DNA from: Spirochaetae bacterium HGW-Spirochaetae-1
GTDB lineage: Bacteria; Spirochaetota; UBA4802; UBA5550
Assembly: GCA_002839375.1 (NCBI GenBank)
Contig: PGXY01000011.1
Coordinates: forward strand, 310,001 to 374,000
DNA: 64,000 bases
Direction: 5' to 3'
Below the pieces are notes generated by a model. It did not search any database and was not told the DNA's origin. It saw nothing but the letters and a program-made list of their open reading frames with translations. Position numbers and translations under genes: made by a program. Of the stretch, positions 1 to 64,000 are shown piece by piece (within the stretch, counting starts at the first letter, position 1; each line of letters starts with the position of its first letter).

Positions 1-168
1 GATGCTGCTCAGGTCAATGCGGGCCTCGTTCAGCAGCTTTTTCATGTTCTGGAAAATGGTGGCGGAATGAGTTCTATCCACTGTTTCATGGTGCATGAAG
101 ACATCAGCTTCCCTGCCGAGAATGATGAATTCCAGCGGTGTTGCCGTATCAAAGATCAGGATATTCAA
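1..168 (-). CDS. tsaB: TsaB, tRNA t6A modification protein (N-terminal part, cut by window edge)
   Basis: Only the first ~56 residues lie in the window; the gene runs off the left end. The start is TTG at 168-166 with GGAG at 180-177, and the protein opens NILIFDTATPLEF, the ASKHA-fold N-terminus of TsaB (usually KILxIDTS). TsaB partners TsaD and TsaE in making N6-threonylcarbamoyladenosine at tRNA position 37. It overlaps the end of tsaE by 20 bases, so the pair is translationally coupled. The call rests on the short N-terminus plus the tsaE neighbour. Confidence 0.75.
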   Translation of the reverse strand, partial: MNILIFDTATPLEFIILGREADVFMHHETVDRTHSATIFQNMKKLLNEARIDLSSI

Positions 169-577
169 TGGTTATGCTCCTGGTATTCTCGTCGATGTAA
201 TCAATGAAGATTCTGTGGGAATTTTCCGGCAGCCTGTTTCCCGCGTTTCCCGCCCATTCGATCACGGCCACGCCGTCTCCTTCCCAGTATTCCTCAAAGA
301 AGAGATTGTCGAATTCGTCATCGCGTTCGATGCGGTAAAGATCAAAATGATGCAGGGGCAGTGGCCCTTCATAGGATTCCAGCAGTGTGAAAGTCGGGCT
401 GGTGATATCATCCTCGATGCCCATGCCCAGGGCGATGCCCTTGGCGATAATTGTTTTTCCTGCGCCCAGATTGCCATGCAGGGCGAATACATCGCCTTTT
501 TTTGCCTGTCTGCCGATTTCGCGGAAAAATTCAAGGGTTTCCTCCGCTGAATGGGTGACGATGGTCTCTTTTTTCAT
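149..577 (-). CDS. tsaE: TsaE, ATPase of tRNA threonylcarbamoyladenosine synthesis
   Basis: 142 residues, the usual length for the family. The Walker A loop reads GNLGAGKTIIAKG near residues 36-48, followed by SPTF (switch-like TSPTF) near 58-62 and the HFDLYRI motif near 77-83, all hallmarks of TsaE. It is a P-loop ATPase that binds the TsaB-TsaD complex and is needed for multiple rounds of t6A synthesis. It is co-transcribed with tsaB. The upstream gap to the divergent tetR gene carries repeated TTGTATAA-type motifs. Confidence 0.95.
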   Translation of the reverse strand: MKKETIVTHSAEETLEFFREIGRQAKKGDVFALHGNLGAGKTIIAKGIALGMGIEDDITSPTFTLLESYEGPLPLHHFDLYRIERDDEFDNLFFEEYWEGDGVAVIEWAGNAGNRLPENSHRIFIDYIDENTRSITIEYPDL

Positions 578-627
578 ATGATAGTTATTCAGAATTACAT
601 AAAATAATTGAAATAATAAACGCCATT

Positions 628-699
628 TTGTATTATAACATAATATTATACAATTGAAATTCTTTTATACAACCGTTCTGTGCATGCGATTGTATAAAA
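628..699. promoter_or_regulatory. Cluster of TTGTATAA/TTATACAA repeats, candidate TetR operator
   Basis: TTATACAA occurs at 646-653 and 665-672, and its reverse complement TTGTATAA at 690-697; a one-base variant TTGTATTA lies at 628-635. The 663-672 and 690-699 copies form a perfect 10-base inverted repeat (TTTTATACAA / TTGTATAAAA). GTTCTG (675-680) and CAGAAC (700-705) add an interleaved inverted repeat. The position between tsaE and the tetR gene at 809 fits autoregulation, but this is inference. Confidence 0.45.
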
Positions 700-808
700 C
701 AGAACAGCTTTTGCAATCATGATTTAGTGCTTGATTATTTGTTCAAAAGCTGGCAGAAGTGCAAAAAAAAGAATAAATCAGAATAAATGTTGAGGAGTAA
801 ACAATCAA

Positions 809-1405
809 ATGATGGTTAAAAAGGAAGATAAAATACAGAAAAAGAAAAAAATCATCATAGATGCCCTGAAGGTACGTCTGAGGAACGATGTATACTCAAA
901 AATAACGGTTCAGGATATTGCCGATGAGGCCGGGTTCTCCAAGGGTGGAGTGCTTCATTATTTTGCAACAAAAGAGGATATCTACCTGTCGCTCATCGAG
1001 GATATTTTTAATGAGTTTGATGTTGCCCACCGTCAGATTCTTCAGATGGGTCTGGAAGCCGACTCCATGGCGCCCATGTCGGCACTGGTTGGCGTCGAGA
1101 ATTTTATCCTCGATAAAACCAATATTCGGATAATTATCAACCTCATTCTCTACGCCTTCGAAGATGAGAAAATACTCAAAATACTGAAAACTTACATAAG
1201 TCGTCTCAGAATATTTTATGATAATATCATCATCAATGACAGAAAATCCGTACCCACACGGCGTCGTTCCGATCTCGATGTTAAATATCTCTCACGTATT
1301 GTACAGACCATCGTAATCTTCATCGGCATTCTCGAATCCATAGATCCCATTGAACTGGACCATGTGGAGATTGTAAAGTATGTTACATCCCTTTTAAAAG
1401 CGTAA
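809..1405 (+). CDS. TetR/AcrR family transcriptional regulator
   Basis: 198 residues. The N-terminal helix-turn-helix includes ITVQDIADEAGFSKGGVLHYFATKEDIYLSLI at about residues 32-63, the standard TetR DNA-binding pattern. The C-terminal ligand-binding half is not diagnostic. GAGGAG lies about ten bases before the ATG at 809. The downstream DUF115 gene begins only 15 bases after the stop, so the two may be co-transcribed. The repeated TTGTATAA motifs upstream are a plausible self-operator. The ligand and regulon are unknown. Confidence 0.85.
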   Translation: MMVKKEDKIQKKKKIIIDALKVRLRNDVYSKITVQDIADEAGFSKGGVLHYFATKEDIYLSLIEDIFNEFDVAHRQILQMGLEADSMAPMSALVGVENFILDKTNIRIIINLILYAFEDEKILKILKTYISRLRIFYDNIIINDRKSVPTRRRSDLDVKYLSRIVQTIVIFIGILESIDPIELDHVEIVKYVTSLLKA

Positions 1406-1420
1406 CATGTACTGAGTTCA

Positions 1421-2332
1421 ATGATCGACAAGGGGATACTGTATTCAAATCTCAATAGCGGGCTTATTTTTGAGCGGTTTTCCGCCTTTGAAAGAAATCT
1501 GGAAAAAAACCTGCCCTATATCCGGCGGCATGGTGGACTTCAGGGAATCATGCCCCTTCTGGCAGGCAAACATGTTATTATCGCCGGGGCGGGCCCTTCC
1601 CTGGAAAAGGATCTGCATTTTTTGAAAAAATATCAGTTCCGCCGGGAGCTCGTCATTATTTCCACGGATATGGCCCTCAGGCCCCTTGTGCGCAACGGGA
1701 TAGTTCCCGGATTCGTCATTTCCTGCGAAACGACTCCTGTGGATTTTTTCGGAGGACTTGATACGAGGAAGATGCGGCTCCTGGCGTTTACCTGCATGTC
1801 CGGGATCAATGTGCGGAAATGGGGGGGGGAAATGCATTTTTATAACTGGATGCTTCACGAGGAGCCCTTTAGCGCGTTATGGGAAAAGGCCGGGAAGGAG
1901 CTGGGATTTGTCGCTACGGCGAGCCTGGTCACCACGCAGGCCGTGGCCATAGCCCTGGGGTGCGGCATCCAATCGCTTCTCCTCTGTGGAAACGATATGG
2001 CCTTTCTGGACAGGTTTTATCTACGTGAATCTCTTGTCCATGCCCGGCATCTGCTCGGCCAGACGCGGCTGAAGCCGATGCCTGCTCTTGAAATGGAGAT
2101 TTCCCGGAGGGCCCGGGAGTATGAAATTCATCGCGATGGAAAGGGGTTTTATACCAATTCCCAGTTTCTCGCGGCAAAATTATGGCTGGAAGAACTTCTG
2201 GAGACCCAGGCTGTGCCGGTTTTCGATTGCAGCGTGCCGGGATGCTCTGTGAAAAGCGTCAGGAAGACACATATTCGGGATTATTTTCTCATGTTTGAAA
2301 CGAGAAAAAAACGGAAAGGGAGGCAACGGTGA
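1421..2332 (+). CDS. DUF115 / Maf-family protein, probable flagellin glycosylation factor
   Basis: 303 residues. The segment HVIIAGAGPSLEKDL (about residues 49-63) followed by ISTDMALRPLVRNGIVPGFVIS is the DUF115 (6-hydroxymethylpterin pyrophosphokinase MptE-like, Maf) core, and LLLCGNDMAF is a second conserved block. Maf proteins are required for glycosylation of flagellins with nonulosonic acids in other bacteria. The stop overlaps the flbD start, which links it to flagellar genes. No good ribosome binding site precedes the ATG at 1421. A run of eight G at 1821-1828 lies inside the gene and could allow slippage. The exact substrate cannot be read from sequence. Confidence 0.8.
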   Translation: MIDKGILYSNLNSGLIFERFSAFERNLEKNLPYIRRHGGLQGIMPLLAGKHVIIAGAGPSLEKDLHFLKKYQFRRELVIISTDMALRPLVRNGIVPGFVISCETTPVDFFGGLDTRKMRLLAFTCMSGINVRKWGGEMHFYNWMLHEEPFSALWEKAGKELGFVATASLVTTQAVAIALGCGIQSLLLCGNDMAFLDRFYLRESLVHARHLLGQTRLKPMPALEMEISRRAREYEIHRDGKGFYTNSQFLAAKLWLEELLETQAVPVFDCSVPGCSVKSVRKTHIRDYFLMFETRKKRKGRQR

Positions 2333-2559
2333 TTACTCTTCATAAATTTAACGGTGAAATTTTTACGCTTAATGCGTCGCACATCGAAACCGTGGAGGAA
2401 AAACCCGATACCGTCATCACACTGGTGAATGACAGAAAGTACCTCGTAAAGGAATCCATGGAAGAGGTATTGCAGAAAACGATTGAATACTTTTCCAAAC
2501 TGCATGTGGGTGCAGGCACCCTGAGCATTGAAAGGCTGGATAGGGGCAAAGACCGCTGA
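2329..2559 (+). CDS. flbD: FlbD family flagellar protein
   Basis: 76 residues, normal for FlbD. The pattern MITLHKFNGEIFTLNASHIETVEEKPDTVITL is the family signature (short NG turn, LN..HIE, PDT.ITL). The start is GTG at 2329 with GGGAGG just upstream, overlapping the last codon of the DUF115 gene. FlbD proteins sit in spirochaete and firmicute flagellar operons, usually just before motA and motB; their biochemical role is not settled. Here motA and motB do not follow: the next gene encodes a STAS protein. Confidence 0.9.
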   Translation: MITLHKFNGEIFTLNASHIETVEEKPDTVITLVNDRKYLVKESMEEVLQKTIEYFSKLHVGAGTLSIERLDRGKDR

Positions 2560-2642
2560 TACGGGAACAGTGGATCATTACATGTGCTGAAAATATCTTG
2601 ACAAATATGCATATCAGGGTTGATTTTATATAAGGTGGTGCC

Positions 2643-2984
2643 ATGGTAGATTTTAGTGTAGCGGAACATGACGATGTTATTATCATCAGCATCAGCGGTG
2701 AATTTTATCTGGAAAGCGTAAGTTATGCGGAGGAGCTCTGGAATGCACAGGTGTCCAGGAAGCCCCGTGTAATTGCCTTTAATTGCAAAAAAATTAAATA
2801 TATCGATTCGTCGGCCATAGGAATACTGGTTAAATTTCTCAACAGCTCGGCAAAAGCGAATGTCAAACTGGTTTTTTTTGATCTGAGCGAGACGGTCGTA
2901 ACGGTATTCAAAACAGCCAAGTTGAACAATTTTTTTACCACCATGTCAAAAGAAGAATTTGAAGCTGAATATATCACACATTGA
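2643..2984 (+). CDS. STAS-domain anti-sigma factor antagonist
   Basis: 113 residues forming a single STAS domain. KIKYIDSSAIGILVKFL at about residues 54-70 carries the conserved DSS, whose serine is the phosphorylated residue in SpoIIAA/RsbV-type antagonists. AAGGTGGTG precedes the ATG. Such proteins bind and release anti-sigma kinases according to their phosphorylation state. It lies between flbD and fliL, but a 400-base gap with its own promoter separates it from fliL, so a flagellar role is only suggested by position. Confidence 0.88.
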   Translation: MVDFSVAEHDDVIIISISGEFYLESVSYAEELWNAQVSRKPRVIAFNCKKIKYIDSSAIGILVKFLNSSAKANVKLVFFDLSETVVTVFKTAKLNNFFTTMSKEEFEAEYITH

Positions 2985-3384
2985 TCGCCCCTCTTTCCCG
3001 TTTTGAGTTTTTCGTGTAAATAAATATACCTTATCGATGAATTTTTTTGCTTTTCGCCATTCTTTTATGCCGAAAAACTAAAAAGAGCACATAGAGCCTG
3101 AAGCGGAACTATGTCGGAAGATTTGCCGTGCTCGTTTGAAGATGGGCCTGTATTCCTGTTTTGCGGCTTATTTTCCCTATGAAGAATGATGATAAAAGAT
3201 GTTACATATCAGGTAAAATGCATAAATTAATTGACATAAATGATAATTATATATTATTATGTCACATAAGTTTGCGCAAATTTGCCGGCGGGCAGAGTGT
3301 TGATTCCTGATTATATTCTTAGTACTTTTATTAGGGTGGGTGCTCCCCGCATTCGAATAAAAGATCAAAGCAAGGCGGTAGCAA
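2985..3384 (+). promoter_or_regulatory. Leader and promoter region of the flagellar export operon
   Basis: This 400-base stretch holds no convincing gene. A good sigma-70 promoter is visible: TTGACA at 3231-3236, an 18-base spacer and TATTAT at 3255-3260. Transcription would start near 3267, giving a leader of about 118 bases before fliL. The ribosome binding site of fliL (AAGGCGG) is weak. No sigma-28 box was found here. The part from 2985 to 3230 is AT-rich and shows nothing recognisable. Confidence 0.55.
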
Positions 3385-3912
3385 ATGGGCGACGATGAAA
3401 GGGATGATATAATTGAAGAGGAGGGGGCTGCTCCTGAAGAACCGGCAGGGTCCGGTGCCACCTCTAAAATCGTTAAAATACTGCTCTATGTGGCAGGAGG
3501 CATATTGCTCATTGTCCTGGTTACCGGTATATCCTATCTGGTGTCGAAGAATGTTCAGGAAAGCAATTATGAAAAAAGTCAGGATATCGTAGCGGCTCCG
3601 CCGCCTCCGCCCCTGAATACCTATGAGCTTCCTTCATTCTCAAAAACGACGGCGGACACTGAACCTCATTTTATCAAAATGCAGATTTCATTGGCTTATG
3701 AAATGAATGTGGAGCTGAATAACGAACTGGTAAACCGGAAGGATGAAATTCAGCACATTATCAACATACTCCTTCAGGGGAAAAAATATGAAGATTTGGA
3801 CTCGGTGAGCGATGCAGTGGAATTGGCCGAGGAAATTAAAGCTCATATAAACGTGAGGCTTATTTCAGGGAAAATTAAGGAAGTATATTTTAAGGAGTTT
3901 GTCGTAAATTAA
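3385..3912 (+). CDS. fliL: FliL, flagellar basal-body-associated protein
   Basis: 175 residues. An acidic cytoplasmic N-terminus is followed by one transmembrane segment at about residues 30-54 (ILLYVAGGILLIVLVTGISYLV), a proline-rich linker (APPPPPP) and a periplasmic FliL domain. The domain ends INVRLISGKIKEVYFKEFVVN, the typical FliL C-terminus. FliL surrounds the stator units and supports torque and stator activation. It is the first gene of the export run here, but it is not followed by fliM as is usual in this phylum. Confidence 0.92.
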   Translation: MGDDERDDIIEEEGAAPEEPAGSGATSKIVKILLYVAGGILLIVLVTGISYLVSKNVQESNYEKSQDIVAAPPPPPLNTYELPSFSKTTADTEPHFIKMQISLAYEMNVELNNELVNRKDEIQHIINILLQGKKYEDLDSVSDAVELAEEIKAHINVRLISGKIKEVYFKEFVVN

Positions 3913-4045
3913 GCCTGCTGCGTTGAAGTTCGAATTATTGTCTTAATGGTGCTGAACAATTTTTGTCTTTCGATGGCGATGGTTTAATCTTAAGAAGCGC
4001 CTGAGTTAATGTATATTGCCGCAGGCGGAAATAGTGGAGGATGCT

Positions 4046-5098
4046 ATGGGTGACGGCTCATTATCACAAGACGAAATTGATGCCCTGTTGCAGGGTGCCG
4101 ACGATATAGGAACGATTCCAGGGACTTCCCCCTCCATGGATTTTGGAGGATCATCGGGGATGTTTTCCGGCATGGAACAGAATTCCGTCAGGGACCTGCT
4201 TAACGGCATCGTCGGTTCTGTGGCACCTTCGCTGGCCGGTTACCTGGGAGGCAAAAACCTGGTCATCACCAATGCGGTGGTGGAGGGGAAAAATCGCGAT
4301 GCTATCATGGGAGAATTTCCTTCCCGGTACGTTCAGGTCGCAATGGATTACAGCGGCGTTGTAAGCGGAAAGAACCTTGTCATATTCAATCTCGCCGATG
4401 CAGGATCCATATCCTCTCTCATGATGGGTGATGAGTCCGGTGTAGCTCCGGCAGAGATGACCGAGGCGCATCAGAGCACGATCCAGGAGTTCACTAACCA
4501 GCTTCTTTCATCAATCGCAACACAGCTGGGCAACCGTCTGGGGGGCGGGATCGGTACGACACCGGCAGTGCTTTCCATGGTGCGGAATGCCAAAGAGTTG
4601 CAGCTGCCTCCGGGCGATCTGGTTAAAATCACATACGATATTATAATTGAAGGCGTTGTCAATTCTAAGCTGTATCATATAATGGACGCTAATCTGGCTT
4701 CCTCCATGTCACGGGGAGGAGGAATGCAGACCCAGTCCATGGGACCACCCCAGACATATCAGCAGCAGGCTTCCCAGGTGGGCATAAGCCCGGTGAAGTT
4801 TCCGCCTCTCGATGAAGGGATATCGCAGAGCGCTGTCGGTGATATATCTCTGCTGCTCGACGTTCCCATGACGCTCACCGTGGAGTTGGGTAGAACATCC
4901 AAACTGGTACAGGAAATACTGGGCCTTGGTGAAGGTTCCATCATCGAGCTTGATAAACTGGCCGGTGAGCCTGTCGACCTCCTGGTTAACGGAAAGCTCA
5001 TTGCAAAGGGAGAGGTTGTTGTAATAGACGAGAATTTCGGTGTCAGGGTAACGGATATCGTAAGTCCCGATGAACGTCTGACCGGAATGAGGCCCTAG
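4046..5098 (+). CDS. fliY: FliY/FliN-type flagellar motor switch protein
   Basis: 350 residues from the ATG at 4046, which has GGAGG at 4036-4040; the longer reading from TTG at 4016 lacks such a site. The N-terminal LSQDEIDALLQG is the FliM/FliY motif that binds CheY~P. The middle (about 45-215) resembles a CheC-like phosphatase fold (TEAHQSTIQEFTNQLLSS). The C-terminal ~80 residues are a SpoA/FliN domain (LLDVPMTLTVELGRTSKLVQEILGLGEGSIIELDKLAGEPVDLLVNG). It forms the cytoplasmic C-ring. No separate fliM is visible in the window. Confidence 0.93.
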   Translation: MGDGSLSQDEIDALLQGADDIGTIPGTSPSMDFGGSSGMFSGMEQNSVRDLLNGIVGSVAPSLAGYLGGKNLVITNAVVEGKNRDAIMGEFPSRYVQVAMDYSGVVSGKNLVIFNLADAGSISSLMMGDESGVAPAEMTEAHQSTIQEFTNQLLSSIATQLGNRLGGGIGTTPAVLSMVRNAKELQLPPGDLVKITYDIIIEGVVNSKLYHIMDANLASSMSRGGGMQTQSMGPPQTYQQQASQVGISPVKFPPLDEGISQSAVGDISLLLDVPMTLTVELGRTSKLVQEILGLGEGSIIELDKLAGEPVDLLVNGKLIAKGEVVVIDENFGVRVTDIVSPDERLTGMRP

Positions 5099-5107
5099 AT
5101 TGTTGCG

Positions 5108-5138
5108 AGTCCCGCCATTAAAAACTAATGACGGGACT
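5108..5138 (+). other. Intergenic hairpin between fliY and fliO
   Basis: AGTCCCG (5108-5114) and CATTA (5116-5120) pair with TAATG (5126-5130) and CGGGACT (5132-5138), leaving one C-A mismatch and a five-base loop. No U tract follows, so it is not a standard terminator. It may stabilise mRNA ends or adjust expression of fliO relative to fliY. Confidence 0.6.
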
Positions 5139-5209
5139 GAAATATAATGAGACATAACATGATTGTACTGGAAAAAATAAATAATTACGGGAAACGGAAT
5201 GGAGCACGC

Positions 5210-5974
5210 ATGGCGGGGTTTCTTCTCCTTGTGCTGTTTCTGATTACCCTTGCCGATGTCGCGCTCCTTGCTGAAAAGAAAAAAAAGGTCCAGTCCCCCG
5301 GCGCGGTAAAGGTAGAAAAAACTGCCGACCCGGCCGACAAGCTGAAGAAGAACGAAAAAACCGGAACTGAAGGGAATGCGGAGTCAACCGTGGAAGAAAA
5401 ACAGCCCCTGGTGAAGGAAGAACCGGGTATTCCGGGAATAACCGACAAGGAATACACTGAGGATGATTTCAAACCAAAAGCGGAAGAAGAGTCCTATGCA
5501 TGGATGATAATAAAGACGATCCTGATCCTGGGCATTCTCGTAGGGGCCTTCTATTACTTTTTTCAGTTTGTCACCAAAAAGGCGGGAATAAACATACAGG
5601 GCGAGGATGTGGTGAGGATACTCTCCGTCGTCCCCGTTGGTCAGAATAAATATATTCAGGTTGTAGACCTGGCAGGGAAAATACTGGTTCTCGGCATTGC
5701 CGACAGCGGGATTAATCTCATAACTGAAATAACCAGCAAGGAAGAAATGGACAGAATCCGGTTGCTGGGCTCACGTTCAAAACCGGTTCCCGAGGGCGGC
5801 TTTCAGGAATATATTAAAACCCAGATCGGCAGGGTAATTGAAAAAATAAACGACAAATATGAGCACAATACAACGACCGATACCATGCTGGGCGGTGATT
5901 CCGGCGTTGATCTGGATTATCTGAAGCGACAGAAGAAGAGATTGAAGCACTTGAATGGTAATGGCGATGAATAA
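5210..5974 (+). CDS. fliO: FliO-type flagellar biosynthesis protein
   Basis: 254 residues from the ATG at 5210, which has GGAG at 5201-5204; earlier in-frame ATGs (5147, 5159) have no such site. A signal-like stretch (MAGFLLLVLFLITLADVALL) leads into a charged, lysine- and glutamate-rich periplasmic segment. One transmembrane helix follows (IIKTILILGILVGAFYYFFQFV), then a FliO domain (VVRILSVVPVGQNKYIQVVDLAGKILVLGIADSGINLITEI). FliO assists assembly of the FliPQR export gate. It overlaps fliP by 8 bases. Called fliZ in some spirochaetes. Confidence 0.88.
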   Translation: MAGFLLLVLFLITLADVALLAEKKKKVQSPGAVKVEKTADPADKLKKNEKTGTEGNAESTVEEKQPLVKEEPGIPGITDKEYTEDDFKPKAEEESYAWMIIKTILILGILVGAFYYFFQFVTKKAGINIQGEDVVRILSVVPVGQNKYIQVVDLAGKILVLGIADSGINLITEITSKEEMDRIRLLGSRSKPVPEGGFQEYIKTQIGRVIEKINDKYEHNTTTDTMLGGDSGVDLDYLKRQKKRLKHLNGNGDE

Positions 5975-6731
5975 AAAATACCTGTTGATAATCATGCTGG
6001 CGCTTTTGTTTGTGCCGGTGCTTGTTCATGCACAGAATGCCGGCGGAGTCCGCATGCCCATACCCAAAATCGCCTTTGACATAGAAGAGGCAGGGTCCCC
6101 GAAAGATGTTGCACTAAGCCTCCAGGTTCTGTTCCTCCTGACCATATTGACGCTGGCACCATCCATCATTCTCATGACCACGGCCTTTACGCGGGTCGTT
6201 ATCGTGCTGGATTTTGTTAAAAGGGCACTTTCCCTTCAGCAGATGCCGCCTAACCAGGTGATAGTCGGTCTGTCGCTCTTTCTTACTTTTTTTATTATGG
6301 CTCCCACTTTTACGGAAATTAATGATACGGCCCTGCAGCCCTATCTTAACGGCAAAATAAACAACACCCAATTTTTTGACAAAGGCATGAAGCCTCTGAG
6401 GGGGTTCATGTTCAGGCAGACCAGGGAAAAGGATATTGCGCTTTTTATAAAGCTGGCCAAGATCGAGAAGCCCAAGAACAAGGAAGATGTGCCGTCATTT
6501 TGCCTGATTCCGGCATTTATGATCAGCGAGCTTAAACGCGCCTTTGAAATCGGTGTGTATTTATTTATTCCCTTTATCGTTATCGACATGATAGTGGCAA
6601 GCGCTTTAATGGCCATGGGTATGATAATGCTGCCCCCGGTTATGATATCGCTGCCTTTCAAGATCATTCTTTTTATTCTTGTGGACGGCTGGAATCTGCT
6701 TGTCTATGAATTGGTACGGTCTTTCAGATAA
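5967..6731 (+). CDS. fliP: FliP, flagellar type III export gate protein
   Basis: 254 residues from the ATG at 5967, which overlaps the fliO stop; in-frame ATGs at 5955 and 5961 are possible. A cleavable-looking signal peptide (LLIIMLALLFVPVLVHAQ) precedes the conserved FliP core: TILTLAPSIILMTTAFTRVVIVL, PPNQVIVGLSLFLTFF, and the C-terminal helices with DMIVASALMAMGMIMLPPVMISLPFKIILFILVDGWNLL. FliP forms the pentameric core of the export channel with FliQ and FliR. Length and motifs are typical. Confidence 0.97.
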   Translation: MNKKYLLIIMLALLFVPVLVHAQNAGGVRMPIPKIAFDIEEAGSPKDVALSLQVLFLLTILTLAPSIILMTTAFTRVVIVLDFVKRALSLQQMPPNQVIVGLSLFLTFFIMAPTFTEINDTALQPYLNGKINNTQFFDKGMKPLRGFMFRQTREKDIALFIKLAKIEKPKNKEDVPSFCLIPAFMISELKRAFEIGVYLFIPFIVIDMIVASALMAMGMIMLPPVMISLPFKIILFILVDGWNLLVYELVRSFR

Positions 6732-6740
6732 GTGCAATAT

Positions 6741-6771
6741 CCGCTTGAAGGGATGTAAAGACCCTTTGCGG
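6741..6771 (+). other. Intergenic hairpin between fliP and fliQ
   Basis: CCGC (6741-6744) pairs with GCGG (6768-6771), and AAGGG (6748-6752) pairs with CCCTT (6762-6766). No U tract follows. It is one of three such hairpins in the gaps of the export-gate genes. Confidence 0.5.
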
Positions 6772-6800
6772 AACAGGTAAGTCGGGTTGAGGAAAAAACA

Positions 6801-7073
6801 ATGACAGATATAATGGTAATAAAAATACTGCGTGAATCCTTGATGACGACATTGATCGTGTCGGCACCCATAATGGGAATAGGAATGATAGTAGGTCTTA
6901 TCGTGGCGATATTTCAGACAACCACTTCAATACAGGAACAGACGCTGACCTTTGTTCCTAAGATTATAGCCATTTTTGCCGCATTGCTCATTTTCGCCTC
7001 GTGGATGATACGAACGCTCGTGAACTATACATACAATGTTTTTGAGATGATAGGGAAAATGGGCGGGGGGTGA
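6801..7073 (+). CDS. fliQ: FliQ, flagellar type III export gate protein
   Basis: 90 residues with two transmembrane helices, the standard FliQ size. It shows VGLIVAIFQTTTSIQEQTLTFVPKI, the family signature, and ends in a short amphipathic tail. GAGGAA precedes the ATG. The stop TGA overlaps the fliR start (TGATG), so the two are translationally coupled. FliQ packs around the FliP5-FliR1 core of the export gate in the inner membrane. Confidence 0.97.
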   Translation: MTDIMVIKILRESLMTTLIVSAPIMGIGMIVGLIVAIFQTTTSIQEQTLTFVPKIIAIFAALLIFASWMIRTLVNYTYNVFEMIGKMGGG

Positions 7074-7852
7074 TGGAGTATTTTGTATATCATTTCCAGG
7101 TGTTTTTGCTGATCATGATGCGAATGAGCGCCATGATCGTCATAGCACCGTTTTATTCCAGCGCTGTCATACCGATGAGGTTGAAAGCGCTTCTTTCGTT
7201 TCTTATAGCGCTTGTTATTTTTCCCATAATAGCCTCGCACGGCTATAAGATAACGGGGAATATGGGAATATATTATCTCATGGTTTTACGGGAAGTGGTC
7301 ATCGGGCTGTATATCGGCTTTCTCGTATCGGTTATGTTCGCGTCTTTTCAGCTCGCCGGGCAGTTGTTTTCGGTGCAGATGGGCTTCGGTATAAACGAAG
7401 TGCTGGATCCCCTGGGGCAGGTTTCGGTGCCCCTGATCGGACAGCTTCAGAACCTGATAGGGCTTCTGATTTTTCTTGCTATCGGCGGGCATCACTTTCT
7501 TATTGAGGCCCTGTACAGGTCATATGAACTGGCGCCTCTGGTCAGTGCGGACAAGGCTGTGATGGGGCAGCTTTTTAAATATCTCATGTATACCTTCAGC
7601 GGGATGTTTATAGTGGCTATAAAAATAGCACTTCCCATCGTAGGCGTACTGTTCCTCATCTCGGTGAGCATGGGTGTGCTGGCCAAGGCGGCTCCGCAGA
7701 TGAATATCATGATGATGGGATTTCCCTTCAGCATTGTTGTCGCTTTTGGACTATTGATAATAACGGCCCCGCTCGTGGTGCGGATTATGCAGGTATCACT
7801 GGAGCGGACCTTTACATTTGTGGTAAAGGTGCTGCATCACTGGCCAGGGTGA
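7073..7852 (+). CDS. fliR: FliR, flagellar type III export gate protein
   Basis: 259 residues, multi-spanning. Typical FliR features are RMSAMIVIAPFYSSAVIPMRLKALLSFLIAL near the N-terminus, LVSVMFASFQLAGQLFSVQMGFGINEVLDPL in the middle, and GVLAKAAPQMNIMMMGFPFSIVVAFGLLI near the end. FliR completes the export gate and contacts FlhB. The ATG at 7073 overlaps the fliQ stop; GTG at 7070 would add one residue. Confidence 0.96.
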   Translation: MEYFVYHFQVFLLIMMRMSAMIVIAPFYSSAVIPMRLKALLSFLIALVIFPIIASHGYKITGNMGIYYLMVLREVVIGLYIGFLVSVMFASFQLAGQLFSVQMGFGINEVLDPLGQVSVPLIGQLQNLIGLLIFLAIGGHHFLIEALYRSYELAPLVSADKAVMGQLFKYLMYTFSGMFIVAIKIALPIVGVLFLISVSMGVLAKAAPQMNIMMMGFPFSIVVAFGLLIITAPLVVRIMQVSLERTFTFVVKVLHHWPG

Positions 7853-7869
7853 TCTGTTTTGAAAAACCG

Positions 7870-7886
7870 GCAGGTATTTCACCTGC
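7870..7886 (+). other. Intergenic hairpin between fliR and flhB
   Basis: GCAGGT (7870-7875) pairs with ACCTGC (7881-7886) around a five-base loop. No U tract follows. It is small and could occur by chance, but it matches the pattern of the other gaps in this operon. Confidence 0.35.
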
Positions 7887-7910
7887 TGATTATATGTTAA
7901 GGATGAAAGT

Positions 7911-9065
7911 GTGAGTCAATTTCTCGAAACATATTACGGCTGGAGCCATCCCGATCTGCAGGGCTTTGTTTTCAACCTGCAGCTTTTCGGCGCTGAGGAT
8001 GAAGGCAGAACCGAAGAGCCTACAGAGAAAAAACTGCGGGAAGCCAGGGACAAGGGGCAGGTGGCCAAAACGCAGGAACTGGCCCAGACTCTCGTTGTCA
8101 TATTCGGCATTCTGGTTGTTTTTATATTCGGGGCGTGGATTTATGATTCACTGGCGGGTATGACCAGGTATTACCTTTCATCTTTTTCACGGATGGAGAT
8201 AACGTCGAAGAGTATCCAGCATGATTTCTTTTCCATAGTGTTTGAGATGACGAAGATACTGATGCCCATATTCGGGGTTGTGGTCTTTGCGGCGATTATC
8301 GGAAACGTGATACAGGTTGGGTTCCAGGTTTCAACGGATCCGTTAAAATGGGACTGGAGTAAATTAAAATTCGATCCGGCCACGGTCTTGAAAAAGATAT
8401 TTTTCTCCAAGCAGGTTGCCATGAACCTCTTTAAATCGATTTTTAAGGTTCTGGCCATCGGATTTGTGGCATATCTCATTATCGTTGCCGACTTTGAGGA
8501 AATTATGGCAACGCCCGATTTTTCTCTGGCCATGGCACTGAAAATAACTATGCTATCAGGACTTAAAATAATCCTGTGGACATCGGTCCTTCTCCTTCTC
8601 CTATCTGTTCCCGATTATTTTTTCCAGAAGCAGGAATTCATTGAATCATTGAAGATGACAAAACAGGAATTAAAAGAGGAATACAAGGAAACGCAGGGGG
8701 ACCCGTACCTGAAAGCCCGGTTGCGTGAGATGCAGCGTGAGCTGGTCATGAAGAATATGATCCGTGACGTCCCCCGGGCCGATGTCGTTGTAACAAACCC
8801 GACACACTTTGCCGTGGCGCTCCAGTACGACAAGGAAACCATGGAGGCCCCCACGCTAATAGCTAAAGGCGCAGACAGTATGGCACTGAAGATCCGGCAG
8901 GTGGCCAAGGAAAATAATGTGCCCATCATGGAGAACAGACCGCTTGCACAGCAGATCTACAAGGATGTGGAAGTAGGAGACATAATACCGGGAGAGCTTT
9001 TTTACGCCGTATCTTTGGTTTATGCCGAACTGTACAAAAAAAATCAGTATCAGGAAGCGATATGA
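7911..9065 (+). CDS. flhB: FlhB, flagellar export specificity switch
   Basis: 384 residues from GTG at 7911. The core begins AEDEGRTEEPTEKKLREARDKGQVAKT at about residue 28, so there is a ~27-residue N-terminal extension (ending FNLQLFG). Four transmembrane helices follow, then the cytoplasmic domain with the autocleavage motif N296-P297-T298-H299 intact. Cleavage there switches export from rod/hook to filament substrates. The gene follows fliR and precedes flhA, the common order. The start is supported by AAGGATG upstream, and the extension leaves some doubt. Confidence 0.96.
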   Translation: MSQFLETYYGWSHPDLQGFVFNLQLFGAEDEGRTEEPTEKKLREARDKGQVAKTQELAQTLVVIFGILVVFIFGAWIYDSLAGMTRYYLSSFSRMEITSKSIQHDFFSIVFEMTKILMPIFGVVVFAAIIGNVIQVGFQVSTDPLKWDWSKLKFDPATVLKKIFFSKQVAMNLFKSIFKVLAIGFVAYLIIVADFEEIMATPDFSLAMALKITMLSGLKIILWTSVLLLLLSVPDYFFQKQEFIESLKMTKQELKEEYKETQGDPYLKARLREMQRELVMKNMIRDVPRADVVVTNPTHFAVALQYDKETMEAPTLIAKGADSMALKIRQVAKENNVPIMENRPLAQQIYKDVEVGDIIPGELFYAVSLVYAELYKKNQYQEAI

Positions 9066-9107
9066 TGCATTCAGGTCCAGGATCGTTGAGGGGAAAGGAG
9101 GGTTGTA

Positions 9108-11210
9108 ATGGCTGAAGCTAACAAGACGGCAATGCCGCTGTTTGCCAATTTACAGTGGATGCAGAAAACCGATATACTCATGGGAATCGGCGTCATTTCC
9201 GTAGTCATGATGCTCATCATCCCGTTGCCGACCTTCCTGCTCGATTTTCTTCTGGCAGTGAGCGTCATGATAGGCCTGCTGATTCTCATGATCGTTATGT
9301 TCATCAGCCGGTCCTTTGACTTTTCAATTTTCCCGGCTTTGCTCCTCATCACGACGGTTTTCCGCCTGGCACTGAACGTATCGTCGACGCGGCTCATACT
9401 GCTCAATGGGGCCGCCTTTGATGGGAAGATCATAAGGACATTCGGAGCCTTCGTCGTCGGGGGTAACTATGCCGTAGGTTTTATCATATTCATTATACTT
9501 GTGGCGGTTCAGTTTCTGGTAATCACCAAGGGTGCCACAAGGACCGCTGAAGTAGCGGCCCGGTTCACCCTCGATGCCATGCCGGGAAAGCAGATGAGCA
9601 TAGATTCCGACCTGGCAAACGGCCTTATCAACGAGAGCGAGGCGCGGAAACGTCGTGAGGAGATTCGGAAAGAGGCGGATTTTTACGGCGCCATGGATGG
9701 TGCTTCGAAGTTCGTCCAGGGTGATGTGAAGGTCGGTATTATCATAACCGTGATTAATATAATCGGCGGATTCACCGTGGGTATGGTCATGCGGGGAGAG
9801 TCCTTTGATGTGGCGTTGAAAACATACACGCTGCTCAGTATCGGTGATGGACTTGTGGCCCAGATCCCTTCACTTCTGATAACCACTGCTACCGGTATAA
9901 TCGTGACCCGTGCCGTTTCCAATGACAATATGGGCGACCAGATAGCGGACCAGCTCGGTTCTCAGCCCAAAGCCCTCTTCATTACCGCTGCAGCTCTCGG
10001 GGGCTCCGTGCTGATACCCGGTTTCCCGAAATTCTCTCTTATATTTCTTGCAGCAGGCCTTGCCGGACTCGGATACCTCCTCACGCAAACCCGAGAAGAG
10101 GAAAAAAGTCTGGCCGCGCGGGAAGAAGAAGATGCGGCCAGAAAAGATCATAAACCGGAATCCGTTCTGCCTCTCATCCAGGTCGATCCGCTGGAAGTTG
10201 AGATCGGGTATAATCTCATTCCCCTTGTCGATCCCGAGCAGGGCGGAACGCTGCTTGACCGGATAACCAATATCAGGCGCAGGAGCGCCCTCGACATGGG
10301 CCTCATCGTGCCTCCCATCAGGATCAGGGATAACATGGAACTGGAGCCTGAGGCCTATTCAATTCTCATCAAGGGCGTCGAGGTGGGCCGCGGGTATCTG
10401 CAGGTGGGCAAACTCATGGCTATGGATCCCGGCGATGTTCAGGAAAAGATCCAGGGTGGCGAATTCACGGAGCCCGTATTCGGCCTGAAGGCCATATGGA
10501 TAGAAACGGAGCAGCGGGATATCGCCGAGAGCAGGGGATATACCGTGGTGGATTGTCCCACTATTACCGCCACGCATCTCACGGAAATCATCAAGAAACA
10601 CGCCGACGAGATTCTGGGCAGGCAGGAAGTGCAGCAGCTCATCGATAACCTTAAAAATGATTATCCGGCTGTTATCGGAGAAGTCGAAGACAAGAAAATC
10701 GGTCTTGGAGATATTCAGAAAGTGCTGCAGAATCTGTTGCGGGAACGTGTATCAATCCGGAATATGCTCTCGATAATGGAGAGCATCGCCACCTACTCGG
10801 ACCACACGCGCGAGGCGGGTCTCCTGACGGAATATGTACGGTCATCACTGGCACGGCAGATTACCAATGATTATGTGGACCGGGATAATATCCTCAATGT
10901 TATCACCGTTGATCCCGAGATCGAATCGGCCATGCGAAGCGCTCTGCATGATGATCCCGTTGAAGGCCGGATCCTAGCGCTCGATCCCGATTCTCACCGG
11001 GTGATTGTGCAGGCCCTCCTCGATGCCTTCGGCAGGGCCAGGAACCTGGGGCATACGCCCGTATTCCTTGTTTCACCCCAGGTGCGGAGCGTGACATTTG
11101 CGCTTTTAGAAAGGGAAATACCGGCACCGGCAGTACTATCGTACAATGAAATAGCCAGCACGGTCCGTGTTAACGTAATTGTATCGGCCCTGGTTTCATC
11201 GGCGGCCTGA
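9108..11210 (+). CDS. flhA: FlhA, flagellar export gate platform protein
   Basis: 700 residues, full length. The N-terminal half has about eight transmembrane helices with the conserved cytoplasmic FHIPEP-type region: RTAEVAARFTLDAMPGKQMSIDSDLANGLI, followed by ARKRREEIRKEADFYGAMDGASKFVQGD. The C-terminal cytoplasmic domain (about 350-700) forms the substrate-chaperone docking ring. AAAGGAGGG precedes the ATG. It sits directly before flhF, as in other bacteria with polar flagella. Confidence 0.98.
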   Translation: MAEANKTAMPLFANLQWMQKTDILMGIGVISVVMMLIIPLPTFLLDFLLAVSVMIGLLILMIVMFISRSFDFSIFPALLLITTVFRLALNVSSTRLILLNGAAFDGKIIRTFGAFVVGGNYAVGFIIFIILVAVQFLVITKGATRTAEVAARFTLDAMPGKQMSIDSDLANGLINESEARKRREEIRKEADFYGAMDGASKFVQGDVKVGIIITVINIIGGFTVGMVMRGESFDVALKTYTLLSIGDGLVAQIPSLLITTATGIIVTRAVSNDNMGDQIADQLGSQPKALFITAAALGGSVLIPGFPKFSLIFLAAGLAGLGYLLTQTREEEKSLAAREEEDAARKDHKPESVLPLIQVDPLEVEIGYNLIPLVDPEQGGTLLDRITNIRRRSALDMGLIVPPIRIRDNMELEPEAYSILIKGVEVGRGYLQVGKLMAMDPGDVQEKIQGGEFTEPVFGLKAIWIETEQRDIAESRGYTVVDCPTITATHLTEIIKKHADEILGRQEVQQLIDNLKNDYPAVIGEVEDKKIGLGDIQKVLQNLLRERVSIRNMLSIMESIATYSDHTREAGLLTEYVRSSLARQITNDYVDRDNILNVITVDPEIESAMRSALHDDPVEGRILALDPDSHRVIVQALLDAFGRARNLGHTPVFLVSPQVRSVTFALLEREIPAPAVLSYNEIASTVRVNVIVSALVSSAA

Positions 11211-11283
11211 CGATAAATGACTATAAAGAAAGGAATGGTGCTGTGGATATTGCACGGCAAAACAATAAGAAGCAAGGAGTAGA

Positions 11284-12654
11284 ATGATGAGATACGTAAA
11301 AATTCATGCCAGGACCTATAACGAAGCGATGATGAAACTGAAGACAGAGCATGGAGATGATGCAATTCCCATTAGTCACAAATATGTCAAGGAAGGCGGC
11401 ATTCTTAACTCACGTTTGTTTGCCCGGGAAGTGGTGGAGCTTACTGCCGGCGTTCAGGACAGAAAAACGACGCAGAAACTGAAGCAGGAAAAGAGAAATA
11501 TCGATTTTACCGTGGGCGATTCCCGTGGCCTCGATACCCTGCTGGCAGCAAAGAGCAGGCCTGTCATGGAAAAGGCCGCCGCTGCGCCCAGGGATACCCA
11601 CATGGAGTCCATTAACAGGACCATCGATGTGTTGAATGAAAATCTGAATGATCTTCGCACCGGTAATGAACAGAAAAAAGTTGCTCCGGAGCCGGTAAAG
11701 GATTATACTGAGAATGCGGAACAAGAAGAGACCAGGGGTGCTGTCGGGGAATCTCTGACGATAAAACGATTTGAAAAGGAATTCCTTGATCTTAAAGATA
11801 CCCTGAATAAGCTGGTTAACAGTAAGAATTCAGAAACGCCTCACGGTCACACATCGGCACAGGAACATTCCGTTATTAACAAGTATATGGAAGTGCTCAG
11901 GAAAAATGATTATGACACTGAACAATGCAATTCCATAATTAAGGAAGTGAAGAATTCTGTCAGCAAAGACGACCTGAAGGACGAATATAAGATCGAAAAG
12001 AGCCTGAAGGATCTTTTGAAGAGCAGGATAGTAACCAGCGGGCCCATTAAAATAACCAATAAAAAGAAAATAATAATGTTCGTCGGTCCTACAGGGGTTG
12101 GGAAAACAACGACCCTGGCGAAACTGGGAGCCCTTCATTCCCTGAGAGAGGGGAACCGTGTCGTGTTCATAACCATTGACAATTACCGGATAGCGGCGAC
12201 GGAACAGCTGAAGAAATATGCGGAAATTATGCGTATACCCATATATGCGATAAACGACCAGAAGGAGTTCAGGGCCGTTATTGACAAGGAGAAGGCAGAT
12301 ATTATTTTGGTGGACACATCAGGGAGAAGTCATAGAAATGAACTTAAAATTTCAGAGATCAAGAGCTATGCGGACCTGGTGGACTATGATTTTGAGAAGA
12401 TACTCTGTGTGAGCGCCAACACGAAAAAAAGCGATCTTCACGATGTATTCAGGGCCTTTGATATAATGAACTTTGACAGTGTAATAATTACTAAAGTTGA
12501 TGAAACTTCTACTATTGGGAATGTTGTCGATATTGCCGATAAATATAGTAAGCCCATATCATATTTTACCAACGGACAGGAAGTGCCCAATGATATTGAG
12601 GTTGCCGATACAGATAAGATTGTCGACATGATTATGGGCGGGGCTAAACTATAA
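11284..12654 (+). CDS. flhF: FlhF, SRP-type GTPase for flagellar placement
   Basis: 456 residues. The N-terminal ~250 residues are variable and charged (B domain). The NG domain starts near 255 with the P-loop GPTGVGKTTTLAKLGA, then DNYRIAATEQL, DTSGRSHRN (G3) and TKVDE (G4). FlhF is a signal-recognition-particle GTPase that sets the position and number of flagella; FlhG is its activator and lies next. AAGGAG precedes the ATG at 11284. In spirochaetes the pair fits subpolar periplasmic flagella. Confidence 0.96.
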   Translation: MMRYVKIHARTYNEAMMKLKTEHGDDAIPISHKYVKEGGILNSRLFAREVVELTAGVQDRKTTQKLKQEKRNIDFTVGDSRGLDTLLAAKSRPVMEKAAAAPRDTHMESINRTIDVLNENLNDLRTGNEQKKVAPEPVKDYTENAEQEETRGAVGESLTIKRFEKEFLDLKDTLNKLVNSKNSETPHGHTSAQEHSVINKYMEVLRKNDYDTEQCNSIIKEVKNSVSKDDLKDEYKIEKSLKDLLKSRIVTSGPIKITNKKKIIMFVGPTGVGKTTTLAKLGALHSLREGNRVVFITIDNYRIAATEQLKKYAEIMRIPIYAINDQKEFRAVIDKEKADIILVDTSGRSHRNELKISEIKSYADLVDYDFEKILCVSANTKKSDLHDVFRAFDIMNFDSVIITKVDETSTIGNVVDIADKYSKPISYFTNGQEVPNDIEVADTDKIVDMIMGGAKL

Positions 12655-12672
12655 ATCGTAAGGAGGTCCAAG

Positions 12673-13545
12673 TTGGATCAGGCTGCTAATCTCAGGAGAT
12701 TAGTCCTTGAGAAGGGTACAAACCCTAAAAAAACCAAGACTATTGCCATAACAAGCGGTAAAGGGGGAGTGGGTAAAACAAGTATATCCGTCAGCCTGGC
12801 TATCGCGCTCGCCCAGGGAGGATCATCGGTCACTCTGCTTGACGCTGATCTTGGCCTGGCGAATATTAATGTAATTCTGGGTATCATACCAAAATATAAC
12901 CTGTATCATGTAATCAAGGGCAAGAAAAAGCTGAAGGATATTGTCATTGAAGTACCGGAAGGTATTAAGATAATTGCCGGTGCATCGGGATTTCATCAGT
13001 TGGCCAACCTGGAGCCCAAGCAGCGTGCTGATTTTATCGGCGCTCTTGCTGAACTGGATTCAGATGACTACATGATTATTGATACGGGCGCAGGTGTTTC
13101 CCAGAACGTTCTCAGTTTTGTTATCGCCGCAGATGAAGTGATCGTAGTGACCACACCGGAACCTACGGCAATAACCGATGCATACGGGATCATCAAGTCC
13201 ATTGCGGCACAGACTCCCGACAAGGTCATAAAACTTATTGTCAATCGCGTCATGTCGGTATCGGAGGGAAAACGTGTAGCACAGCGTGTGATAAATATTG
13301 CCGGTCAGTTTCTCAATATTAAAGTTGAAAATCTTGGATTTGTTTTTGATGATATTTATGTTCCCAAGTCCGTGAGAAATCAGAAACCCTTCATCGTCAG
13401 CTATCCCAAGTCAAAGGCATCGGGTTGTGTCACTATAATCGCCGATAGAATAAGCAACAGGGAAAAAATTGAAGGGAAAGGAACAGGCTTGGCATCATTT
13501 TTCAAGAATCTGATTACTATCACCGGTAGTGAGGGTGAAGAATAG
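12673..13545 (+). CDS. flhG: FlhG (FleN/YlxH), MinD-like ATPase controlling flagellar number
   Basis: 290 residues from TTG at 12673, with AGGAGG just upstream. The deviant Walker A motif GKGGVGKTSIS is near residues 31-41, followed by LLDADLGLANINVILG and the DTGAG motif, all typical of the MinD/FlhG family. The N-terminal QAANLRRLV corresponds to the DQAxxLR motif that stimulates FlhF GTPase. It works with FlhF to restrict flagellar number. A small inverted repeat (CCTGAT 13548-13553 / ATCAGG 13564-13569) follows the stop without a U tract. Confidence 0.96.
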   Translation: MDQAANLRRLVLEKGTNPKKTKTIAITSGKGGVGKTSISVSLAIALAQGGSSVTLLDADLGLANINVILGIIPKYNLYHVIKGKKKLKDIVIEVPEGIKIIAGASGFHQLANLEPKQRADFIGALAELDSDDYMIIDTGAGVSQNVLSFVIAADEVIVVTTPEPTAITDAYGIIKSIAAQTPDKVIKLIVNRVMSVSEGKRVAQRVINIAGQFLNIKVENLGFVFDDIYVPKSVRNQKPFIVSYPKSKASGCVTIIADRISNREKIEGKGTGLASFFKNLITITGSEGEE

Positions 13546-13707
13546 AGCCTGATGAATAAAATAATCAGGGTAACAATATGAATAACGGTAATTCTCATAT
13601 AGTGCGGGGAAGTCTAATCCGCATAGAGGTTTAAAAAGAGCTTGATTTGTAGATTTGTAGTTGATATATAGTAGTCTGTTGTATTTGATTCCTGTTCTGT
13701 CGTTTTA

Positions 13708-14301
13708 ATGAAAAAAGAGCGCATCATGAATGTTCGAGATATACAGATAGAATATAAAATCAGCATGATATTCGCGTCAACTGCGCTACTGTTATCCCTG
13801 TTTTCCGGAATAATTGCCGGAATCGATAACACAGTGGTAGTAGTACGGGCAGTCTTATCGGCGGTAACATTTGCCGGTCTGGGCTTTGCAGTTATGTATG
13901 TTTTCAAAAAGTTTGTTCCGGAATTTGGTGAAATATTCAGGGGTTTTGGTTCCCGTGAAGAACAGGATTCCATTGACGTAGAAACCCCGGAATCTCAAAA
14001 TGATACCTATGACGGTGATGCTACAGGTGGAGGAGCCGGCGCTGCGGCATATGCCGGCAGCGAAGGTTTTTCCGAATTCAATGAGGGTGATTTTCCCCAT
14101 TTGAAAAGCAGCACGGGTGGAACCGGTCTGGAGGATTCGTTGAATGCACAAGGAGGCGGAGATGAATTTGCCGGGGGTAAAATCAATCCGTCAAAGGGGA
14201 AAATGGGAAAACATATAATTGCCAATGAGAGCTTATCCAAATATGAACCAAAGATATTGGCTGAAGCAGTACGAACCATGATGCGTAAGGGCGAGGAATA
14301 A
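13708..14301 (+). CDS. Membrane protein of unknown function between flhG and fliA
   Basis: 197 residues. Two hydrophobic helices lie at about residues 20-40 and 45-68 ([44 protein letters not shown]). A long glycine- and acid-rich cytoplasmic tail follows, and the end is conserved-looking ([25 protein letters not shown]). No known domain is recognised. Its place inside the flhF-flhG-fliA operon, 20 bases before fliA, suggests a flagellar accessory role. The ATG at 13726 is an alternative start; neither start has a strong ribosome binding site. Confidence 0.75.
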
Positions 14302-14320
14302 AAAATCCGGGAAAGGGATC

Positions 14321-15121
14321 ATGAATAATAAAAAGTTTCAAGAACTAGATGCAATAGGCGAAGAAAAACTCTGGGATAAATTCATCAAGTCCCAGGATCA
14401 GATGATCCGGGATTATTTTGTGGTCAAATATGCCCCTCTTGTTAAATATGTGGCAGGGAAAGTTTCCATGGGAATGCCCCAGAACATCGAATTTGACGAC
14501 CTGGTATCCTATGGTGTTTTCGGTCTTATCGATGCAATCGGAAAGTTTGATCCGGCCCGGGGAATAAAATTCAAGACCTATGCCATGACGAGGATCAGGG
14601 GGGCCATCTTCGATGAGTTACGGTCCATCGACTGGATTCCCCGTTCCATACGGCAGAAGGCCAAACAGATCGAACAGGTAATATCAGAACTGGAAAATAA
14701 ACTTGGCCGCACCGTTGAGGACGACGAGATTGCCAAGGAAATGGGCATTTCCAATGACGAGTTTCAGTCTCTTCTCAATAAGCTGAGTGGAACGTCCATG
14801 CTTTCTCTTAACGATATTTGGTACCTGGGCGATGATAATGACGAACTTTCAATCCTCGAGACTCTCGAGGCGCCTGAAAGCATGAATCCCGATATTCTCA
14901 TTGAAAAAGAGGAAATACGTGATTATATTATTGATGCAATCAAAAAATTGCCGGACAAGGAAAAGAAGGTTATCGTCCTGTACTATTATGAGGATCTTAC
15001 CTTGAAGGAAATAGGGGAAGTGCTCGAGGTAACGGAAAGCAGGGTTTCCCAGTTGCACACCAAGGCGATTATGAGATTACGGGGACGATTGGGGAGAATC
15101 AAGTCCAATATTGTTGGTTGA
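14321..15121 (+). CDS. fliA: FliA/WhiG-type sigma-28 factor
   Basis: 266 residues with regions 2, 3 and 4 of a group 3 sigma factor and no region 1.1. Region 2 contains [21 protein letters not shown] and [31 protein letters not shown], the FliA/WhiG/SigD signature. Region 4 contains [29 protein letters not shown]. It directs transcription of late flagellar genes and is held back by FlgM, which is encoded at 26774-27067. AAAGGGAT precedes the ATG. The stop lies two bases before the next start. Confidence 0.97.
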
Positions 15122-15122
15122 T

Positions 15123-17099
15123 ATGTCAAAATTAAAAGACCTGTTCATGGATATTGCAGATTCCGATGATTTCAGTGGCGATAATGCCGTTGAGGTTTAT
15201 GCGGATTCAGTGAAGCAGGCGCTTGAACTGGCTTCGAAGGAGTTGAAAGTCGACATCTCGATGCTGGATTATGAAATTATTGAAAAAGGCGCTGCAGGAT
15301 TGTTCGGATTTGGGCGCCAGCCCTACCGGATTCTTGTGCGGCCCCTGGAAGTTGCCGCAGAGCACTCTGACCTGGAAGAAATTGAAAAGAAACTAGCCGC
15401 CCATATCCCCGGAATTGTGCTTGAAGAGAAAAAGGATGTCGACGCTTCATTCAAGATTCGCGTTACAAAAAGTGGTATCTGGCTTACCGTCATTCCTCCA
15501 AAAGGGAAAGGAGTCGATATCGATGTCAACCAGATAAACAACAAGCTCTATTCCATGCGGATCAGTAATGCCGATATTTCCCTCATCGAAAAGGCGGTAA
15601 AAAAACAATCGGGTAAACCGCAAAGGCTGGGAGATTGGACGCCCAATCCCAATTATGACGGGAATATGACAGTGAATATAACCGACGATGAAATGAAAGC
15701 CTTTGTCCATTTCACGCCTCCCCGTTTTTGTGGCCGGCACATGGAGTACAATGAGGTTATCGACGCCTTGAAAGGGGCCGGTGTCGTTACGGGAATAAGA
15801 GAAGAAGTGATAAAGGAATATCTGGAAAACATGGATTACACCCACCCCCTTGCCGCGGCTGAAGGTCAACGGATGAGGAATGGACGTGATGCCTATATCG
15901 ATTACAAAGTCCGTGTAGATAAAACCAGCGTAAGTTTCGAAGAGGATGAAAGCGGGAAGGTCGATTTTCGCAACCTGGAACTCCTGGAAAATGTCGTTGT
16001 TGGCCAGGTGCTGGCTGTCAAGGTTCCGGCGGAAGAGGGTGTGCCGGGCCGGACTGTTACCAATAGAATTCTACCTGCAAAATCGGGCAAGGATGTCCAG
16101 ATTCAGTACGGTAAGGGGACCATCCTGTCTGAAGATGGTCGGGAGCTGACCGCTGAAATAAACGGTCAGGTTGTTTTTAAAAGAATGAAGATCAGTGTCG
16201 AGCCCGTGTATGTGGTCAACGGGGATGTCTCTCTCGAAACAGGGAATATTGTTTTTCTGGGATCGGTCATTATTTCGGGAAGCGTACAGGATAATTTTGT
16301 CGTCAAGGCTGCCGGTAATATTGAGGTAAAGGGGACTGTTCAGAAGGCCTTCCTTGAGGCAGAAGGTGACATCATCGTTCACCAGGGTATCTCGGGTCGT
16401 GAGGATTCACGGATCGAAACAACCGGAGGATCGATTTTCGCTAAATTCATACAGAACGCCAATATTGTTTCTGAGAATGATGTTCTTGTCCCCGAGGGTA
16501 TCCTTCATTCCAATGTAGATGCCGGTGGACGCATTTACTGCAATGGCCGGCGTGCCCGGATTGTAGGTGGCCTGATCAGGGCTGGTGACGAGGTGAATGC
16601 GCGATTTCTGGGAGCCGATGTGGCTACTAAAACCGAAATACGTGTCGGCATCAATCCCAAGGTGCTGCAGCAGATGAGCGAGTTGGAGACAATAAAGGTG
16701 AAAATCTCCGGTGAACTTGAAGGATTGCAGAAAAACCTTACAACACTGACCAACCAGAAGAGGACATCAAAACTTTCTGAGGAAAAGGAAAAAATGTTCC
16801 AGGAATTAACGGCCAGGAACCAGAAACTCACCAGTCGGACAGAAGAAGTCAACCTGGAGCTTGAGGAACTGAATGCCTATGTAGGCATGCTGGAGCACAG
16901 GGGGAAAATTTGTGCTGAGAAGACAGTATATCCCGGTGTTGACATTTATATTAAAGATCAGAAATTTCTCGTGAAGGATCAATATAACTATATTAAATTT
17001 ACCCTTGAAGGGGATGAAATCAGGCTCTCTGAATATGAGCCGCCTCAGATAATTGAAGGACAGCAGAGGATTGCTACGCTGATTCAGCGTAAGAGATAG
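15123..17099 (+). CDS. fapA: Jag_N plus FapA (DUF342) domain protein
   Basis: 658 residues. The N-terminal ~55 residues form a Jag_N domain (VKQALELASKELKVDISMLDYEIIEKGAAGLFGFG), found also in Jag/KhpB. The large FapA region follows, with repetitive right-handed beta segments (GDVSLETGNIVFLGSVIISGSVQDNFVVKAAGNIEVKG) and a coiled coil at about 515-590. FapA-type proteins are polymer-forming; in Vibrio FapA affects flagellation and chemotaxis proteins. Position directly after fliA is common in spirochaetes. The start ATG at 15123 is preferred over TTG at 15111. Confidence 0.85.
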   Translation: MSKLKDLFMDIADSDDFSGDNAVEVYADSVKQALELASKELKVDISMLDYEIIEKGAAGLFGFGRQPYRILVRPLEVAAEHSDLEEIEKKLAAHIPGIVLEEKKDVDASFKIRVTKSGIWLTVIPPKGKGVDIDVNQINNKLYSMRISNADISLIEKAVKKQSGKPQRLGDWTPNPNYDGNMTVNITDDEMKAFVHFTPPRFCGRHMEYNEVIDALKGAGVVTGIREEVIKEYLENMDYTHPLAAAEGQRMRNGRDAYIDYKVRVDKTSVSFEEDESGKVDFRNLELLENVVVGQVLAVKVPAEEGVPGRTVTNRILPAKSGKDVQIQYGKGTILSEDGRELTAEINGQVVFKRMKISVEPVYVVNGDVSLETGNIVFLGSVIISGSVQDNFVVKAAGNIEVKGTVQKAFLEAEGDIIVHQGISGREDSRIETTGGSIFAKFIQNANIVSENDVLVPEGILHSNVDAGGRIYCNGRRARIVGGLIRAGDEVNARFLGADVATKTEIRVGINPKVLQQMSELETIKVKISGELEGLQKNLTTLTNQKRTSKLSEEKEKMFQELTARNQKLTSRTEEVNLELEELNAYVGMLEHRGKICAEKTVYPGVDIYIKDQKFLVKDQYNYIKFTLEGDEIRLSEYEPPQIIEGQQRIATLIQRKR

Positions 17100-17116
17100 C
17101 AGGAGAGGAATTTGGC

Positions 17117-17446
17117 ATGTCAATTAAACCAATCGATCTTCAAACCAACATCGGACAGATGCATGAAGTGGGGAGAGGAGAACATGCCAGATCCGGCGCC
17201 GGAGTAGAGCAGCAATTGATTCTCGACAAGGAAGCAGCTCAAAAATCGGCATTAAAAAATACCAGGCTTGATGAATCGAATAAAGGTGAGAAGACGGAAG
17301 TACGAGATACTCTTGCCAACGATAAGGAAAATAAAGAAGAGCAGGCCCGGAAAGAAAAAGAAAAGAACGATCAGCACGGGGATGGAACAACGAAGACACG
17401 CTCCAAAGATGACCGAATGGGTAAGATTATTGATGTATTGAAATAG
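17117..17446 (+). CDS. Small charged protein of unknown function, flagellar operon
   Basis: 109 residues. It begins MSIKPIDLQTNIGQMHEVGRGEHA, followed by a highly charged, lysine/glutamate-rich low-complexity stretch and a short C-terminal GKIIDVLK. AGGAGAGGAA lies ahead of the start. From memory, similar short proteins starting with a PIDLQT-like segment follow fapA in other spirochaetes, but I cannot check this. It is probably disordered. The function is not known. Confidence 0.7.
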   Translation: MSIKPIDLQTNIGQMHEVGRGEHARSGAGVEQQLILDKEAAQKSALKNTRLDESNKGEKTEVRDTLANDKENKEEQARKEKEKNDQHGDGTTKTRSKDDRMGKIIDVLK

Positions 17447-17513
17447 GGTGGTTGAATTTTGTGATTGCAGATATTAAAAAAAATCAAAACAAAGTAGCTT
17501 CTAAGGAGACATA

Positions 17514-18389
17514 ATGCAACTGTTTATACTTATAGTAATCAACATCTTCATGGGAGCCCTTCTTTATCTTGTCATCAGCCTCAAACTGGAAAAATCAGCT
17601 TCGGAGTTTCGCGAAAAGAAGCTTCGCAAAGAGATGGACGACATCATAAAGGAATTCAATGCCGCAGCCGAGCGCAATATTTCCATTCTTGAAAACAGAA
17701 TCAGTCTCATGAAAAGGGTAATGGAGCGAAGCGGGGATATGAACAGCCTTGATATTACCATCGGGAATGATAGCGATGGTGACAGAGAAAATGAGGAAGC
17801 ATCATTTTCTTATCCGGGGAATAAGAACAGCCTGAAAACTCTTGACAATAAACAGGAGGAACCGTCGTCTTTACTGCAAAAAAAGGAAATGCCGCAATCT
17901 GCATACGGAGCCATTGATCTAAAAAAAAGCTTGCTTAAATTATTTAGAAATGTTATAGATATGATATATGATAAAAAAAATAAACTTCTTGATCGCTTTG
18001 TAAAGGGAAGTGATAACGACGGTAAATCAGACCGGACACTCCACCGCAGGAAAGCAACGGGAGTGGCAGATAGGGATATAAATCATTCCGATACTCTTAT
18101 TGAAAAAGATTTTACTACGATGCAGGAATCTCTTTCACGCAAAGGCAAATTGATTGATACTGTAGATGTTGGTGGTACTCCTGATGCAATCATGGCGTGC
18201 GATGGTGAAGAGGCTGATGCAGAACTGAATGAAGAGGAAGTTCTTCGTCTTTTCTCTGAAACAAAGGACAGGTACGGTCTTATTGACGAACTCTTTGACA
18301 AGGGTTATTCAATGGAGAAAATTTCACTTCTATCGGGAATGCCCGTGGGTGAAATAAAACTGGTGTTGAATCTGAGAAAAACATTATAG
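17514..18389 (+). CDS. Membrane-anchored protein with coiled coil and C-terminal HTH-like segment
   Basis: 291 residues. One N-terminal transmembrane helix (FILIVINIFMGALLYLVIS) precedes a coiled coil (about 25-75), a long polar, probably disordered middle, and a C-terminal module with LIDELFDKGYSMEKISLLSGMPVGEIKLVLNLRK. That module looks like the helix-turn-helix end of DUF6115/DUF2802-type proteins. AAGGAGA precedes the ATG. Its location between fapA and cheR suggests a flagellar or chemotaxis accessory role. No specific function is assigned. Confidence 0.75.
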   Translation: MQLFILIVINIFMGALLYLVISLKLEKSASEFREKKLRKEMDDIIKEFNAAAERNISILENRISLMKRVMERSGDMNSLDITIGNDSDGDRENEEASFSYPGNKNSLKTLDNKQEEPSSLLQKKEMPQSAYGAIDLKKSLLKLFRNVIDMIYDKKNKLLDRFVKGSDNDGKSDRTLHRRKATGVADRDINHSDTLIEKDFTTMQESLSRKGKLIDTVDVGGTPDAIMACDGEEADAELNEEEVLRLFSETKDRYGLIDELFDKGYSMEKISLLSGMPVGEIKLVLNLRKTL

Positions 18390-18468
18390 CCTGTTGCAAT
18401 GCTTTACGGAAACTGGCCATTTAAAGATTGTATAATGATTAATGAAGAGACGGGGTAAAGCTCTGGTA

Positions 18469-19320
18469 ATGGAATTAAATATAAAAAGACTGACTGAAGA
18501 AGAGTTTAAGAAGTTCGCTAAACTTATTCATGATGAAAGCGGAATTTTTCTTAAGGATTCGAAGATTACCCTGCTTTCAAACAGATTGAGGAAAAGGCTT
18601 CAGGCTCTCAACTTTATGGAGTTTGCCGCCTATTATGATTATCTCCAGCGACTTTCCGGTGATGAAAAAAAACGGGAATATGAAATGCTGCTGGATGTTG
18701 TATCCACTAATGAGACGTATTTTTTCAGAAATGAAAGGCATTTTGATGCATTAATACAGACAAGCATTCCGGAACTGGCCAAAGTAAAAACAAACAAGAA
18801 ATTGAGGATCTGGAGCGCAGCCTGTTCAACGGGCGAGGAGCCCTATACACTTGCTATCTGTGTTCTTGAGTGCATGAAATATTTGCAGGGATGGCAAATA
18901 GAAATTATTGCCACCGATATCGCTCTGTCCGTACTTGAATTTGCCAGGATCGGAGAGTATTCGGGTAGAAGAATTGAAAAGGTGCCACCTGAATATTTGA
19001 ACAAGTATTTTATACCGAAAAAATCGGAGCCGGGAGTCTATACAGTAAAGGATGAATTAAAAAAACTGGTTAAATTCAGCTATCTTAATTTTTTTAAAAA
19101 TCCTTTTCCATCCGATCTGGACATTATTTTCTGCAGGAATGTCATGATATATTTTGACAAGGAACATCAACAGAAGCTGGTGGGTGATTTTTTTAAGGTG
19201 ATAAATAATCCAGGATTTTTGTTCATTGGCCATTCTGAAACGCTTCATTCTATTTCCGAAGATTTTGTCTATAGAAAAATTCTTGAAGCACCAGTGTATG
19301 TACCGAAGCCAAGGAGATAA
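18469..19320 (+). CDS. cheR: CheR, chemoreceptor glutamate methyltransferase
   Basis: 283 residues from the ATG at 18469; ATG 18442 would add nine residues that do not belong to the domain. The N-terminal all-helical CheR_N domain precedes the SAM-binding domain, with STNETYFFRNERHFDAL, IWSAACSTGEEPYTLAI (the G-x-G equivalent) and DIIFCRNVMIYFD. CheR methylates glutamates on methyl-accepting chemotaxis proteins for adaptation. It overlaps no gene but lies three bases before cheD, so they form a unit. Confidence 0.95.
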   Translation: MELNIKRLTEEEFKKFAKLIHDESGIFLKDSKITLLSNRLRKRLQALNFMEFAAYYDYLQRLSGDEKKREYEMLLDVVSTNETYFFRNERHFDALIQTSIPELAKVKTNKKLRIWSAACSTGEEPYTLAICVLECMKYLQGWQIEIIATDIALSVLEFARIGEYSGRRIEKVPPEYLNKYFIPKKSEPGVYTVKDELKKLVKFSYLNFFKNPFPSDLDIIFCRNVMIYFDKEHQQKLVGDFFKVINNPGFLFIGHSETLHSISEDFVYRKILEAPVYVPKPRR

Positions 19321-19322
19321 CG

Positions 19323-19802
19323 GTGAATTTTACTCTTATTAATGTGGGCATAGCGGATCTGAAGGTGGCCTCGGGGAGTGATATCCTGCGGACGATCCTG
19401 GGTTCATGCGTGGGCATATGCCTCTATGATGCGGAAGCGAAAGTGGGCGGCCTTTCACATATCATGCTGCCCGTGATGAAATCAAAGACGTCCTCGGAAA
19501 AGAAGTACGCCGATACGGCCATTCCCCTTCTTCTCGAGGAAATGAAAAAAATCGGAGCGAGGAAGGATAAGCTCATCGCTAAAATAATCGGCGGTGCCAC
19601 CATGTTTAATCTCTCGGAAAACAGCATGATGGCCGAAATCGGCAGAAACAATATCATCAAGGTGAAGGAAATACTGGATGAAATGAAGATAAGGATTATT
19701 GCTGAAGATACAGGCGGTGACTATGGGCGGACCATTGATTTTTATATGGAGAATGGAGAGATCAAGGTTAAATCTCTTGGCAAGGAAGATAGAATATTAT
19801 AG
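19323..19802 (+). CDS. cheD: CheD, chemoreceptor glutamine deamidase
   Basis: 159 residues from GTG at 19323, with AGGAG upstream. The catalytic Cys29 lies in ILGSCVGICLYD and His46 in GGLSHIMLP, both conserved in CheD. KIIGGATMF and EDTGGDYGRTI match later family motifs. CheD deamidates receptor glutamines and in some bacteria binds CheC to stimulate its CheY phosphatase activity; FliY in this window has a CheC-like middle domain. It is linked to cheR. Confidence 0.95.
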   Translation: MNFTLINVGIADLKVASGSDILRTILGSCVGICLYDAEAKVGGLSHIMLPVMKSKTSSEKKYADTAIPLLLEEMKKIGARKDKLIAKIIGGATMFNLSENSMMAEIGRNNIIKVKEILDEMKIRIIAEDTGGDYGRTIDFYMENGEIKVKSLGKEDRIL

Positions 19803-19811
19803 GTTGTTTTT

Positions 19812-20678
19812 ATGGAAAGTATGACAGGCTACGCCTTTATTGAGAAGAGTTCCGATCAGTTTTCCTTCTCGGTTGAAATAAAATCTCTGAATTCTAAATA
19901 TCTCGAAACATATGCTAATATTCCACGGATATTGAGAAATGAAGAGAATGATTTAATAAGCATTCTGAAGGAACGTTTTTCCCGTGGCAAGATAGAACTG
20001 AGTATTGAAATCTATGACTGGACCGATACGCGTCCCGTTTCATTGAATGCATCCCTTATAAAGAAATACTATCAAGAACTGCAGGCCATTCACAGTAGCC
20101 TGCATATTAAAGAACCTCTTCGATTTGAATCTATATTGTCTCTTGAAGGAGTGTTGAACCGGGAACGCTCGATTGTGTCAAAAAAATCGCGCAAGGACAT
20201 ATATACTGCTCTGGAGTATGTCGTAAAGAAAACCATTGAAATGCGGAAGAAAGAGGGGATGGCCACTAAGAAAGACATTATCAATTCCCTTGAAGTGATA
20301 TTGGAAAATGCTGAAACGATCAAGAATATAGCCCGTAATTTTGTCACTGAAAAGCAACAGCTTTTACAGAAAAGGATAAACGCATTGGCCGGCGGCGCCG
20401 TGGATGACCAGAGGCTCATGTCGGAGATTGCCATCCTCGCCGACAAGCTGGACATCAATGAAGAAACGGTTAGACTCAACGACCACCTTCAGAAATATAA
20501 AACAGTGATGAAGGATAAAGGGCAAATCGGAAAAAAACTCGATTTCATTGCCCAGGAGATGTTCAGGGAAATTAATACAATATCCTCGAAATCAAATAAT
20601 TCCGAGATATCGCATCTTGCCGTGGAAGTTAAAAATCACATCGATAAAATACGGGAACAATGCCGAAATGTGGTGTAA
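19812..20678 (+). CDS. yicC: YicC family endoribonuclease
   Basis: 288 residues, the full family length. It opens ESMTGYAFIEKS (family MTGYG/A motif) with KSLNSKYLE following. It ends with the DUF1732 block: KLDFIAQEMFREINTISSKSNNSEISHLAVEVKNHIDKIREQCRNV. YicC proteins are RNA endonucleases implicated in small-RNA turnover; the gene is often next to gmk and remA, as here. Hfq is encoded nearby as well. Confidence 0.93.
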   Translation: MESMTGYAFIEKSSDQFSFSVEIKSLNSKYLETYANIPRILRNEENDLISILKERFSRGKIELSIEIYDWTDTRPVSLNASLIKKYYQELQAIHSSLHIKEPLRFESILSLEGVLNRERSIVSKKSRKDIYTALEYVVKKTIEMRKKEGMATKKDIINSLEVILENAETIKNIARNFVTEKQQLLQKRINALAGGAVDDQRLMSEIAILADKLDINEETVRLNDHLQKYKTVMKDKGQIGKKLDFIAQEMFREINTISSKSNNSEISHLAVEVKNHIDKIREQCRNVV

Positions 20679-20684
20679 ACAGAT

Positions 20685-20936
20685 ATGAAAACGACTCTTA
20701 TAAATATCGGATTTGGCAATGCCGTTGTGGCGGAAAGAGTAGTGGCTGTAATTACTCCCGCATCGGCATCGGGCAAAAGGCTGCGCGATGAGGCGAAGGG
20801 CAATAATATCCTCATAGACGCCACTCATGGCCGAAAAACACGTGCCATTATCATAATGGATAGTAACCATGTTATTCTTTCGGCTATGCAACCGGAAACA
20901 ATAGCTAACAGGCTCATGAGCAATGCAACGGAGTAA
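20685..20936 (+). CDS. remA: RemA/DUF370 family regulator
   Basis: 83 residues, typical for DUF370. The core pattern is [73 protein letters not shown]. RemA activates biofilm matrix genes in Bacillus by binding DNA; in other phyla the family always sits between yicC and gmk, as here, and the role is less clear. The start is six bases after yicC, and the end overlaps gmk by 14 bases. Confidence 0.93.
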
Positions 20937-21537
20937 TATCTCTCTCGTTGTTTCAGCCCCCTCAGGCGCCGGGAAAACAACCATTATACAACGACTTTTA
21001 CTGGACTACGATATTCTCAGGTTCTCCGTATCAACTACAACGAGGCCGCAGCGGAGCGGAGAAATACCCGGGGAAAGCTATTATTTTGTATCAAAGGGTG
21101 ATTTCAGGAATATGATCGACAAGGATGAATTTCTTGAATGGGCCGAGGTACACGATAACTACTATGGAACTTCTAAAAAAGAGATTGACAGAATACAGGC
21201 CAGGGGAAAAATCCCTATATTTGACGTCGATGTACAGGGCGCAAAAAACCTGAAAAAAAAGCTGGCTAATGGCATTTATATTTTTATAGTTCCACCTTCT
21301 CTCAAGATACTGGAGGAACGGCTGAAAAATCGGAAAACAGATACTGAAAATCAGATTGCCGTACGTCTGAAAAACGCTGTTGCCGAGCTGAAAGAATTTG
21401 CGTTGTTTGACTATATCATTATTAATGATAGACTGGATTTCGCCATTGATCAATTTAAGGCGATTATGACAGCTGAATTATGCCGAAAAGACCGGAATAC
21501 GGCCGCTATTGAAAAAATTTTGGAGGTTTACAAGTGA
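20923..21537 (+). CDS. gmk: Guanylate kinase
   Basis: 204 residues. The P-loop [11 protein letters not shown] lies at about residues 11-21, followed by [23 protein letters not shown] (GMP-binding region) and [15 protein letters not shown]. It phosphorylates GMP to GDP with ATP. The ATG at 20923 overlaps the remA end, and a GTG-started rpoZ overlaps its stop, so remA-gmk-rpoZ are translationally coupled. Length and motifs are ordinary. Confidence 0.97.
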
Positions 21538-21779
21538 TTATACCCATGGATAAATTGATAATGTACAATTGCAACAAGTACATTTTTACGAAAGCTACAA
21601 TGAAGTATGTTGATAAAATAGCCAATATAAAAAATTATCCGGAAGAAAACCTGAACTGGAAGGTTGTCCCCAATATCTTAAAGCTCACGCTTGAAGAAGA
21701 ATTGAAGTTCGAATATCAGTTGCCTCATGAGCTTGCCGCCCTTGAGGCCAGTAATCCCGATGAGACCAGTGAGGAATAA
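21534..21779 (+). CDS. rpoZ: RNA polymerase omega subunit
   Basis: 81 residues from GTG at 21534, which has GGAGG at 21522-21526 and a seven-base spacing, so it is preferred over the ATG at 21546. The protein is short and divergent (YNCNKYIFTKATMKYVDKI...ALEEEL-type region), ending with LAALEASNPDETSEE. The call relies on size, the TKATMKYVDKI block and its place after gmk, which is standard for rpoZ. It helps assemble RNA polymerase. Confidence 0.75.
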   Translation: MIIPMDKLIMYNCNKYIFTKATMKYVDKIANIKNYPEENLNWKVVPNILKLTLEEELKFEYQLPHELAALEASNPDETSEE

Positions 21780-21797
21780 ATAGATATTCGTTCTATA

Positions 21798-22715
21798 GTG
21801 ATAGCAGGGCCCACGGGCGTGGGCAAGACTGAGCTTTCATTGTTGTTGGCAGAGGATATTTTTGAAATAATATCTTTTGATTCGGTACAGATATATAAAT
21901 ATCTTGATATTGGTAGCGGTAAACCCGACAAGGTTCAGAGACAGAAAGTCCGGCATCACCTTATAGACATTGTTGAGCCGGATTCTGATTTCAGTGCCGG
22001 TGATTTCGTAAGATTTGCCGGTGAAAGCCTGGCGGAAATTGAGAAAAGTGGAAAAGAGTCTCTCTTCGTAGGCGGGACGGGTTTGTACATTGATTCTATT
22101 TTCGGTGGTTTATCACAAATTCCACCCGTTGAGAATCAAATACGGGAAGAGATAATACGAGAGATAGAAATAAAGGGACTGGATTTTCTTCATGGAGAAC
22201 TCATGAAGATTGACAGGCATTTCGGTGAAAAAGTCCATCCCAATGATCGGCAGAGAATTATACGTGGTTTGGAAGTTTTCCGCGGTACGGGAAAGCCACT
22301 GAGCAGTTATTATGCTGTGGAAGATAATACGACCGGTCAGGATATTCTATATGTAGGTCTGTATGAAGAACGTGAAGCCCTGGTGGAGAGAACGGCTCGC
22401 AGGGTTGACCGGATGATGGAAGAGGGTTTTCTCGAAGAAGTCAGGTCCTTGCGGGAACGTGGTTTTGGCCCTGAACTGAAATCCATGCGCACCATCGGCT
22501 ACCTGGAGCTCAACCGCTATCTCGATGGATTGACGGGATTATCGGAAGCAATCGAGAGTATAAAAATAGAGACCAGGCGTTACGCAAAAAGGCAGATGAC
22601 CTGGTTCAGAAAAAATAAAAAAATAAACTGGTTTCACCGGCTGGAAACGGACAGAATACAAAAACTTGTCGGAGACTGGTTGAAAAAACAAAAAAATAAA
22701 TACAGAGGTATGTGA
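21798..22715 (+). CDS. miaA: MiaA, tRNA dimethylallyltransferase
   Basis: 305 residues as drawn from GTG at 21798. It begins at the P-loop AGPTGVGKTELSLL, then DSVQIYKYLDIGSGKPDKVQR, VGGTGLYIDSIF and MRTIGYLELNRYL, all MiaA motifs. It adds a dimethylallyl group to A37 of tRNAs reading UNN codons. The GTG has no ribosome binding site at a good distance; GAGGAA at 21771-21776 would fit an ATT start at 21786, giving RSIVIAGPTG, closer to the family N-terminus. The exact start is therefore uncertain. Confidence 0.93.
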   Translation: MIAGPTGVGKTELSLLLAEDIFEIISFDSVQIYKYLDIGSGKPDKVQRQKVRHHLIDIVEPDSDFSAGDFVRFAGESLAEIEKSGKESLFVGGTGLYIDSIFGGLSQIPPVENQIREEIIREIEIKGLDFLHGELMKIDRHFGEKVHPNDRQRIIRGLEVFRGTGKPLSSYYAVEDNTTGQDILYVGLYEEREALVERTARRVDRMMEEGFLEEVRSLRERGFGPELKSMRTIGYLELNRYLDGLTGLSEAIESIKIETRRYAKRQMTWFRKNKKINWFHRLETDRIQKLVGDWLKKQKNKYRGM

Positions 22716-22718
22716 TAC

Positions 22719-22967
22719 ATGGCAAAGCAAATCAGTAATTTACAGGATGTATTCCTCAATAATACCAGGAAGGACAGGTGTGAAATTACTGTATACTTGG
22801 TTAATGGTGTGCCCATCAAGGGGCGTGTATTGAGTTTTGATAATTTTACAATACTCATGGAAGTAGACAAGAAGCAGAACCTGATTTACAAACACGCTGT
22901 TTCTACTCTCGTTCCTGCGAAACCAATGCCTTATCGCGATGAAAAAGAGGAAGAGCAGGGAGCCTGA
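22719..22967 (+). CDS. hfq: Hfq, RNA chaperone
   Basis: 82 residues. The Sm1 motif spans [37 protein letters not shown], and the Sm2 motif is [14 protein letters not shown] (canonical YKHAIST.P). The C-terminal tail is short and acidic. Hfq pairs small RNAs with mRNAs. It follows miaA by three bases, the same order as in proteobacteria. Its presence makes the small-RNA candidate at 44129-44306 more plausible. Confidence 0.96.
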
Positions 22968-22985
22968 TGTATTAGTGTAAACTGA

Positions 22986-23891
22986 ATGGTGATGATGAAA
23001 AGTTTTTTTATAAAAGTAATATTCATTCTCCTTATTGCTGCAGGTGGTTATATTTTCATAACATCATACCGGCCTGTTCCTGAGGGAATGATATCAGTGG
23101 TGTACGGAAATCAAGACGATGCTCCGGTGATCGTGGTTTCGGCAGGATCGCGTTTCGTGATTCAAGGTGTAGCCCCCTGGCTTTATCATATAGAAACGAT
23201 CGCACTCGACAAAAGGGACAGCTTTGATGTGAAAATGACCATTCCTTCCCTGGTGGGATTAAAGGATGAATATTATGGCATCAGCATTCCCGTTTCCGTG
23301 GAATACAGTATTGAGTGGGATAAGGTTAGCGACTATACTCTTTTTAGAAATAATTCTTTAAAAATAAGCAATATAATATTTGAAGATACGGTTCGTTTTT
23401 TTAGCAATCAGCTTCAGCCCTATCTGCTTCCTTTTTATCGGGGACCGGCATTGGAATTTAGGAAAGAAGAAATAAAAGCAGCTGTTAGAAACGGGTTAAC
23501 AGACAAACTGGCCGGGCAGGGAATTACTCTGAAAAGAATTGATATTTATGAAAACTGGACATATCCTGATAACGAAAGATATAGAGAAGGTCTTCAGTAT
23601 CTGGCTGAATTACGCCGTATTGAAATCGAGAATGCAAAATCTCTTTCTCTTCTGAAAAATCGGCTTGAAGGCGAAAAAATTCAGGAGGAGGCCCTGTATA
23701 AAAAATACAGGGAGATGTCGCGGATTATAAAGCAGAATCCTGATATTCTGAAATATATTTATATTGACAAATTGACCGATGATTTGAAAGTGATAGTTTC
23801 ATCAGACAAATCTATGGTACCTCTTTTCCTTGAAGAGGGAAAAAATAAAGGATCCGTATCTGAGAAGGGTGAAATTAACAATCTCAGATGA
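22986..23891 (+). CDS. SPFH/prohibitin-like membrane-anchored protein
   Basis: 301 residues. An N-terminal transmembrane helix (FFIKVIFILLIAAGGYIFIT) is followed by a region like the SPFH/band 7 fold (PEGMISVVYGNQDDAPVIVVSAGSRFVIQG..., VSVEYSIEWDKVS). A charged coiled coil (about 205-255) with LAELRRIEIENAKSLSLL follows, and the tail is polar. SPFH proteins scaffold membranes and proteases. The sequence is divergent, so the family call is a hypothesis from pattern. It lies between hfq and the small basic protein. Confidence 0.6.
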   Translation: MVMMKSFFIKVIFILLIAAGGYIFITSYRPVPEGMISVVYGNQDDAPVIVVSAGSRFVIQGVAPWLYHIETIALDKRDSFDVKMTIPSLVGLKDEYYGISIPVSVEYSIEWDKVSDYTLFRNNSLKISNIIFEDTVRFFSNQLQPYLLPFYRGPALEFRKEEIKAAVRNGLTDKLAGQGITLKRIDIYENWTYPDNERYREGLQYLAELRRIEIENAKSLSLLKNRLEGEKIQEEALYKKYREMSRIIKQNPDILKYIYIDKLTDDLKVIVSSDKSMVPLFLEEGKNKGSVSEKGEINNLR

Positions 23892-23917
23892 GAAAAATGA
23901 ATTAAAAGGAGTTTTCT

Positions 23918-24010
23918 ATGCCTTGTGGTAGAAAGAAAAAAAGGAAAAAAATTGCCAATCATAAGAGAAAAAAGAGAAGAAGGCAGAACAGGCACAAAAA
24001 GAAAGTCTAA
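23918..24010 (+). CDS. 30-residue basic protein, AURKAIP1/COX24-type (ribosome-associated family)
   Basis: ATG at 23918 to TAA at 24008-24010 gives a peptide starting MPCGRKKKRKKIANHKRKK and ending NRHKKKV, 30 residues and extremely basic. AAGGAG at 23906-23911 with a six-base spacing is one of the best ribosome binding sites in the window. It matches, from memory, short conserved proteins in Bacteroidetes and spirochaetes annotated as AURKAIP1/COX24-domain (mitochondrial relative mS38), so it is probably a ribosomal-subunit-associated peptide. A terminator follows immediately. Confidence 0.8.
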   Translation: MPCGRKKKRKKIANHKRKKRRRQNRHKKKV

Positions 24011-24024
24011 GTGGCAGAGTAGGG

Positions 24025-24063
24025 AGAGATTGGTCATGAATTTTTGCCAATCTCTTTTATTTT
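24025..24063 (+). terminator. Rho-independent terminator after the small basic protein
   Basis: AGAGATTGG (24025-24033) pairs perfectly with CCAATCTCT (24047-24055), 13-base loop, followed by TTTATTTT. It closes the yicC-to-hfq operon and overlaps the TTG at 24044, so the next gene cannot start there. Confidence 0.85.
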
Positions 24064-24085
24064 AAGGGGTAAAACCGTTCCAGCC

Positions 24086-24820
24086 ATGAGGAAAACGACC
24101 ACCAAAACCAAAAATCAACAGGTTGAGACATCACAGTTTCACTGGAAAAGACGTCCCTCGGAGATTCGCGGTTACCAACGAACACTATATATAACTGCGG
24201 AGAACGGAGATTATATTCGCATCGACTACAATCTCCGTGAAAAGAGAATCCGCCTGTATGTTGAAGTGCAGAACGAGGGCGGCAGTCCGTATTATAGTGT
24301 GATAAAAAACGGTAAAATTACCGCAGAACGCAGTGTCCTCAGCGGTCGTACCTATGGATTTTCTGAAAAATTTTCTGAAAGGGCAGAAATATTTTCGAGT
24401 ATACCGAATAATGATATAATACGTCTCATTAATTATAACTATGGTATCTCTTTTGCAAAGAAAAGATTTTCCGGCAAGGGCGCCGTCGATAAGCAGCGCC
24501 GTCTCGAAGAGACGCGTAAGCGTTACTTTGTAGAGGATAAAAACCCATACGACGATCAGTATGCCGGTGCAGAGCAGTATATCCCCAAAATAGGTTTAAT
24601 AGATATCCTTGATTTTCTTGTGGGACTTGCCATTTCAGCCGGTATATTCTATTATCTGCAATTTGATTTTATCGCCATGGGCGTGATTGCGGCCTTTTTT
24701 GGTGTGTCCATCGGGATGGTGGATATGTTTATCAGGGAAAGGTCACCCATGGTTTTTAAGGTGATTTTTTTCGTAGTGACAGGCATCGCCTCATATATCT
24801 ACGGCTATTACATTTCATAA
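24086..24820 (+). CDS. Membrane protein of unknown function
   Basis: 244 residues from the ATG at 24086. The first ~150 residues are soluble and basic with beta-rich character (RTLYITAENGDYIRIDYNLREKRIRLYVEV). The C-terminal ~65 residues hold three hydrophobic helices (IDILDFLVGLAISAGIFYYLQF, IAMGVIAAFFGVSIGMVDMFI, VIFFVVTGIASYIYGYYIS). No known family is recognised. No clear ribosome binding site is seen. A longer TTG start at 24044 is unlikely because it lies inside a terminator hairpin. Confidence 0.75.
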   Translation: MRKTTTKTKNQQVETSQFHWKRRPSEIRGYQRTLYITAENGDYIRIDYNLREKRIRLYVEVQNEGGSPYYSVIKNGKITAERSVLSGRTYGFSEKFSERAEIFSSIPNNDIIRLINYNYGISFAKKRFSGKGAVDKQRRLEETRKRYFVEDKNPYDDQYAGAEQYIPKIGLIDILDFLVGLAISAGIFYYLQFDFIAMGVIAAFFGVSIGMVDMFIRERSPMVFKVIFFVVTGIASYIYGYYIS

Positions 24821-25017
24821 ATTCCCACAGTACCCATAAAAATGTCTGAATATCCAAATTAATGCTTGAAAAGTTATTTTATTCAATTAGGATATTGTTC
24901 ACGGATGGCGATCCGCGGCTGAATCAGCCCTTAGTGCCGTTAGAAGTAGGGGAAGCCGGGGAATAAATTATCCTTAAGAGATAAAAATAAATAACAGGTA
25001 CAAGCAGGAAACAGCTC

Positions 25018-25482
25018 ATGATCGATTCTAAGGGCGATGTAGTTACCTCTCAGCAGGTAGTATGTTTTAAAATTGGAAACGAAGAATATGGCGTTGATAT
25101 TCTTCTCGTTCAGGAAATTCTCAAGCTTCCCACTATCACAAAGCTGCCAAAGTCAGTTCCCTATATCATGGGAGTAATCGATCTCAGGGGGAAGGTCATA
25201 CCAATAGTTGATCTGAGTAAAAAATTTAAAATTGACCAGAAAAGAGAGAAGCAGAGCAATCGCGCTATTGTTGTGGATATCAGCGGAAAACAGGTGGGAC
25301 TGGCTATTGATTCTGTCAGCCACGTCATTAAAATAAATTCCAATGATATCGAACCGCCTCCTCCCGTTGTGAAGGGAATTTCCGGCCGTTATATCGTGGG
25401 TATCGCTAAACTTGAAACGGGTTTTGTCGTTATCCTTGATATTAACCAGATATTCACCTCGGAAGAAGTTACAAGCCTCTAG
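25018..25482 (+). CDS. cheW: CheW, chemotaxis adaptor
   Basis: 154 residues, a single CheW (SH3-like) domain: VVCFKIGNEEYGVDILLVQEILKLPTITKLPKSVPYIMGVIDLRGKVIPIVDLSKKF is the classical pattern, ending with GIAKLETGFVVILDINQIF. CheW links chemoreceptors to the CheA kinase. AGGAAA precedes the ATG. It stands alone after a ~200-base gap with some short hairpins but no recognised regulatory site. cheA is not in the window. Confidence 0.97.
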   Translation: MIDSKGDVVTSQQVVCFKIGNEEYGVDILLVQEILKLPTITKLPKSVPYIMGVIDLRGKVIPIVDLSKKFKIDQKREKQSNRAIVVDISGKQVGLAIDSVSHVIKINSNDIEPPPPVVKGISGRYIVGIAKLETGFVVILDINQIFTSEEVTSL

Positions 25483-25515
25483 TATTGGAATGTCTCCGTC
25501 ATTTATTGATGTATT

Positions 25516-26679
25516 TCAGAAGGCGGCTATAAGAATCGTTTCAATCTCGTCAAGGTTCAGCGGTCGTGGTGTATTCTTGAGGAATGGATATTTCATGGCT
25601 GTTTCCGCGATATTCTTGAACTCTGATTTCATCACCTCAAAATGAGACAACCGCTGGGGAATGTCTATGTCGGTTTCCAGTTTTCGAATTGCCTCAACGG
25701 CCTTGATGGCTGCCTCAATAACGGTAATATCCCGCACATCCTCTCCCATGACTTTTGACATCTGAACATATTTGCCTGGAGCGGAAGTAAGGTTAAATTC
25801 CATAATGTGAGGGAGGATAATCCCCATGGCGCTTTCAAGGTCGAGGGCTGTTTTTGATGCCAGGGCAAGGGACGTTGCCAAAGTAACTGAAAGAAAGGCT
25901 ACAGAAAAGGCTATGCCGGACATTACCGATGCCGTCGAAAGGTAGAGCCGGGGTCCGGGATTCTGAGGTTCTTTAAAAGTAATGGGAAGATTCCGGAATA
26001 TCATATCAATTGATTTCAGGGCAAAGGTGTTTATAATGTCGTTATTTGCCCGGGAAATGACAGATTCTGTTGCTATGGCCAGTGAGGCAACGGTATTTTT
26101 CATGATGCAGCTCTCTTCTACAAGCAGCGACAGGGATGGATCGACTATTGTCGCTTTAGGAAAAAGAATTTCATTATGATATACCTTTTTGACGCCTTCA
26201 TGTATATCGTCGAGGAATAATAAAGGTGCAATCTCAAAACCGAAAACGGGGAATGCCGGCATGGTTATCATTGCAACGGGATTTTCGCTGATTTCCGGTT
26301 CGGAAAAAAGACTGTCGCAGAAAAGAAAATTGTTTATTAATAGAGAGATGGCCTTGGCGGAGTTCAGTGCTTCAATGCCTCCAAAACCGATTATCATGTT
26401 GCAATTTGTTTTCTTTGCGAATGACACGGCGGTGTCAATATCTTCCGTGTTGGGATATTCGGGTAATTCATCATAAATGATGCAGCCGATTCCTGCCCGC
26501 TTCAGATTACTTGCCACGGCCAGGGCTTTTTCGTGAAAAATTTCAATGTCGTTGGAAGTCATTATGAGGATTGCGCGGGAACCATATTGTTTAAGAATTT
26601 CAGCAATATTGTTGATAATATCCTGACGGATAAATATTTCAGTGGGTAGGTTAAAATCGGGTGTAACTGAACTTTTCAA
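25516..26679 (-). CDS. Iron-containing alcohol dehydrogenase-family protein lacking metal ligands (probable pseudoenzyme)
   Basis: 387 residues, the normal length of family III alcohol dehydrogenases, with the N-terminal FNLPTEIFIRQDIINNI and the ILPHIMEFNL segment clearly recognisable. The NAD-binding GGGSxxD motif is replaced by GGIExxN (GFGGIEALNSAKAI). The metal-ligand block usually DxxxH is LAIATESVIS, with no Asp or His at those places. The HAMAH and LPHG regions read LALASKTALDLESAMG without any His. The reading frame is intact, so it is probably a retained, non-catalytic or differently acting protein. Confidence 0.8.
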   Translation of the reverse strand: MKSSVTPDFNLPTEIFIRQDIINNIAEILKQYGSRAILIMTSNDIEIFHEKALAVASNLKRAGIGCIIYDELPEYPNTEDIDTAVSFAKKTNCNMIIGFGGIEALNSAKAISLLINNFLFCDSLFSEPEISENPVAMITMPAFPVFGFEIAPLLFLDDIHEGVKKVYHNEILFPKATIVDPSLSLLVEESCIMKNTVASLAIATESVISRANNDIINTFALKSIDMIFRNLPITFKEPQNPGPRLYLSTASVMSGIAFSVAFLSVTLATSLALASKTALDLESAMGIILPHIMEFNLTSAPGKYVQMSKVMGEDVRDITVIEAAIKAVEAIRKLETDIDIPQRLSHFEVMKSEFKNIAETAMKYPFLKNTPRPLNLDEIETILIAAF

Positions 26680-26693
26680 TCTAATCCTGCCAT

Positions 26694-26728
26694 AAAAAAA
26701 GCGGACATATTTGTCGTATCTCCGCTTT
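26694..26728 (-). terminator. Rho-independent terminator after flgM (minus strand)
   Basis: On the minus strand AAAGCGGA (26728-26721) pairs with TCCGCTTT (26705-26698) around a 15-base loop, and a T run follows (26700-26694 read as T). It lies between the flgM stop and the ADH-like gene and would separate their transcription. Confidence 0.8.
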
Positions 26729-26773
26729 ATTATTCTTACAATTCAAGTGTAAAGTCAGTGCTGAAGAAATTGA

Positions 26774-27067
26774 TTACGGCCTCAACAGGAAGTTGGCAAT
26801 TTTACTAGCCACCATTTCAAGAACCTTGTTATCGTTGAAATCATAGGAGCCATTTTTTATCTGCTCTTTGATTGCATTGACTCGGTCGGCCCTGATATCT
26901 GGCGTCTCGTGAACAATCTGCATTTGTTTTGATATTTCAGCGGCTTTTTTGCCTTCTGATGATATCTGGACAGAGTCATTTTTCTTGGTCTCTTTTGTGC
27001 CCGCCGCAGGCTTGGTCTTTTTCGGCTCTATAATGTTGTTTATGTTGCTTATTTTATCAATTGCCAT
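26774..27067 (-). CDS. flgM: FlgM, anti-sigma-28 factor
   Basis: 97 residues. A disordered N-terminus (KISNINNIIEPKKTKPAAGTKETKK) is followed by the FlgM pattern DSVQISSEGKKAAEISKQM and the C-terminal sigma-binding helices RADRVNAIKEQIKNGSYDFNDNKVLEMVASKIANFLL. It binds FliA until the hook is complete, then is secreted. A sigma-28-like promoter lies at 27097-27123 and a terminator follows the gene, so it is monocistronic. Confidence 0.93.
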   Translation of the reverse strand: MAIDKISNINNIIEPKKTKPAAGTKETKKNDSVQISSEGKKAAEISKQMQIVHETPDIRADRVNAIKEQIKNGSYDFNDNKVLEMVASKIANFLLRP

Positions 27068-27096
27068 TTTAATAACCCTTTTATAATCTACTTACT

Positions 27097-27123
27097 ATAT
27101 CGGAATATTTTGTCAATTCTTTA
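27097..27123 (-). promoter_or_regulatory. Sigma-28 (FliA) type promoter of flgM
   Basis: Read on the minus strand: TAAAGAAT (27123-27116), 11 bases, TCCGATAT (27104-27097). The enterobacterial consensus is TAAAGTTT-N11-GCCGATAA; 12 of 16 positions agree, including TAAAG and CCGATA with exact spacing. The start of transcription would fall near 27090, 22 bases before the flgM ATG. Confidence 0.75.
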
Positions 27124-27176
27124 ATGATTTATTAAATATCTAAAATAAATATATGCAATTTTAAAGTAAAATCAAG

Positions 27177-27854
27177 CTAATTATTAAATACAGCAACGGT
27201 AAATTCACCCTTCTCTTTGACGGAATCGAGACCTGCGTCTTCACCGGTCAGGGTGCCGGAAATAAATTCCTCGTACACCTTGGTCATTTCGCGGCCGATG
27301 AGAACTTCTTTACCGGGAAAGACCTGGTAAAGCGCAGGGAGAAGTTTTTTGATTCTATAGGGTGACTCGTAGATAATAATGATGCCCGGGAATTCCCTTA
27401 ATTTTTCCAGTTCATGGATTCGCTTTCCTGGTTTTTTGCTGAGAAATCCACCAAAGATGATGTTTTTTTCAGGAAAGCCGGCTACGGATATAATGGTCGC
27501 CAGGGCTGAAGGGCCGGGTAGGGGAATTATGGCAATACCATATTCCCGTGCTTTTCTCACCAGCATACTGCCTGGATCGGAAAGTGCCGGCGTGCCTGAA
27601 TCGGTCAGGTAGGCGATATTGTTTCCTTTTTTCAGTTCAGAGCATACTTCTTCTATGCGAGCCGGTGAAGAGTGGGCATGGAGTGATCTGAGGGGGATAT
27701 GTATGTCGTAGGCCATGAGCAGTTTTTTGCTCTGCCGCGTATCCTCACAGTAAATTATATTGATGGATTCTTTAAGTATTTTCAGGGCGCGCAGGGTAAT
27801 ATCTTCAATATTGCCTATGGGTGTCCCAATTATATAGAGTGTTCCTTCTGCCAT
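27177..27854 (-). CDS. rsmI: RsmI, 16S rRNA 2'-O-ribose C1402 methyltransferase
   Basis: 225 residues. TLYIIGTPIGNIEDITLRALKIL at the N-terminus and YCEDTRQSKKLLMAYDI are the RsmI (tetrapyrrole-methylase fold) signatures. SDSGTPALSDPGSMLVRKARE and PLPGPSALATIISVAGFP form the SAM-binding core. It methylates the ribose of C1402 in the decoding centre. The C-terminal ~50-residue domain of some homologues seems reduced. It is transcribed divergently from tgt. Confidence 0.96.
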   Translation of the reverse strand: MAEGTLYIIGTPIGNIEDITLRALKILKESINIIYCEDTRQSKKLLMAYDIHIPLRSLHAHSSPARIEEVCSELKKGNNIAYLTDSGTPALSDPGSMLVRKAREYGIAIIPLPGPSALATIISVAGFPEKNIIFGGFLSKKPGKRIHELEKLREFPGIIIIYESPYRIKKLLPALYQVFPGKEVLIGREMTKVYEEFISGTLTGEDAGLDSVKEKGEFTVAVFNN

Positions 27855-28064
27855 GGTATCTCCGGTCGGCAGTGCTGTGACTTTCAGGGGGTCAGAGCAT
27901 CTGTCACTATTTTATCGATATAATATGTACGTGGGTTAAATATTAATCCAGCAGTTTCCTGAAAAATTCCGGTAAATGGTATTATTTTAGCCGTTAGATT
28001 CATGTGCAGTGTGTCTTGAAGATTTTTATTTGACAGTGTGAACAATACAGAGCATGTGTACAGG

Positions 28065-29177
28065 ATGAAATTTACAGTAATGCACAATGATTATACTTCC
28101 GCGGCCCGGACCGGTGAAATCACCACGTCACGCGGTTGTATCCGGACGCCTGTCTTTATGCCTGTGGCAACCAGGGGGGCCATACGGGCCCTGACAAACA
28201 GGGATATCGAGGAAATAGGGTTTGATATTATTCTATCCAATACGTATCATCTGTACATCCGGCCGGGGACACAGGTTCTGGAAGAAGCAGGCGGACTTCA
28301 TGCCTTTATGAATTACAAAAATCCCATCCTCACAGATTCGGGAGGTTTCCAGGTCTTTTCACTTTCCGATCTTTGTAAAGTGTACGATCACGGCGTCGAA
28401 TTTCGTTCACATCTTGACGGTTCGAAACATCTTTTTACACCGGAGAAGGTGCTGGACATACAGGGTGTCATAGGGTCTGATATCATGATGGTACTGGATC
28501 AGTGCACTGAATATCCCATTGAGAAAAAGGATGCCAGGGCCGCTCTTATCCGCACCGTCGATTGGGCGGGTAAATCATTCCGATACTGGAAGGAGCATTT
28601 TAATCCGGAAAAGCAAAGCCTGTTCGCCATCGTGCAGGGCAGTGTATTCGGCGATCTGCGCAGGGAATGTGTCGAGAGGCTGACGGAGATGGATTTTCCC
28701 GGCTTTGCCATCGGTGGACTCTCCGTGGGAGAACCGAAAGAACTCTACCAGGAGATCACCGGGTTCACCATGCAATACATGCCCGTTGAAAAACCGCGCT
28801 ATATGATGGGCGTGGGGAGCCCTCTTGAAATTATATTCGCCATAAAGAATGGTGTTGATATGTTTGATTGTGTCATGCCCACACGCATAGCCCGTAACGG
28901 CACGCTGTACACATCGCAGGGAAGAATCAACATCAAGGCTGCGCGTTTTGAAAAGGAATACGGGCCCCTGGACCCGAATTGTTCCTGCTATGTCTGCAGA
29001 AATTTTTCCCGGGCTTACCTCAGGCATATTTTCAGGGCAGGAGAGATAGCCTCGCTTATCTACAACACCTACCATAATCTTTTTTTTATGAAAACTTTCA
29101 TGGAAGAGATACGGCAAAGCATTGCTGCCGACACTTTTTTAGATACCGAAAAAAAGTGGACGGGTATATTTGGATAA
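28065..29177 (+). CDS. tgt: Tgt, tRNA-guanine transglycosylase
   Basis: 370 residues from the ATG at 28065; a GTG at 28038 would add nine residues. TDSGGFQVFSL, VLDQCTEYP, FAIVQGSVFGDLR and GFAIGGLSVGE are Tgt active-site motifs. The zinc site CSCYVC followed 25 residues later by His (TYHNLFF) is complete. It exchanges G34 for preQ1 in queuosine-type tRNAs. No strong ribosome binding site precedes either start. Confidence 0.97.
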   Translation: MKFTVMHNDYTSAARTGEITTSRGCIRTPVFMPVATRGAIRALTNRDIEEIGFDIILSNTYHLYIRPGTQVLEEAGGLHAFMNYKNPILTDSGGFQVFSLSDLCKVYDHGVEFRSHLDGSKHLFTPEKVLDIQGVIGSDIMMVLDQCTEYPIEKKDARAALIRTVDWAGKSFRYWKEHFNPEKQSLFAIVQGSVFGDLRRECVERLTEMDFPGFAIGGLSVGEPKELYQEITGFTMQYMPVEKPRYMMGVGSPLEIIFAIKNGVDMFDCVMPTRIARNGTLYTSQGRINIKAARFEKEYGPLDPNCSCYVCRNFSRAYLRHIFRAGEIASLIYNTYHNLFFMKTFMEEIRQSIAADTFLDTEKKWTGIFG

Positions 29178-29214
29178 TTCAACTGAACGAGCAATATAAT
29201 TTGTATAATTTATC

Positions 29215-29243
29215 TTGACATCATAATAGCATGGATTTATATT
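29215..29243 (+). promoter_or_regulatory. Sigma-70 promoter of the STAS gene at 29293
   Basis: TTGACA at 29215-29220, a 17-base spacer and TATATT at 29238-29243, upstream of the gene's AAGGAAGG ribosome binding site. This is among the best-matching sigma-70 promoters in the window. Confidence 0.75.
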
Positions 29244-29292
29244 GTGTCGAACATATGTACAGCTATTTTAATCTGTGAAGGAAGGGTCGGGT

Positions 29293-29631
29293 ATGGATAT
29301 AAACACAAGGTCCAGTGGGGAAGTTGTAGTGCTGGATATTGCAGGTGAAATAGATCTTTATAATGCTCCGGAAATTAAAGATATAATAAACAAGCTTATA
29401 GAAGAGAAAAAATATAATGTTATCATCAATCTCGAAAAAGTATCCTACATTGACTCCTCGGGAATCGGAGCATTGATATCCAGCCTTTCAAACCTTAAAA
29501 AGTATCAGGGCGGACTTAAGATAATCAATGTATTTGCTTCAGTGAGAAAGGTTTTTGAGTTGACCAAGCTGACATCATTCTTTGAAATTTTTGAAGCCGA
29601 AGAGGATGCCATTAATTCCTTTACTTCATAG
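29293..29631 (+). CDS. STAS-domain anti-sigma factor antagonist
   Basis: 112 residues from the ATG at 29293 (AAGGAAGGG just upstream; GTG 29275 would lie over that site). One STAS domain with NLEKVSYIDSSGIGALISSLSNL, carrying the phosphorylatable serine in DSS, is RsbV/SpoIIAA-like. It has its own promoter (29215-29243) and terminator (29667-29690), so it is monocistronic. It is a candidate substrate of the SpoIIE-type phosphatase encoded at 45457-46692. Confidence 0.93.
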   Translation: MDINTRSSGEVVVLDIAGEIDLYNAPEIKDIINKLIEEKKYNVIINLEKVSYIDSSGIGALISSLSNLKKYQGGLKIINVFASVRKVFELTKLTSFFEIFEAEEDAINSFTS

Positions 29632-29666
29632 GTTCGGGCTTCTGATGTCCGTGCCAGTGAAGACAG

Positions 29667-29690
29667 AAGGCCAGACAGGCCTTTTTTAAT
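29667..29690 (+). terminator. Rho-independent terminator after the STAS gene
   Basis: AAGGCC (29667-29672) pairs with GGCCTT (29678-29683) around a five-base loop, followed by TTTTAAT. It lies 36 bases after the STAS stop. Confidence 0.8.
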
Positions 29691-29712
29691 TATAAGACGT
29701 GCGAGGGAAACC

Positions 29713-30921
29713 ATGCGGAAACGTAATTATTATCTATTGCCATTATTGTCTGTACTTGTTTTTGCCGTTGCCTGCGGCGAACCTATTCCTATTAAAGAAA
29801 TGGTTGCGGCGAGGAAATCCATCACCAAAGCCCTTTCCGTGAAGGCCGATAAATACGCGCCGGAGGAACTGGAGAAAGCCAAAACAGGACTATTTCAGGC
29901 TCATGATCAGATTAAAAAAGAAGACATGGATAAAGCCAAAATATCAGCAGAGGAATCGAACAGGGCCGCCGTAGAAGCCTATGATAAATCCATTCCCCTG
30001 CTGGCAAAAGATACTATCGAAGTGAGCGAGCAGAGCATTGCAGAAGCAGTTGAGGCAAACGCAGAGCAGCTCGCCCGTCCGGAGTATGATGAGGCCGTAG
30101 CCTCCCTTGAAAATGCCAATAACCTGTATGAAAACAAACAGTTTTATGAATCATATGAAAAAGCTCTTGATGCCGATTCAAAGGCAAAGAATGCCCGCAA
30201 TGTGGCCCTGGGTAAAAAGGAAGTACTGGGGGATGCTATTGCCGAGGTAAAGATAACCCTCCAGAAGGCTGACGACTACAACGCCGATACTCATGCACCG
30301 GAAAATAAGAAACTGGCACAGGAAAACCTGGAGATTGCACAGCAGTCCTTTGACGAACTCAAGCTGAAAAAGGGATTTGCCGCAGTTGAAGTCGCGAAAA
30401 TAAATGCCGATGAGGCTTATCTGAAAGCTCTGGAAAGAACGGCACATGAAGAGCTGGCCAATGCCGAGACACTGATTGAAAAGGCCTCCCAGTCCGATGG
30501 AGCCCTGGTTGCAGTCGATGAACTGTCGGCGGCAAAGGAGTCGCATAAAAACGCCAAGGAAATGCTGGCAGAATCGAGATATAAAGAGTCCATAGATTAC
30601 TCAAAAGAGGCGGCTCGCTTGTCCGGTATCGTTCTGGTAACGAAAAAAGCCGGCGATACGGGAGATGTAATTGCCAAGAATGATACAATCAACGATACGA
30701 ACCAGGTCGATAAAGATAAATCAGACGATGATCAGGACTATTTTCTCTATACCGTAGTGTACCGTGAAAGGCTGAAGGACTGCCTTTGGAGGATAGCTGA
30801 TCGCTATTATAAGGACCCCTGGCAATGGAAAAAAATATACAATGCCAACAGGGATAAAATCAAGGATCCCGATCTCATTTATCCCGGGTGGGTATTAAAA
30901 GTGCCTAAACTGGCCAAGTAG
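29713..30921 (+). CDS. Lipoprotein with DUF4398-like helical repeats and C-terminal LysM domain
   Basis: 402 residues. The signal peptide ends FAVA-C21, a lipobox of the relaxed spirochaete type. The middle is a long alanine/glutamate/lysine-rich helical region with repeated units such as APEELEKAKTGLFQAHDQIKKEDMDKAKISAEES, resembling DUF4398. A flexible acidic linker leads to a LysM domain (LKDCLWRIADRYYKDPWQWKKIYNANRDKIKDPDLIYPGWVLKVP) for peptidoglycan binding. It is probably an outer or inner membrane lipoprotein gripping the cell wall. Confidence 0.88.
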   Translation: MRKRNYYLLPLLSVLVFAVACGEPIPIKEMVAARKSITKALSVKADKYAPEELEKAKTGLFQAHDQIKKEDMDKAKISAEESNRAAVEAYDKSIPLLAKDTIEVSEQSIAEAVEANAEQLARPEYDEAVASLENANNLYENKQFYESYEKALDADSKAKNARNVALGKKEVLGDAIAEVKITLQKADDYNADTHAPENKKLAQENLEIAQQSFDELKLKKGFAAVEVAKINADEAYLKALERTAHEELANAETLIEKASQSDGALVAVDELSAAKESHKNAKEMLAESRYKESIDYSKEAARLSGIVLVTKKAGDTGDVIAKNDTINDTNQVDKDKSDDDQDYFLYTVVYRERLKDCLWRIADRYYKDPWQWKKIYNANRDKIKDPDLIYPGWVLKVPKLAK

Positions 30922-30950
30922 ATTTCAATAAAATTAGCATATAAAAAAAT

Positions 30951-30978
30951 GGAGGATGGCATATCCTCTATTTTTTTT
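30951..30978 (+). terminator. Rho-independent terminator after the LysM lipoprotein
   Basis: GAGGAT (30952-30957) pairs with ATCCTC (30963-30968) around a five-base loop, followed by TATTTTTTTT. The rest of the gap to 31275 shows no gene; a weak promoter-like pair TTGACG 31206-31211 and TTTAAC 31229-31234 (17-base spacer) may serve the next gene. Confidence 0.85.
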
Positions 30979-31275
30979 AGCGGTACTCACAGGGGAATAT
31001 TTAAATAATCATTTATGCGGACTCCCTTGATAAAATTCTTGTAACCTGATACCATCGGTGTTATAACATATTATATACTGGATTCATACTTTCTTTGCCC
31101 TTGTATCGGTTATTTGTGCATGACAATTGAACCGGGAGGACAGGATCTGATATCTGCCGGCATAAAAGAATTCATTCAAGGCGGAAATTTAATTCACAAT
31201 TTAACTTGACGAGTTACAACGCTGTGATTTTAACTGTTTTTTCAAGAGCATAATAAAAGTGGAATCACTAAATCC

Positions 31276-32280
31276 ATGAAACCAAGTAATAAAAATCCCG
31301 ACAATTCAATCAATGAAGAAGATCTCGATATTGATACCTTCGTAGAGGAGATTGTCCCCGAGGAAGATGATCTGGAAGATGGCGGTCTCGATGATTCCAT
31401 TACGGAATCACGCGATAAGACCGAGGTTAAGAACCGGAGCAGCCAGACTTTTAATGATTCATCCATTTCATGGTATCTTGACCAGATAAACAAGATTGAG
31501 CTGCTTTCCCGGGAAGATGAAGACAGGCTTGCCCGTGCCGCCAGGGACGGCAGCGAAGATGCTAAAAACAAGCTGATAAAGGCCAATCTCCGGTTTGTGG
31601 TTTCCATCGCGAAAAAATACCAGACCAGCGGTATATCACTTCTTGACCTGATCAATGAAGGCAACATGGGGCTCATCAAGGCCGCGGAAAAATTCGACCC
31701 GGACCGGGGCTTTCATTTTATTTCATATGCCGTATGGTGGATACGTCAGGCTATTATCCTTGCCATATCTCAAAAGGCCTCGCTCATCAGGTTGCCTCTC
31801 AACAGAACCGCCGATATTCAGAAAATAGAGAAGGTTCATAAAAAGCTTGAACACAAGCTGGGACGAGAACCGACTGCGTCGGAAATAGCCGAAGAGCTGG
31901 ATATGGATGATGATGAAATCAACCATCTCAGAAATATCACCCAGGACTATATATCGCTGGATTCCTCTTATGGAGAATCGGAGGATACCACCATCCTGAG
32001 CATGATCGTGGACCAGCGGGTTGATTCACCCGATAAAAAGGTGCTCGATGAATCTCTCAGTGACGCATTGAATGCCATACTGCAAACACTGACGGAATCG
32101 GAAAGGCAGATACTTCGGATGCGGTATGGATTAAATGGCTACGAGCCCATGTCATTGCAACAGATCGGAGACAAGTTCAACCTCTCCAAGGAACGCATAC
32201 GTCAGATTGAGAAAAAGGCCATAAGGCGTTTAAGGCATCCTTCCAGAAGTCAGAAATTAAAAAGTTTTTTACAGGACTGA
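31276..32280 (+). CDS. RpoD/RpoS-type group 1-2 sigma factor
   Basis: 334 residues. An acidic N-terminus (~60 residues, no full region 1.1) precedes region 1.2 (SWYLDQINKIELLSREDEDRLA), region 2 (LIKANLRFVVSIAKKYQTSGISLLDLINEGNMGLIKAAEKFDPDRGFHFISYAVWWIRQAI), region 3 and region 4 (LTESERQILRMRYGLNGYEPMSLQQIGDKFNLSKERIRQIEKKAIRRLR). The size suggests an RpoS-like alternative or a compact primary sigma factor. It lies four bases before the next gene. The RpoD versus RpoS assignment needs a tree. Confidence 0.92.
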   Translation: MKPSNKNPDNSINEEDLDIDTFVEEIVPEEDDLEDGGLDDSITESRDKTEVKNRSSQTFNDSSISWYLDQINKIELLSREDEDRLARAARDGSEDAKNKLIKANLRFVVSIAKKYQTSGISLLDLINEGNMGLIKAAEKFDPDRGFHFISYAVWWIRQAIILAISQKASLIRLPLNRTADIQKIEKVHKKLEHKLGREPTASEIAEELDMDDDEINHLRNITQDYISLDSSYGESEDTTILSMIVDQRVDSPDKKVLDESLSDALNAILQTLTESERQILRMRYGLNGYEPMSLQQIGDKFNLSKERIRQIEKKAIRRLRHPSRSQKLKSFLQD

Positions 32281-32283
32281 TCT

Positions 32284-33366
32284 ATGCGTTACTTTTTTCT
32301 CGGGATGCTCCCTGGAATATTAATTAACTTCTTTATTCTATCACCTTCGGGAGCCGCATCCTTATCCCCCATATTTACCTCGGGCATTAATACAATTGAA
32401 ACCCTTGAACTGGCACCGGTGTCCGACGCGGGCTCCGGTGTGGAATTTCCTGTAAAAACCAATAACAATTTCTTCATGCTCAATGGGCAAGGGAAGCTTC
32501 TTCATAAAACTGATCTCCAGGGCATGCTCACGGGATTCAGCGGCAACGGCCAATACTTCGTCAAATTTGAAAAGACCGGCAAGGAAATAGAATTATTCAA
32601 CCTGAAGGGAGAGCGTTTCTGGAAACAGAAATCACGGGAATACCCCTATCTTTCCCATAACGGCGCACTGGTGCTTTTAATGAATGGCGATCACAGCGCT
32701 ATTCGCATTCTTGATTACAATGGAAATGAGATAGGCTCAAAAAAAGTAATAGGGCGCCTGTGCACGATCATAGCGTTTTCATCGCGCGGTGATGTGGGGG
32801 GAATCGGATTCCTCGACGGCAGCTATTATATCATACGGGGAAACGGCGATATTATTGCCAGCGGTATTACAGATAACGGTACAATGATAAAGGGACTTGC
32901 AATCAGCGATGACGGTTCCTACGCCGGCATTCATTATGGCAGCAGTGAGAAGGACAGCCTGATAGTTCTGAGCCTGGGAGAGAAGGAACAAAAGAAAAGC
33001 AGTGTTTATGACCTTCCCGCCGTCCATGTGGTGAAAACGGCAATGTATATGTCTGCACAGGGTCTCCTGGTTTTCCTTGATATGGACAGCCTGCTTATCC
33101 TGGGCAGCAATGGTAAATTACGGGAGCGGCTTGCCGTCCCGGCCAAACGCAATGGACAAAGCGATATTCATGGCGGGGATGGATTTTTTACACTCTGCTA
33201 TACCATGCGTTCGGGAGAGTCCCTGTTCGCCGTCTTTCAGAAAAACGGTACCGTATTGTATAAACGGGTATTTCCCGGGGAATCCTTTCTTTCGTCCTAT
33301 ATTCAGGGAGGGTTTATATTGTTAAGAGGATCGGATAATCTATTTTGTTATAATCTTCGTTTCTGA
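32284..33366 (+). CDS. Secreted protein with beta-propeller-like repeats
   Basis: 360 residues. An N-terminal signal peptide (YFFLGMLPGILINFFILSPSGAASL) is followed by repeated short strands with turns such as NLKGERFWKQKSREYPYLSHNGALVLLMN and GNEIGSKKV..., FLDGSYYIIRGNGDIIASG, ISDDGSYAGIHYG. The pattern suggests a WD40/PQQ-type propeller in the periplasm. No catalytic motif is seen. The 3' end overlaps the convergent glycosyltransferase gene by 53 bases. It is co-oriented with the sigma factor and may be co-transcribed. Confidence 0.7.
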   Translation: MRYFFLGMLPGILINFFILSPSGAASLSPIFTSGINTIETLELAPVSDAGSGVEFPVKTNNNFFMLNGQGKLLHKTDLQGMLTGFSGNGQYFVKFEKTGKEIELFNLKGERFWKQKSREYPYLSHNGALVLLMNGDHSAIRILDYNGNEIGSKKVIGRLCTIIAFSSRGDVGGIGFLDGSYYIIRGNGDIIASGITDNGTMIKGLAISDDGSYAGIHYGSSEKDSLIVLSLGEKEQKKSSVYDLPAVHVVKTAMYMSAQGLLVFLDMDSLLILGSNGKLRERLAVPAKRNGQSDIHGGDGFFTLCYTMRSGESLFAVFQKNGTVLYKRVFPGESFLSSYIQGGFILLRGSDNLFCYNLRF

Positions 33367-34186
33367 CTTTTTCAATCATATCCGCCAGTATTTCTATCAG
33401 CTCTGACCGTTCTCTTTTTTTACTGCCAGCCAGAAGTATGTGCAGCTTTTCCAATGCCTTGTCCTTTGCTGCCAGCTGGTATTCCAGGGGAAGCGTGTGA
33501 TCACATTGTGCGAGAATTTTAATTATAGCGTAAATTCTGAAGCGGTCCATGCCCCAGTACTTTTGTGAAAGCTGGTCTTCATGACCGCCGTACCGGACCA
33601 TGAGTTCTTTTTTTATCAGGCCCACCTCTTCATGCGCGGTTATGCGAAGCCATAAATCGTAATCTTCGCAGGCCGGAAGGTTTTCATCGAAGAAACCATA
33701 ATCGTCAAAAAGTCCATGGTGCATGACTACGGCCGAGGGGCTTATGAGACAGAGGTCAAGTGAGGGAATGAAAATATGGCCATCTTTTTTGAGGTGCTTT
33801 GTCCGGGGATTAACACGGCGGCCTTTACGAATCCAGGTTTCTTCGCTCTGATGAATACGAATGGTGGGGTTTGCAACGATAAAGTTTTTATGCTCCTCCA
33901 GTTTATGAGGGAGCCACAGGTCATCGGAATCTATAAAGGCAAGATAGGGTGACTGGGCCTGCCGGAGTCCCCGGTTTCTGGCCGCACTGACGCCGCCATT
34001 ATCCTGCCGGATATAGGTAATGCGCCGGGAAAATTCCTCCTGCAGCCGGGGGGTTGCGTCGGTGGAACCGTCGTCCACCACAACAAGTTCAAAGTCGCGG
34101 TATGTCTGGGACAGGACCGATTCAATGGCATTGCGTGTTTTTTCATGCCTGTTAAATGTGGGCAGTATTATCGTAAAATAGGGCAT
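33314..34186 (-). CDS. Family 2 glycosyltransferase
   Basis: 290 residues from the ATG at 34186 (TTG 34195 would add three). PYFTIILPTFNRHEKTRNAIESVLSQTYRDFELVVVDDGSTDATPRL is the GT-A nucleotide-sugar binding N-terminus, and AFIDSDDLWLPHKLE carries the DxD-type metal motif. CEDYDLWLRI fits the ED..LW acceptor-side motif. It would transfer a sugar onto an envelope glycan or lipid; the substrate is unknown. It is convergent with, and overlaps, the propeller gene. Confidence 0.9.
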   Translation of the reverse strand: MPYFTIILPTFNRHEKTRNAIESVLSQTYRDFELVVVDDGSTDATPRLQEEFSRRITYIRQDNGGVSAARNRGLRQAQSPYLAFIDSDDLWLPHKLEEHKNFIVANPTIRIHQSEETWIRKGRRVNPRTKHLKKDGHIFIPSLDLCLISPSAVVMHHGLFDDYGFFDENLPACEDYDLWLRITAHEEVGLIKKELMVRYGGHEDQLSQKYWGMDRFRIYAIIKILAQCDHTLPLEYQLAAKDKALEKLHILLAGSKKRERSELIEILADMIEKVRNEDYNKIDYPILLTI

Positions 34187-34319
34187 GAACCACAAAAGAC
34201 GGGAATTGGATTTTTAACAATACTTTTTTAAGACATGAATCGGTCCAGTGGATGTTTAATGCTGGATATTTTTAAATAATTTTGTATATACTGTCAGGAT
34301 ATATCATAGGGAGGCAAAA

Positions 34320-34703
34320 ATGGAAGAGATCGGCATACTGCTGTATGGATACGTTGAAGAGGATGCACGATTAATACATGATACGCTGGAGAAGCTTCTT
34401 TCCTGGGACATTGTTCTTATAAGCGCTTCCGGCAGGGAAGATTCCACGGTGGCGCAGGTCCTGGATGGGGATCATGAAAACTGTTTTGAAAACAGGGGCA
34501 TTAAATTTCTCATGTTTCTCGGATTCGATGATGACCTGATAGAAAAGTCCCTGAAGGGATTTCCCCGCAAGGAACACCTGGCGCGTCCTATTTTCTGTGG
34601 TCTGACGGAAAATAATTACAACTGGACGATAGCATTTCTGGCAGAGCATTTGCTTGAAGAGAAACGGTCCTGGTCGGCAGAGGATAAACCCAAGGAGCAA
34701 TAA
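34320..34703 (+). CDS. DUF3783 domain protein
   Basis: 127 residues. EIGILLYGYVEEDARLIHDTLEKLLSWDIVLISASG and KFLMFLGFDDDLIEKSLKGF are like the DUF3783 family of unknown function. AGGGAGG precedes the ATG. It is followed after one base by the TTG start of ispG, so they are probably co-transcribed. There is no evidence for an isoprenoid role beyond this position. Confidence 0.7.
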   Translation: MEEIGILLYGYVEEDARLIHDTLEKLLSWDIVLISASGREDSTVAQVLDGDHENCFENRGIKFLMFLGFDDDLIEKSLKGFPRKEHLARPIFCGLTENNYNWTIAFLAEHLLEEKRSWSAEDKPKEQ

Positions 34704-34704
34704 A

Positions 34705-35796
34705 TTGAGAAAGAGAAGGGAGACCAGAGCGGTAAGGGTTGGATCGGTGGTAATCGGCGGCGCGGCCCCCATTTCCATCCAGTCAATGACCAGTGTGCCC
34801 ATTGAGGATGTGCAGGGGACAATCGGCCAGATACGCAGACTCGAGGAACAGGGTGCCGATATCGTGAGGCTCGCATTACGGAACGTTGAGGCCGTTGAAT
34901 ACCTGAGGGAGATTCGCAAATCCGTCAGCATGATGCTGACGGCGGACATTCACTTCAATTACCGTATTGCCCTGGAGGCTATCAAGGCGGGAGTCAACAA
35001 AGTGCGGATAAATCCCGGTAACATCGGTGACGAATCGCGCGTCTCCGAGGTAGTCAGGGCCGCAAAGGATCACGGTGTGCCCATAAGAATCGGTGTCAAT
35101 GCCGGTTCAGTGGACCGGAAGAAATATCCCCATGTGACGCCGGAAAGCCTCGTCGAATCCGCCATGGAACACGTGGAAATACTCGAGAGAAATAATTTTG
35201 AGGATATTATCGTATCAATAAAATCTTCCGATGTTTTTCAGACCATTGAGGCGAACAGGATGTTTTCCCTGCGGAGTAATTATCCCCTGCACATAGGTCT
35301 TACCGAGGCTGGATACGGTCTTGCCTGCGTTGTGCAGAGTTCCATTGCAATCGGGCATCTGCTGCTGGAAGGGATAGGTGACACCATACGCGTGTCCATG
35401 ACCGGTGATCCCGTCGAGGAGGTCCTTGTCGCAAAGAGAATCCTGGAGACGGTGGGTGAAAGAAATCCCCTGATCCGGCTGGTTTCCTGTCCAACCTGCG
35501 GAAGAACCGACACCGCCCTGGACATACTTCAGCTTGCCAGGGATGTGGAAGAGCGGTGTAATGCCAGTTTCGGCGATATTCTCCGGGGTATGAATAAAAC
35601 GATCACCGTTGCCGTGATGGGCTGCGAAGTAAATGGTCCCGGAGAAGCGTCTGAGGCTGATTTTGGTCTGGCCGGGGCGCGTGAGGGAAATCTCCTTCTT
35701 TTTGCCCGGGGCAGCAAAATACGAAAAGTGTCTCAGGCACAGGCTGTGGATGCTCTTCTTGAGGAGATACGGACATCCCTGAGTATAAACAACTAG
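34705..35796 (+). CDS. ispG: IspG, 4-hydroxy-3-methylbut-2-enyl diphosphate synthase
   Basis: 363 residues from TTG at 34705, with AAGGAG upstream. RRETRAVRVGSVVIGGAAPISIQSMTSVPIEDVQGTIGQI opens the TIM barrel. The [4Fe-4S] ligands are in SCPTCGR and MGCEVNGPGEASEADFG. It converts MEcPP to HMBPP in the non-mevalonate isoprenoid pathway. This indicates a MEP-pathway organism. The short (non-plant) form without insertion is present. An imperfect hairpin (ACCGGC/GCCGGT around 35930) follows the gene. Confidence 0.97.
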   Translation: MRKRRETRAVRVGSVVIGGAAPISIQSMTSVPIEDVQGTIGQIRRLEEQGADIVRLALRNVEAVEYLREIRKSVSMMLTADIHFNYRIALEAIKAGVNKVRINPGNIGDESRVSEVVRAAKDHGVPIRIGVNAGSVDRKKYPHVTPESLVESAMEHVEILERNNFEDIIVSIKSSDVFQTIEANRMFSLRSNYPLHIGLTEAGYGLACVVQSSIAIGHLLLEGIGDTIRVSMTGDPVEEVLVAKRILETVGERNPLIRLVSCPTCGRTDTALDILQLARDVEERCNASFGDILRGMNKTITVAVMGCEVNGPGEASEADFGLAGAREGNLLLFARGSKIRKVSQAQAVDALLEEIRTSLSINN

Positions 35797-36014
35797 CATG
35801 AATCCATACGGGCGGGTTGTACTTTATTTAAAAAAGAATTGCACTTTACGTTTTGGGCTACAGTGTGTAGTCTTGTTTAAAATATATTGATGCCGGGTAT
35901 ATATTTTGCTATATTATTTTCACCAATACCGGCTTTTGCCGGTCTGAGTTTTACTGATAGATAATATATGATCTGACCTGTGGTGAAGGCCAGGGACTGC
36001 CGCGGGTGTGAATG

Positions 36015-36160
36015 TATAATAAAAGGGAACCTTTATAAATCATTATATGGATGTTCCCTTGTTGGCACAAACATTGGAAAAACCTTATTTTTAGATGTGC
36101 CAATAATAGAGAGAGTAACAGGGGCATACGCCGACTGTTGCAAGAGTGTGTGAGAATTGT
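36015..36160 (+). ncRNA. Structured leader of the HD-GYP gene (three stem-loops)
   Basis: A perfect TATAAT at 36015-36020 would start transcription near 36027. Stem 1: AAGGGAAC 36023-36030 with GTTCCCTT 36053-36060. Stem 2: TTGGCACA 36062-36069 with TGTGCCAA 36096-36103. Stem 3: AACAG 36117-36121 with CTGTT 36135-36139, inner GGC/GCC around a four-base loop. No known riboswitch consensus was recognised. Stem 1 begins just before the predicted start, so the promoter may lie elsewhere. The preceding part of this gap (35797-36014) shows no gene. Confidence 0.4.
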
Positions 36161-37324
36161 ATGACAAAAAAAGTCCGATTGAATGTTGATTATATACGGC
36201 CCAACTCCACGCTTGTATATCCCCTCTATTCCGATGACGGTGAAAAAATTCTCGCCGAGAGGACGATCCTTTCATTTAGTAAGCTGAATGAAATTAAACA
36301 GAAGTACGGTACCTTTGTTTATTATAATGACACGGCGGATAGATCGATAGTGCCGAGCTACAGGGTCAATATCGCCCTGAATAAAGCCAAGGCTATACTG
36401 AACGAGGTGCAGTCAACCAACAAGCTCAGTAAAACCACGTTCCGTGAAACCGAAAAGGTTGTTGAGGAAATTGTTACGGACCTTCATGCGTCCCAGATTG
36501 AGGCGATCAGTCTGCTCAAGGATCTCAAGTCCTTCGATGATTACCTGTATCATCACGCCGTGAATGTAGGAATTCTCTCCGGGGCCCTGGCCCGTCTCAA
36601 CGGCTACAGCCTGGATGATGTGAAGAATATTACTCTGGGAGCTTATCTCCTGGACATAGGGCACATGATGCTGGACAAACAGCTCAGCACAAAGGAAGGC
36701 CGCTATACCATCTCCGATAAACAGAAAATGAAGCGCCACCCTCAGTTGGGATATGAACTTCTGAAAAGCATACCAGGCATCAGTCCCATTGTGCTCCAGT
36801 CGGTTCTTTTCCACCATGAGCGCTTTAACAATCAGGGGTACTTCCAGATGCCTTATGAAAATCTTCCCGAGCCGCCCAAGATAGTGGGAACCTGCGATAT
36901 GTATGATGCCCTCACCTCAAAACGGCCCTATCGTAACGCTTTTACGCCTTCAGGGGCATTGCGGATCATTCTGAATTCCATTAATATTCATTTCGATTAT
37001 AATCTGGTGAGCAGTTTTATCAACCAGCTCGGGTCGTTTCTCAACAGTACGCAGTCTTTTTATGCGGCCAATGATGTCTGTGAGTTGAATACAAATGAGC
37101 TCGCCCTCATTAAGGCCATCGGTTCCAAGGATCTGCTGAAGCCCCGGGTTCTCATTTTCTGCCGCTTTGAGAAACAACAGGGGAGCCTGGCAGTTCGTTT
37201 TTACGATACGCCCCTTGATGTAGACCTTCAGGGAGATGAGAAGCGTTCAATAACAAAAATACTCGATAACAAGCAGCAGGTTGATGCAATCCGGCGGAAA
37301 CTTCTCGATAAGGGGTTGATATAG
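36161..37324 (+). CDS. HD-GYP domain protein with altered HD active site
   Basis: 387 residues from the ATG at 36161 (GTG 36146 is possible). The HD-GYP region begins near residue 110: H131-H132 (LYHHAVNVG), then LLDIGH at 163-168 where active family members have HDIGK, and HPQLGYELL, VLFHHERFNNQGYF and CDMYDALTSKRPYR. The catalytic His-Asp pair is Leu164-Asp165, and GYP reads GYF. Some c-di-GMP phosphodiesterase activity or only binding is possible. A structured leader precedes it. Confidence 0.88.
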   Translation: MTKKVRLNVDYIRPNSTLVYPLYSDDGEKILAERTILSFSKLNEIKQKYGTFVYYNDTADRSIVPSYRVNIALNKAKAILNEVQSTNKLSKTTFRETEKVVEEIVTDLHASQIEAISLLKDLKSFDDYLYHHAVNVGILSGALARLNGYSLDDVKNITLGAYLLDIGHMMLDKQLSTKEGRYTISDKQKMKRHPQLGYELLKSIPGISPIVLQSVLFHHERFNNQGYFQMPYENLPEPPKIVGTCDMYDALTSKRPYRNAFTPSGALRIILNSINIHFDYNLVSSFINQLGSFLNSTQSFYAANDVCELNTNELALIKAIGSKDLLKPRVLIFCRFEKQQGSLAVRFYDTPLDVDLQGDEKRSITKILDNKQQVDAIRRKLLDKGLI

Positions 37325-37388
37325 GAGGAGCCGGTATTCCGTGCAGTGCATATTCACGGCACCGGTTCCCGATAGTGCGGAAATTGGC

Positions 37389-38333
37389 CTATGAGGGACG
37401 GCGTCTTATAAGCGTTCCAGGATTAAAGGCCCGCCGTCCGCGCCGGGTCTCAAAATGAAGATGCGGACCTGTTGTCCGTCCCGTGTTTCCCGACAAGGCG
37501 ATTAGATCACCGCATTTGACCTGCTGGCCCACTGCCGCCTTTATCGTTCCCAGGTGTCCGTAATAGCTGCTGTAGCCGTGTTCATGCCTGATTACGACCA
37601 GATTGCCGTATCCTCCCTCGTAGCCGGTGAAAACTACCTGCCCGTCGCGGGCGGCATAGACCGGTGAGTTCAGGGGACAGGCGAGATCAATGCCCTGGTG
37701 AAATTCATAACGCCGTGAGTCGAAGGGATTGCGCCGTGTTCCGAATCCCGATGTGCGCCTGCCGTTATTGAGCGGGTATATGAATCCAGTGCCGAGAAAG
37801 AGGGATCGTTCAAGTTGTGACATCTTCCCGCATGGAATGAAGAGGAATTTGGCTCCCTTCATATCCCCGCCGTTTACGCGGTGAATGTAGTCAAGGCTTA
37901 TGCGGTTGTTTGTGAGAACTTCAGTCAGTTCCTTTTTCTTTTCCGTCCCGACTATTATGCCGCGCATATTGGGTATGAATATGACGGAGCCGGGTTTAAC
38001 ATCACCGGGCGAGGTGAGATCATTGACGGACATGAGCGTATCGATGTCCAGCGACACCCGAGAAAGAATGGTCCAGAATGATTCATTGTCTTTTACACGG
38101 TATCGGTAAAAACGGAGATCGGGCATTTCCTGGGCGGGGCGTTTTCCCTTCACTACAAATATTGACTGCCGCACATCATCGCGCAGGATTTTCAGCGTTT
38201 TATTATTGCTGAAGGTGAGGTTTTTCAATTCCTCTATGTCGGCGCCATTTGTTCCAGCCGATCCCCGGAGAGGGGTCATGCAGGCAAAAATAATGCAGAT
38301 CAGCAGGATGCCATATACGTTTACTTTTCTCAT
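37389..38333 (-). CDS. LysM and M23-family peptidoglycan endopeptidase
   Basis: 314 residues. A signal peptide (VYGILLICIIFACMTPLRGSAG) is followed by a LysM domain (YRVKDNESFWTILSRVSLDIDTLMSVNDLTSPGDVKPGSVIFIP). The C-terminal M23 (LytM) domain has HQGIDL and HLHFE zinc-binding motifs with GFGTRRNPF at its start. All ligands of an active zinc endopeptidase are present. It is divergent from the bactofilin gene, a pairing common in bacteria that shape their wall with bactofilin. Confidence 0.94.
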   Translation of the reverse strand: MRKVNVYGILLICIIFACMTPLRGSAGTNGADIEELKNLTFSNNKTLKILRDDVRQSIFVVKGKRPAQEMPDLRFYRYRVKDNESFWTILSRVSLDIDTLMSVNDLTSPGDVKPGSVIFIPNMRGIIVGTEKKKELTEVLTNNRISLDYIHRVNGGDMKGAKFLFIPCGKMSQLERSLFLGTGFIYPLNNGRRTSGFGTRRNPFDSRRYEFHQGIDLACPLNSPVYAARDGQVVFTGYEGGYGNLVVIRHEHGYSSYYGHLGTIKAAVGQQVKCGDLIALSGNTGRTTGPHLHFETRRGRRAFNPGTLIRRRPS

Positions 38334-38473
38334 GTTATGTCGCCATTACTGTTATTTTCGACTGTTTCGGGGATATGGTTTAGCGGAAAATACGCATGTT
38401 TTACTACAGGCTTTCCGATATAGTAGAATTTTTCAAGTCATTGCATCGCTCAATTGACAGGGTAAAAATCATA

Positions 38474-38503
38474 TTGACAATTAAATTTGCATTAACGTAT
38501 AGT
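38474..38503 (+). promoter_or_regulatory. Sigma-70 promoter of the bactofilin gene
   Basis: TTGACA at 38474-38479, an 18-base spacer and TATAGT at 38498-38503, 32 bases before the bactofilin ATG. Confidence 0.7.
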
Positions 38504-38535
38504 GTCGCCATACTGTAAGAATTGAAGAGGTTGTT

Positions 38536-38970
38536 ATGGCAATTACAAAGACTGCCGGTGAAATGGCAAACAATGTTATAGGTGAGAATTCATATTTTAC
38601 CGGCACTTTTATAATAAACGGTTCCCTCAGGATAGACGGCAGATTCGAAGGCAAATATCTCCAGGCCGACCAGCTTTATATCGGGCGGGGCGGAAAAATT
38701 AAAACCAATATCAATGCCGTTTCGGTGATTGTTGAGGGATTGATCATTGGCAATATCAACGCTTCGAGCAGAATACTCCTCATGCCTTCGGCAAAAGTCT
38801 ATGGCGACATCAGGACGCCGGAACTGATCATCCAGAACGGGGTTATCCTGGAAGGGCGATGCACCATAGCAAATGATCTCAGATCTTCGGCCAAGGAAGT
38901 TATCGAGGCCGACTATGAAAGAAATAAACTCATCCCCGACTCCTTCCTTGAAAAAAGGAAAAATGCTTAA
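38536..38970 (+). CDS. Bactofilin family cytoskeletal protein
   Basis: 144 residues. The central bactofilin (DUF583) domain has short hydrophobic beta repeats: VIGENSYFTGTFIINGSLRIDGRFEGKYLQADQLYIGRGGKIKTNINAVSVIVEGLIIGNINASSRILLMPSAKVYGDI. These fold into a right-handed beta helix and polymerise without nucleotide. Bactofilins position wall enzymes; the divergent M23 peptidase is the likely partner. The stop overlaps the pdxA start by 8 bases. Confidence 0.95.
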   Translation: MAITKTAGEMANNVIGENSYFTGTFIINGSLRIDGRFEGKYLQADQLYIGRGGKIKTNINAVSVIVEGLIIGNINASSRILLMPSAKVYGDIRTPELIIQNGVILEGRCTIANDLRSSAKEVIEADYERNKLIPDSFLEKRKNA

Positions 38971-39931
38971 AGTAGGCATCACCCTCGGCGATCCAGCCGG
39001 TATCGGGCCTGAAGTAGCGTTAAAAGCAGTCAAACATCTGGAAAAGGGAACCATTGCTCCGGTCCTCATCGGGAGGGCCCGGGTTCTCTTTGACCTGTAT
39101 CCTTCCCTGGCAGCGGGACTTCCCGTTGTTGAAGATCCCGGAGCAGTTGCCGATCATAGTCCCTGCATTTTTGATGTACCTTTCGATGCTCCCGTGCCGG
39201 TTCCCGGTATCGGTTCCATCCTCACCGGTGCTGAATCAAAAAAATATATTGATACGGCCATAGATCTCTGGCGCGGCAATATCATCGATGCCATTGTCAC
39301 GGGACCCGTACATAAGGGTTTCATTGAGAAATCAGGCACGCCCTTTACGGGACACACGGAATATATGGCCGGAGCCATCCATGAAGAAAAACCCTACATG
39401 ATGATGTATTCCCGCGATTACCGTGTATTGCTGGCCACGACCCATATTCCCCTCCGGGAAGTTTATCGCCATGTTGACGTGAAGCGTCTAGTGGAGGTAA
39501 TCACCATCGGTTATGAGTCCATCCGTTCTATTGACGGGGGAGATGTGGTCCTGGCCGTGACCGGCTTTGATCCCCACTGCGGTGATGACGGAGCCATCGG
39601 TGATTTTGACGGTAAAATAACGGCCGAGGCGGTACGGGAGTGCAGGTCACGGGGTATTCCTGTGGAAGGGCCTTTTTCTGCCGACACCCTCTTTATTCCG
39701 GAAAACTGGAAAAAATATAACCTGGTGATTGTGCATTACCATGATCAGGGGCTCATCCCCTTTAAGCTCCTGGCCTTTGACAGCGGCGTCAATGTGACAT
39801 TGGGGCTTTCCCTGGTGAGAACCTCGGTGGATCACGGAACCGCCTTTGATATAGCGGGAAAGGATAAGGCCCAGTTCAGCAGCATGATTGAAGCGATTAA
39901 AATCGCCGAAATGCTGGTCCTCAGGCGTTGA
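38963..39931 (+). CDS. pdxA: PdxA, 4-hydroxythreonine-4-phosphate dehydrogenase
   Basis: 322 residues from the ATG at 38963, inside the bactofilin end, with AAAAGGAA upstream. VGITLGDPAGIGPEVALKA is the N-terminal signature. Metal-binding His residues appear in FTGHTEYMA, FDPHCGDDG and VHYHDQGLIPFKLLAFDSGVNVTLGL. It oxidises 4-phosphohydroxy-threonine in vitamin B6 synthesis. The stop codon abuts the stop of the convergent lipoprotein gene. Confidence 0.96.
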   Translation: MLKVGITLGDPAGIGPEVALKAVKHLEKGTIAPVLIGRARVLFDLYPSLAAGLPVVEDPGAVADHSPCIFDVPFDAPVPVPGIGSILTGAESKKYIDTAIDLWRGNIIDAIVTGPVHKGFIEKSGTPFTGHTEYMAGAIHEEKPYMMMYSRDYRVLLATTHIPLREVYRHVDVKRLVEVITIGYESIRSIDGGDVVLAVTGFDPHCGDDGAIGDFDGKITAEAVRECRSRGIPVEGPFSADTLFIPENWKKYNLVIVHYHDQGLIPFKLLAFDSGVNVTLGLSLVRTSVDHGTAFDIAGKDKAQFSSMIEAIKIAEMLVLRR

Positions 39932-40345
39932 TTACCGGCCGGGAAAGGTCCTCTCCAGTTCGAGGGCAAGGTTTCTCAGGATTTCTTCTTTATCTTTGCC
40001 GGAAGCCTGGATGAAAAACACCTTGCGGACTCTGTTTCCTGAGCGTATTTTTAGAAGAACTTTTATCTCGCCGTTCCGGGTTTCTTCCGTGAACGTATCA
40101 TTGCCGTCATAATTAAGCCTTTCTATTCCTGAAGAAAAGCGGAACACGGTAATTTCCAGGACATCCCGTTCCGAGGGAGCAATGATATGATGTGGAAGGA
40201 TTTGACGGACTTCTTCTTCGGTAAGTATGCTGTTACGGTCTTCAATTGCTATGGCGACGTGGTTGAATTGTCTGATATCAGCTGTGCATGAGATAAAGAG
40301 AAAAATAACAATGGCGGGGATATGTTTGTGCAGGTTTTCTTTCAT
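39932..40345 (-). CDS. Small lipoprotein of unknown function
   Basis: 137 residues. The signal peptide ends FIS-C20, a plausible lipobox, and the mature part is mostly polar with no recognised domain (ITVFRFSSGIERLNYDGND...). The stop codon abuts the pdxA stop exactly. Function is unknown. It may be an outer-membrane lipoprotein. Confidence 0.7.
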   Translation of the reverse strand: MKENLHKHIPAIVIFLFISCTADIRQFNHVAIAIEDRNSILTEEEVRQILPHHIIAPSERDVLEITVFRFSSGIERLNYDGNDTFTEETRNGEIKVLLKIRSGNRVRKVFFIQASGKDKEEILRNLALELERTFPGR

Positions 40346-40490
40346 AAATTCTTTTATTCCTGATACAGGACTGATGAGTCATATTTAGTGCGGTGATGCA
40401 ATAATTCAAATAATTATTTACAAAAAAGGAAAATTAATTGATAATTGCCCATGATTGCTATACGGGTGAAGATTAAGAATAAACCGGTGA

Positions 40491-40943
40491 ATGGAAAATA
40501 TGAGTGAAACAATTATCATCAAATCAATTTTTATTTTTATCGTGATCTGGGGGCTCAGCACAGTTCTTCTCTGGTTCAGGCCCCGTATCGAGATATTCTG
40601 GAAAATCATATCGCTGCTCATTTTTGTTTTCTATATCTGGTTCTTTTTAGATGAGATAAATTCGGGTTTTACCGCCTTTACGGCGAACTGGTATAAGACC
40701 ACCATTGATTTTCTCAAGGAGTTGATCACGCTGGTCTTTGGAAATCTTTTTTTCCTGTGGCCCCTGGCCCTCATAATCATTTTTTATAAGGCTGATGATA
40801 TGGGAGCCGAAAAACTGCTCAAATTCATGTGTATTCTCACCCTGGTTCTCTGGCTGGTGTTTATCGTTTATTATTATTTTAATACGGGAATTGATAAATT
40901 TTTCTACGAAAGCCTGAGAAAAATGGTTCCCAATGCTAAATAG
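40491..40943 (+). CDS. Small integral membrane protein of unknown function
   Basis: 150 residues with about four hydrophobic helices (IIIKSIFIFIVIWGLSTVLLWF, IISLLIFVFYIWFFL, FFLWPLALIIIFY, FMCILTLVLWLVFIVYYYF) and a short basic tail. No family is recognised. ATG 40491 or ATG 40500 may start it; no strong ribosome binding site is seen. The end overlaps the TPR gene by 11 bases. Confidence 0.75.
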   Translation: MENMSETIIIKSIFIFIVIWGLSTVLLWFRPRIEIFWKIISLLIFVFYIWFFLDEINSGFTAFTANWYKTTIDFLKELITLVFGNLFFLWPLALIIIFYKADDMGAEKLLKFMCILTLVLWLVFIVYYYFNTGIDKFFYESLRKMVPNAK

Positions 40944-41439
40944 GGCGTGTTTTGCTTTTTTTTGCTGCTTTTGCCTGATTTCAATCGATGTCGCAGCAGG
41001 AGAAAATTCCAGCCGTCTCTATGCACGGGGGGCGGTTCTCGCCGTTCAGGGCAAATATAATGAAGCCATCGATGTTTTTAAAGAGGTGATACGGCTGAGC
41101 CCCTATTACTGTCTCGGCCATTATGGCCTGGGTAAGGCCTATCTTTACAGTTTCGGGAAACTTGACGATGCCATCCTTCACCTTGAAACGGCAACGCAAC
41201 TGGATCGGCGTTTTGCCCGGGCTCATTTTTACCTGGGCATGGCTTATCTTCTCAAGGGAAAGCATGTGCCAGCCATCCATGCCTTTGACGCGGCCTATGC
41301 CAGTGATGATACATACATTGAAGCGCTGTACAACATCGGTACAATTTATGACATGATGGGGAAAAAACTGAAAGCGCAGATTTATTTCCAACGGTATTAT
41401 AAGTATAAAAAAAGAGAGGAAAGGCAGCTCTTTTTCTAA
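40933..41439 (+). CDS. Secreted tetratricopeptide-repeat protein
   Basis: 168 residues. A signal peptide (RACFAFFCCFCLISIDVAAGE) is followed by three to four TPR units, such as SRLYARGAVLAVQGKYNEAIDVFKEVIRLSPYY and CLGHYGLGKAYLYSFGKLDDAILHLETATQL. It is a protein-interaction module in the periplasm. It overlaps the preceding membrane-protein gene, so both may act at the envelope. The partner is unknown. Confidence 0.85.
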   Translation: MLNRACFAFFCCFCLISIDVAAGENSSRLYARGAVLAVQGKYNEAIDVFKEVIRLSPYYCLGHYGLGKAYLYSFGKLDDAILHLETATQLDRRFARAHFYLGMAYLLKGKHVPAIHAFDAAYASDDTYIEALYNIGTIYDMMGKKLKAQIYFQRYYKYKKREERQLFF

Positions 41440-41518
41440 CACTGCCGATTGCGGGTATGGCCTCTACCAAATGGGCGTGTAACGGGAATTTAAATTTTTC
41501 AACACAGAGGAACGAAGA

Positions 41519-42286
41519 ATGATTACAGTTGGTATCGATATCGGTTCAATAACGACCAAGGTTGCCATGATGAAAGACGGGAAGCTCATGGGAACCGATG
41601 TGACGTTTACAGGCTATAACGCCGAAAAAGCCTGGCGGACTATACTGGACGATATACTGGCAAAAAATAATCTGGCCATGTCCGACGTGAATTGCATAGT
41701 GTCGACGGGCTACGGGAGAAACATGGTCTCCATAGCCACCAAGGCCATTACGGAGATAACCTGTCATGCGGCAGGGGCCCATTATCTGAATCCCCATATA
41801 CGCTCAATTATTGATATAGGCGGTCAGGACAGCAAATCCATCGTCATCGACGAAAAGGGAAAGGTGGTGGATTTCGCCATGAACGACAAGTGCGCTGCCG
41901 GCACCGGCAGGTTCCTTGAGGTCATGGCCAGGGCGCTGGAGGTGGATCTGGACGGTTTCGGAGATATTTCTCTGCGCGGAAAAAATCCCGCCAGGATAAG
42001 CAGTCTCTGCACCGTATTCGCCGAATCGGAAGTGATTTCTCTCATATCTAAAGGAGAGTCGCGGGAAAATATTATTGCAGGTATTCATGAGTCCATAGCC
42101 TCTCGCGTGGCTTCAATGGCGAAACGGGTAGGCATCAGGACACCGGTCATGATGACCGGCGGAGTGGCAAAGAATATCGGCGTTGTCAAGGCCCTGGAAA
42201 ACAAACTCGGGATCGATATTGAGGTATCGGTCAATGCGCAGGTCAATGGTGCCATAGGCGCCTCTGTGCTTGCCGCCGAATTATAA
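41519..42286 (+). CDS. Acyl-CoA dehydratase activase (BadF/BadG/BcrA/BcrD family)
   Basis: 255 residues. GIDIGSITTKVAMM is the ASKHA phosphate-binding N-terminus, followed by STGYGRNMV, DIGGQDSK, DKCAAGTGRFLEVMARAL and SSLCTVFAESEVISL; CAAGTG and the second cysteine are the [4Fe-4S] ligands of the activator of 2-hydroxyacyl-CoA dehydratase. It uses ATP to drive an electron to the dehydratase. The dehydratase subunits are not in the window, so the actual client is unclear. Confidence 0.92.
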   Translation: MITVGIDIGSITTKVAMMKDGKLMGTDVTFTGYNAEKAWRTILDDILAKNNLAMSDVNCIVSTGYGRNMVSIATKAITEITCHAAGAHYLNPHIRSIIDIGGQDSKSIVIDEKGKVVDFAMNDKCAAGTGRFLEVMARALEVDLDGFGDISLRGKNPARISSLCTVFAESEVISLISKGESRENIIAGIHESIASRVASMAKRVGIRTPVMMTGGVAKNIGVVKALENKLGIDIEVSVNAQVNGAIGASVLAAEL

Positions 42287-42346
42287 CGTATAAATGTAAT
42301 TGAAATAGATCGGAATATACGGTACACTTTGAGCAATTATTGAAAG

Positions 42347-43360
42347 TTGGGCATAAAGACTGTGGAACATCTATTAAATCAGATACTTATCCTGACGGAG
42401 CAGACCAGCGCGCGGGCATTGAAGGAAACCTTCATCAGTCTCATGAGCGATTATCTCCAGTCAGAACATGTGTGTTTGTATGAGATTCATACAATCCGCG
42501 ATGATGATGGCAATGGGGTGCGCATGAATGCTGTAATCGCCGTCGATTCCCTGGATCATTCCAGGGAGCCCCTGTACCTGGACAATGAAAAGGCCCTGCG
42601 GGAATGCTATGAGCGGAAAATGATGGTTCTGGATAAGGGCGACGTCAACGGCCTGAGGCATATAGTGTTTCCAATTAAAGAGCAGGATATAATTACTCAC
42701 CTTGTCAGTATGAGTTGCCGCGATTCCGATGCGAGCAGGAATCTCTATGAATATTTTATCCGTATATTCAATAATCAGCTCTATCTCATAAACAGCAAAG
42801 ACCAGGATCATCTCACCGGTTTCCTCAACCGGCAGGCCTATAACAGGATGATCAATCCGCTGCTTTTCCAGTCTTTAAGGAATGAGATATATCTTGAGAA
42901 GCGAAAACTTTACACATTCCTGGCCCTCATGGATATTGATTACTTCAAGAGGATAAATGACCGGTATGGGCATATCATCGGTGATGAGGTCCTGATTATT
43001 TTTTCACAGATTGTCAAGGGGGTTTTCCGGCACGATGACATTCTTTTCCGATATGGAGGAGAGGAGTTCGTGATCATTTTGAAGGATGTAAATCATGAAT
43101 ACGCTCTCAACGTATTCGAACGGTGCAGGAAGAAGATTGAAGAGCATGTTTTCCCCCAGATCGGCCATATAAGCGTGAGTATCGGTTATACCAACATATC
43201 GGGAAACAGGGACCCGCTGGTTGTCATTGACAGGGCAGACCAGGCGCTGTATTACGCCAAGGATCAGGGGCGCAATAAAACCTGTTTTTATGAAGAGCTG
43301 GTGGAAAATAAAAAAATCATACCCGTGGATGACCGATATAATTCTGTTGAATTCTGGTAG
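42347..43360 (+). CDS. Diguanylate cyclase (GGDEF domain protein)
   Basis: 337 residues from TTG at 42347 (GTG 42362 is another possibility). The N-terminal ~155 residues look like a GAF-type sensor. The GGDEF domain carries DIDYFKRINDRYGHIIGDEVL and the active site RYGGEEFVII. The RxxD inhibitory site is not obvious. It makes c-di-GMP from GTP. It is adjacent to, but not obviously coupled with, the activase gene. A c-di-GMP partner (HD-GYP) lies at 36161. Confidence 0.93.
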   Translation: MGIKTVEHLLNQILILTEQTSARALKETFISLMSDYLQSEHVCLYEIHTIRDDDGNGVRMNAVIAVDSLDHSREPLYLDNEKALRECYERKMMVLDKGDVNGLRHIVFPIKEQDIITHLVSMSCRDSDASRNLYEYFIRIFNNQLYLINSKDQDHLTGFLNRQAYNRMINPLLFQSLRNEIYLEKRKLYTFLALMDIDYFKRINDRYGHIIGDEVLIIFSQIVKGVFRHDDILFRYGGEEFVIILKDVNHEYALNVFERCRKKIEEHVFPQIGHISVSIGYTNISGNRDPLVVIDRADQALYYAKDQGRNKTCFYEELVENKKIIPVDDRYNSVEFW

Positions 43361-43366
43361 GTGCTG

Positions 43367-43987
43367 TCAGGTCTCCCGGAGTATTCGCACAAGGATGCCC
43401 GTCAGGGTTTTTATGTGTGAAACCGCCTCCTCGCTGCTTCTGTCCACATTGCTTGAGAGAAACGTGAAAACAAATCCATTGAGAGCGGCAAAGAGGAGAT
43501 GGGACTTCAGCCGTCGGGATTCCTGTGTTTCTTCTGTTCCAAACAGGGAGTCGGTTTTTTTAAAAAATTCACTGGTAATGGATTTCAGTTTTTTCTGGGA
43601 TTCCTTCGATTTGAATTTTTCATCGATTATACAATGGTGCATCATTCTGAAATATTCGTAATGCTTGTGGACTTTCTCGATATAATCAACAGCCGCTTTC
43701 TCCAGTGTGACATTATCCTGGGCTACTTCACTCTTGAAGATGTCCAGGGCATGTGAAAAGCCCCGAAGGGCCACCTCGACGTATAACGCCTCTTTGTCGG
43801 GAAAATAACGGTAAATTGAACCGGGAGATATGCCGACCCGCTGGGCGAGGTCCCGGACATTAACCTCCTCAAATGATTTTTCAGCAAAAATACGTTCAGC
43901 CTCATCCAGTATGATTCTTTTCCTGGCCTCGCGCTCCTGTTCCTTGAGTTTTGTGAATTCATTAGTGCTGTCGATCATGTTTGTCAT
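43367..43987 (-). CDS. TetR/AcrR family transcriptional regulator
   Basis: 206 residues from the ATG at 43987; upstream codons to 44059 are less likely to be used. The HTH region is FEEVNVRDLAQRVGISPGSIYRYFPDKEALYVEVALRGF. The ligand domain is not diagnostic. It is convergent with the GGDEF gene, with a six-base gap. A palindrome at 44019-44036 upstream is a candidate operator. Target genes are unknown; malate dehydrogenase lies on the other side. Confidence 0.88.
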   Translation of the reverse strand: MTNMIDSTNEFTKLKEQEREARKRIILDEAERIFAEKSFEEVNVRDLAQRVGISPGSIYRYFPDKEALYVEVALRGFSHALDIFKSEVAQDNVTLEKAAVDYIEKVHKHYEYFRMMHHCIIDEKFKSKESQKKLKSITSEFFKKTDSLFGTEETQESRRLKSHLLFAALNGFVFTFLSSNVDRSSEEAVSHIKTLTGILVRILRET

Positions 43988-44018
43988 GCCCCGCGAATAT
44001 TGAATACATGTCCAGAAT

Positions 44019-44036
44019 GTTGGATGATTGTCCAAC
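44019..44036. promoter_or_regulatory. Palindrome upstream of tetR, candidate operator
   Basis: GTTGGA (44019-44024) and TCCAAC (44031-44036) are inverted around six bases. TGTCCA also occurs at 44010-44015 upstream. The location is right for TetR autoregulation. This is a short site and inference only. Confidence 0.4.
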
Positions 44037-44128
44037 GAGTTGATATTTTTGTAAAGCATTTTTAGAAAGAAAAGTGAATAATGCTGTTGATAAATTCAGC
44101 AATTTAATCACGGGAATTATGGAAATTT

Positions 44129-44306
44129 TTGATTTTTCTGGAAAAATTTCTTTATAATGCTTATTATAAATTTTATTGACAAAAAACAAGATTGTGGCAA
44201 GAGTGGCTCGTCAGTTTCAAAGAAATGTTCAGTACCCCCCCCTCTGAACAGACTTGAACAGTTCCCCTGCAGTTGCTGCTGAAGGGGAACTGAACAAGAT
44301 CTTTTT
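44129..44306 (+). ncRNA. Candidate small RNA between tetR and malate dehydrogenase
   Basis: A promoter-like pair TTGATT 44129-44134 and TATAAT 44153-44158 (18-base spacer) precedes a strong hairpin: CAGTTCCCCT 44259-44268 with AGGGGAACTG 44283-44292, extended by GCAG/CTGC 44269-44279. The sequence then reads AACAAGATCTTTTT. The predicted transcript would be about 140 bases. A run of eight C lies at 44235-44242. No protein-coding frame is convincing here. The T tract starts about eight bases after the stem, so terminator function is uncertain. Confidence 0.35.
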
Positions 44307-44342
44307 CCAAATAAGTTTATTTTTCTCCGGTTAAAATCACGG

Positions 44343-44370
44343 TTGACAACAGCATTTCTCGTAATATATT
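44343..44370 (+). promoter_or_regulatory. Sigma-70 promoter upstream of malate dehydrogenase
   Basis: TTGACA at 44343-44348, a 16-base spacer and TATATT at 44365-44370, about 95 bases before the predicted malate dehydrogenase start. Confidence 0.6.
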
Positions 44371-44464
44371 CTCGAATCATTCAGTACCCTTGTGCCACTG
44401 CCGCATACTTGCGCGGCGTTCAGCTGAACCGGGTAACTGTAAAACCCCCTGTAGAGAGGTGTTG

Positions 44465-45391
44465 GTGGGATCAGGAAAAATATTTATTGTCGGAGCCGGT
44501 CATGTGGGAGCCACAGCGGCGGCAGTCATGGCAGAGAGAAAGCTGGGTGATATTCACCTCTATGATATCACCCGGGACAGGGCCGTCGGCAATGCCATGG
44601 ACATCAATCAATCGTCACCTTTTTACGGCACCGATTCGCTGGTAAGGGGATCAAACGACATTGAGGATATGCACGATTCCGATGTCGTGGTTGTGGCTGC
44701 GGGCGTACCTCGTCACAACGGAATGACACGGCTTGACCTGTTGAAGAAAAATATTGACGTTATCGACGGTGTTGGACGCAATATTCAGAAGTTCTGTCCT
44801 CATGCCCAGGTTTTCATCGTCACCAATCCCGTCGATGTTCTCACCTGGTATGCCGGAACCCGGTGGCCCGACCTGCATATATTCGGGCTGGGATGCACGC
44901 TTGACACGATTCGTTTTCAGTTTTTTCTCGCCGAAGCGCTGAAGGTTTCGGTCGATTCCGTATCGTCAATTGTTATAGGGACTCATGACGAGCACATGAT
45001 TCCTCTCATTGAATATGCCACGGTATGCGGTTTGCCCGTTCAAACGCTCCTCGATGAAAGTGCGGCGGCTGAAATAATGCGCAATACCATTGAAGCCGGT
45101 TCTGATATTGTTCGTAAATTGAAGGAGAGAAGCGGATTTTACGCGGCTGCTGCTGCTATAACCCAGGTCGTTGAATCAATCGTTCTTAACAAAAGACACA
45201 TCATGCCGCTGAGTATCCGATGCAACGGGGAATATGGGCACCGTGACATATGCCTGGCCCTTCCGGTCATCGTGGGAAGGGAAAAGAACAAGGAAATTGT
45301 GGAGGTTCATCTTTCTCCCGAGATCCGCATGAAGCTGGATAACTGTGCCCAGAGCATGGCAGCGGTTTTGCAGAATATCAGGATTGCATGA
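44465..45391 (+). CDS. mdh: Malate dehydrogenase (lactate/malate dehydrogenase family)
   Basis: 308 residues from GTG at 44465, with GAGAGG at 44454-44459; TTG 44462 and GTG 44459 are alternatives. IFIVGAGHVGATAAAV is the NAD-binding loop. GVPRHNGMTRLDLLKKN carries the arginines of malate dehydrogenases (rather than the Gln of lactate dehydrogenases), followed by IVTNPVDVLTWYAG and the catalytic His in GTHDEHMIPL. It interconverts malate and oxaloacetate. A strong promoter lies upstream. Confidence 0.88.
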   Translation: MGSGKIFIVGAGHVGATAAAVMAERKLGDIHLYDITRDRAVGNAMDINQSSPFYGTDSLVRGSNDIEDMHDSDVVVVAAGVPRHNGMTRLDLLKKNIDVIDGVGRNIQKFCPHAQVFIVTNPVDVLTWYAGTRWPDLHIFGLGCTLDTIRFQFFLAEALKVSVDSVSSIVIGTHDEHMIPLIEYATVCGLPVQTLLDESAAAEIMRNTIEAGSDIVRKLKERSGFYAAAAAITQVVESIVLNKRHIMPLSIRCNGEYGHRDICLALPVIVGREKNKEIVEVHLSPEIRMKLDNCAQSMAAVLQNIRIA

Positions 45392-45456
45392 CGTATGGTC
45401 GTTGACTATGCGGGAATAGGAAGCAGTAAAGGCAATAAAAGGAAATTCGTCACGTT

Positions 45457-46692
45457 ATGACAGATCAGGGCAGCAACGAACTCATTAAAATACTTCAGAC
45501 AATCCCCATCCTCCAGGGGTTTCAGACCGGCGATCTGGGGAAGATCATACCTCTGCTTGAATCCATCACCTATCCGGCAGAGAGCGTTATCATCAGGGAG
45601 GGCTCCAAAGGTGATTCCATGTATGTCATCGTCCGGGGTAATGTCAAGGTCTTCCGCAGAAAGGGCGGCGACACGGAAATAATTCTTAGCCATCTATCGG
45701 ACGGAGCCTACTTCGGTGAACTGGCTCTCATCGACGAACTTCCCCGGTCAGCCGATATCGTCACCCTTGAGGAAACGGAAGTCCTTCGCCTGACCCGGAT
45801 CGACCTGGACAGACTCCTGTCGGACAACAGGGACATAGCACTCATATTTTATCGTAACTGCCTCACCGAGACCTTTTCCCGGTTCAGACATAACCTGTCC
45901 AGTTTTACCTTTGCCCAGTTTGACCTGAATCAGAAATCGGCTATCCTGGAAGTGCTGAATGAGGATCTGTCTCATGCACGCAAGGTACAGAATTATTTTA
46001 TCGATACCCAGCTTCTGGACAGTGAGAAGGATATCCTTCCCGGCATACGGCAGTCCTATGTATACCGCCCCTGCATCGATGTGGGCGGCGATTTTCTGAA
46101 TATAACAAGACTCAATGACCGGCAAGCCGGCGTGATAATCGCTGATATTGAAGGGCATGGAATCACGGCGTCCCTGGGTACTGGTGTACTGAAAAGCGCT
46201 CTTTCCATGATAATGAATGATATGGGCGGCCGGCCCGTTGATGTTCTCAGGTTTCTCAACACGCACTTTAACCAGGTTATACCAAACCTCTATGCCACCT
46301 GTTATTATTCCGTAATTGATACGGAAAACAGCAGGGTTTTTCTGTCAAAGGCGGGGCATCATCATCCCCTATACTGGAAAAACCGCAACAGGGATTTTAT
46401 CACCATTGAATGTTCCGGCATCGGGCTGGGAATTATGAAGGATGCGCATTTCGGAGAGGTGACCCTTGATGTTGAGAAAGGGGACCGGCTCCTATTTTAT
46501 ACCGACGGCATTATTGAACAGTTTAATGAAAAACAGGAGATGTATGGCCGCACCAGGCTCCTGGAAAAACTGCATGAGTTGATACTTGCGAATGAAATGA
46601 ACATCCCGGAATTGATTCTTGACGACCTGAAAACATTTGCCGGGAAGGATGAATTCGATGATGATGTTACCATGCTTCTATTGGAGTTTTGA
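45457..46692 (+). CDS. Cyclic-nucleotide-binding SpoIIE/PP2C-type phosphatase
   Basis: 411 residues. The N-terminal cNMP-binding domain (about 15-130) shows EGSKGDSMYVIVRGNVKV and the phosphate-binding-cassette region YFGELALIDELPRSADIV. The C-terminal SpoIIE domain begins near 195 with DVGGDFLNITRL and IADIEGHGITASL, metal-binding motifs of the PP2C-like family, and ends with FYTDGIIEQF and DDVTMLLL. It would dephosphorylate STAS antagonists in response to cyclic nucleotides. STAS candidates are at 2643 and 29293. Confidence 0.93.
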   Translation: MTDQGSNELIKILQTIPILQGFQTGDLGKIIPLLESITYPAESVIIREGSKGDSMYVIVRGNVKVFRRKGGDTEIILSHLSDGAYFGELALIDELPRSADIVTLEETEVLRLTRIDLDRLLSDNRDIALIFYRNCLTETFSRFRHNLSSFTFAQFDLNQKSAILEVLNEDLSHARKVQNYFIDTQLLDSEKDILPGIRQSYVYRPCIDVGGDFLNITRLNDRQAGVIIADIEGHGITASLGTGVLKSALSMIMNDMGGRPVDVLRFLNTHFNQVIPNLYATCYYSVIDTENSRVFLSKAGHHHPLYWKNRNRDFITIECSGIGLGIMKDAHFGEVTLDVEKGDRLLFYTDGIIEQFNEKQEMYGRTRLLEKLHELILANEMNIPELILDDLKTFAGKDEFDDDVTMLLLEF

Positions 46693-46727
46693 CAGGCGTA
46701 CGGTGATTATTTCTCAGGACGATAAAT

Positions 46728-46774
46728 ATGGCGGGACAGAGGGCGGATATGTCATATTCACCCCCTGTTTTAGC
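46728..46774 (+). terminator. Imperfect terminator after the SpoIIE-type gene
   Basis: ACAGAGGG pairs with CCCCCTGT with one mismatch around a loop containing GATATG/CATATT, followed by TTTTAG. It lies in the gap between the convergent SpoIIE-type gene and the small acidic protein. Coordinates are approximate. Confidence 0.55.
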
Positions 46775-46790
46775 TGAATAAATATATCTA

Positions 46791-47075
46791 TTATTCTTCC
46801 TCGTTTGATTCAGGTACTTCCTCGCTTCCTTCTTCAGAGGGTACTTCTTCGATGGTCTCATCGGGATTGTACTGGTTGTCGCTTTCCGGCTGATCAGTGT
46901 TTTCCGGAGTATATTCCTTGTCGTAGTCTTCACTGCTTTGTACTATCAATGAAGCATCCCCTGATCTCCAGGTTTTTGCCGCAGCCTGCACGGAGTAATT
47001 ATTTAAAAACAGCAGTGCAACCACGGCCAGTGTAAAAATTAATGCTGGTTTATTGCCTGTTCCTCTCAATATCAT
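46791..47075 (-). CDS. Small secreted acidic protein
   Basis: 94 residues. A clear signal peptide (ALIFTLAVVALLFLNNYSVQAAA) is followed by a low-complexity, glutamate/aspartate-rich mature part (DESIEEVPSEEGSEEVPESNEEE-like). No known domain is recognised. A signal peptide plus a disordered acidic tail suggests a periplasmic or surface role, perhaps cation binding, which is inference only. Confidence 0.65.
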   Translation of the reverse strand: MILRGTGNKPALIFTLAVVALLFLNNYSVQAAAKTWRSGDASLIVQSSEDYDKEYTPENTDQPESDNQYNPDETIEEVPSEEGSEEVPESNEEE

Positions 47076-47325
47076 ACATAAAACCTCCCATGGTGATTTA
47101 CCAAATGTCGATTATATGTACTCAAAAGTTACGGGATCGTCAATTAAAAAAATGCCCGATCTATGGGATAAAACAAATATTATGTGTTGTTGATAATTGC
47201 CGTTTAAATAAAAATTCAAAAATATTTTGGTTGCCATTTGGCGGGCATGACTGTTTTTATTGTTCACAACATTGAGGATAGAGTCGAAAAGAAAGAAGCA
47301 TTATTAATTTATTGAGAGGAATTAT

Positions 47326-47649
47326 ATGGATATTTTTGTCGGAAACCTGGCCCCCGAAGTAACGGAAGAGGATCTCCAGGATCTTTTTGAGCTCTATGGT
47401 GAAGTGGGAACGGTGCGTATTGAATATGATGCATCGGGAGAATCCAGGGGTGTCGGCCTGGTTACCATGGCCGATAGGAATGAAGCCCTTGAGGCTATTG
47501 ATGCGCTGAACAAGACTCCCCTTCAGGGCCAGAGGATAAAGGTCCGCCGTTCTTCACCGGGATTTGAGAGGGGAGTGGGTGTCTCAGAGAAGGGTCGGGG
47601 GGAACATGATGATCCATCGCCGGAGAACGATGAACCCCACGATATATAA
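47326..47649 (+). CDS. RRM-domain RNA-binding protein
   Basis: 107 residues. The RNP2 motif is DIFVGNLA and RNP1 is SRGVGLVTM, in the order VGNLAPEVTEEDLQDLFELYGEVGTVRIEYDASGESRGVGLVTMADRNEALEAIDALN; RNP1 reads RGVGLVTM in place of RGFGFVxM, so one aromatic RNA-stacking residue is altered. An arginine/glycine-rich tail follows. Such short bacterial RRM proteins are common in spirochaetes and cyanobacteria. GAGAGGAA precedes the ATG. Confidence 0.92.
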   Translation: MDIFVGNLAPEVTEEDLQDLFELYGEVGTVRIEYDASGESRGVGLVTMADRNEALEAIDALNKTPLQGQRIKVRRSSPGFERGVGVSEKGRGEHDDPSPENDEPHDI

Positions 47650-47814
47650 AGGAAAAAATGCTTTCAAAAAATTCAGATATACTATTTATTGTTAACGGGG
47701 CAATGTTTTTGTTTAAATAATGAGGAAACCTCGCGTACCTTATATTAAGAAGTATCCATGAGATGAGCGGCATCATGAGAATGGCGAATCAAACGGGCGA
47801 AAAGAGGGAAAAAC

Positions 47815-49173
47815 ATGTCGGAAGAAAAGATCCTGCAGAAAATAGAAAAACTTCTCCTGATTCATGACAGCATTCCTCCCGAGGTTGTTAAGGCGAAGAA
47901 TATTAAGCTGGGTCTGCGGAATATGGATGGCACCGGCGTTAATGTGGGCATTACGACCAAAGGCTACGTCGTTGGATATGAGATGATTGCGGATAAAAAG
48001 GATGCAGGGAAGTCAGTAAAAAAACCCCTGGAAGGCAAACTCTATTATTGCGGTTATGATGTGGAGAAGATTATCCGGGAACTGGAGATTGAGAAGAGAT
48101 TTGGTTTTGAGGAAGTTATATTTCTATTGCTTACCGGGCTATTGCCCTCGGAGGAATACCTTAATCTTTTTTCCCAGGAACTGGCCAAACGCCGCAGGCT
48201 CACCAAGGCTGAAAGGAGCATTATTATGCAGGAGGTTGAGGACCACAATCATATGTCCGTCCTCCATAGCGCTATTTCTCATCTGAGCCGTTGTGATCCC
48301 AATCCCGACTCGACGGAATTCGGCGATGTTACCAACCAGTGTATCAATCTCATAGCGAAATTCCCCACCATTATTGCCAATTCGTATAACGTGGTAAAGT
48401 TTCGTGACGGCGGAGACCTCCATATAGTTCGTCCCAGCGAGGACCTGACAACGGCGGAAAATATTCTCTATATGATACATGGGGACCTGCCCGATACCTT
48501 TGACGCTCTTATGCTTGATAAAATTCTCATCCTCCACGCGGAACATGGCGGTGGCAACAATTCAACCTTTACCGTAAGGACCGTTTCTTCCAGTGGTGCC
48601 AATACCTACATGGCGCTCGCTACGGGCATAGCGTCTCTCAGTGGATATTTTCATACCGGATCCGATGAGTCGGTGATTGATATGATGAAGGATCTCAAAA
48701 AAAATGTTAAGAACAAGGACAGCGAAAAGCAACTGAGAACCTATGTCAATGCCCTTGTCCGGGAACATGTGGTGAACGGCGAGGGAAAGATCCCCGGGTT
48801 TGATCATGCAGTGTACACCCTTTCGGACCCGCGGTCCGTCATTCTCAGGGAACTGGCCGGGGAATATGCTCAACAGAAGGAAATGACAGGGGAATACCAG
48901 CTATTTTTTATGGTGGAAAAGATTCTAACGGAAGTCCTTTCCGAAGAACTGGGGCGACCCGTCTGTTCCAATATCGATTTTTATTCAGGTCTGTTGTACC
49001 AGATGATGGGCATACCCAGAGAACTATATACACCCCTTTTTGCCATGGCAAGGCTTGCCGGCTGGTCGGCGCACCGCCTTGAACAGCTGCGTGAGGGGAA
49101 GATAATCCGGCCCGCCTATATGCCGCCGAAGGAAGGGGATAAATCCTATATTCCCCTGGACAAGCGGGTTTGA
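47815..49173 (+). CDS. Citrate synthase family protein, divergent type
   Basis: 452 residues. The N-terminal extension (about 60 residues) and the LILHAEHGGGNNSTFTVRTVSSSG block match the clostridial-type citrate synthase clade. The HGGAN motif reads HTGSD (GYFHTGSDESVI) and the GMGHAVY motif reads GFDHAVY, but both catalytic histidines and the Asp of NIDFYSG remain. It would condense acetyl-CoA and oxaloacetate, or a related acyl-CoA. Note the malate dehydrogenase nearby. GAGGGAAAAAC precedes the ATG. Confidence 0.85.
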   Translation: MSEEKILQKIEKLLLIHDSIPPEVVKAKNIKLGLRNMDGTGVNVGITTKGYVVGYEMIADKKDAGKSVKKPLEGKLYYCGYDVEKIIRELEIEKRFGFEEVIFLLLTGLLPSEEYLNLFSQELAKRRRLTKAERSIIMQEVEDHNHMSVLHSAISHLSRCDPNPDSTEFGDVTNQCINLIAKFPTIIANSYNVVKFRDGGDLHIVRPSEDLTTAENILYMIHGDLPDTFDALMLDKILILHAEHGGGNNSTFTVRTVSSSGANTYMALATGIASLSGYFHTGSDESVIDMMKDLKKNVKNKDSEKQLRTYVNALVREHVVNGEGKIPGFDHAVYTLSDPRSVILRELAGEYAQQKEMTGEYQLFFMVEKILTEVLSEELGRPVCSNIDFYSGLLYQMMGIPRELYTPLFAMARLAGWSAHRLEQLREGKIIRPAYMPPKEGDKSYIPLDKRV

Positions 49174-49269
49174 TTAGATTTTTTTTCAGAGGTCTTAAGA
49201 AAAACTGCCGATGCAATGAAAAAGTCCAGGGAGGATTTTTTCAGGCAACTATTTAAGGAGGAGTATCGA

Positions 49270-49794
49270 ATGAGTGACTTAATCGCAAAGATCGAAACAA
49301 ACAGGGGAACCATATCAATCAAACTGTTTTCAGAAAAGGTGCCGGTAACAACGGCAAATTTTGTCAATCTGGCCAAGCGCGGGTTTTATGATAATCTCAG
49401 CTTTCATCGCGTTATAGCCGATTTCATGATCCAGGGAGGATGCCCCCTGGGAAACGGACGCGGTGGTCCCGGGTACCGTTTTGAGGATGAATTTATATCG
49501 GACCTCAGGCATGACAGGCCGGGCATGCTGTCCATGGCCAATGCCGGCCCCGGAACGAACGGCAGCCAGTTTTTCATCACCCATGTGCCGACGCCATGGC
49601 TCGACGGGAAGCACACCGTATTCGGCACCGTGGTAAGTGAAGATGATCAGAAGATCGTAAACAGCATCAGTCAGGGGGATTCGATTAAAAGTATCTCAGT
49701 GGAAGGCGATGTATCGGCCCTCCTGGAGGGAGCAAAGGATCGCCTTGAAGAGTGGAATAAAACCCTGGACGCGAGTTTCAAGGGGCTGCGGTAG
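49270..49794 (+). CDS. Peptidyl-prolyl cis-trans isomerase (cyclophilin type)
   Basis: 174 residues from the ATG at 49270, which has AAGGAGGAG upstream. The cyclophilin core is complete: [48 protein letters not shown], then [18 protein letters not shown] and [12 protein letters not shown]. It accelerates proline isomerisation in the cytoplasm (no signal peptide). The C-terminal ~25-residue helical tail ([22 protein letters not shown]) is an extra. It follows the citrate synthase gene by 96 bases. Confidence 0.94.
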
Positions 49795-49827
49795 AATGAT
49801 CTGTGGGGATAGCGTTGTAGACGCATT

Positions 49828-49855
49828 GTATGGACAGATCGTGATCTGTCCATAC
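49828..49855. repeat. Perfect 13-base inverted repeat (28-base palindrome)
   Basis: GTATGGACAGATC at 49828-49840 and GATCTGTCCATAC at 49843-49855 flank a two-base centre (GT). It lies in the gap between the convergent cyclophilin and STAS-like genes. No T tract follows in either direction, so it is not a standard terminator. It could be an operator, a bidirectional stop or a mobile repeat; I see no second copy in the window. Confidence 0.7.
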
Positions 49856-49857
49856 GA

Positions 49858-50256
49858 CTATGGAACAGGAATCACCCCTTTCATATCAACACCAAGCCAC
49901 TGACACGCTTCTTCCATTGAATAGAATATTTCGACCTTCCAGGGGACGCCATCGGCTTCGGCATAGGCCGTATACACGCGGGCCAGTCCATAAGCAGATG
50001 GTGTTGTAACGAGAATGGCCGTCCTGGCTTTTTCATCCCTGCTGCTCGATTTTGGACTGGAATTGTAATGAAGCTGCCGCGCATACGCAGTTTTAAACTC
50101 ACCGCTTACCTTCCGCAGGTCATAGAGCTCGAGTTTTGTCGCTCCCGACCGGTTGTATTCATCGATACTATTTAACCAATCATCCAGTTCCACGAGATCT
50201 TCCAGAGTGAAAATTGTCAGATCGAGGTCTTTATATTTTTTATATGCGAAACTCAT
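49858..50256 (-). CDS. SpoIIAA-like/STAS-fold protein of unknown function
   Basis: 132 residues. TKLELYDLRKVSGEF, ARTAILVTTPSAYGLARVYTAYAEADGVPWKVEIFYSMEEACQWL fit the SpoIIAA-like (DUF3478/STAS-type) fold, where the C-terminal helix carries the EEAxxWL motif. No phosphorylatable serine is obvious at the STAS position. It faces the cyclophilin gene. Its role is unknown; it could be a single-domain regulator. Confidence 0.65.
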   Translation of the reverse strand: MSFAYKKYKDLDLTIFTLEDLVELDDWLNSIDEYNRSGATKLELYDLRKVSGEFKTAYARQLHYNSSPKSSSRDEKARTAILVTTPSAYGLARVYTAYAEADGVPWKVEIFYSMEEACQWLGVDMKGVIPVP

Positions 50257-50293
50257 ACTGGTAAAGTATCTTCCCTGTAACCTGTCAGAGTAA

Positions 50294-51232
50294 TTATACG
50301 CCCCTTAAAAATTTACCGGCATCACCAGCTGTTTTCTCGGGGATCTCCTCCATGGGGACGTGGCCGATTCCTTCATACATGATGAGTCGTGAGTTTTTCA
50401 GATCATTACGGAACCGGCGGGCGTACTCAGGCGCGATCCATTTGTCTGCGGAGCCCCACATGATGAGGACCGGCACTGATATGATTTTTATCTTGGCGGT
50501 TTCATAGGGATTAACGTGCGTCATTTTCGCCCGGGCTATGAAGGCGTCCCTGTTTCCTTCACGCAGGGCCATGTCGTGATAGCGGTCTATGAGTTCATCG
50601 GTGACTTTGCTGTCATCGCCGTACACCTCGAGGAGGCTTTTTTTTACAAAATATCTCGGTGTCAGATAACGGGTCAACGCGCCGATTACGGGTGCTCGTG
50701 TGATCCTGAAAACCAGGGGAGGGCTTGTATGCCGGAAATATCCCGCCGAATCGATGAGGATAAGTCGTGATATCATGTCCGGGTATGCAGCGGTAAAGCT
50801 CCAGGCGATACCTCCGCCCAGTGAGTTGCCCGCTATATGGCATTTCCTGATACCCAGTCTGTCCAGGAATTCCTTCAGGAAGGCCACGTAGGATGAGGGG
50901 GAATAGTCATTGGTCCTGTTGGGACCGGTGATGCCATAAGCGGGAATATCCATTCGGATAATGCGGAAATCTTTTTTAAGTTTCCGTGTCCAACCATCCC
51001 AGGTGTGCAGAGATGAACTGGTGCCGTGTATCAGGACAAGCGGGAACCCTTTACCTTCATCGGCATAGTGGACCTGCATGCCCTGAAGTTCCATGTAGCG
51101 CGATTCCGGTATGGCGTATTTCTCTTTTATTTTTTCTACGGGAATATCACCGTGTATGTTTACCGCAATGGGGGCCAGGACCAATGCTGCCGCGAAGATG
51201 ATAAGACTGATTTTGCCTGATTTACCGATCAT
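50294..51232 (-). CDS. Alpha/beta-hydrolase, membrane-anchored
   Basis: 312 residues. An N-terminal transmembrane/signal segment (ISLIIFAAALVLAPIAVNI) is followed by the hydrolase fold. HGTSSSLHTWDGWT is the oxyanion loop, GNSLGGGIAW carries the nucleophile serine, ADKW supplies the acid and GIGHVPMEE the catalytic histidine. It is an esterase, lipase or haloalkane-dehalogenase type enzyme with unknown substrate. It is adjacent to no pathway genes. The complete triad suggests it is active. Confidence 0.9.
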   Translation of the reverse strand: MIGKSGKISLIIFAAALVLAPIAVNIHGDIPVEKIKEKYAIPESRYMELQGMQVHYADEGKGFPLVLIHGTSSSLHTWDGWTRKLKKDFRIIRMDIPAYGITGPNRTNDYSPSSYVAFLKEFLDRLGIRKCHIAGNSLGGGIAWSFTAAYPDMISRLILIDSAGYFRHTSPPLVFRITRAPVIGALTRYLTPRYFVKKSLLEVYGDDSKVTDELIDRYHDMALREGNRDAFIARAKMTHVNPYETAKIKIISVPVLIMWGSADKWIAPEYARRFRNDLKNSRLIMYEGIGHVPMEEIPEKTAGDAGKFLRGV

Positions 51233-51346
51233 TATTATTCCCCCGAAGTTATGTGACTATACTATGGACGGGAAAAACAATTTTGTCAAGGTGAATTTCA
51301 CGGGCCGGAGCGGGAAGATAAAGGGGCCCTGCTTGAGAGTCAACGG

Positions 51347-51547
51347 TCAGAAGAGAGGGAGAAGCACCTTCGAAAAAAACATGGTAACCAGTGCTGCCGA
51401 GATGCCCGCCAGGAATACCACTTCAGGGTCGAAGAGTTTTACCTCGCTATTCCTTCGTTTCAACAGCCCGAGAAATAAACGTGCGCTTACGTAAAAGGTG
51501 ATTATAAAAATGGCGGTTTTCAGCAGTCTTTTCAGGAGCAGTTCCAT
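51347..51547 (-). CDS. Small membrane protein of unknown function
   Basis: 66 residues with two hydrophobic helices (LLKTAIFIITFYVSARLFLGLL and VVFLAGISAALVTMFFSKVLL) and basic ends. An AGGAAA lies about ten bases upstream of the ATG on the minus strand. No family is recognised. The reading frame lies alone between two larger genes and codes plausibly for a double-pass protein. It is less certain than the others. Confidence 0.5.
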   Translation of the reverse strand: MELLLKRLLKTAIFIITFYVSARLFLGLLKRRNSEVKLFDPEVVFLAGISAALVTMFFSKVLLPLF

Positions 51548-51661
51548 GGGGTTATTTTCCTGTTTTTAATCATATTCATTGACAATATGATCGATTCGGC
51601 TATTGTGGCAATACTTTTTTATGCATGCATTCCAGTTATGAATAACGCAGGGATAGAAACA

Positions 51662-52459
51662 ATGAATCAGGATCAGGTAATAGAAAAACTGCTGAAGCTC
51701 GATAACTCCGTTGAGGATTTCGTTCTTACTTTTTCAGGTAAGGAGAGCAAGAAGGTGGATGGGCTCTATAAGCCCGATAACCGGGAAATCATCATACATA
51801 ATAAAAATCACGAAAGCGATAATGCCCTCATGTATACGGCCATTCATGAGTTCGCTCATCATATTCATTTCACTACCTCTGTCGCGCCCATATCTTCGCG
51901 CTGTCACAACAGTCATTTCTGGAACATTTTTCATAAACTGCTGGGCAAGGCCGAGGAGATGGGTGTCTATACCAATATTTTTGAGACCGAGGATGAATTT
52001 AAAAACCTTACCGAGAGAATCCGGGGACAGTATCTCCATGAAAACGCTCGTCTCATGAAGGAGTTCGGGGAGATACTCATGCAGGCGTATGAGCTCTGCC
52101 TGAAGTATCATGCCAGTTTCGAGGATTACGTGGACAGGGTTCTGGGACTGCACCGGTCTTCGGCCAAGGCCATCATGAAATTTCATACCAAGGATATCAG
52201 TGACGAAGTGGGTTATGAGAACATGAAGATACTCGCCGGCATCAGGGACGATGATGTGCGACAACTTGCCCAGGAGGCCTTTCTCGAGGGTCAGAGCCCT
52301 GATATGGTCAAGGCACAGTACGCCTCGCGCGCCGTGCCCGATGACAAGCTGGAATACCTGGTAAAGGAACGGGACCGCCTGGAAAAATCCCTGGAGACAA
52401 TTACAGTAAAGCTGGTGAAAGTTGAGCGTGAGATACAGACCATAAAGGAAAAAATATAA
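51662..52459 (+). CDS. Putative zinc metallopeptidase (HExxH type)
   Basis: 265 residues from the ATG at 51662, with CAGGGAT upstream; the in-frame ATG at 51587 would add 25 residues. HEFAHHIHF carries the HExxH zinc motif, and a third histidine is offered by CHNSHFWNIFHKLLG, an arrangement like SprT/YgjP-type (HELCH...SKAFW) peptidases. The C-terminal third is helical, with a coiled coil (about 220-265). Twelve bases separate it from the DUF362 gene, so they may be co-transcribed. Substrate unknown. Confidence 0.75.
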   Translation: MNQDQVIEKLLKLDNSVEDFVLTFSGKESKKVDGLYKPDNREIIIHNKNHESDNALMYTAIHEFAHHIHFTTSVAPISSRCHNSHFWNIFHKLLGKAEEMGVYTNIFETEDEFKNLTERIRGQYLHENARLMKEFGEILMQAYELCLKYHASFEDYVDRVLGLHRSSAKAIMKFHTKDISDEVGYENMKILAGIRDDDVRQLAQEAFLEGQSPDMVKAQYASRAVPDDKLEYLVKERDRLEKSLETITVKLVKVEREIQTIKEKI

Positions 52460-52471
52460 AGGGGTTCAGTT

Positions 52472-53614
52472 ATGAGTAAGGTTGCCGTAATCCGCTGCGA
52501 TTCTTATGACCCGGATGCCGTTGGTGCTGCAGTCCGCAGGGGAGTAGATCTCCTGGGAGGCATGGACTCCTTTGTCTCCCGGGATGAAAAGATACTCCTG
52601 AAACCCAATCTCCTGGCGGCCGATCCGCCTGATAAATGCACAACGACCCATCCTGCCGTTTTCACCGCCGTGGCCGGGCTGGTCCTTGAGACGGGGGCCC
52701 GCGTTTCTTTCGGCGACTCCCCGGCTGTGGGCAGCACGGCAGGCGCGGCTCGGAAATCGGGTTTGCTGGAGGCGGCACGTGAGCTTGATATTCCCATGGC
52801 GGATTTCAAGGAAGGTGTTGAAGCCGATTATCCTGAAGGCCGTCAGAACAAGCGTTTTGTCATAGCCAGGGCCGTGATGGAGAGTGATGGACTGGTCAGT
52901 CTTCCCAAGCTGAAGACCCATGGATTCGAAAAATATACCGGCGCGGTGAAAAACCAGTTCGGTTGTATCCCCGGAGTTCTGAAGGGTGAGTTTCACGTGA
53001 AGCTTCCCGACGCAGGCGACTTTGCCCGGATGCTCCTGGACCTCAATGCCTTTGTAAAACCGCGTCTTTATATCATGGATGGGATAATGGCCATGGAAGG
53101 CAACGGTCCGCGCGGGGGAAAGGTAAAACCCATGCACGTGCTCCTTTTTTCGGTCGACGCCGTGGCCCTGGACGCCACGGCTTGCCGGATAATCGGTGTA
53201 AATCCACGGTACGTGCCCACGGTGCAGATCGGCCATGATCTGGGATACGGCACGGCAGGTGAGGATGCTGTGGAGATTCTCGGCGACGATATTACTTCAT
53301 TTGTCGACAATACCTTTGACATAGACCGAGATCCCCTTAAGCCCTTCCGGGCCGCCGGGATCATGAAATTTTTCCGGAACAGGATTGTCCCGAAACCGGT
53401 CATTGATGAAAGCCGGTGCGTCCGATGCGGAATCTGTATTGATATGTGCCCGGCGCAGCCCAAGGCGGTCAACTGGGACCGGGGAGACAAATCATGTGCA
53501 CCTGTGTATTCCTACGCATCGTGTATCCGCTGCTATTGCTGCCAGGAACTGTGCCCTGAGAGTGCCATCACCCTCAAAAAACCCATGGTGAGAAAACTTT
53601 TTTCCCGCTCTTAA
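52472..53614 (+). CDS. DUF362 protein with two [4Fe-4S] clusters
   Basis: 380 residues. The N-terminal DUF362 domain (about 1-300) has LLKPNLLAADPPDKCTTTHP and GDSPAVGSTAGAARKSGL, PKLKTHGFEKYTGAVKNQFG, the usual DUF362 pattern. The C-terminal ferredoxin module shows CVRCGICIDMCPAQP and CIRCYCCQELCPESAI (two CxxCxxCxxxCP). DUF362 is a redox family of unknown activity. Close spacing to the upstream metallopeptidase gene (12 bases) suggests co-transcription. A radical SAM gene follows on the opposite strand. Confidence 0.9.
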   Translation: MSKVAVIRCDSYDPDAVGAAVRRGVDLLGGMDSFVSRDEKILLKPNLLAADPPDKCTTTHPAVFTAVAGLVLETGARVSFGDSPAVGSTAGAARKSGLLEAARELDIPMADFKEGVEADYPEGRQNKRFVIARAVMESDGLVSLPKLKTHGFEKYTGAVKNQFGCIPGVLKGEFHVKLPDAGDFARMLLDLNAFVKPRLYIMDGIMAMEGNGPRGGKVKPMHVLLFSVDAVALDATACRIIGVNPRYVPTVQIGHDLGYGTAGEDAVEILGDDITSFVDNTFDIDRDPLKPFRAAGIMKFFRNRIVPKPVIDESRCVRCGICIDMCPAQPKAVNWDRGDKSCAPVYSYASCIRCYCCQELCPESAITLKKPMVRKLFSRS

Positions 53615-53622
53615 TAAAGGTG

Positions 53623-54606
53623 TCAGGTAAATAAATAAAACTCCTCCGGCGCCAGGTCCGCTGACTGGACATTCATGGCCAGGACAAGATACTTGCGTAT
53701 ATCGAGACACAAATGGCATTTCGAGATATAGTGGTTTTTTGAAATAAATTCGTGCTCCCTCCGGGCGTATTCCAACAGGGCGCCGATGCCCTGTTCATGG
53801 AGGATAGTGATGAAGGGGTACTTCCCGCTATCGAGCGGTTTGCCCAGATCGGATCTGGCGATGGCCATGCCGCTGCAGAGTCCCGGCAGGTAATTGCCGA
53901 AGCAGTCAAAATGAAAATGAGTTACATCGGCCAGTTCGTCGCAGGGTTGTGAGGATGCGATAATTTCTTCAGTGTCGATCCCCGGCAGGCTCTCCTGAAA
54001 AAGGGTAATTGCCCTGCCGCCCATGTGCATCCATACGCGCGAGGGTACCTGCCGGAGATAATCAGGGCCGAAGGCCTGCAGGTATTCATCGAGGGAATGG
54101 GGCTTCGTATCATCAAAGGAGTTGATGTCGTCATAAAAGTTTTGGACCCAGGGGAACGTGTATACGCCGGCTTCCTCGCAGGCTTCCAGCACGCCCTTGA
54201 CTTTGGAAAAGGGGATGTATTCGTTGTGAAAGGGGCTCATGGAAATGAGGAGTGTAGAGAGTCCGAATTTTTTCAGAGACGAAAGGATTTCCACGGTCCC
54301 GGCCCTGTCGTGGTACCATGACGAGTTGGTTTCCACATATTCGATGCGGATATTTTCTTCGTAAGCCGTTTTTAGTACCTGTTTCAATGATTCAATATTG
54401 AGGAAGGGCTCTCCACCGCCTATATGGATGGAGTAGCAGCCAAGCTCAATTATTTTTCTAAAGGCCTCCCGCGCTTCCGGCATTTTAATATACTTTTTTT
54501 CCCACCGGGGTGAACACGCATAGAGGCAGTGACGGCACTGGGAAGAGCAATAATAGTTGGTTATAAGACCGCCCGATTCCAGGCGGTTGATGGTGAGTGA
54601 TTTCAT
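53623..54606 (-). CDS. Radical SAM protein
   Basis: 327 residues. The cluster motif is C20-SSQ-C24-RH-C27, with the family partner GGGEP (HIGGGEPFLN). The barrel region continues to about 250, then CSGMAIARSDLG and a C-terminal CHLCLDIRKYLV with extra cysteines that may bind an auxiliary cluster. It generates a 5'-deoxyadenosyl radical; substrate unknown. Nine bases separate it from the convergent DUF362 gene. Confidence 0.9.
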   Translation of the reverse strand: MKSLTINRLESGGLITNYYCSSQCRHCLYACSPRWEKKYIKMPEAREAFRKIIELGCYSIHIGGGEPFLNIESLKQVLKTAYEENIRIEYVETNSSWYHDRAGTVEILSSLKKFGLSTLLISMSPFHNEYIPFSKVKGVLEACEEAGVYTFPWVQNFYDDINSFDDTKPHSLDEYLQAFGPDYLRQVPSRVWMHMGGRAITLFQESLPGIDTEEIIASSQPCDELADVTHFHFDCFGNYLPGLCSGMAIARSDLGKPLDSGKYPFITILHEQGIGALLEYARREHEFISKNHYISKCHLCLDIRKYLVLAMNVQSADLAPEEFYLFT

Positions 54607-54642
54607 ATCGAATGCCCCGTTCTTTTCATATACACTGTAATA

Positions 54643-55473
54643 TTAATTTACGGCAGGAGTTTGAAGTTTCTCAATGAAGAGCCGGAATATCCCATGCATC
54701 GATGGATTATCATCAATCATTTTTTCGGGATGAAACTGAACGCCCATGACAAACTGCTTTCCCGTGTTTTCAATGGCTTCAACTGAACCATCCACAGAAC
54801 GGGCCGAGACACGGAATCCCGGAGCGGTATTTTTTACAGCCTGGTGATGATAGGTGTTTACAGATATCACTTTTTCTCCAAACAGGTCATTAAGCAATGT
54901 GCCCTTCTCAATGACAATATCATGATAACATGCCGTAGCATGTTTATAGAAGACAAGATTAACCTGATTCCTGTGCGGCACGGGATTGTCGCTCCTGAGC
55001 ATGGAGGGGATATCCTGATATAGTGTTCCCCCGTAAAAAACATTGATCATCTGTTCTCCGCGACATATGCCCAATACAGGAATATTCATTTTTCGTGCAT
55101 ACGCCAGAACCCGGAATTCCAGGGAATCCAGCGCCGTGTCCACTGCTTCAAGTCTGGTGTCATGCTTCTCGCCGTACCGGGACGGATCAATATCGTAGCC
55201 GCCTGGAATGAGGATTCCATTGCAGAGTGATAATTTCCGGCCTGCATCTTCATCGGTGTCGTTAACTGAGATCATTATGATGCCGGCGCCATATTTTTGT
55301 AGAGCTGTTTTATATTGCTCGTTGATGTCAATTCCCAGGCGGAGTAGTTTACACTGAATGTTCCCGTAGGTGATGCCAATTCGGGGCCCGTTTCCGGTGA
55401 TGGCCTGTTCACGACAGCCCGTCAGAATAATGAGCAGAATAAGGAAGCCGAGGGTTATTTTTTTTATCATCAT
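54643..55473 (-). CDS. Peptidase C26 (gamma-glutamyl amidase-like) lipoprotein
   Basis: 276 residues. The signal peptide ends LTG-C20, a good lipobox, so the protein is expected to be lipidated and exported. The enzyme domain is PuuD/C26 class I glutamine-amidotransferase-like: LIPGGYDIDPSRYG, the nucleophile in GICRGEQMINV, and catalytic His and Glu in MGVQFHPEKM. Cytoplasmic homologues cleave gamma-glutamyl-GABA; export as a lipoprotein suggests a periplasmic gamma-glutamyl substrate such as peptidoglycan or a polyglutamate. That is inference. Confidence 0.85.
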   Translation of the reverse strand: MMIKKITLGFLILLIILTGCREQAITGNGPRIGITYGNIQCKLLRLGIDINEQYKTALQKYGAGIIMISVNDTDEDAGRKLSLCNGILIPGGYDIDPSRYGEKHDTRLEAVDTALDSLEFRVLAYARKMNIPVLGICRGEQMINVFYGGTLYQDIPSMLRSDNPVPHRNQVNLVFYKHATACYHDIVIEKGTLLNDLFGEKVISVNTYHHQAVKNTAPGFRVSARSVDGSVEAIENTGKQFVMGVQFHPEKMIDDNPSMHGIFRLFIEKLQTPAVN

Positions 55474-55592
55474 ACGCCCCTATTACAAAAAAGAACATTT
55501 ATAAGGTTGAGCTAATGTTAGAATTGATGCTACCCTACAACAGGCAGTATCATAATTTCAATGCTTTTTTCTTCTAAGATAGTGACCAGTTG

Positions 55593-55621
55593 TTGACATG
55601 AAGCTTTGAGTATATGATAAT
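55593..55621 (+). promoter_or_regulatory. Sigma-70 promoter of the histidine kinase gene
   Basis: TTGACA at 55593-55598, a 17-base spacer and GATAAT at 55616-55621, about 30 bases before the ATG at 55651. Confidence 0.65.
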
Positions 55622-55650
55622 TGCGGATCAATATATATAGCCGGGCGGTT

Positions 55651-57696
55651 ATGGGAAAAACCAGAGAATTGTTTAATAAGATACTATTTTCATCCGTCAT
55701 TCCCCGGAATGAACAGGATGTGGAAGAGACGGGTCGGCGCCGCCTTTTTGTGATTTTTTTGCTCCTCCTTATCGTACCTCTTCTGATATTCGGTAGTATC
55801 TGGACCATGAAAGGCAGTTATTCGTTCGGTCTTAGTGATATAACACTCTGCTTTATGCTTATATTTTTTATACTATTACTCCGGAGAATGAGGAAGGGAC
55901 TGATATTTTACCGCATTACGACACTGCTCCTTGTTTGCATTCTCACCTACTGGTTGTATACCGGTGCCGTCGAAGGAACGGCAAGCCTATGGGTGATAGC
56001 GTTTCCTTCTTATGCTTTTTTTCTTATGGGACGGCGCGAGGGGCTTTACTGGACCGTGCTGGTTTTTGCAATGTGCTTACTATTGTTCATTGATCCCTGG
56101 CATTTCACCGATGCATATCGCTATCCGACGCCCTTCGTCATCCGTCACCTGGGAACGCTTCTGCTGGTTCTGCTCTTCACCTATAATTATGAATCGGTGA
56201 AAGAGCTTTTCCGTGACGGCATGAGGTCCGAACAGGCCGATCTGGTCATGGAAAGAAACAGGCTGGTGGAGGCGAAGGCAAAAGTAGATTCTGTGAACGC
56301 ACTTCTGAGCAATGAAGTGGAGATACGGGAGAAGGTGGAGGACGAGCTGCGCCGGCACAGGGATAATCTTGAGGCCATGGTTGAGGAGAGGACAAATGCC
56401 ATTCTCTATAAAAATGAACAACTGGGGAAGGCCCTTGAAGAGCTGGCAAGCGTTAACAGGGAACTTTCGACATCGAGGGAAAGGCTGGCAGCCAGCGAGT
56501 CCCGGTATCGTCTTCTTGCCGATAATGTGACGGACCTTATATGGGCAACGGACATGAACTTGAAATTTCAATATGTAAGCCCGTCCGTTTATCATATGTA
56601 CGGCTATACCGTTGAAGAGGCCATGAACCTGATGCCGGAGAAACTCAATACCAGGGAGTCCTTTGAGAGAATCGCCAGGGCATACCAAGTCCAGGTAGAG
56701 CTGGAAAATTCCGGTACAGCCGATCCCGACCGGTATGTCACGCTGGATGTTGACCAGATCCGGAAGGACGGTTCGATTCTGCCCGTGGAAATGAAGGTAT
56801 CCTTTCTTCGCAATGAAGAGAAAGCAGCCGTGGGTATTATCGGCGTCACCCGTGACATCAGCGAGAGGAAAAAAACACAGGAGATTCTCATTCAGACGGA
56901 GAAAATGATGACCGTGGGCGGACTGGCCGCGGGCATGGCCCATGAGATCAACAATCCCCTGAGCATAATACTGAGCAGCGCGCAGAATATGGAAAACCGC
57001 CTGTCCGCGGGAAGGGCGGCAAATGCGGCGATAGCGGAAAAGTATGGTCTGTCTCTGGAAATGGTACGCGTGTTCCTGGACGAAAGGGGCATCTTCAGGT
57101 ATATCGGCGGTATACAGGAGGCCGGTAAAAGGGCCTCGGAGATAGTGAAAAACATGCTCAGCTTCAGCAGGAGAAGTGAATCATCACCCAGACCGCATGT
57201 ACTGAAGGACCTGGTTGAACGAAGCATTGACCTGGCCTCGAAAGATTACGATCTGAAGAAAAAATATGATTTCAGGAGAATCAGAATCGTAAGAAATTAT
57301 GAAGAACCATCCCCGAAGATTGACTGTGTCGGAACCGAAATAGAACAGGTTATCATCAATCTTCTGAAAAACGCGGCATATGCAATCTCGGAAATCATTG
57401 ATCCGCATTTCAGGCCCGAGATCGGCATCACTCTTTTAGGCAGAGACGGGTTTGCCGTTCTCGATATCGCCGATAATGGTCCGGGAATCGACAGGGACAG
57501 GATCCGCCGTATATTTGAACCTTTTTATACAACTAAAGAGCCGGGTTCAGGCACAGGCCTGGGACTTTCCGTGTCCTATTTTATCATCACCAACAATCAT
57601 CACGGCACCATCTCCGTTGAGTCAGAGCCGGGCAAGGGAGCCAGGTTCTGTATAAGGCTACCCTTAAGTCAGACAAGGCCTGTTCCGGTGAAATGA
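55651..57696 (+). CDS. Membrane PAS-domain sensor histidine kinase
   Basis: 681 residues from the ATG at 55651. The N-terminal ~190 residues hold about six transmembrane helices; a coiled coil (about 195-285) leads to a PAS domain (SRYRLLADNVTDLIWATDMNLKFQYVSPSVYHMYGYT). HisKA carries the phosphorylated H431 in GMAHEINNPLSII, and a ~40-residue insertion (AIAEKYGLSLEMVRVFLDERGIF) precedes the second helix. The ATPase domain has N, G1 (DNGPGID) and G2 (GTGLGLS) boxes. No response regulator lies next to it. Confidence 0.94.
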   Translation: MGKTRELFNKILFSSVIPRNEQDVEETGRRRLFVIFLLLLIVPLLIFGSIWTMKGSYSFGLSDITLCFMLIFFILLLRRMRKGLIFYRITTLLLVCILTYWLYTGAVEGTASLWVIAFPSYAFFLMGRREGLYWTVLVFAMCLLLFIDPWHFTDAYRYPTPFVIRHLGTLLLVLLFTYNYESVKELFRDGMRSEQADLVMERNRLVEAKAKVDSVNALLSNEVEIREKVEDELRRHRDNLEAMVEERTNAILYKNEQLGKALEELASVNRELSTSRERLAASESRYRLLADNVTDLIWATDMNLKFQYVSPSVYHMYGYTVEEAMNLMPEKLNTRESFERIARAYQVQVELENSGTADPDRYVTLDVDQIRKDGSILPVEMKVSFLRNEEKAAVGIIGVTRDISERKKTQEILIQTEKMMTVGGLAAGMAHEINNPLSIILSSAQNMENRLSAGRAANAAIAEKYGLSLEMVRVFLDERGIFRYIGGIQEAGKRASEIVKNMLSFSRRSESSPRPHVLKDLVERSIDLASKDYDLKKKYDFRRIRIVRNYEEPSPKIDCVGTEIEQVIINLLKNAAYAISEIIDPHFRPEIGITLLGRDGFAVLDIADNGPGIDRDRIRRIFEPFYTTKEPGSGTGLGLSVSYFIITNNHHGTISVESEPGKGARFCIRLPLSQTRPVPVK

Positions 57697-57741
57697 CGTC
57701 ACCTGCCTGAGGCAGCACAATCCGTTTACCGGCCCCGTCCT

Positions 57742-58005
57742 TTATTCATCATCACTTAGTTTTTCAGTGACGTCCTTTGCAGTCCCTGCCGCATCAATGG
57801 TTTTTCCCAGTATATCGGAACCGGCAGATTTGATTGTTTCCGAATCGGCGTTTTTGACGGTCTTTTCTATCATTTCCGCAGCTTCGTCACCGTGTTTTAC
57901 CGTATCATCGCCGAATTTTGAAAGCAGGCCGATGATCCGTCTGCATCCGGTGAAGGAAAAGGAAAGGGCAAGAACCAGGGCCGAAATCAAAATTCTGTTT
58001 CTCAT
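57742..58005 (-). CDS. Small lipoprotein of unknown function
   Basis: 87 residues. The signal peptide ends FTG-C21, a clear lipobox, followed by a short polar helix-rich mature part (LLSKFGDDTVKHGDEAAEMIEKTVKNADSETIKSAGSDILGKTIDAAGTAKDVTEKLSDDE). No family is recognised. Its GGAGAATTCC ribosome binding region supports the start. It is convergent with the histidine kinase gene. Confidence 0.75.
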   Translation of the reverse strand: MRNRILISALVLALSFSFTGCRRIIGLLSKFGDDTVKHGDEAAEMIEKTVKNADSETIKSAGSDILGKTIDAAGTAKDVTEKLSDDE

Positions 58006-58069
58006 GGGAATTCTCCTTTTATTTATAATTTTATATAGCCGTGACCGTTGTATGGGGTATCGGTTGTCT

Positions 58070-58696
58070 TTATTGTCGTGTTGTGGCCAGTGTTACCGCC
58101 AGGGCCGCCAGAACCGTTCCGGCAAAAAGGTTCAGTATTTTTTCAAACCGCGCCGATTGTGACAGCCATTTGCCAATGGCGCCTGCGAGAAAACTGATGA
58201 GCCCGAAGACCAGCATGGTTACGGCAATGAAGATAAGTCCCAGGAGGAATAACTGGAGCGTCATGGAGCCGTTCCCGGGATTTGCGAACTGGGGGAGGAA
58301 GGCCATGAAAAAGATCGATACCTTGGGATTGGTAATGTTCATGATTATTCCTCTCCGGTAAAGGTGCAGCGACGGGCTTTCGCCGGTGTTTTTTAAATCA
58401 GAACTCTTTGAGGCGTGACGGAATGTGAGTATCGAGAGATAGAGCAGGTATGCGGCACCGGCGTACTTCAGTATGTTGAAGGCGATGAGGGATGTACGGA
58501 ATATGACGGAGACTCCCAGGGCCACAATGACGGTATGCACGATAAGGCCGGTGCACAGCCCCAGGGTTATTTTAATCCCCGTCGATCTGCCATAGGCGAT
58601 GGACTGGGAGAGCACAAAAATATTGTCGGGGCCCGGCGCGAAGGCCAGCAGCAGGGAGGCCGAAATGAACATGAGCAGGGCATTGTATTCGATCAT
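58070..58696 (-). CDS. LysE/RhtB family amino-acid exporter
   Basis: 208 residues from the ATG at 58696 (58726 is an alternative). Six transmembrane helices and the family motif LAFAPGPDNIFVLSQSIAYGRSTGIKITLGLCTGL near the N-terminus, then GAAYLLYLSILTFR, NPKVSIFFMAFLPQF, are typical of RhtB/LysE. It would export amino acids or related small molecules. It is not evidently linked to its neighbours. Substrate cannot be predicted from sequence. Confidence 0.93.
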   Translation of the reverse strand: MIEYNALLMFISASLLLAFAPGPDNIFVLSQSIAYGRSTGIKITLGLCTGLIVHTVIVALGVSVIFRTSLIAFNILKYAGAAYLLYLSILTFRHASKSSDLKNTGESPSLHLYRRGIIMNITNPKVSIFFMAFLPQFANPGNGSMTLQLFLLGLIFIAVTMLVFGLISFLAGAIGKWLSQSARFEKILNLFAGTVLAALAVTLATTRQ

Positions 58697-58810
58697 GACT
58701 GTTACCTGTAAGGGATGATTATCCACGGGAATACATATATCCGGGATGTGTTCCAGTATATGAATATTCGCGGCATTTGCGTCAAGTATATATCGGGGAA
58801 TATGGTCTGA

Positions 58811-59413
58811 CTATCGCTTTCTGCAGGCGTCGAAAATCAGGGTGGTCATTTCCCGGATTACGGCGTTTACGTTGAATTTTGTGTTAAAGATGACAGGATT
58901 AAGGCATGCCCGGTCAATGCTGCCAAAGAGCAGATGTCTCATGGCCAGTGGGGAGATATCTTCCCGTAATTCCCCCTCTTTAACTCCTTCCTGAATGATG
59001 GAAAGAATCAGTTCCCCGTATTTTTTGAAAAGATGGTAAGGCGCGCTTTCATAGTAATCATAAGAATTCCTTACTTCCAGGAGGACCACCCTGGCCAGAA
59101 CCCGGTCGGTGTCGCAGGAGCGAACATAATATTTTATGAAATGGTTGAGCTTGTTGATGGACCCGCTGATTTTATTTAATTCATCCGTACTGTTCTTAAG
59201 CGATATTTCAAGATATTCCTGGAGCAGGCTGTGAAGCACGTCTCGTTTGTCCTTAAAATACTTGTATATAAGCGGCTCCGTGACGCCGGCAGTACCGGCG
59301 ATGTCAGCTATCTTGATGGAACTGAAATCCTTTGATTCCAGCAGGACCCGCAGGGCGTCAATGATTTTTTTTCTGCCCGGGGGAGGTAGTTTTTTTAATG
59401 ATGAATCCTTCAT
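58811..59413 (-). CDS. TetR/AcrR family regulator, probable repressor of the ADP-forming acyl-CoA synthetase
   Basis: 200 residues from the ATG at 59413 (an ATG at 59428 would add five). The HTH is FSSIKIADIAGTAGVTEPLIYKYFKDKRDVLHSLL. The C-terminal domain is not diagnostic. It is divergent from the acyl-CoA synthetase at 59609, and twin GGTTAGT-type sites lie in the shared region, so it probably represses itself and that gene in response to a fatty or acyl-CoA ligand (inference). Confidence 0.88.
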   Translation of the reverse strand: MKDSSLKKLPPPGRKKIIDALRVLLESKDFSSIKIADIAGTAGVTEPLIYKYFKDKRDVLHSLLQEYLEISLKNSTDELNKISGSINKLNHFIKYYVRSCDTDRVLARVVLLEVRNSYDYYESAPYHLFKKYGELILSIIQEGVKEGELREDISPLAMRHLLFGSIDRACLNPVIFNTKFNVNAVIREMTTLIFDACRKR

Positions 59414-59462
59414 GAAGCAGATATGCATAAGTATGGTCTGGCCTGTAAAGTAATTAATAACA

Positions 59463-59516
59463 GGTTAGTGAAATTAATTAAATTATTGCTTGACTAGGTT
59501 AGTAAAATTAACTAAC
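59463..59516. promoter_or_regulatory. Twin TetR operator sites between the regulator and acyl-CoA synthetase
   Basis: Site 1, 59463-59481, reads GGTTAGTGAAATTAATTAA. Site 2, 59497-59516, reads GGTTAGTAAAATTAACTAAC and contains a palindrome GTTAGT-N7-ACTAAC. The copies share about 17 of 19 bases and are 34 bases apart, about three DNA turns. A TTGACT at 59490-59495 may be a -35 element overlapped by site 2. Confidence 0.65.
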
Positions 59517-59608
59517 TTGATTATCGTAATATTTAAATACGGCTGCACCAGGGTGTTTGTGTGCGTCCCTGCTTTTGGCCGGCATAAAATTGTCACCAGG
59601 ATGTTACT

Positions 59609-61744
59609 ATGAAATCATTTTTTGATCCCCAATCCATGGTCATTTTCGGTCTTACCTCGAAAAACATCAATATCCCCGCATACATTCTGAAAAATACCCT
59701 TCGCTGGGGATATCAGGGCGCCATATTCGGTGTCACACCTGGACATGCCGGTGAAGAGGTGGAGGGGATACGCGTCCATAACTGTCTGGAAGACCTTCCC
59801 GTGGTGCCGGAACTGGCGGTCATGCTGATCCCGGCGCGTTTTATTCCGTCGGCCATGGAGGATTGCGGAAGGCTGGGGGTTAAAAGGATAGCCATCCTTG
59901 CCGGCGGATTCAACGAATCGGGGGAAAACGGCGAAGACCTGGCCCGCAGTATCACCGGGGTCGCTGCGAAGTATGGTATACGCTTCATGGGGCCCAATGG
60001 ACTGGCCGTGGCGGACGCTCACAGCGGAATTTGCCTTCCTTTTGTTCCGCATAGGAAAATGGGCGAGGGAGGTTTTTCGTTTATTACACAGAGCGGCGGG
60101 CTGTGCCTGGTGCTCTGGAATATAATGAACGACGAAAATGTGGGAATGGCCAAGTTCGCCAGTATCGGAAACAAACTCAATATCGACGAGGCTGATATTC
60201 TGGAATATCTCGGCACGGACCCGCGGACTACGGTGATCGGATTGTACCTGGAAAGTATCGGCAACGGCCGGCGCCTGGTGGAGGCGGCAAAAAAAATAAA
60301 TAAACCCATCATAGCGCTCAAGGCCAATGTCTCGGCCGCCGGATCGCGGGCCGCAATGAGCCACACTGCGTCCATGAGTAACGACGACGATATCGTCAAT
60401 GCCGCTTTCGAACAGGCCGGTATTATACGGATAAATCATGTTCACGAGTTTATCAGCATGGCGAAAATTTTCAGCCTGCCTCCCATGCGGGGCAACAGGC
60501 TTATGGTTATGACTCCGGGGGGAGGCGCTGCGGTGATAAAGGCCGATCTGTGCGAACAGTATGGCTTCGAATTCGCTGATCCGGGAAGGGAGTTCTATGA
60601 AGGGCTGAATCAGTATACCAATGCCGGTGTCATTCGGTTTTCCAATCCCCTGGATATGGGTGATATTTACAATGTCAGGGCTTACCCGGAAATTTTTCGT
60701 AACGCTCTCAGTAATGAAAATGTCGACGGCGCCATATATGGTCACGCCCTCCCGCTTTTCCCCGATGATGACAGCAGTATTTTCAGACAGATGTTCTACA
60801 CCGATATCACCGCTGAGACCGCCGATGTAATAAATTCCACAGGTAAGCCCCTGGGAATAAGTATGTCTTCACCGCAGACATCTCATGTGAAAATATGCAG
60901 AAAATTTGATTATCCCCTTTTCAGCAGGACAGAGGAAATGATTAAGGCGCTTCGCGTTCAGGCCGATTTCCATGCCAGGATGGCAAGGGGAGAAGAAAAA
61001 CCTGCAGCATCACGGACTGATATGGACGAGAAAGCCCTTAATACATGGCTGCATGACCATGAGGGGGACTTGGGAGAGGAGATCCTCGAACTACTGGGCC
61101 TTGCGGGGATTCCGGTCATGGATTCATGTGTTGTCCGGCACGAAGAAGAGGCGGCACGGGCAGCATCTGAGACGGGATATCCTCTGGTTATGAAGATAGT
61201 TTCGCCCGATGTGCTGCACAAGAGTGACGCGGGCGGTGTCGTAATCGATATCCGCGATGAAGATGCGGCCCGGAAGGCCTTTGGCGATATCAGGGAAAAC
61301 GTTGTGTCCATGTGCCCCGATGCCCGCATTGAAGGAATGCGGCTTATGAGGATGGCGGAGCCCGGACATGACATGTTTGTAGGAGCGCTTCGTGACGAGT
61401 CTTTCGGCCCGGTCGTGGTTTTTGGTTACGGAGGAATATATACCGAAGTCTTCAGGGATATTGACAGGGTGCTCTGTCCTTCTTCGCGGAAGGAGATCGA
61501 GGGTAAACTGATGAAGCTGAAATGCACGTCGATTCTCAGGGGCGCGCGGGGGCGGGGGAGAAGCGATATCGAGGCTTATATCGATATCATTCAGAGAGTT
61601 TCACATCTCATGTTTCTGTGCGACGGCCTGTGCGAACTGGACCTCAATCCTGTAAGGGTTTTTAATTCTGAATCGGGAGCCCTTGTGCTTGATGCCAGGG
61701 GAAGAATTAAAGGTGCAAAAATGACGGAGAGTATTTCACGGTGA
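59609..61744 (+). CDS. ADP-forming acetyl/acyl-CoA synthetase (fused alpha-beta)
   Basis: 711 residues, the fused two-domain form. The alpha part has the CoA-binding Rossmann start (FFDPQSMVIFGLTSKNINIPAYIL), GPNGLAVADAHSG, SFITQSGGLCLVLW, and the phospho-histidine loop AAMSHTASMSND. The beta part is an ATP-grasp domain (GIPVMDSCVVRHEEEAARAASETGYPLVMKIVSPDVLHKSDAGGVVIDI; EGMRLMRMAEPGHDMFVGALRDESFGPVVVFGYGG). It interconverts acyl-CoA plus ADP and acid plus ATP, conserving energy during fermentation. A TetR regulator with twin operators lies upstream. Confidence 0.93.
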   Translation: MKSFFDPQSMVIFGLTSKNINIPAYILKNTLRWGYQGAIFGVTPGHAGEEVEGIRVHNCLEDLPVVPELAVMLIPARFIPSAMEDCGRLGVKRIAILAGGFNESGENGEDLARSITGVAAKYGIRFMGPNGLAVADAHSGICLPFVPHRKMGEGGFSFITQSGGLCLVLWNIMNDENVGMAKFASIGNKLNIDEADILEYLGTDPRTTVIGLYLESIGNGRRLVEAAKKINKPIIALKANVSAAGSRAAMSHTASMSNDDDIVNAAFEQAGIIRINHVHEFISMAKIFSLPPMRGNRLMVMTPGGGAAVIKADLCEQYGFEFADPGREFYEGLNQYTNAGVIRFSNPLDMGDIYNVRAYPEIFRNALSNENVDGAIYGHALPLFPDDDSSIFRQMFYTDITAETADVINSTGKPLGISMSSPQTSHVKICRKFDYPLFSRTEEMIKALRVQADFHARMARGEEKPAASRTDMDEKALNTWLHDHEGDLGEEILELLGLAGIPVMDSCVVRHEEEAARAASETGYPLVMKIVSPDVLHKSDAGGVVIDIRDEDAARKAFGDIRENVVSMCPDARIEGMRLMRMAEPGHDMFVGALRDESFGPVVVFGYGGIYTEVFRDIDRVLCPSSRKEIEGKLMKLKCTSILRGARGRGRSDIEAYIDIIQRVSHLMFLCDGLCELDLNPVRVFNSESGALVLDARGRIKGAKMTESISR

Positions 61745-61750
61745 GGATAA

Positions 61751-61785
61751 AAATAAATCCCTCCGCCCGCAGGCGGGGGAGGGAT
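61751..61785 (-). terminator. Terminator after the cysteine-repeat lipoprotein (minus strand)
   Basis: A GC-rich stem (ATCCCTCC with GGAGGGAT, GCC with GGC, bulge of three bases) spans about 61757-61785. Read on the minus strand it is followed by TTTATTTTTA. It ends the cysteine-repeat gene, and also lies just after the acyl-CoA synthetase stop. Confidence 0.7.
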
Positions 61786-61811
61786 CGGAGAATGGTGAGA
61801 TTTGTAAGAGA

Positions 61812-62792
61812 TTATTCTTCCGCTGCAGTACCGTCTGTCATGTTTATGATGAATGTTTTTTCCTTATCAATCACCAGTACAGGATAGCAGGTTCCGTTGA
61901 AGGTTATCATCGCGTCGAGGGAGAAGGTCTTTTCCACTTCCTTGTCGTCGGTCGTGGCTGTTTTTTCCACATTAATGACAAGGTGAATCGTTCCGCTCAA
62001 GGGATAGGGATACGTCTCCCTGTCCGTAGACCATATTACATCGCCGTATGCTTTTGACAATGTCATGTGGTATGAATGGATAAATTTGTCCAGGGGGTGC
62101 GTCCTGGTTGCCGTCTTGTCGGCAGTACCGGTCCCGTTGATAGTGATGGTTTCGTTTTCACCGACAAGGCCTGTAATGTCGAACTGGTGTGTACGGGTTA
62201 CGCTTTTAACAAGCACGGGCGTGATCAGTTCCGACGTGAATGAATCGCTCCAAACGACTTTTTCCGTGGTCAGGGCGTCATAGGTATCTTGTTCTTCACC
62301 GTCGATGTCATAATACGCTACGGTAAAAGTGATATCGGCGGAACCGTTCCTATTGTATCCGTTCATCACACGGTGATGGGCTACATAGGGCTCCAGCAGG
62401 CAGAGAGAATCACAATTCTGATCACAGGTACAGTCACAATCCTGATCACAGTTCTGATCGCAGGTACAGCTGCAGTCCTGATCGCCCGTCTGATCACAGG
62501 TACAGTCGCAATCCTGATCACAGTTCTGATCGCAGGTGCAGTCGCAATCCTGATCGCAGGTGTGGTCACATGTTCCGTCACATGTACCGTTCCTGACAGG
62601 TCCAACGGCATCAACCGCTTCCTCCATGACGGCCAGATCGTCGTAGCTGGCTGTGGAATAAGAAGCGGCAATTACGGAAGCCGTATCTTCAACAACGGCG
62701 GTGTAGTCATTGGATGAATCCTGTGACACTTCACAGCCGGAATAAATAAAAGGCACAAAAAACAGTGTTAGAATAAGCAGTGATTTTTTCAT
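61812..62792 (-). CDS. Cysteine-repeat lipoprotein of unknown function
   Basis: 326 residues from the ATG at 62792, which has GGGAGG upstream; the longer frame to 62945 is unlikely. The signal peptide ends YSG-C20, a lipobox. Residues 71-131 hold 19 cysteines in a near-perfect repeat; four 12-residue units CDCTCDQNCDQD span 83-130, with one Cys replaced by Gly at 103. The remainder (about 140-326) is a beta-rich domain (ITINGTGTADKTATRTHPLDKF) without a match I recognise. The cysteines could bind metal or form disulfides. Function unknown. Confidence 0.85.
   Translation of the reverse strand: MKKSLLILTLFFVPFIYSGCEVSQDSSNDYTAVVEDTASVIAASYSTASYDDLAVMEEAVDAVGPVRNGTCDGTCDHTCDQDCDCTCDQNCDQDCDCTCDQTGDQDCSCTCDQNCDQDCDCTCDQNCDSLCLLEPYVAHHRVMNGYNRNGSADITFTVAYYDIDGEEQDTYDALTTEKVVWSDSFTSELITPVLVKSVTRTHQFDITGLVGENETITINGTGTADKTATRTHPLDKFIHSYHMTLSKAYGDVIWSTDRETYPYPLSGTIHLVINVEKTATTDDKEVEKTFSLDAMITFNGTCYPVLVIDKEKTFIINMTDGTAAEE
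62403..62546 (-). repeat. Four tandem 36-base repeats encoding cysteine-rich units
   Basis: Four 36-base units (codons 83-130 of the lipoprotein) each encode C-D-C-T-C-D-Q-N-C-D-Q-D with small changes. The near-identical DNA could vary in copy number by recombination or slippage. It also creates a long open frame on the other strand that is not a gene. Confidence 0.85.
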
Positions 62793-63098
62793 GTTTAAAC
62801 CTCCCTTTTCGCCCATGGCGGTATATGATTTTGTATTGATGCGCATGTTAACAGAGAACATCCCTTGGAAATTTGAAGAGCAGGTATTCGTCGTATGACA
62901 ACGACTCTTTAAAAGTACTACAAACAAGGTAGATAATCCGGACATCTTTGCAGAAAAAATATTGTATTAATCAGCTCCAATCCCCGGGAAATATTAATTG
63001 ACATTTCCGTTGATGCAGTGCCTCATTCCATCCAATAGCGTAAGAATTCACGGTTTTCCATGGATTCTTCAGATAATTCAGATATTTGCGAGGAACCG
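62793..63098. other. Gap between the divergent cysteine-repeat and secreted-protein genes
   Basis: This 306-base stretch holds no convincing gene. It carries a small inverted repeat (GTCGT near 62893 with ACGAC near 62904), and a TTGACA at 62998-63003 without a good -10 element at the expected distance. It should contain promoters for both flanking genes. Confidence 0.4.
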
Positions 63099-63848
63099 AT
63101 GAAAGCCCTGAAAATGTATATCCTCTTTAGTATTATTGTTTTGCTGGTAACCGGGAATCCCGGTTATTCCGACGGCGGCTGCGAGGGAGAAAACGTCCCG
63201 CTGTCGGCATCTGAAAAAAATTATGCGGCGGCTGTATTGAATAAAATCAAGGCAGTGCTGCCGAAAATGACGGGCTACTATCCAACCTTCCAGGAAAGTC
63301 CCGCGGAAGATTACTTCATGGATTGTGATAAAAAAAAGTATGTAAAAGATTCCGAGGTATATGCCACCTACGCCACGCAGGTAACTGCTGAGAACATGGG
63401 AGGTATAGAGGAATGCTCAAAACTAATGGAGAACGCGGGTCCCGGTGATGCCGATCAGCTGAAAGCGGCCCTTGCCTTCCAGGAGTGCATGAAGGGCAGC
63501 GGTGTGGGGACCGGGTCGATCAAGGTGGTGATCAACCAGGGCGGAGTATTCGGCGGTTCAGGAGACCAGGGGAGCATTAACCTCTCCCTTTTTAAAAGTA
63601 TAACCATTGCCGGGGCCGATAACGCTTTTCAGGATGCCAATGGTGTCATATACATCTGCCTGGGGAACTGGACCGTGAAACAGCCTCCCGAGTGGGACCA
63701 CCGTGCCCTGGTGGCGCAGATACCGGTCAACAGGATAAATGCCGTGGTAAATATGATCATTATCGTGGAAGCCAGCAACGACAAAATACGGAAGGATATT
63801 TTGGGCCAGATCAATATCAGATCCCTGAAGGCCCTGATAACAAAATAA
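63099..63848 (+). CDS. Secreted protein of unknown function
   Basis: 249 residues from the ATG at 63099, with GAGGAACCG upstream; a longer frame to 63060 is possible. A signal peptide (MYILFSIIVLLVTGNPGYSDGG) is followed by a mature domain with several cysteines (GGCEGENVPLS, FMDCDKKKY, GGIEECSKLM, AFQECMKG) and a glycine-rich segment (VINQGGVFGGSGDQGSINLSLFKSITI). No family is recognised. A strong terminator follows. It is probably periplasmic or surface located. Confidence 0.75.
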   Translation: MKALKMYILFSIIVLLVTGNPGYSDGGCEGENVPLSASEKNYAAAVLNKIKAVLPKMTGYYPTFQESPAEDYFMDCDKKKYVKDSEVYATYATQVTAENMGGIEECSKLMENAGPGDADQLKAALAFQECMKGSGVGTGSIKVVINQGGVFGGSGDQGSINLSLFKSITIAGADNAFQDANGVIYICLGNWTVKQPPEWDHRALVAQIPVNRINAVVNMIIIVEASNDKIRKDILGQINIRSLKALITK

Positions 63849-63878
63849 AGCTGTTTTCAGCAGGAATGATTGTGTGAG

Positions 63879-63915
63879 AAAGGGTATCCCCGTGGGGATA
63901 CCCTTTTTATTTTTT
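63879..63915 (+). terminator. Rho-independent terminator after the secreted protein gene
   Basis: AAAGGGTATCCCC (63879-63891) pairs with GGGGATACCCTTT (63894-63906), a 12-base effective stem with a tetraloop, followed by TTATTTTTTG. The last ~85 bases of the window show no further gene. Confidence 0.9.
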
Positions 63916-64000
63916 GTGGATTTAAACATGAATCGATATAATTTTCTTGAAATGGGACCGGTTTCCATGGTATATTCACAAGGGTTTATATTTTATTGCC

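Follow-up and report, generated by a model that had tools for sequence, protein, structure and literature searches.

A Cys/Asp repeat array in an exported lipoprotein: elaboration of an unnamed lipoprotein family, apparently confined to one lineage

The window, the 64,000-nucleotide stretch of DNA analysed here, encodes on its reverse strand a lipoprotein in which a dense Cys/Asp array lies between the lipoprotein signal and a C-terminal domain with long beta strands. From sequence comparison, we regard this protein as a genuine and rare elaboration of an existing family of lipoproteins, apparently specific to one lineage. The gene (61812..62792; all of its features are on the (-) strand) is an open frame of 326 codons plus stop, with its ATG at 62792, 7 nt downstream of a Shine-Dalgarno-like AGGGAGG (62800..62806). 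A longer in-frame start is available at 62945; the lipoprotein signal starts at 62792. The type II signal peptide (62733..62792) ends in the lipobox Ser18-Gly19-Cys20 (FIYSGC), which occupies the same place in the relatives described below, and Cys20 is the predicted lipidated residue. It is followed by an acidic N-terminal segment (residues 21-70; 62583..62732) with a D/E-Y..V likeness to the relatives that is visible by eye; against the profile of these relatives, the segment scored E = 5 and ranked sixth among the called proteins, which gives the likeness no statistical support as homology.

The Cys/Asp array spans residues 71-131 (62400..62582). The protein has Cys at positions 20, 71, 75, 79, 83, 85, 87, 91, 95, 97, 99, 107, 109, 111, 115, 119, 121, 123, 127, 131 and 302, and thus an even total of 20 non-lipid Cys, 19 of them in the array. 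Successive array Cys are spaced by 4,4,4,2,2,4,4,2,2,8,2,2,4,4,2,2,4,4 residues, where the lone 8 marks Gly103 (codon GGC, 62484..62486), the single unit position without its Cys. The array is built of four 12-residue units at residues 83-130 with the consensus CDCTCDQNCDQD, preceded by the degenerate lead-in CDGTCDHTCDQD; the successive units read CDCTCDQNCDQD, CDCTCDQTGDQD, CSCTCDQNCDQD and CDCTCDQNCDSL. Tandem Repeats Finder recovered a 36-nt unit in 4.5 copies with 80% matches. Cys makes up 31% of the array and falls at almost every third residue, in CxC and CxxxC spacing, and Asp accounts for about 30%. Given 0.97% Cys in the window's other proteins, the probability of at least 19 Cys in 61 residues is about 1e-23. 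Among 1,684 open reading frames from approximately 2.08 Mb (40% of the genome), the array is the extreme outlier, with 19 Cys in 61 residues against 10 in 61 for the next, ferredoxin-like proteins. The same genome encodes two further small, exported Cys-rich proteins (L234, 7111-7434; L230, 4693-5142), which have 8 Cys per 61 residues and no visible kinship to the array. Searches of the array sequence against Pfam, NCBIfam, PHROGs and PDB sequences gave no match.

The array units are nearly identical at the protein level and match at only 25-33 of 36 positions between copies at the DNA level, which makes an assembly artefact unlikely and indicates that the array is not freshly expanded. In the Cys frame, pS between units was 0.69 and pN 0.15, compared with 0.18 and 0.25, and 0.21 and 0.24, in the other two sense frames. 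In one antisense frame pS likewise exceeded pN, owing to coinciding wobble positions, yet that frame is interrupted by stops. Changes from the unit consensus comprised 8 synonymous and 5 non-synonymous substitutions (P = 0.005 against a random-mutation null, for a small sample of non-independent units). The differences between units thus show signs of purifying selection on the Cys/Asp protein sequence, which is support rather than proof, and divergence mostly at synonymous sites argues for an array that is old and constrained. The preliminary description had counted 19 Cys in residues 71-131 with regular CxCxC and CxxxC spacing, which the Cys positions bear out exactly, and its reading of four nearly identical 12-residue units with a Cys lost at Gly103 agrees with the sequence. 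Its suggestion that the repeat DNA invites copy-number variation is weakened by the mostly synonymous divergence of the units.

The C-terminal domain (residues 132-326; 61815..62399) belongs, by sequence homology, to an existing, unnamed family of envelope lipoproteins. Four relatives, with 26-35% identity across 125-176 residues, were found at E 7e-11 to 1e-13 among 395 genomes of the phylum to which a Flavobacteriaceae locus belongs (L084; Bacteroidota); there the gene is present in 4/4 genomes of one small class (loci L203-L206). In BLASTP, relatives matched the domain at E 8e-8 to 2e-13. Searching with a profile in a further phylum, that of a delta-proteobacterial locus and probably Myxococcota, added two relatives (L214-L215), one of them strong at E 2e-14 and the other weaker at E 7e-5. 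All relatives are lipoproteins of similar layout, with one match per genome: the lipobox Cys is aligned in every member, and a short N-terminal segment precedes a beta domain with conserved TGL, NGT and SGT positions. Their non-lipid Cys number 0-2, and the repeat array is absent; the linkers that they carry at the array position are unrelated and vary in length. As the relatives do without the array, the basic function of the family does not depend on it.

Across 393 genomes of the phylum to which the window belongs, the family profile found no relative besides the window's own gene; 20 further genomes of mixed phyla yielded none. Searches with the whole protein returned no relative from the window's own class, from 84,980 species genomes, or among plasmids and phages, and the family profile had no match in viral sequences. 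Weak matches in two related genomes were rejected as false; one overlaps a STAS-type gene (L002) and the other a ThiL-like gene (L202). Either horizontal acquisition or multiple loss would fit this patchy distribution. The gene neighbourhoods of the relatives vary between phyla and offer no functional lead, and Pfam and NCBIfam hold no model covering the family, which is scattered over at least three phyla and went uncovered by the curated libraries searched. The beta-rich domain, left unassigned in the preliminary description, has relatives at E values down to 1e-13. Of the two parts for which separate searches had been proposed, the array matched no family in the libraries and the beta domain was placed in the unnamed one. 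The original outline of a lipobox, a thiol-rich array and a beta-rich domain is supported throughout (FIYSGC with Cys20, 19 Cys and a long-strand C-terminal domain), and the idea of a new surface module holds in part: the array has no match in the sequence libraries, but the protein itself belongs, by its beta domain, to an existing family.

The C-terminal domain is probably an all-beta meander, according to the structural models. AlphaFold without relatives gave a pLDDT of 35; with the four relatives, pLDDT reached 70-82 over much of the C-terminal half only and was low elsewhere. Long beta strands were placed at residues 81-97, 104-121, 130-146 and 151-164 of the domain construct. Foldseek of this model against the PDB gave no significant match (best E 0.04), and gasdermin matches were set aside as reflecting long hairpins in a weak model.

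For the function of the array, a tethered, metallothionein-like thiolate buffer for soft metals is the leading candidate, which we put forward tentatively, as a reading that could well be correct and could as well, or slightly more readily, be wrong. The array, which is absent from the relatives found and takes the place of their linker, arose by tandem duplication of the 36-nt unit between the signal and the beta domain. The N-terminus is predicted to be lipidated and the protein to reside in the envelope, in the periplasm or at the surface, where the beta domain would fold and then anchor or bind elsewhere. The CxC and CxxxC thiols, together with adjacent carboxylates, could take up several soft metal ions, Cu(I), Zn(II) or Cd(II), in metal-thiolate clusters, and the array may thereby buffer envelope metal in the manner of a membrane-tethered metallothionein. 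The fuller version is a lineage-specific membrane-tethered metallothionein: a family of plain envelope lipoproteins would have gained, in a single lineage, a genetically encoded, phytochelatin-like Cys/Asp array that serves outside the cytoplasm as a store or scavenger of soft metal. This is a candidate that we hold to be possible and rather doubtful. If the array does bind metal, it would represent a metallothionein-like store fixed to the bacterial envelope, one that was built up within a conserved lipoprotein as a repeat was duplicated. It would then also be a naturally occurring equivalent of the metal-binding peptides that have been engineered for surface display. Several points count against metal buffering: the lipoprotein gene has no gene for a metal transporter, a sensor or a redox partner next to it, the relatives lack the array, and the even total of non-lipid Cys also fits disulfides.

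Metallothioneins are small Cys-rich proteins that bind several metals as thiolate clusters (PMC7558416). The array resembles the bacterial metallothioneins SmtA and MymT in its approximately 30% Cys, its CxC motifs and its shortness, and with 19 Cys in 61 residues it lies within the Cys range of such proteins (about 25-35%, with CxC). However, SmtA and MymT are small soluble proteins, whereas the array forms a repeat within a lipoprotein that is exported. Neither the PDB nor Pfam holds a metallothionein, or any other metal protein, with similarity to it, and by sequence it is not a member of the metallothionein family. A second comparison is with the periplasmic copper storage proteins Csp1, for example NGO1701 with its 15 Cys (PMC12510493). 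Csp1 is an exported, Cys-rich buffer of envelope metal; the lipoprotein is likewise exported and Cys-rich, and its buffering is only proposed. Csp1 carries a Tat signal and folds into a bundle of four helices whose tube is lined with Cys, in contrast to the low-complexity Cys/Asp repeat behind a Sec-type lipoprotein signal described here, and identity with Csp1 (four-helix bundle, DUF326-type sequence, Tat signal) was rejected, as there was no Pfam match.

The main rival to metal buffering is a disulfide-locked spacer, in which the array would be oxidised in the envelope into a compact rod with regular cross-links, such as a small beta-helix or knotted ladder, that carries no metals. We consider this rod a possible outcome and a somewhat unlikely one, and the same doubt attaches to its suggested role of holding the beta domain away from the membrane. 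The array does sit at the linker position, its protein has an even number of non-lipid Cys, and beetle antifreeze proteins fold 12-residue Cys-rich repeats as a disulfide-braced beta-helix (PMC8038014). Although the unit length is shared with the TmAFP-type hyperactive antifreeze proteins, the array units do not match their consensus TCTxSxNCxxAx, and an antifreeze of this type was rejected because CDCTCDQNCDQD misses that consensus, with its Cys at positions 2 and 8 and its TxT ice face (PMC8038014).

The genome itself also speaks mildly against such a spacer. Based on crude gene and signal calls in the same 40% of the genome (2.08 Mb), Cys totals were even in 85 and odd in 123 soluble exported proteins, and even in 24 and odd in 34 lipoproteins. 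There is no even bias in either class, and so wholesale disulfide formation is not evident. Exported proteins in this part of the genome included thioredoxin-like motifs WCKWC, WCHWC and YCVPC, which we take to be DsbD-gamma or TlpA-like and hence reducing; no CPHC-type DsbA motif was found among them. Together, Cys parity and the thioredoxin-like motifs mildly favour free or metal-bound thiols.

Alternatively, the array could be a low-complexity linker born of slippage and tolerated rather than used, a hypervariable linker filled by repeat expansion whose residues serve only as a hydrophilic spacer. The relatives' unrelated linkers of differing length at this position would fit such an origin, as would the Cys-Asp runs from simple repeats that are common in scans of other genomes. 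Across the phylum, a generic Cys-spacing pattern returned simple repeats and antisense noise only, and the Cys/Asp-array pattern matched at least 119 loci in 84,980 genomes, the matches listed being mostly hexanucleotide CDCDCD runs, with no lipoprotein bearing such an array among them or in viral contigs. We nevertheless judge a merely tolerated linker to be unlikely, since most differences between units are synonymous, the units retain nearly every Cys, and exposing 19 thiols to no purpose would be costly.

The pattern matches also included other Cys-rich proteins. Clostridia genomes share a cytoplasmic-looking protein with a dense Cys-Asp array (L061, L063, L087, L130, L133, L138, L149, L160); the array follows an acidic helical N-terminus, precedes a zinc-ribbon-like C-terminal end and varies in length by locus. 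In L061 and L138, for example, a dense array is placed between two domains, as in the lipoprotein, but these proteins lack a signal peptide, their repeats are simpler CD dipeptides, and their domains are unrelated to those of the lipoprotein. Two Candidatus Merdivicinus genomes (L059, L075) contain an open frame of 214-215 residues with 47-49 Cys in Gly/Asn/Asp-Cys repeats.

The least probable explanation, that sequencing indels have put the array in the wrong frame and the true linker is Ala/Thr/Pro-rich without Cys (frame +1: ATAPAIRTVIRI), is largely refuted and in our estimate highly improbable: an unrelated locus (L106) does provide a Cys-Asp frame that merely re-reads an ATAP repeat, but here the lipobox and the homologous beta domain share the array's frame, so that two compensating errors would be needed, and among the sense frames pS exceeds pN in the Cys frame only. 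The Cys frame is genuine. In L106 (Silvanigrellales, ~6798-6842, (-) strand), the CDCT/CDRT-like Cys frame is a shifted reading of an ATAP-repeat protein, a case that calls for caution with Cys-array claims made from raw DNA.

The lipoprotein gene is a single, stand-alone gene that converges with one for an acyl-CoA synthetase-like protein (59609-61744; Pfam), and its neighbours further include genes for TetR, LysE and an orphan secreted protein. The last of these (63060-63848, (+) strand) is divergent from the lipoprotein gene and had no relative in 59 related genomes and no family match. Beyond the stop codon of the lipoprotein gene, a hairpin followed by a T-rich tail (61757..61786, (-) strand) is the probable intrinsic terminator of its transcript; absent from a consensus terminator scan, it has a predicted stability of -23.3 kcal/mol (z = -4.1), which none of 200 shuffled sequences equalled.
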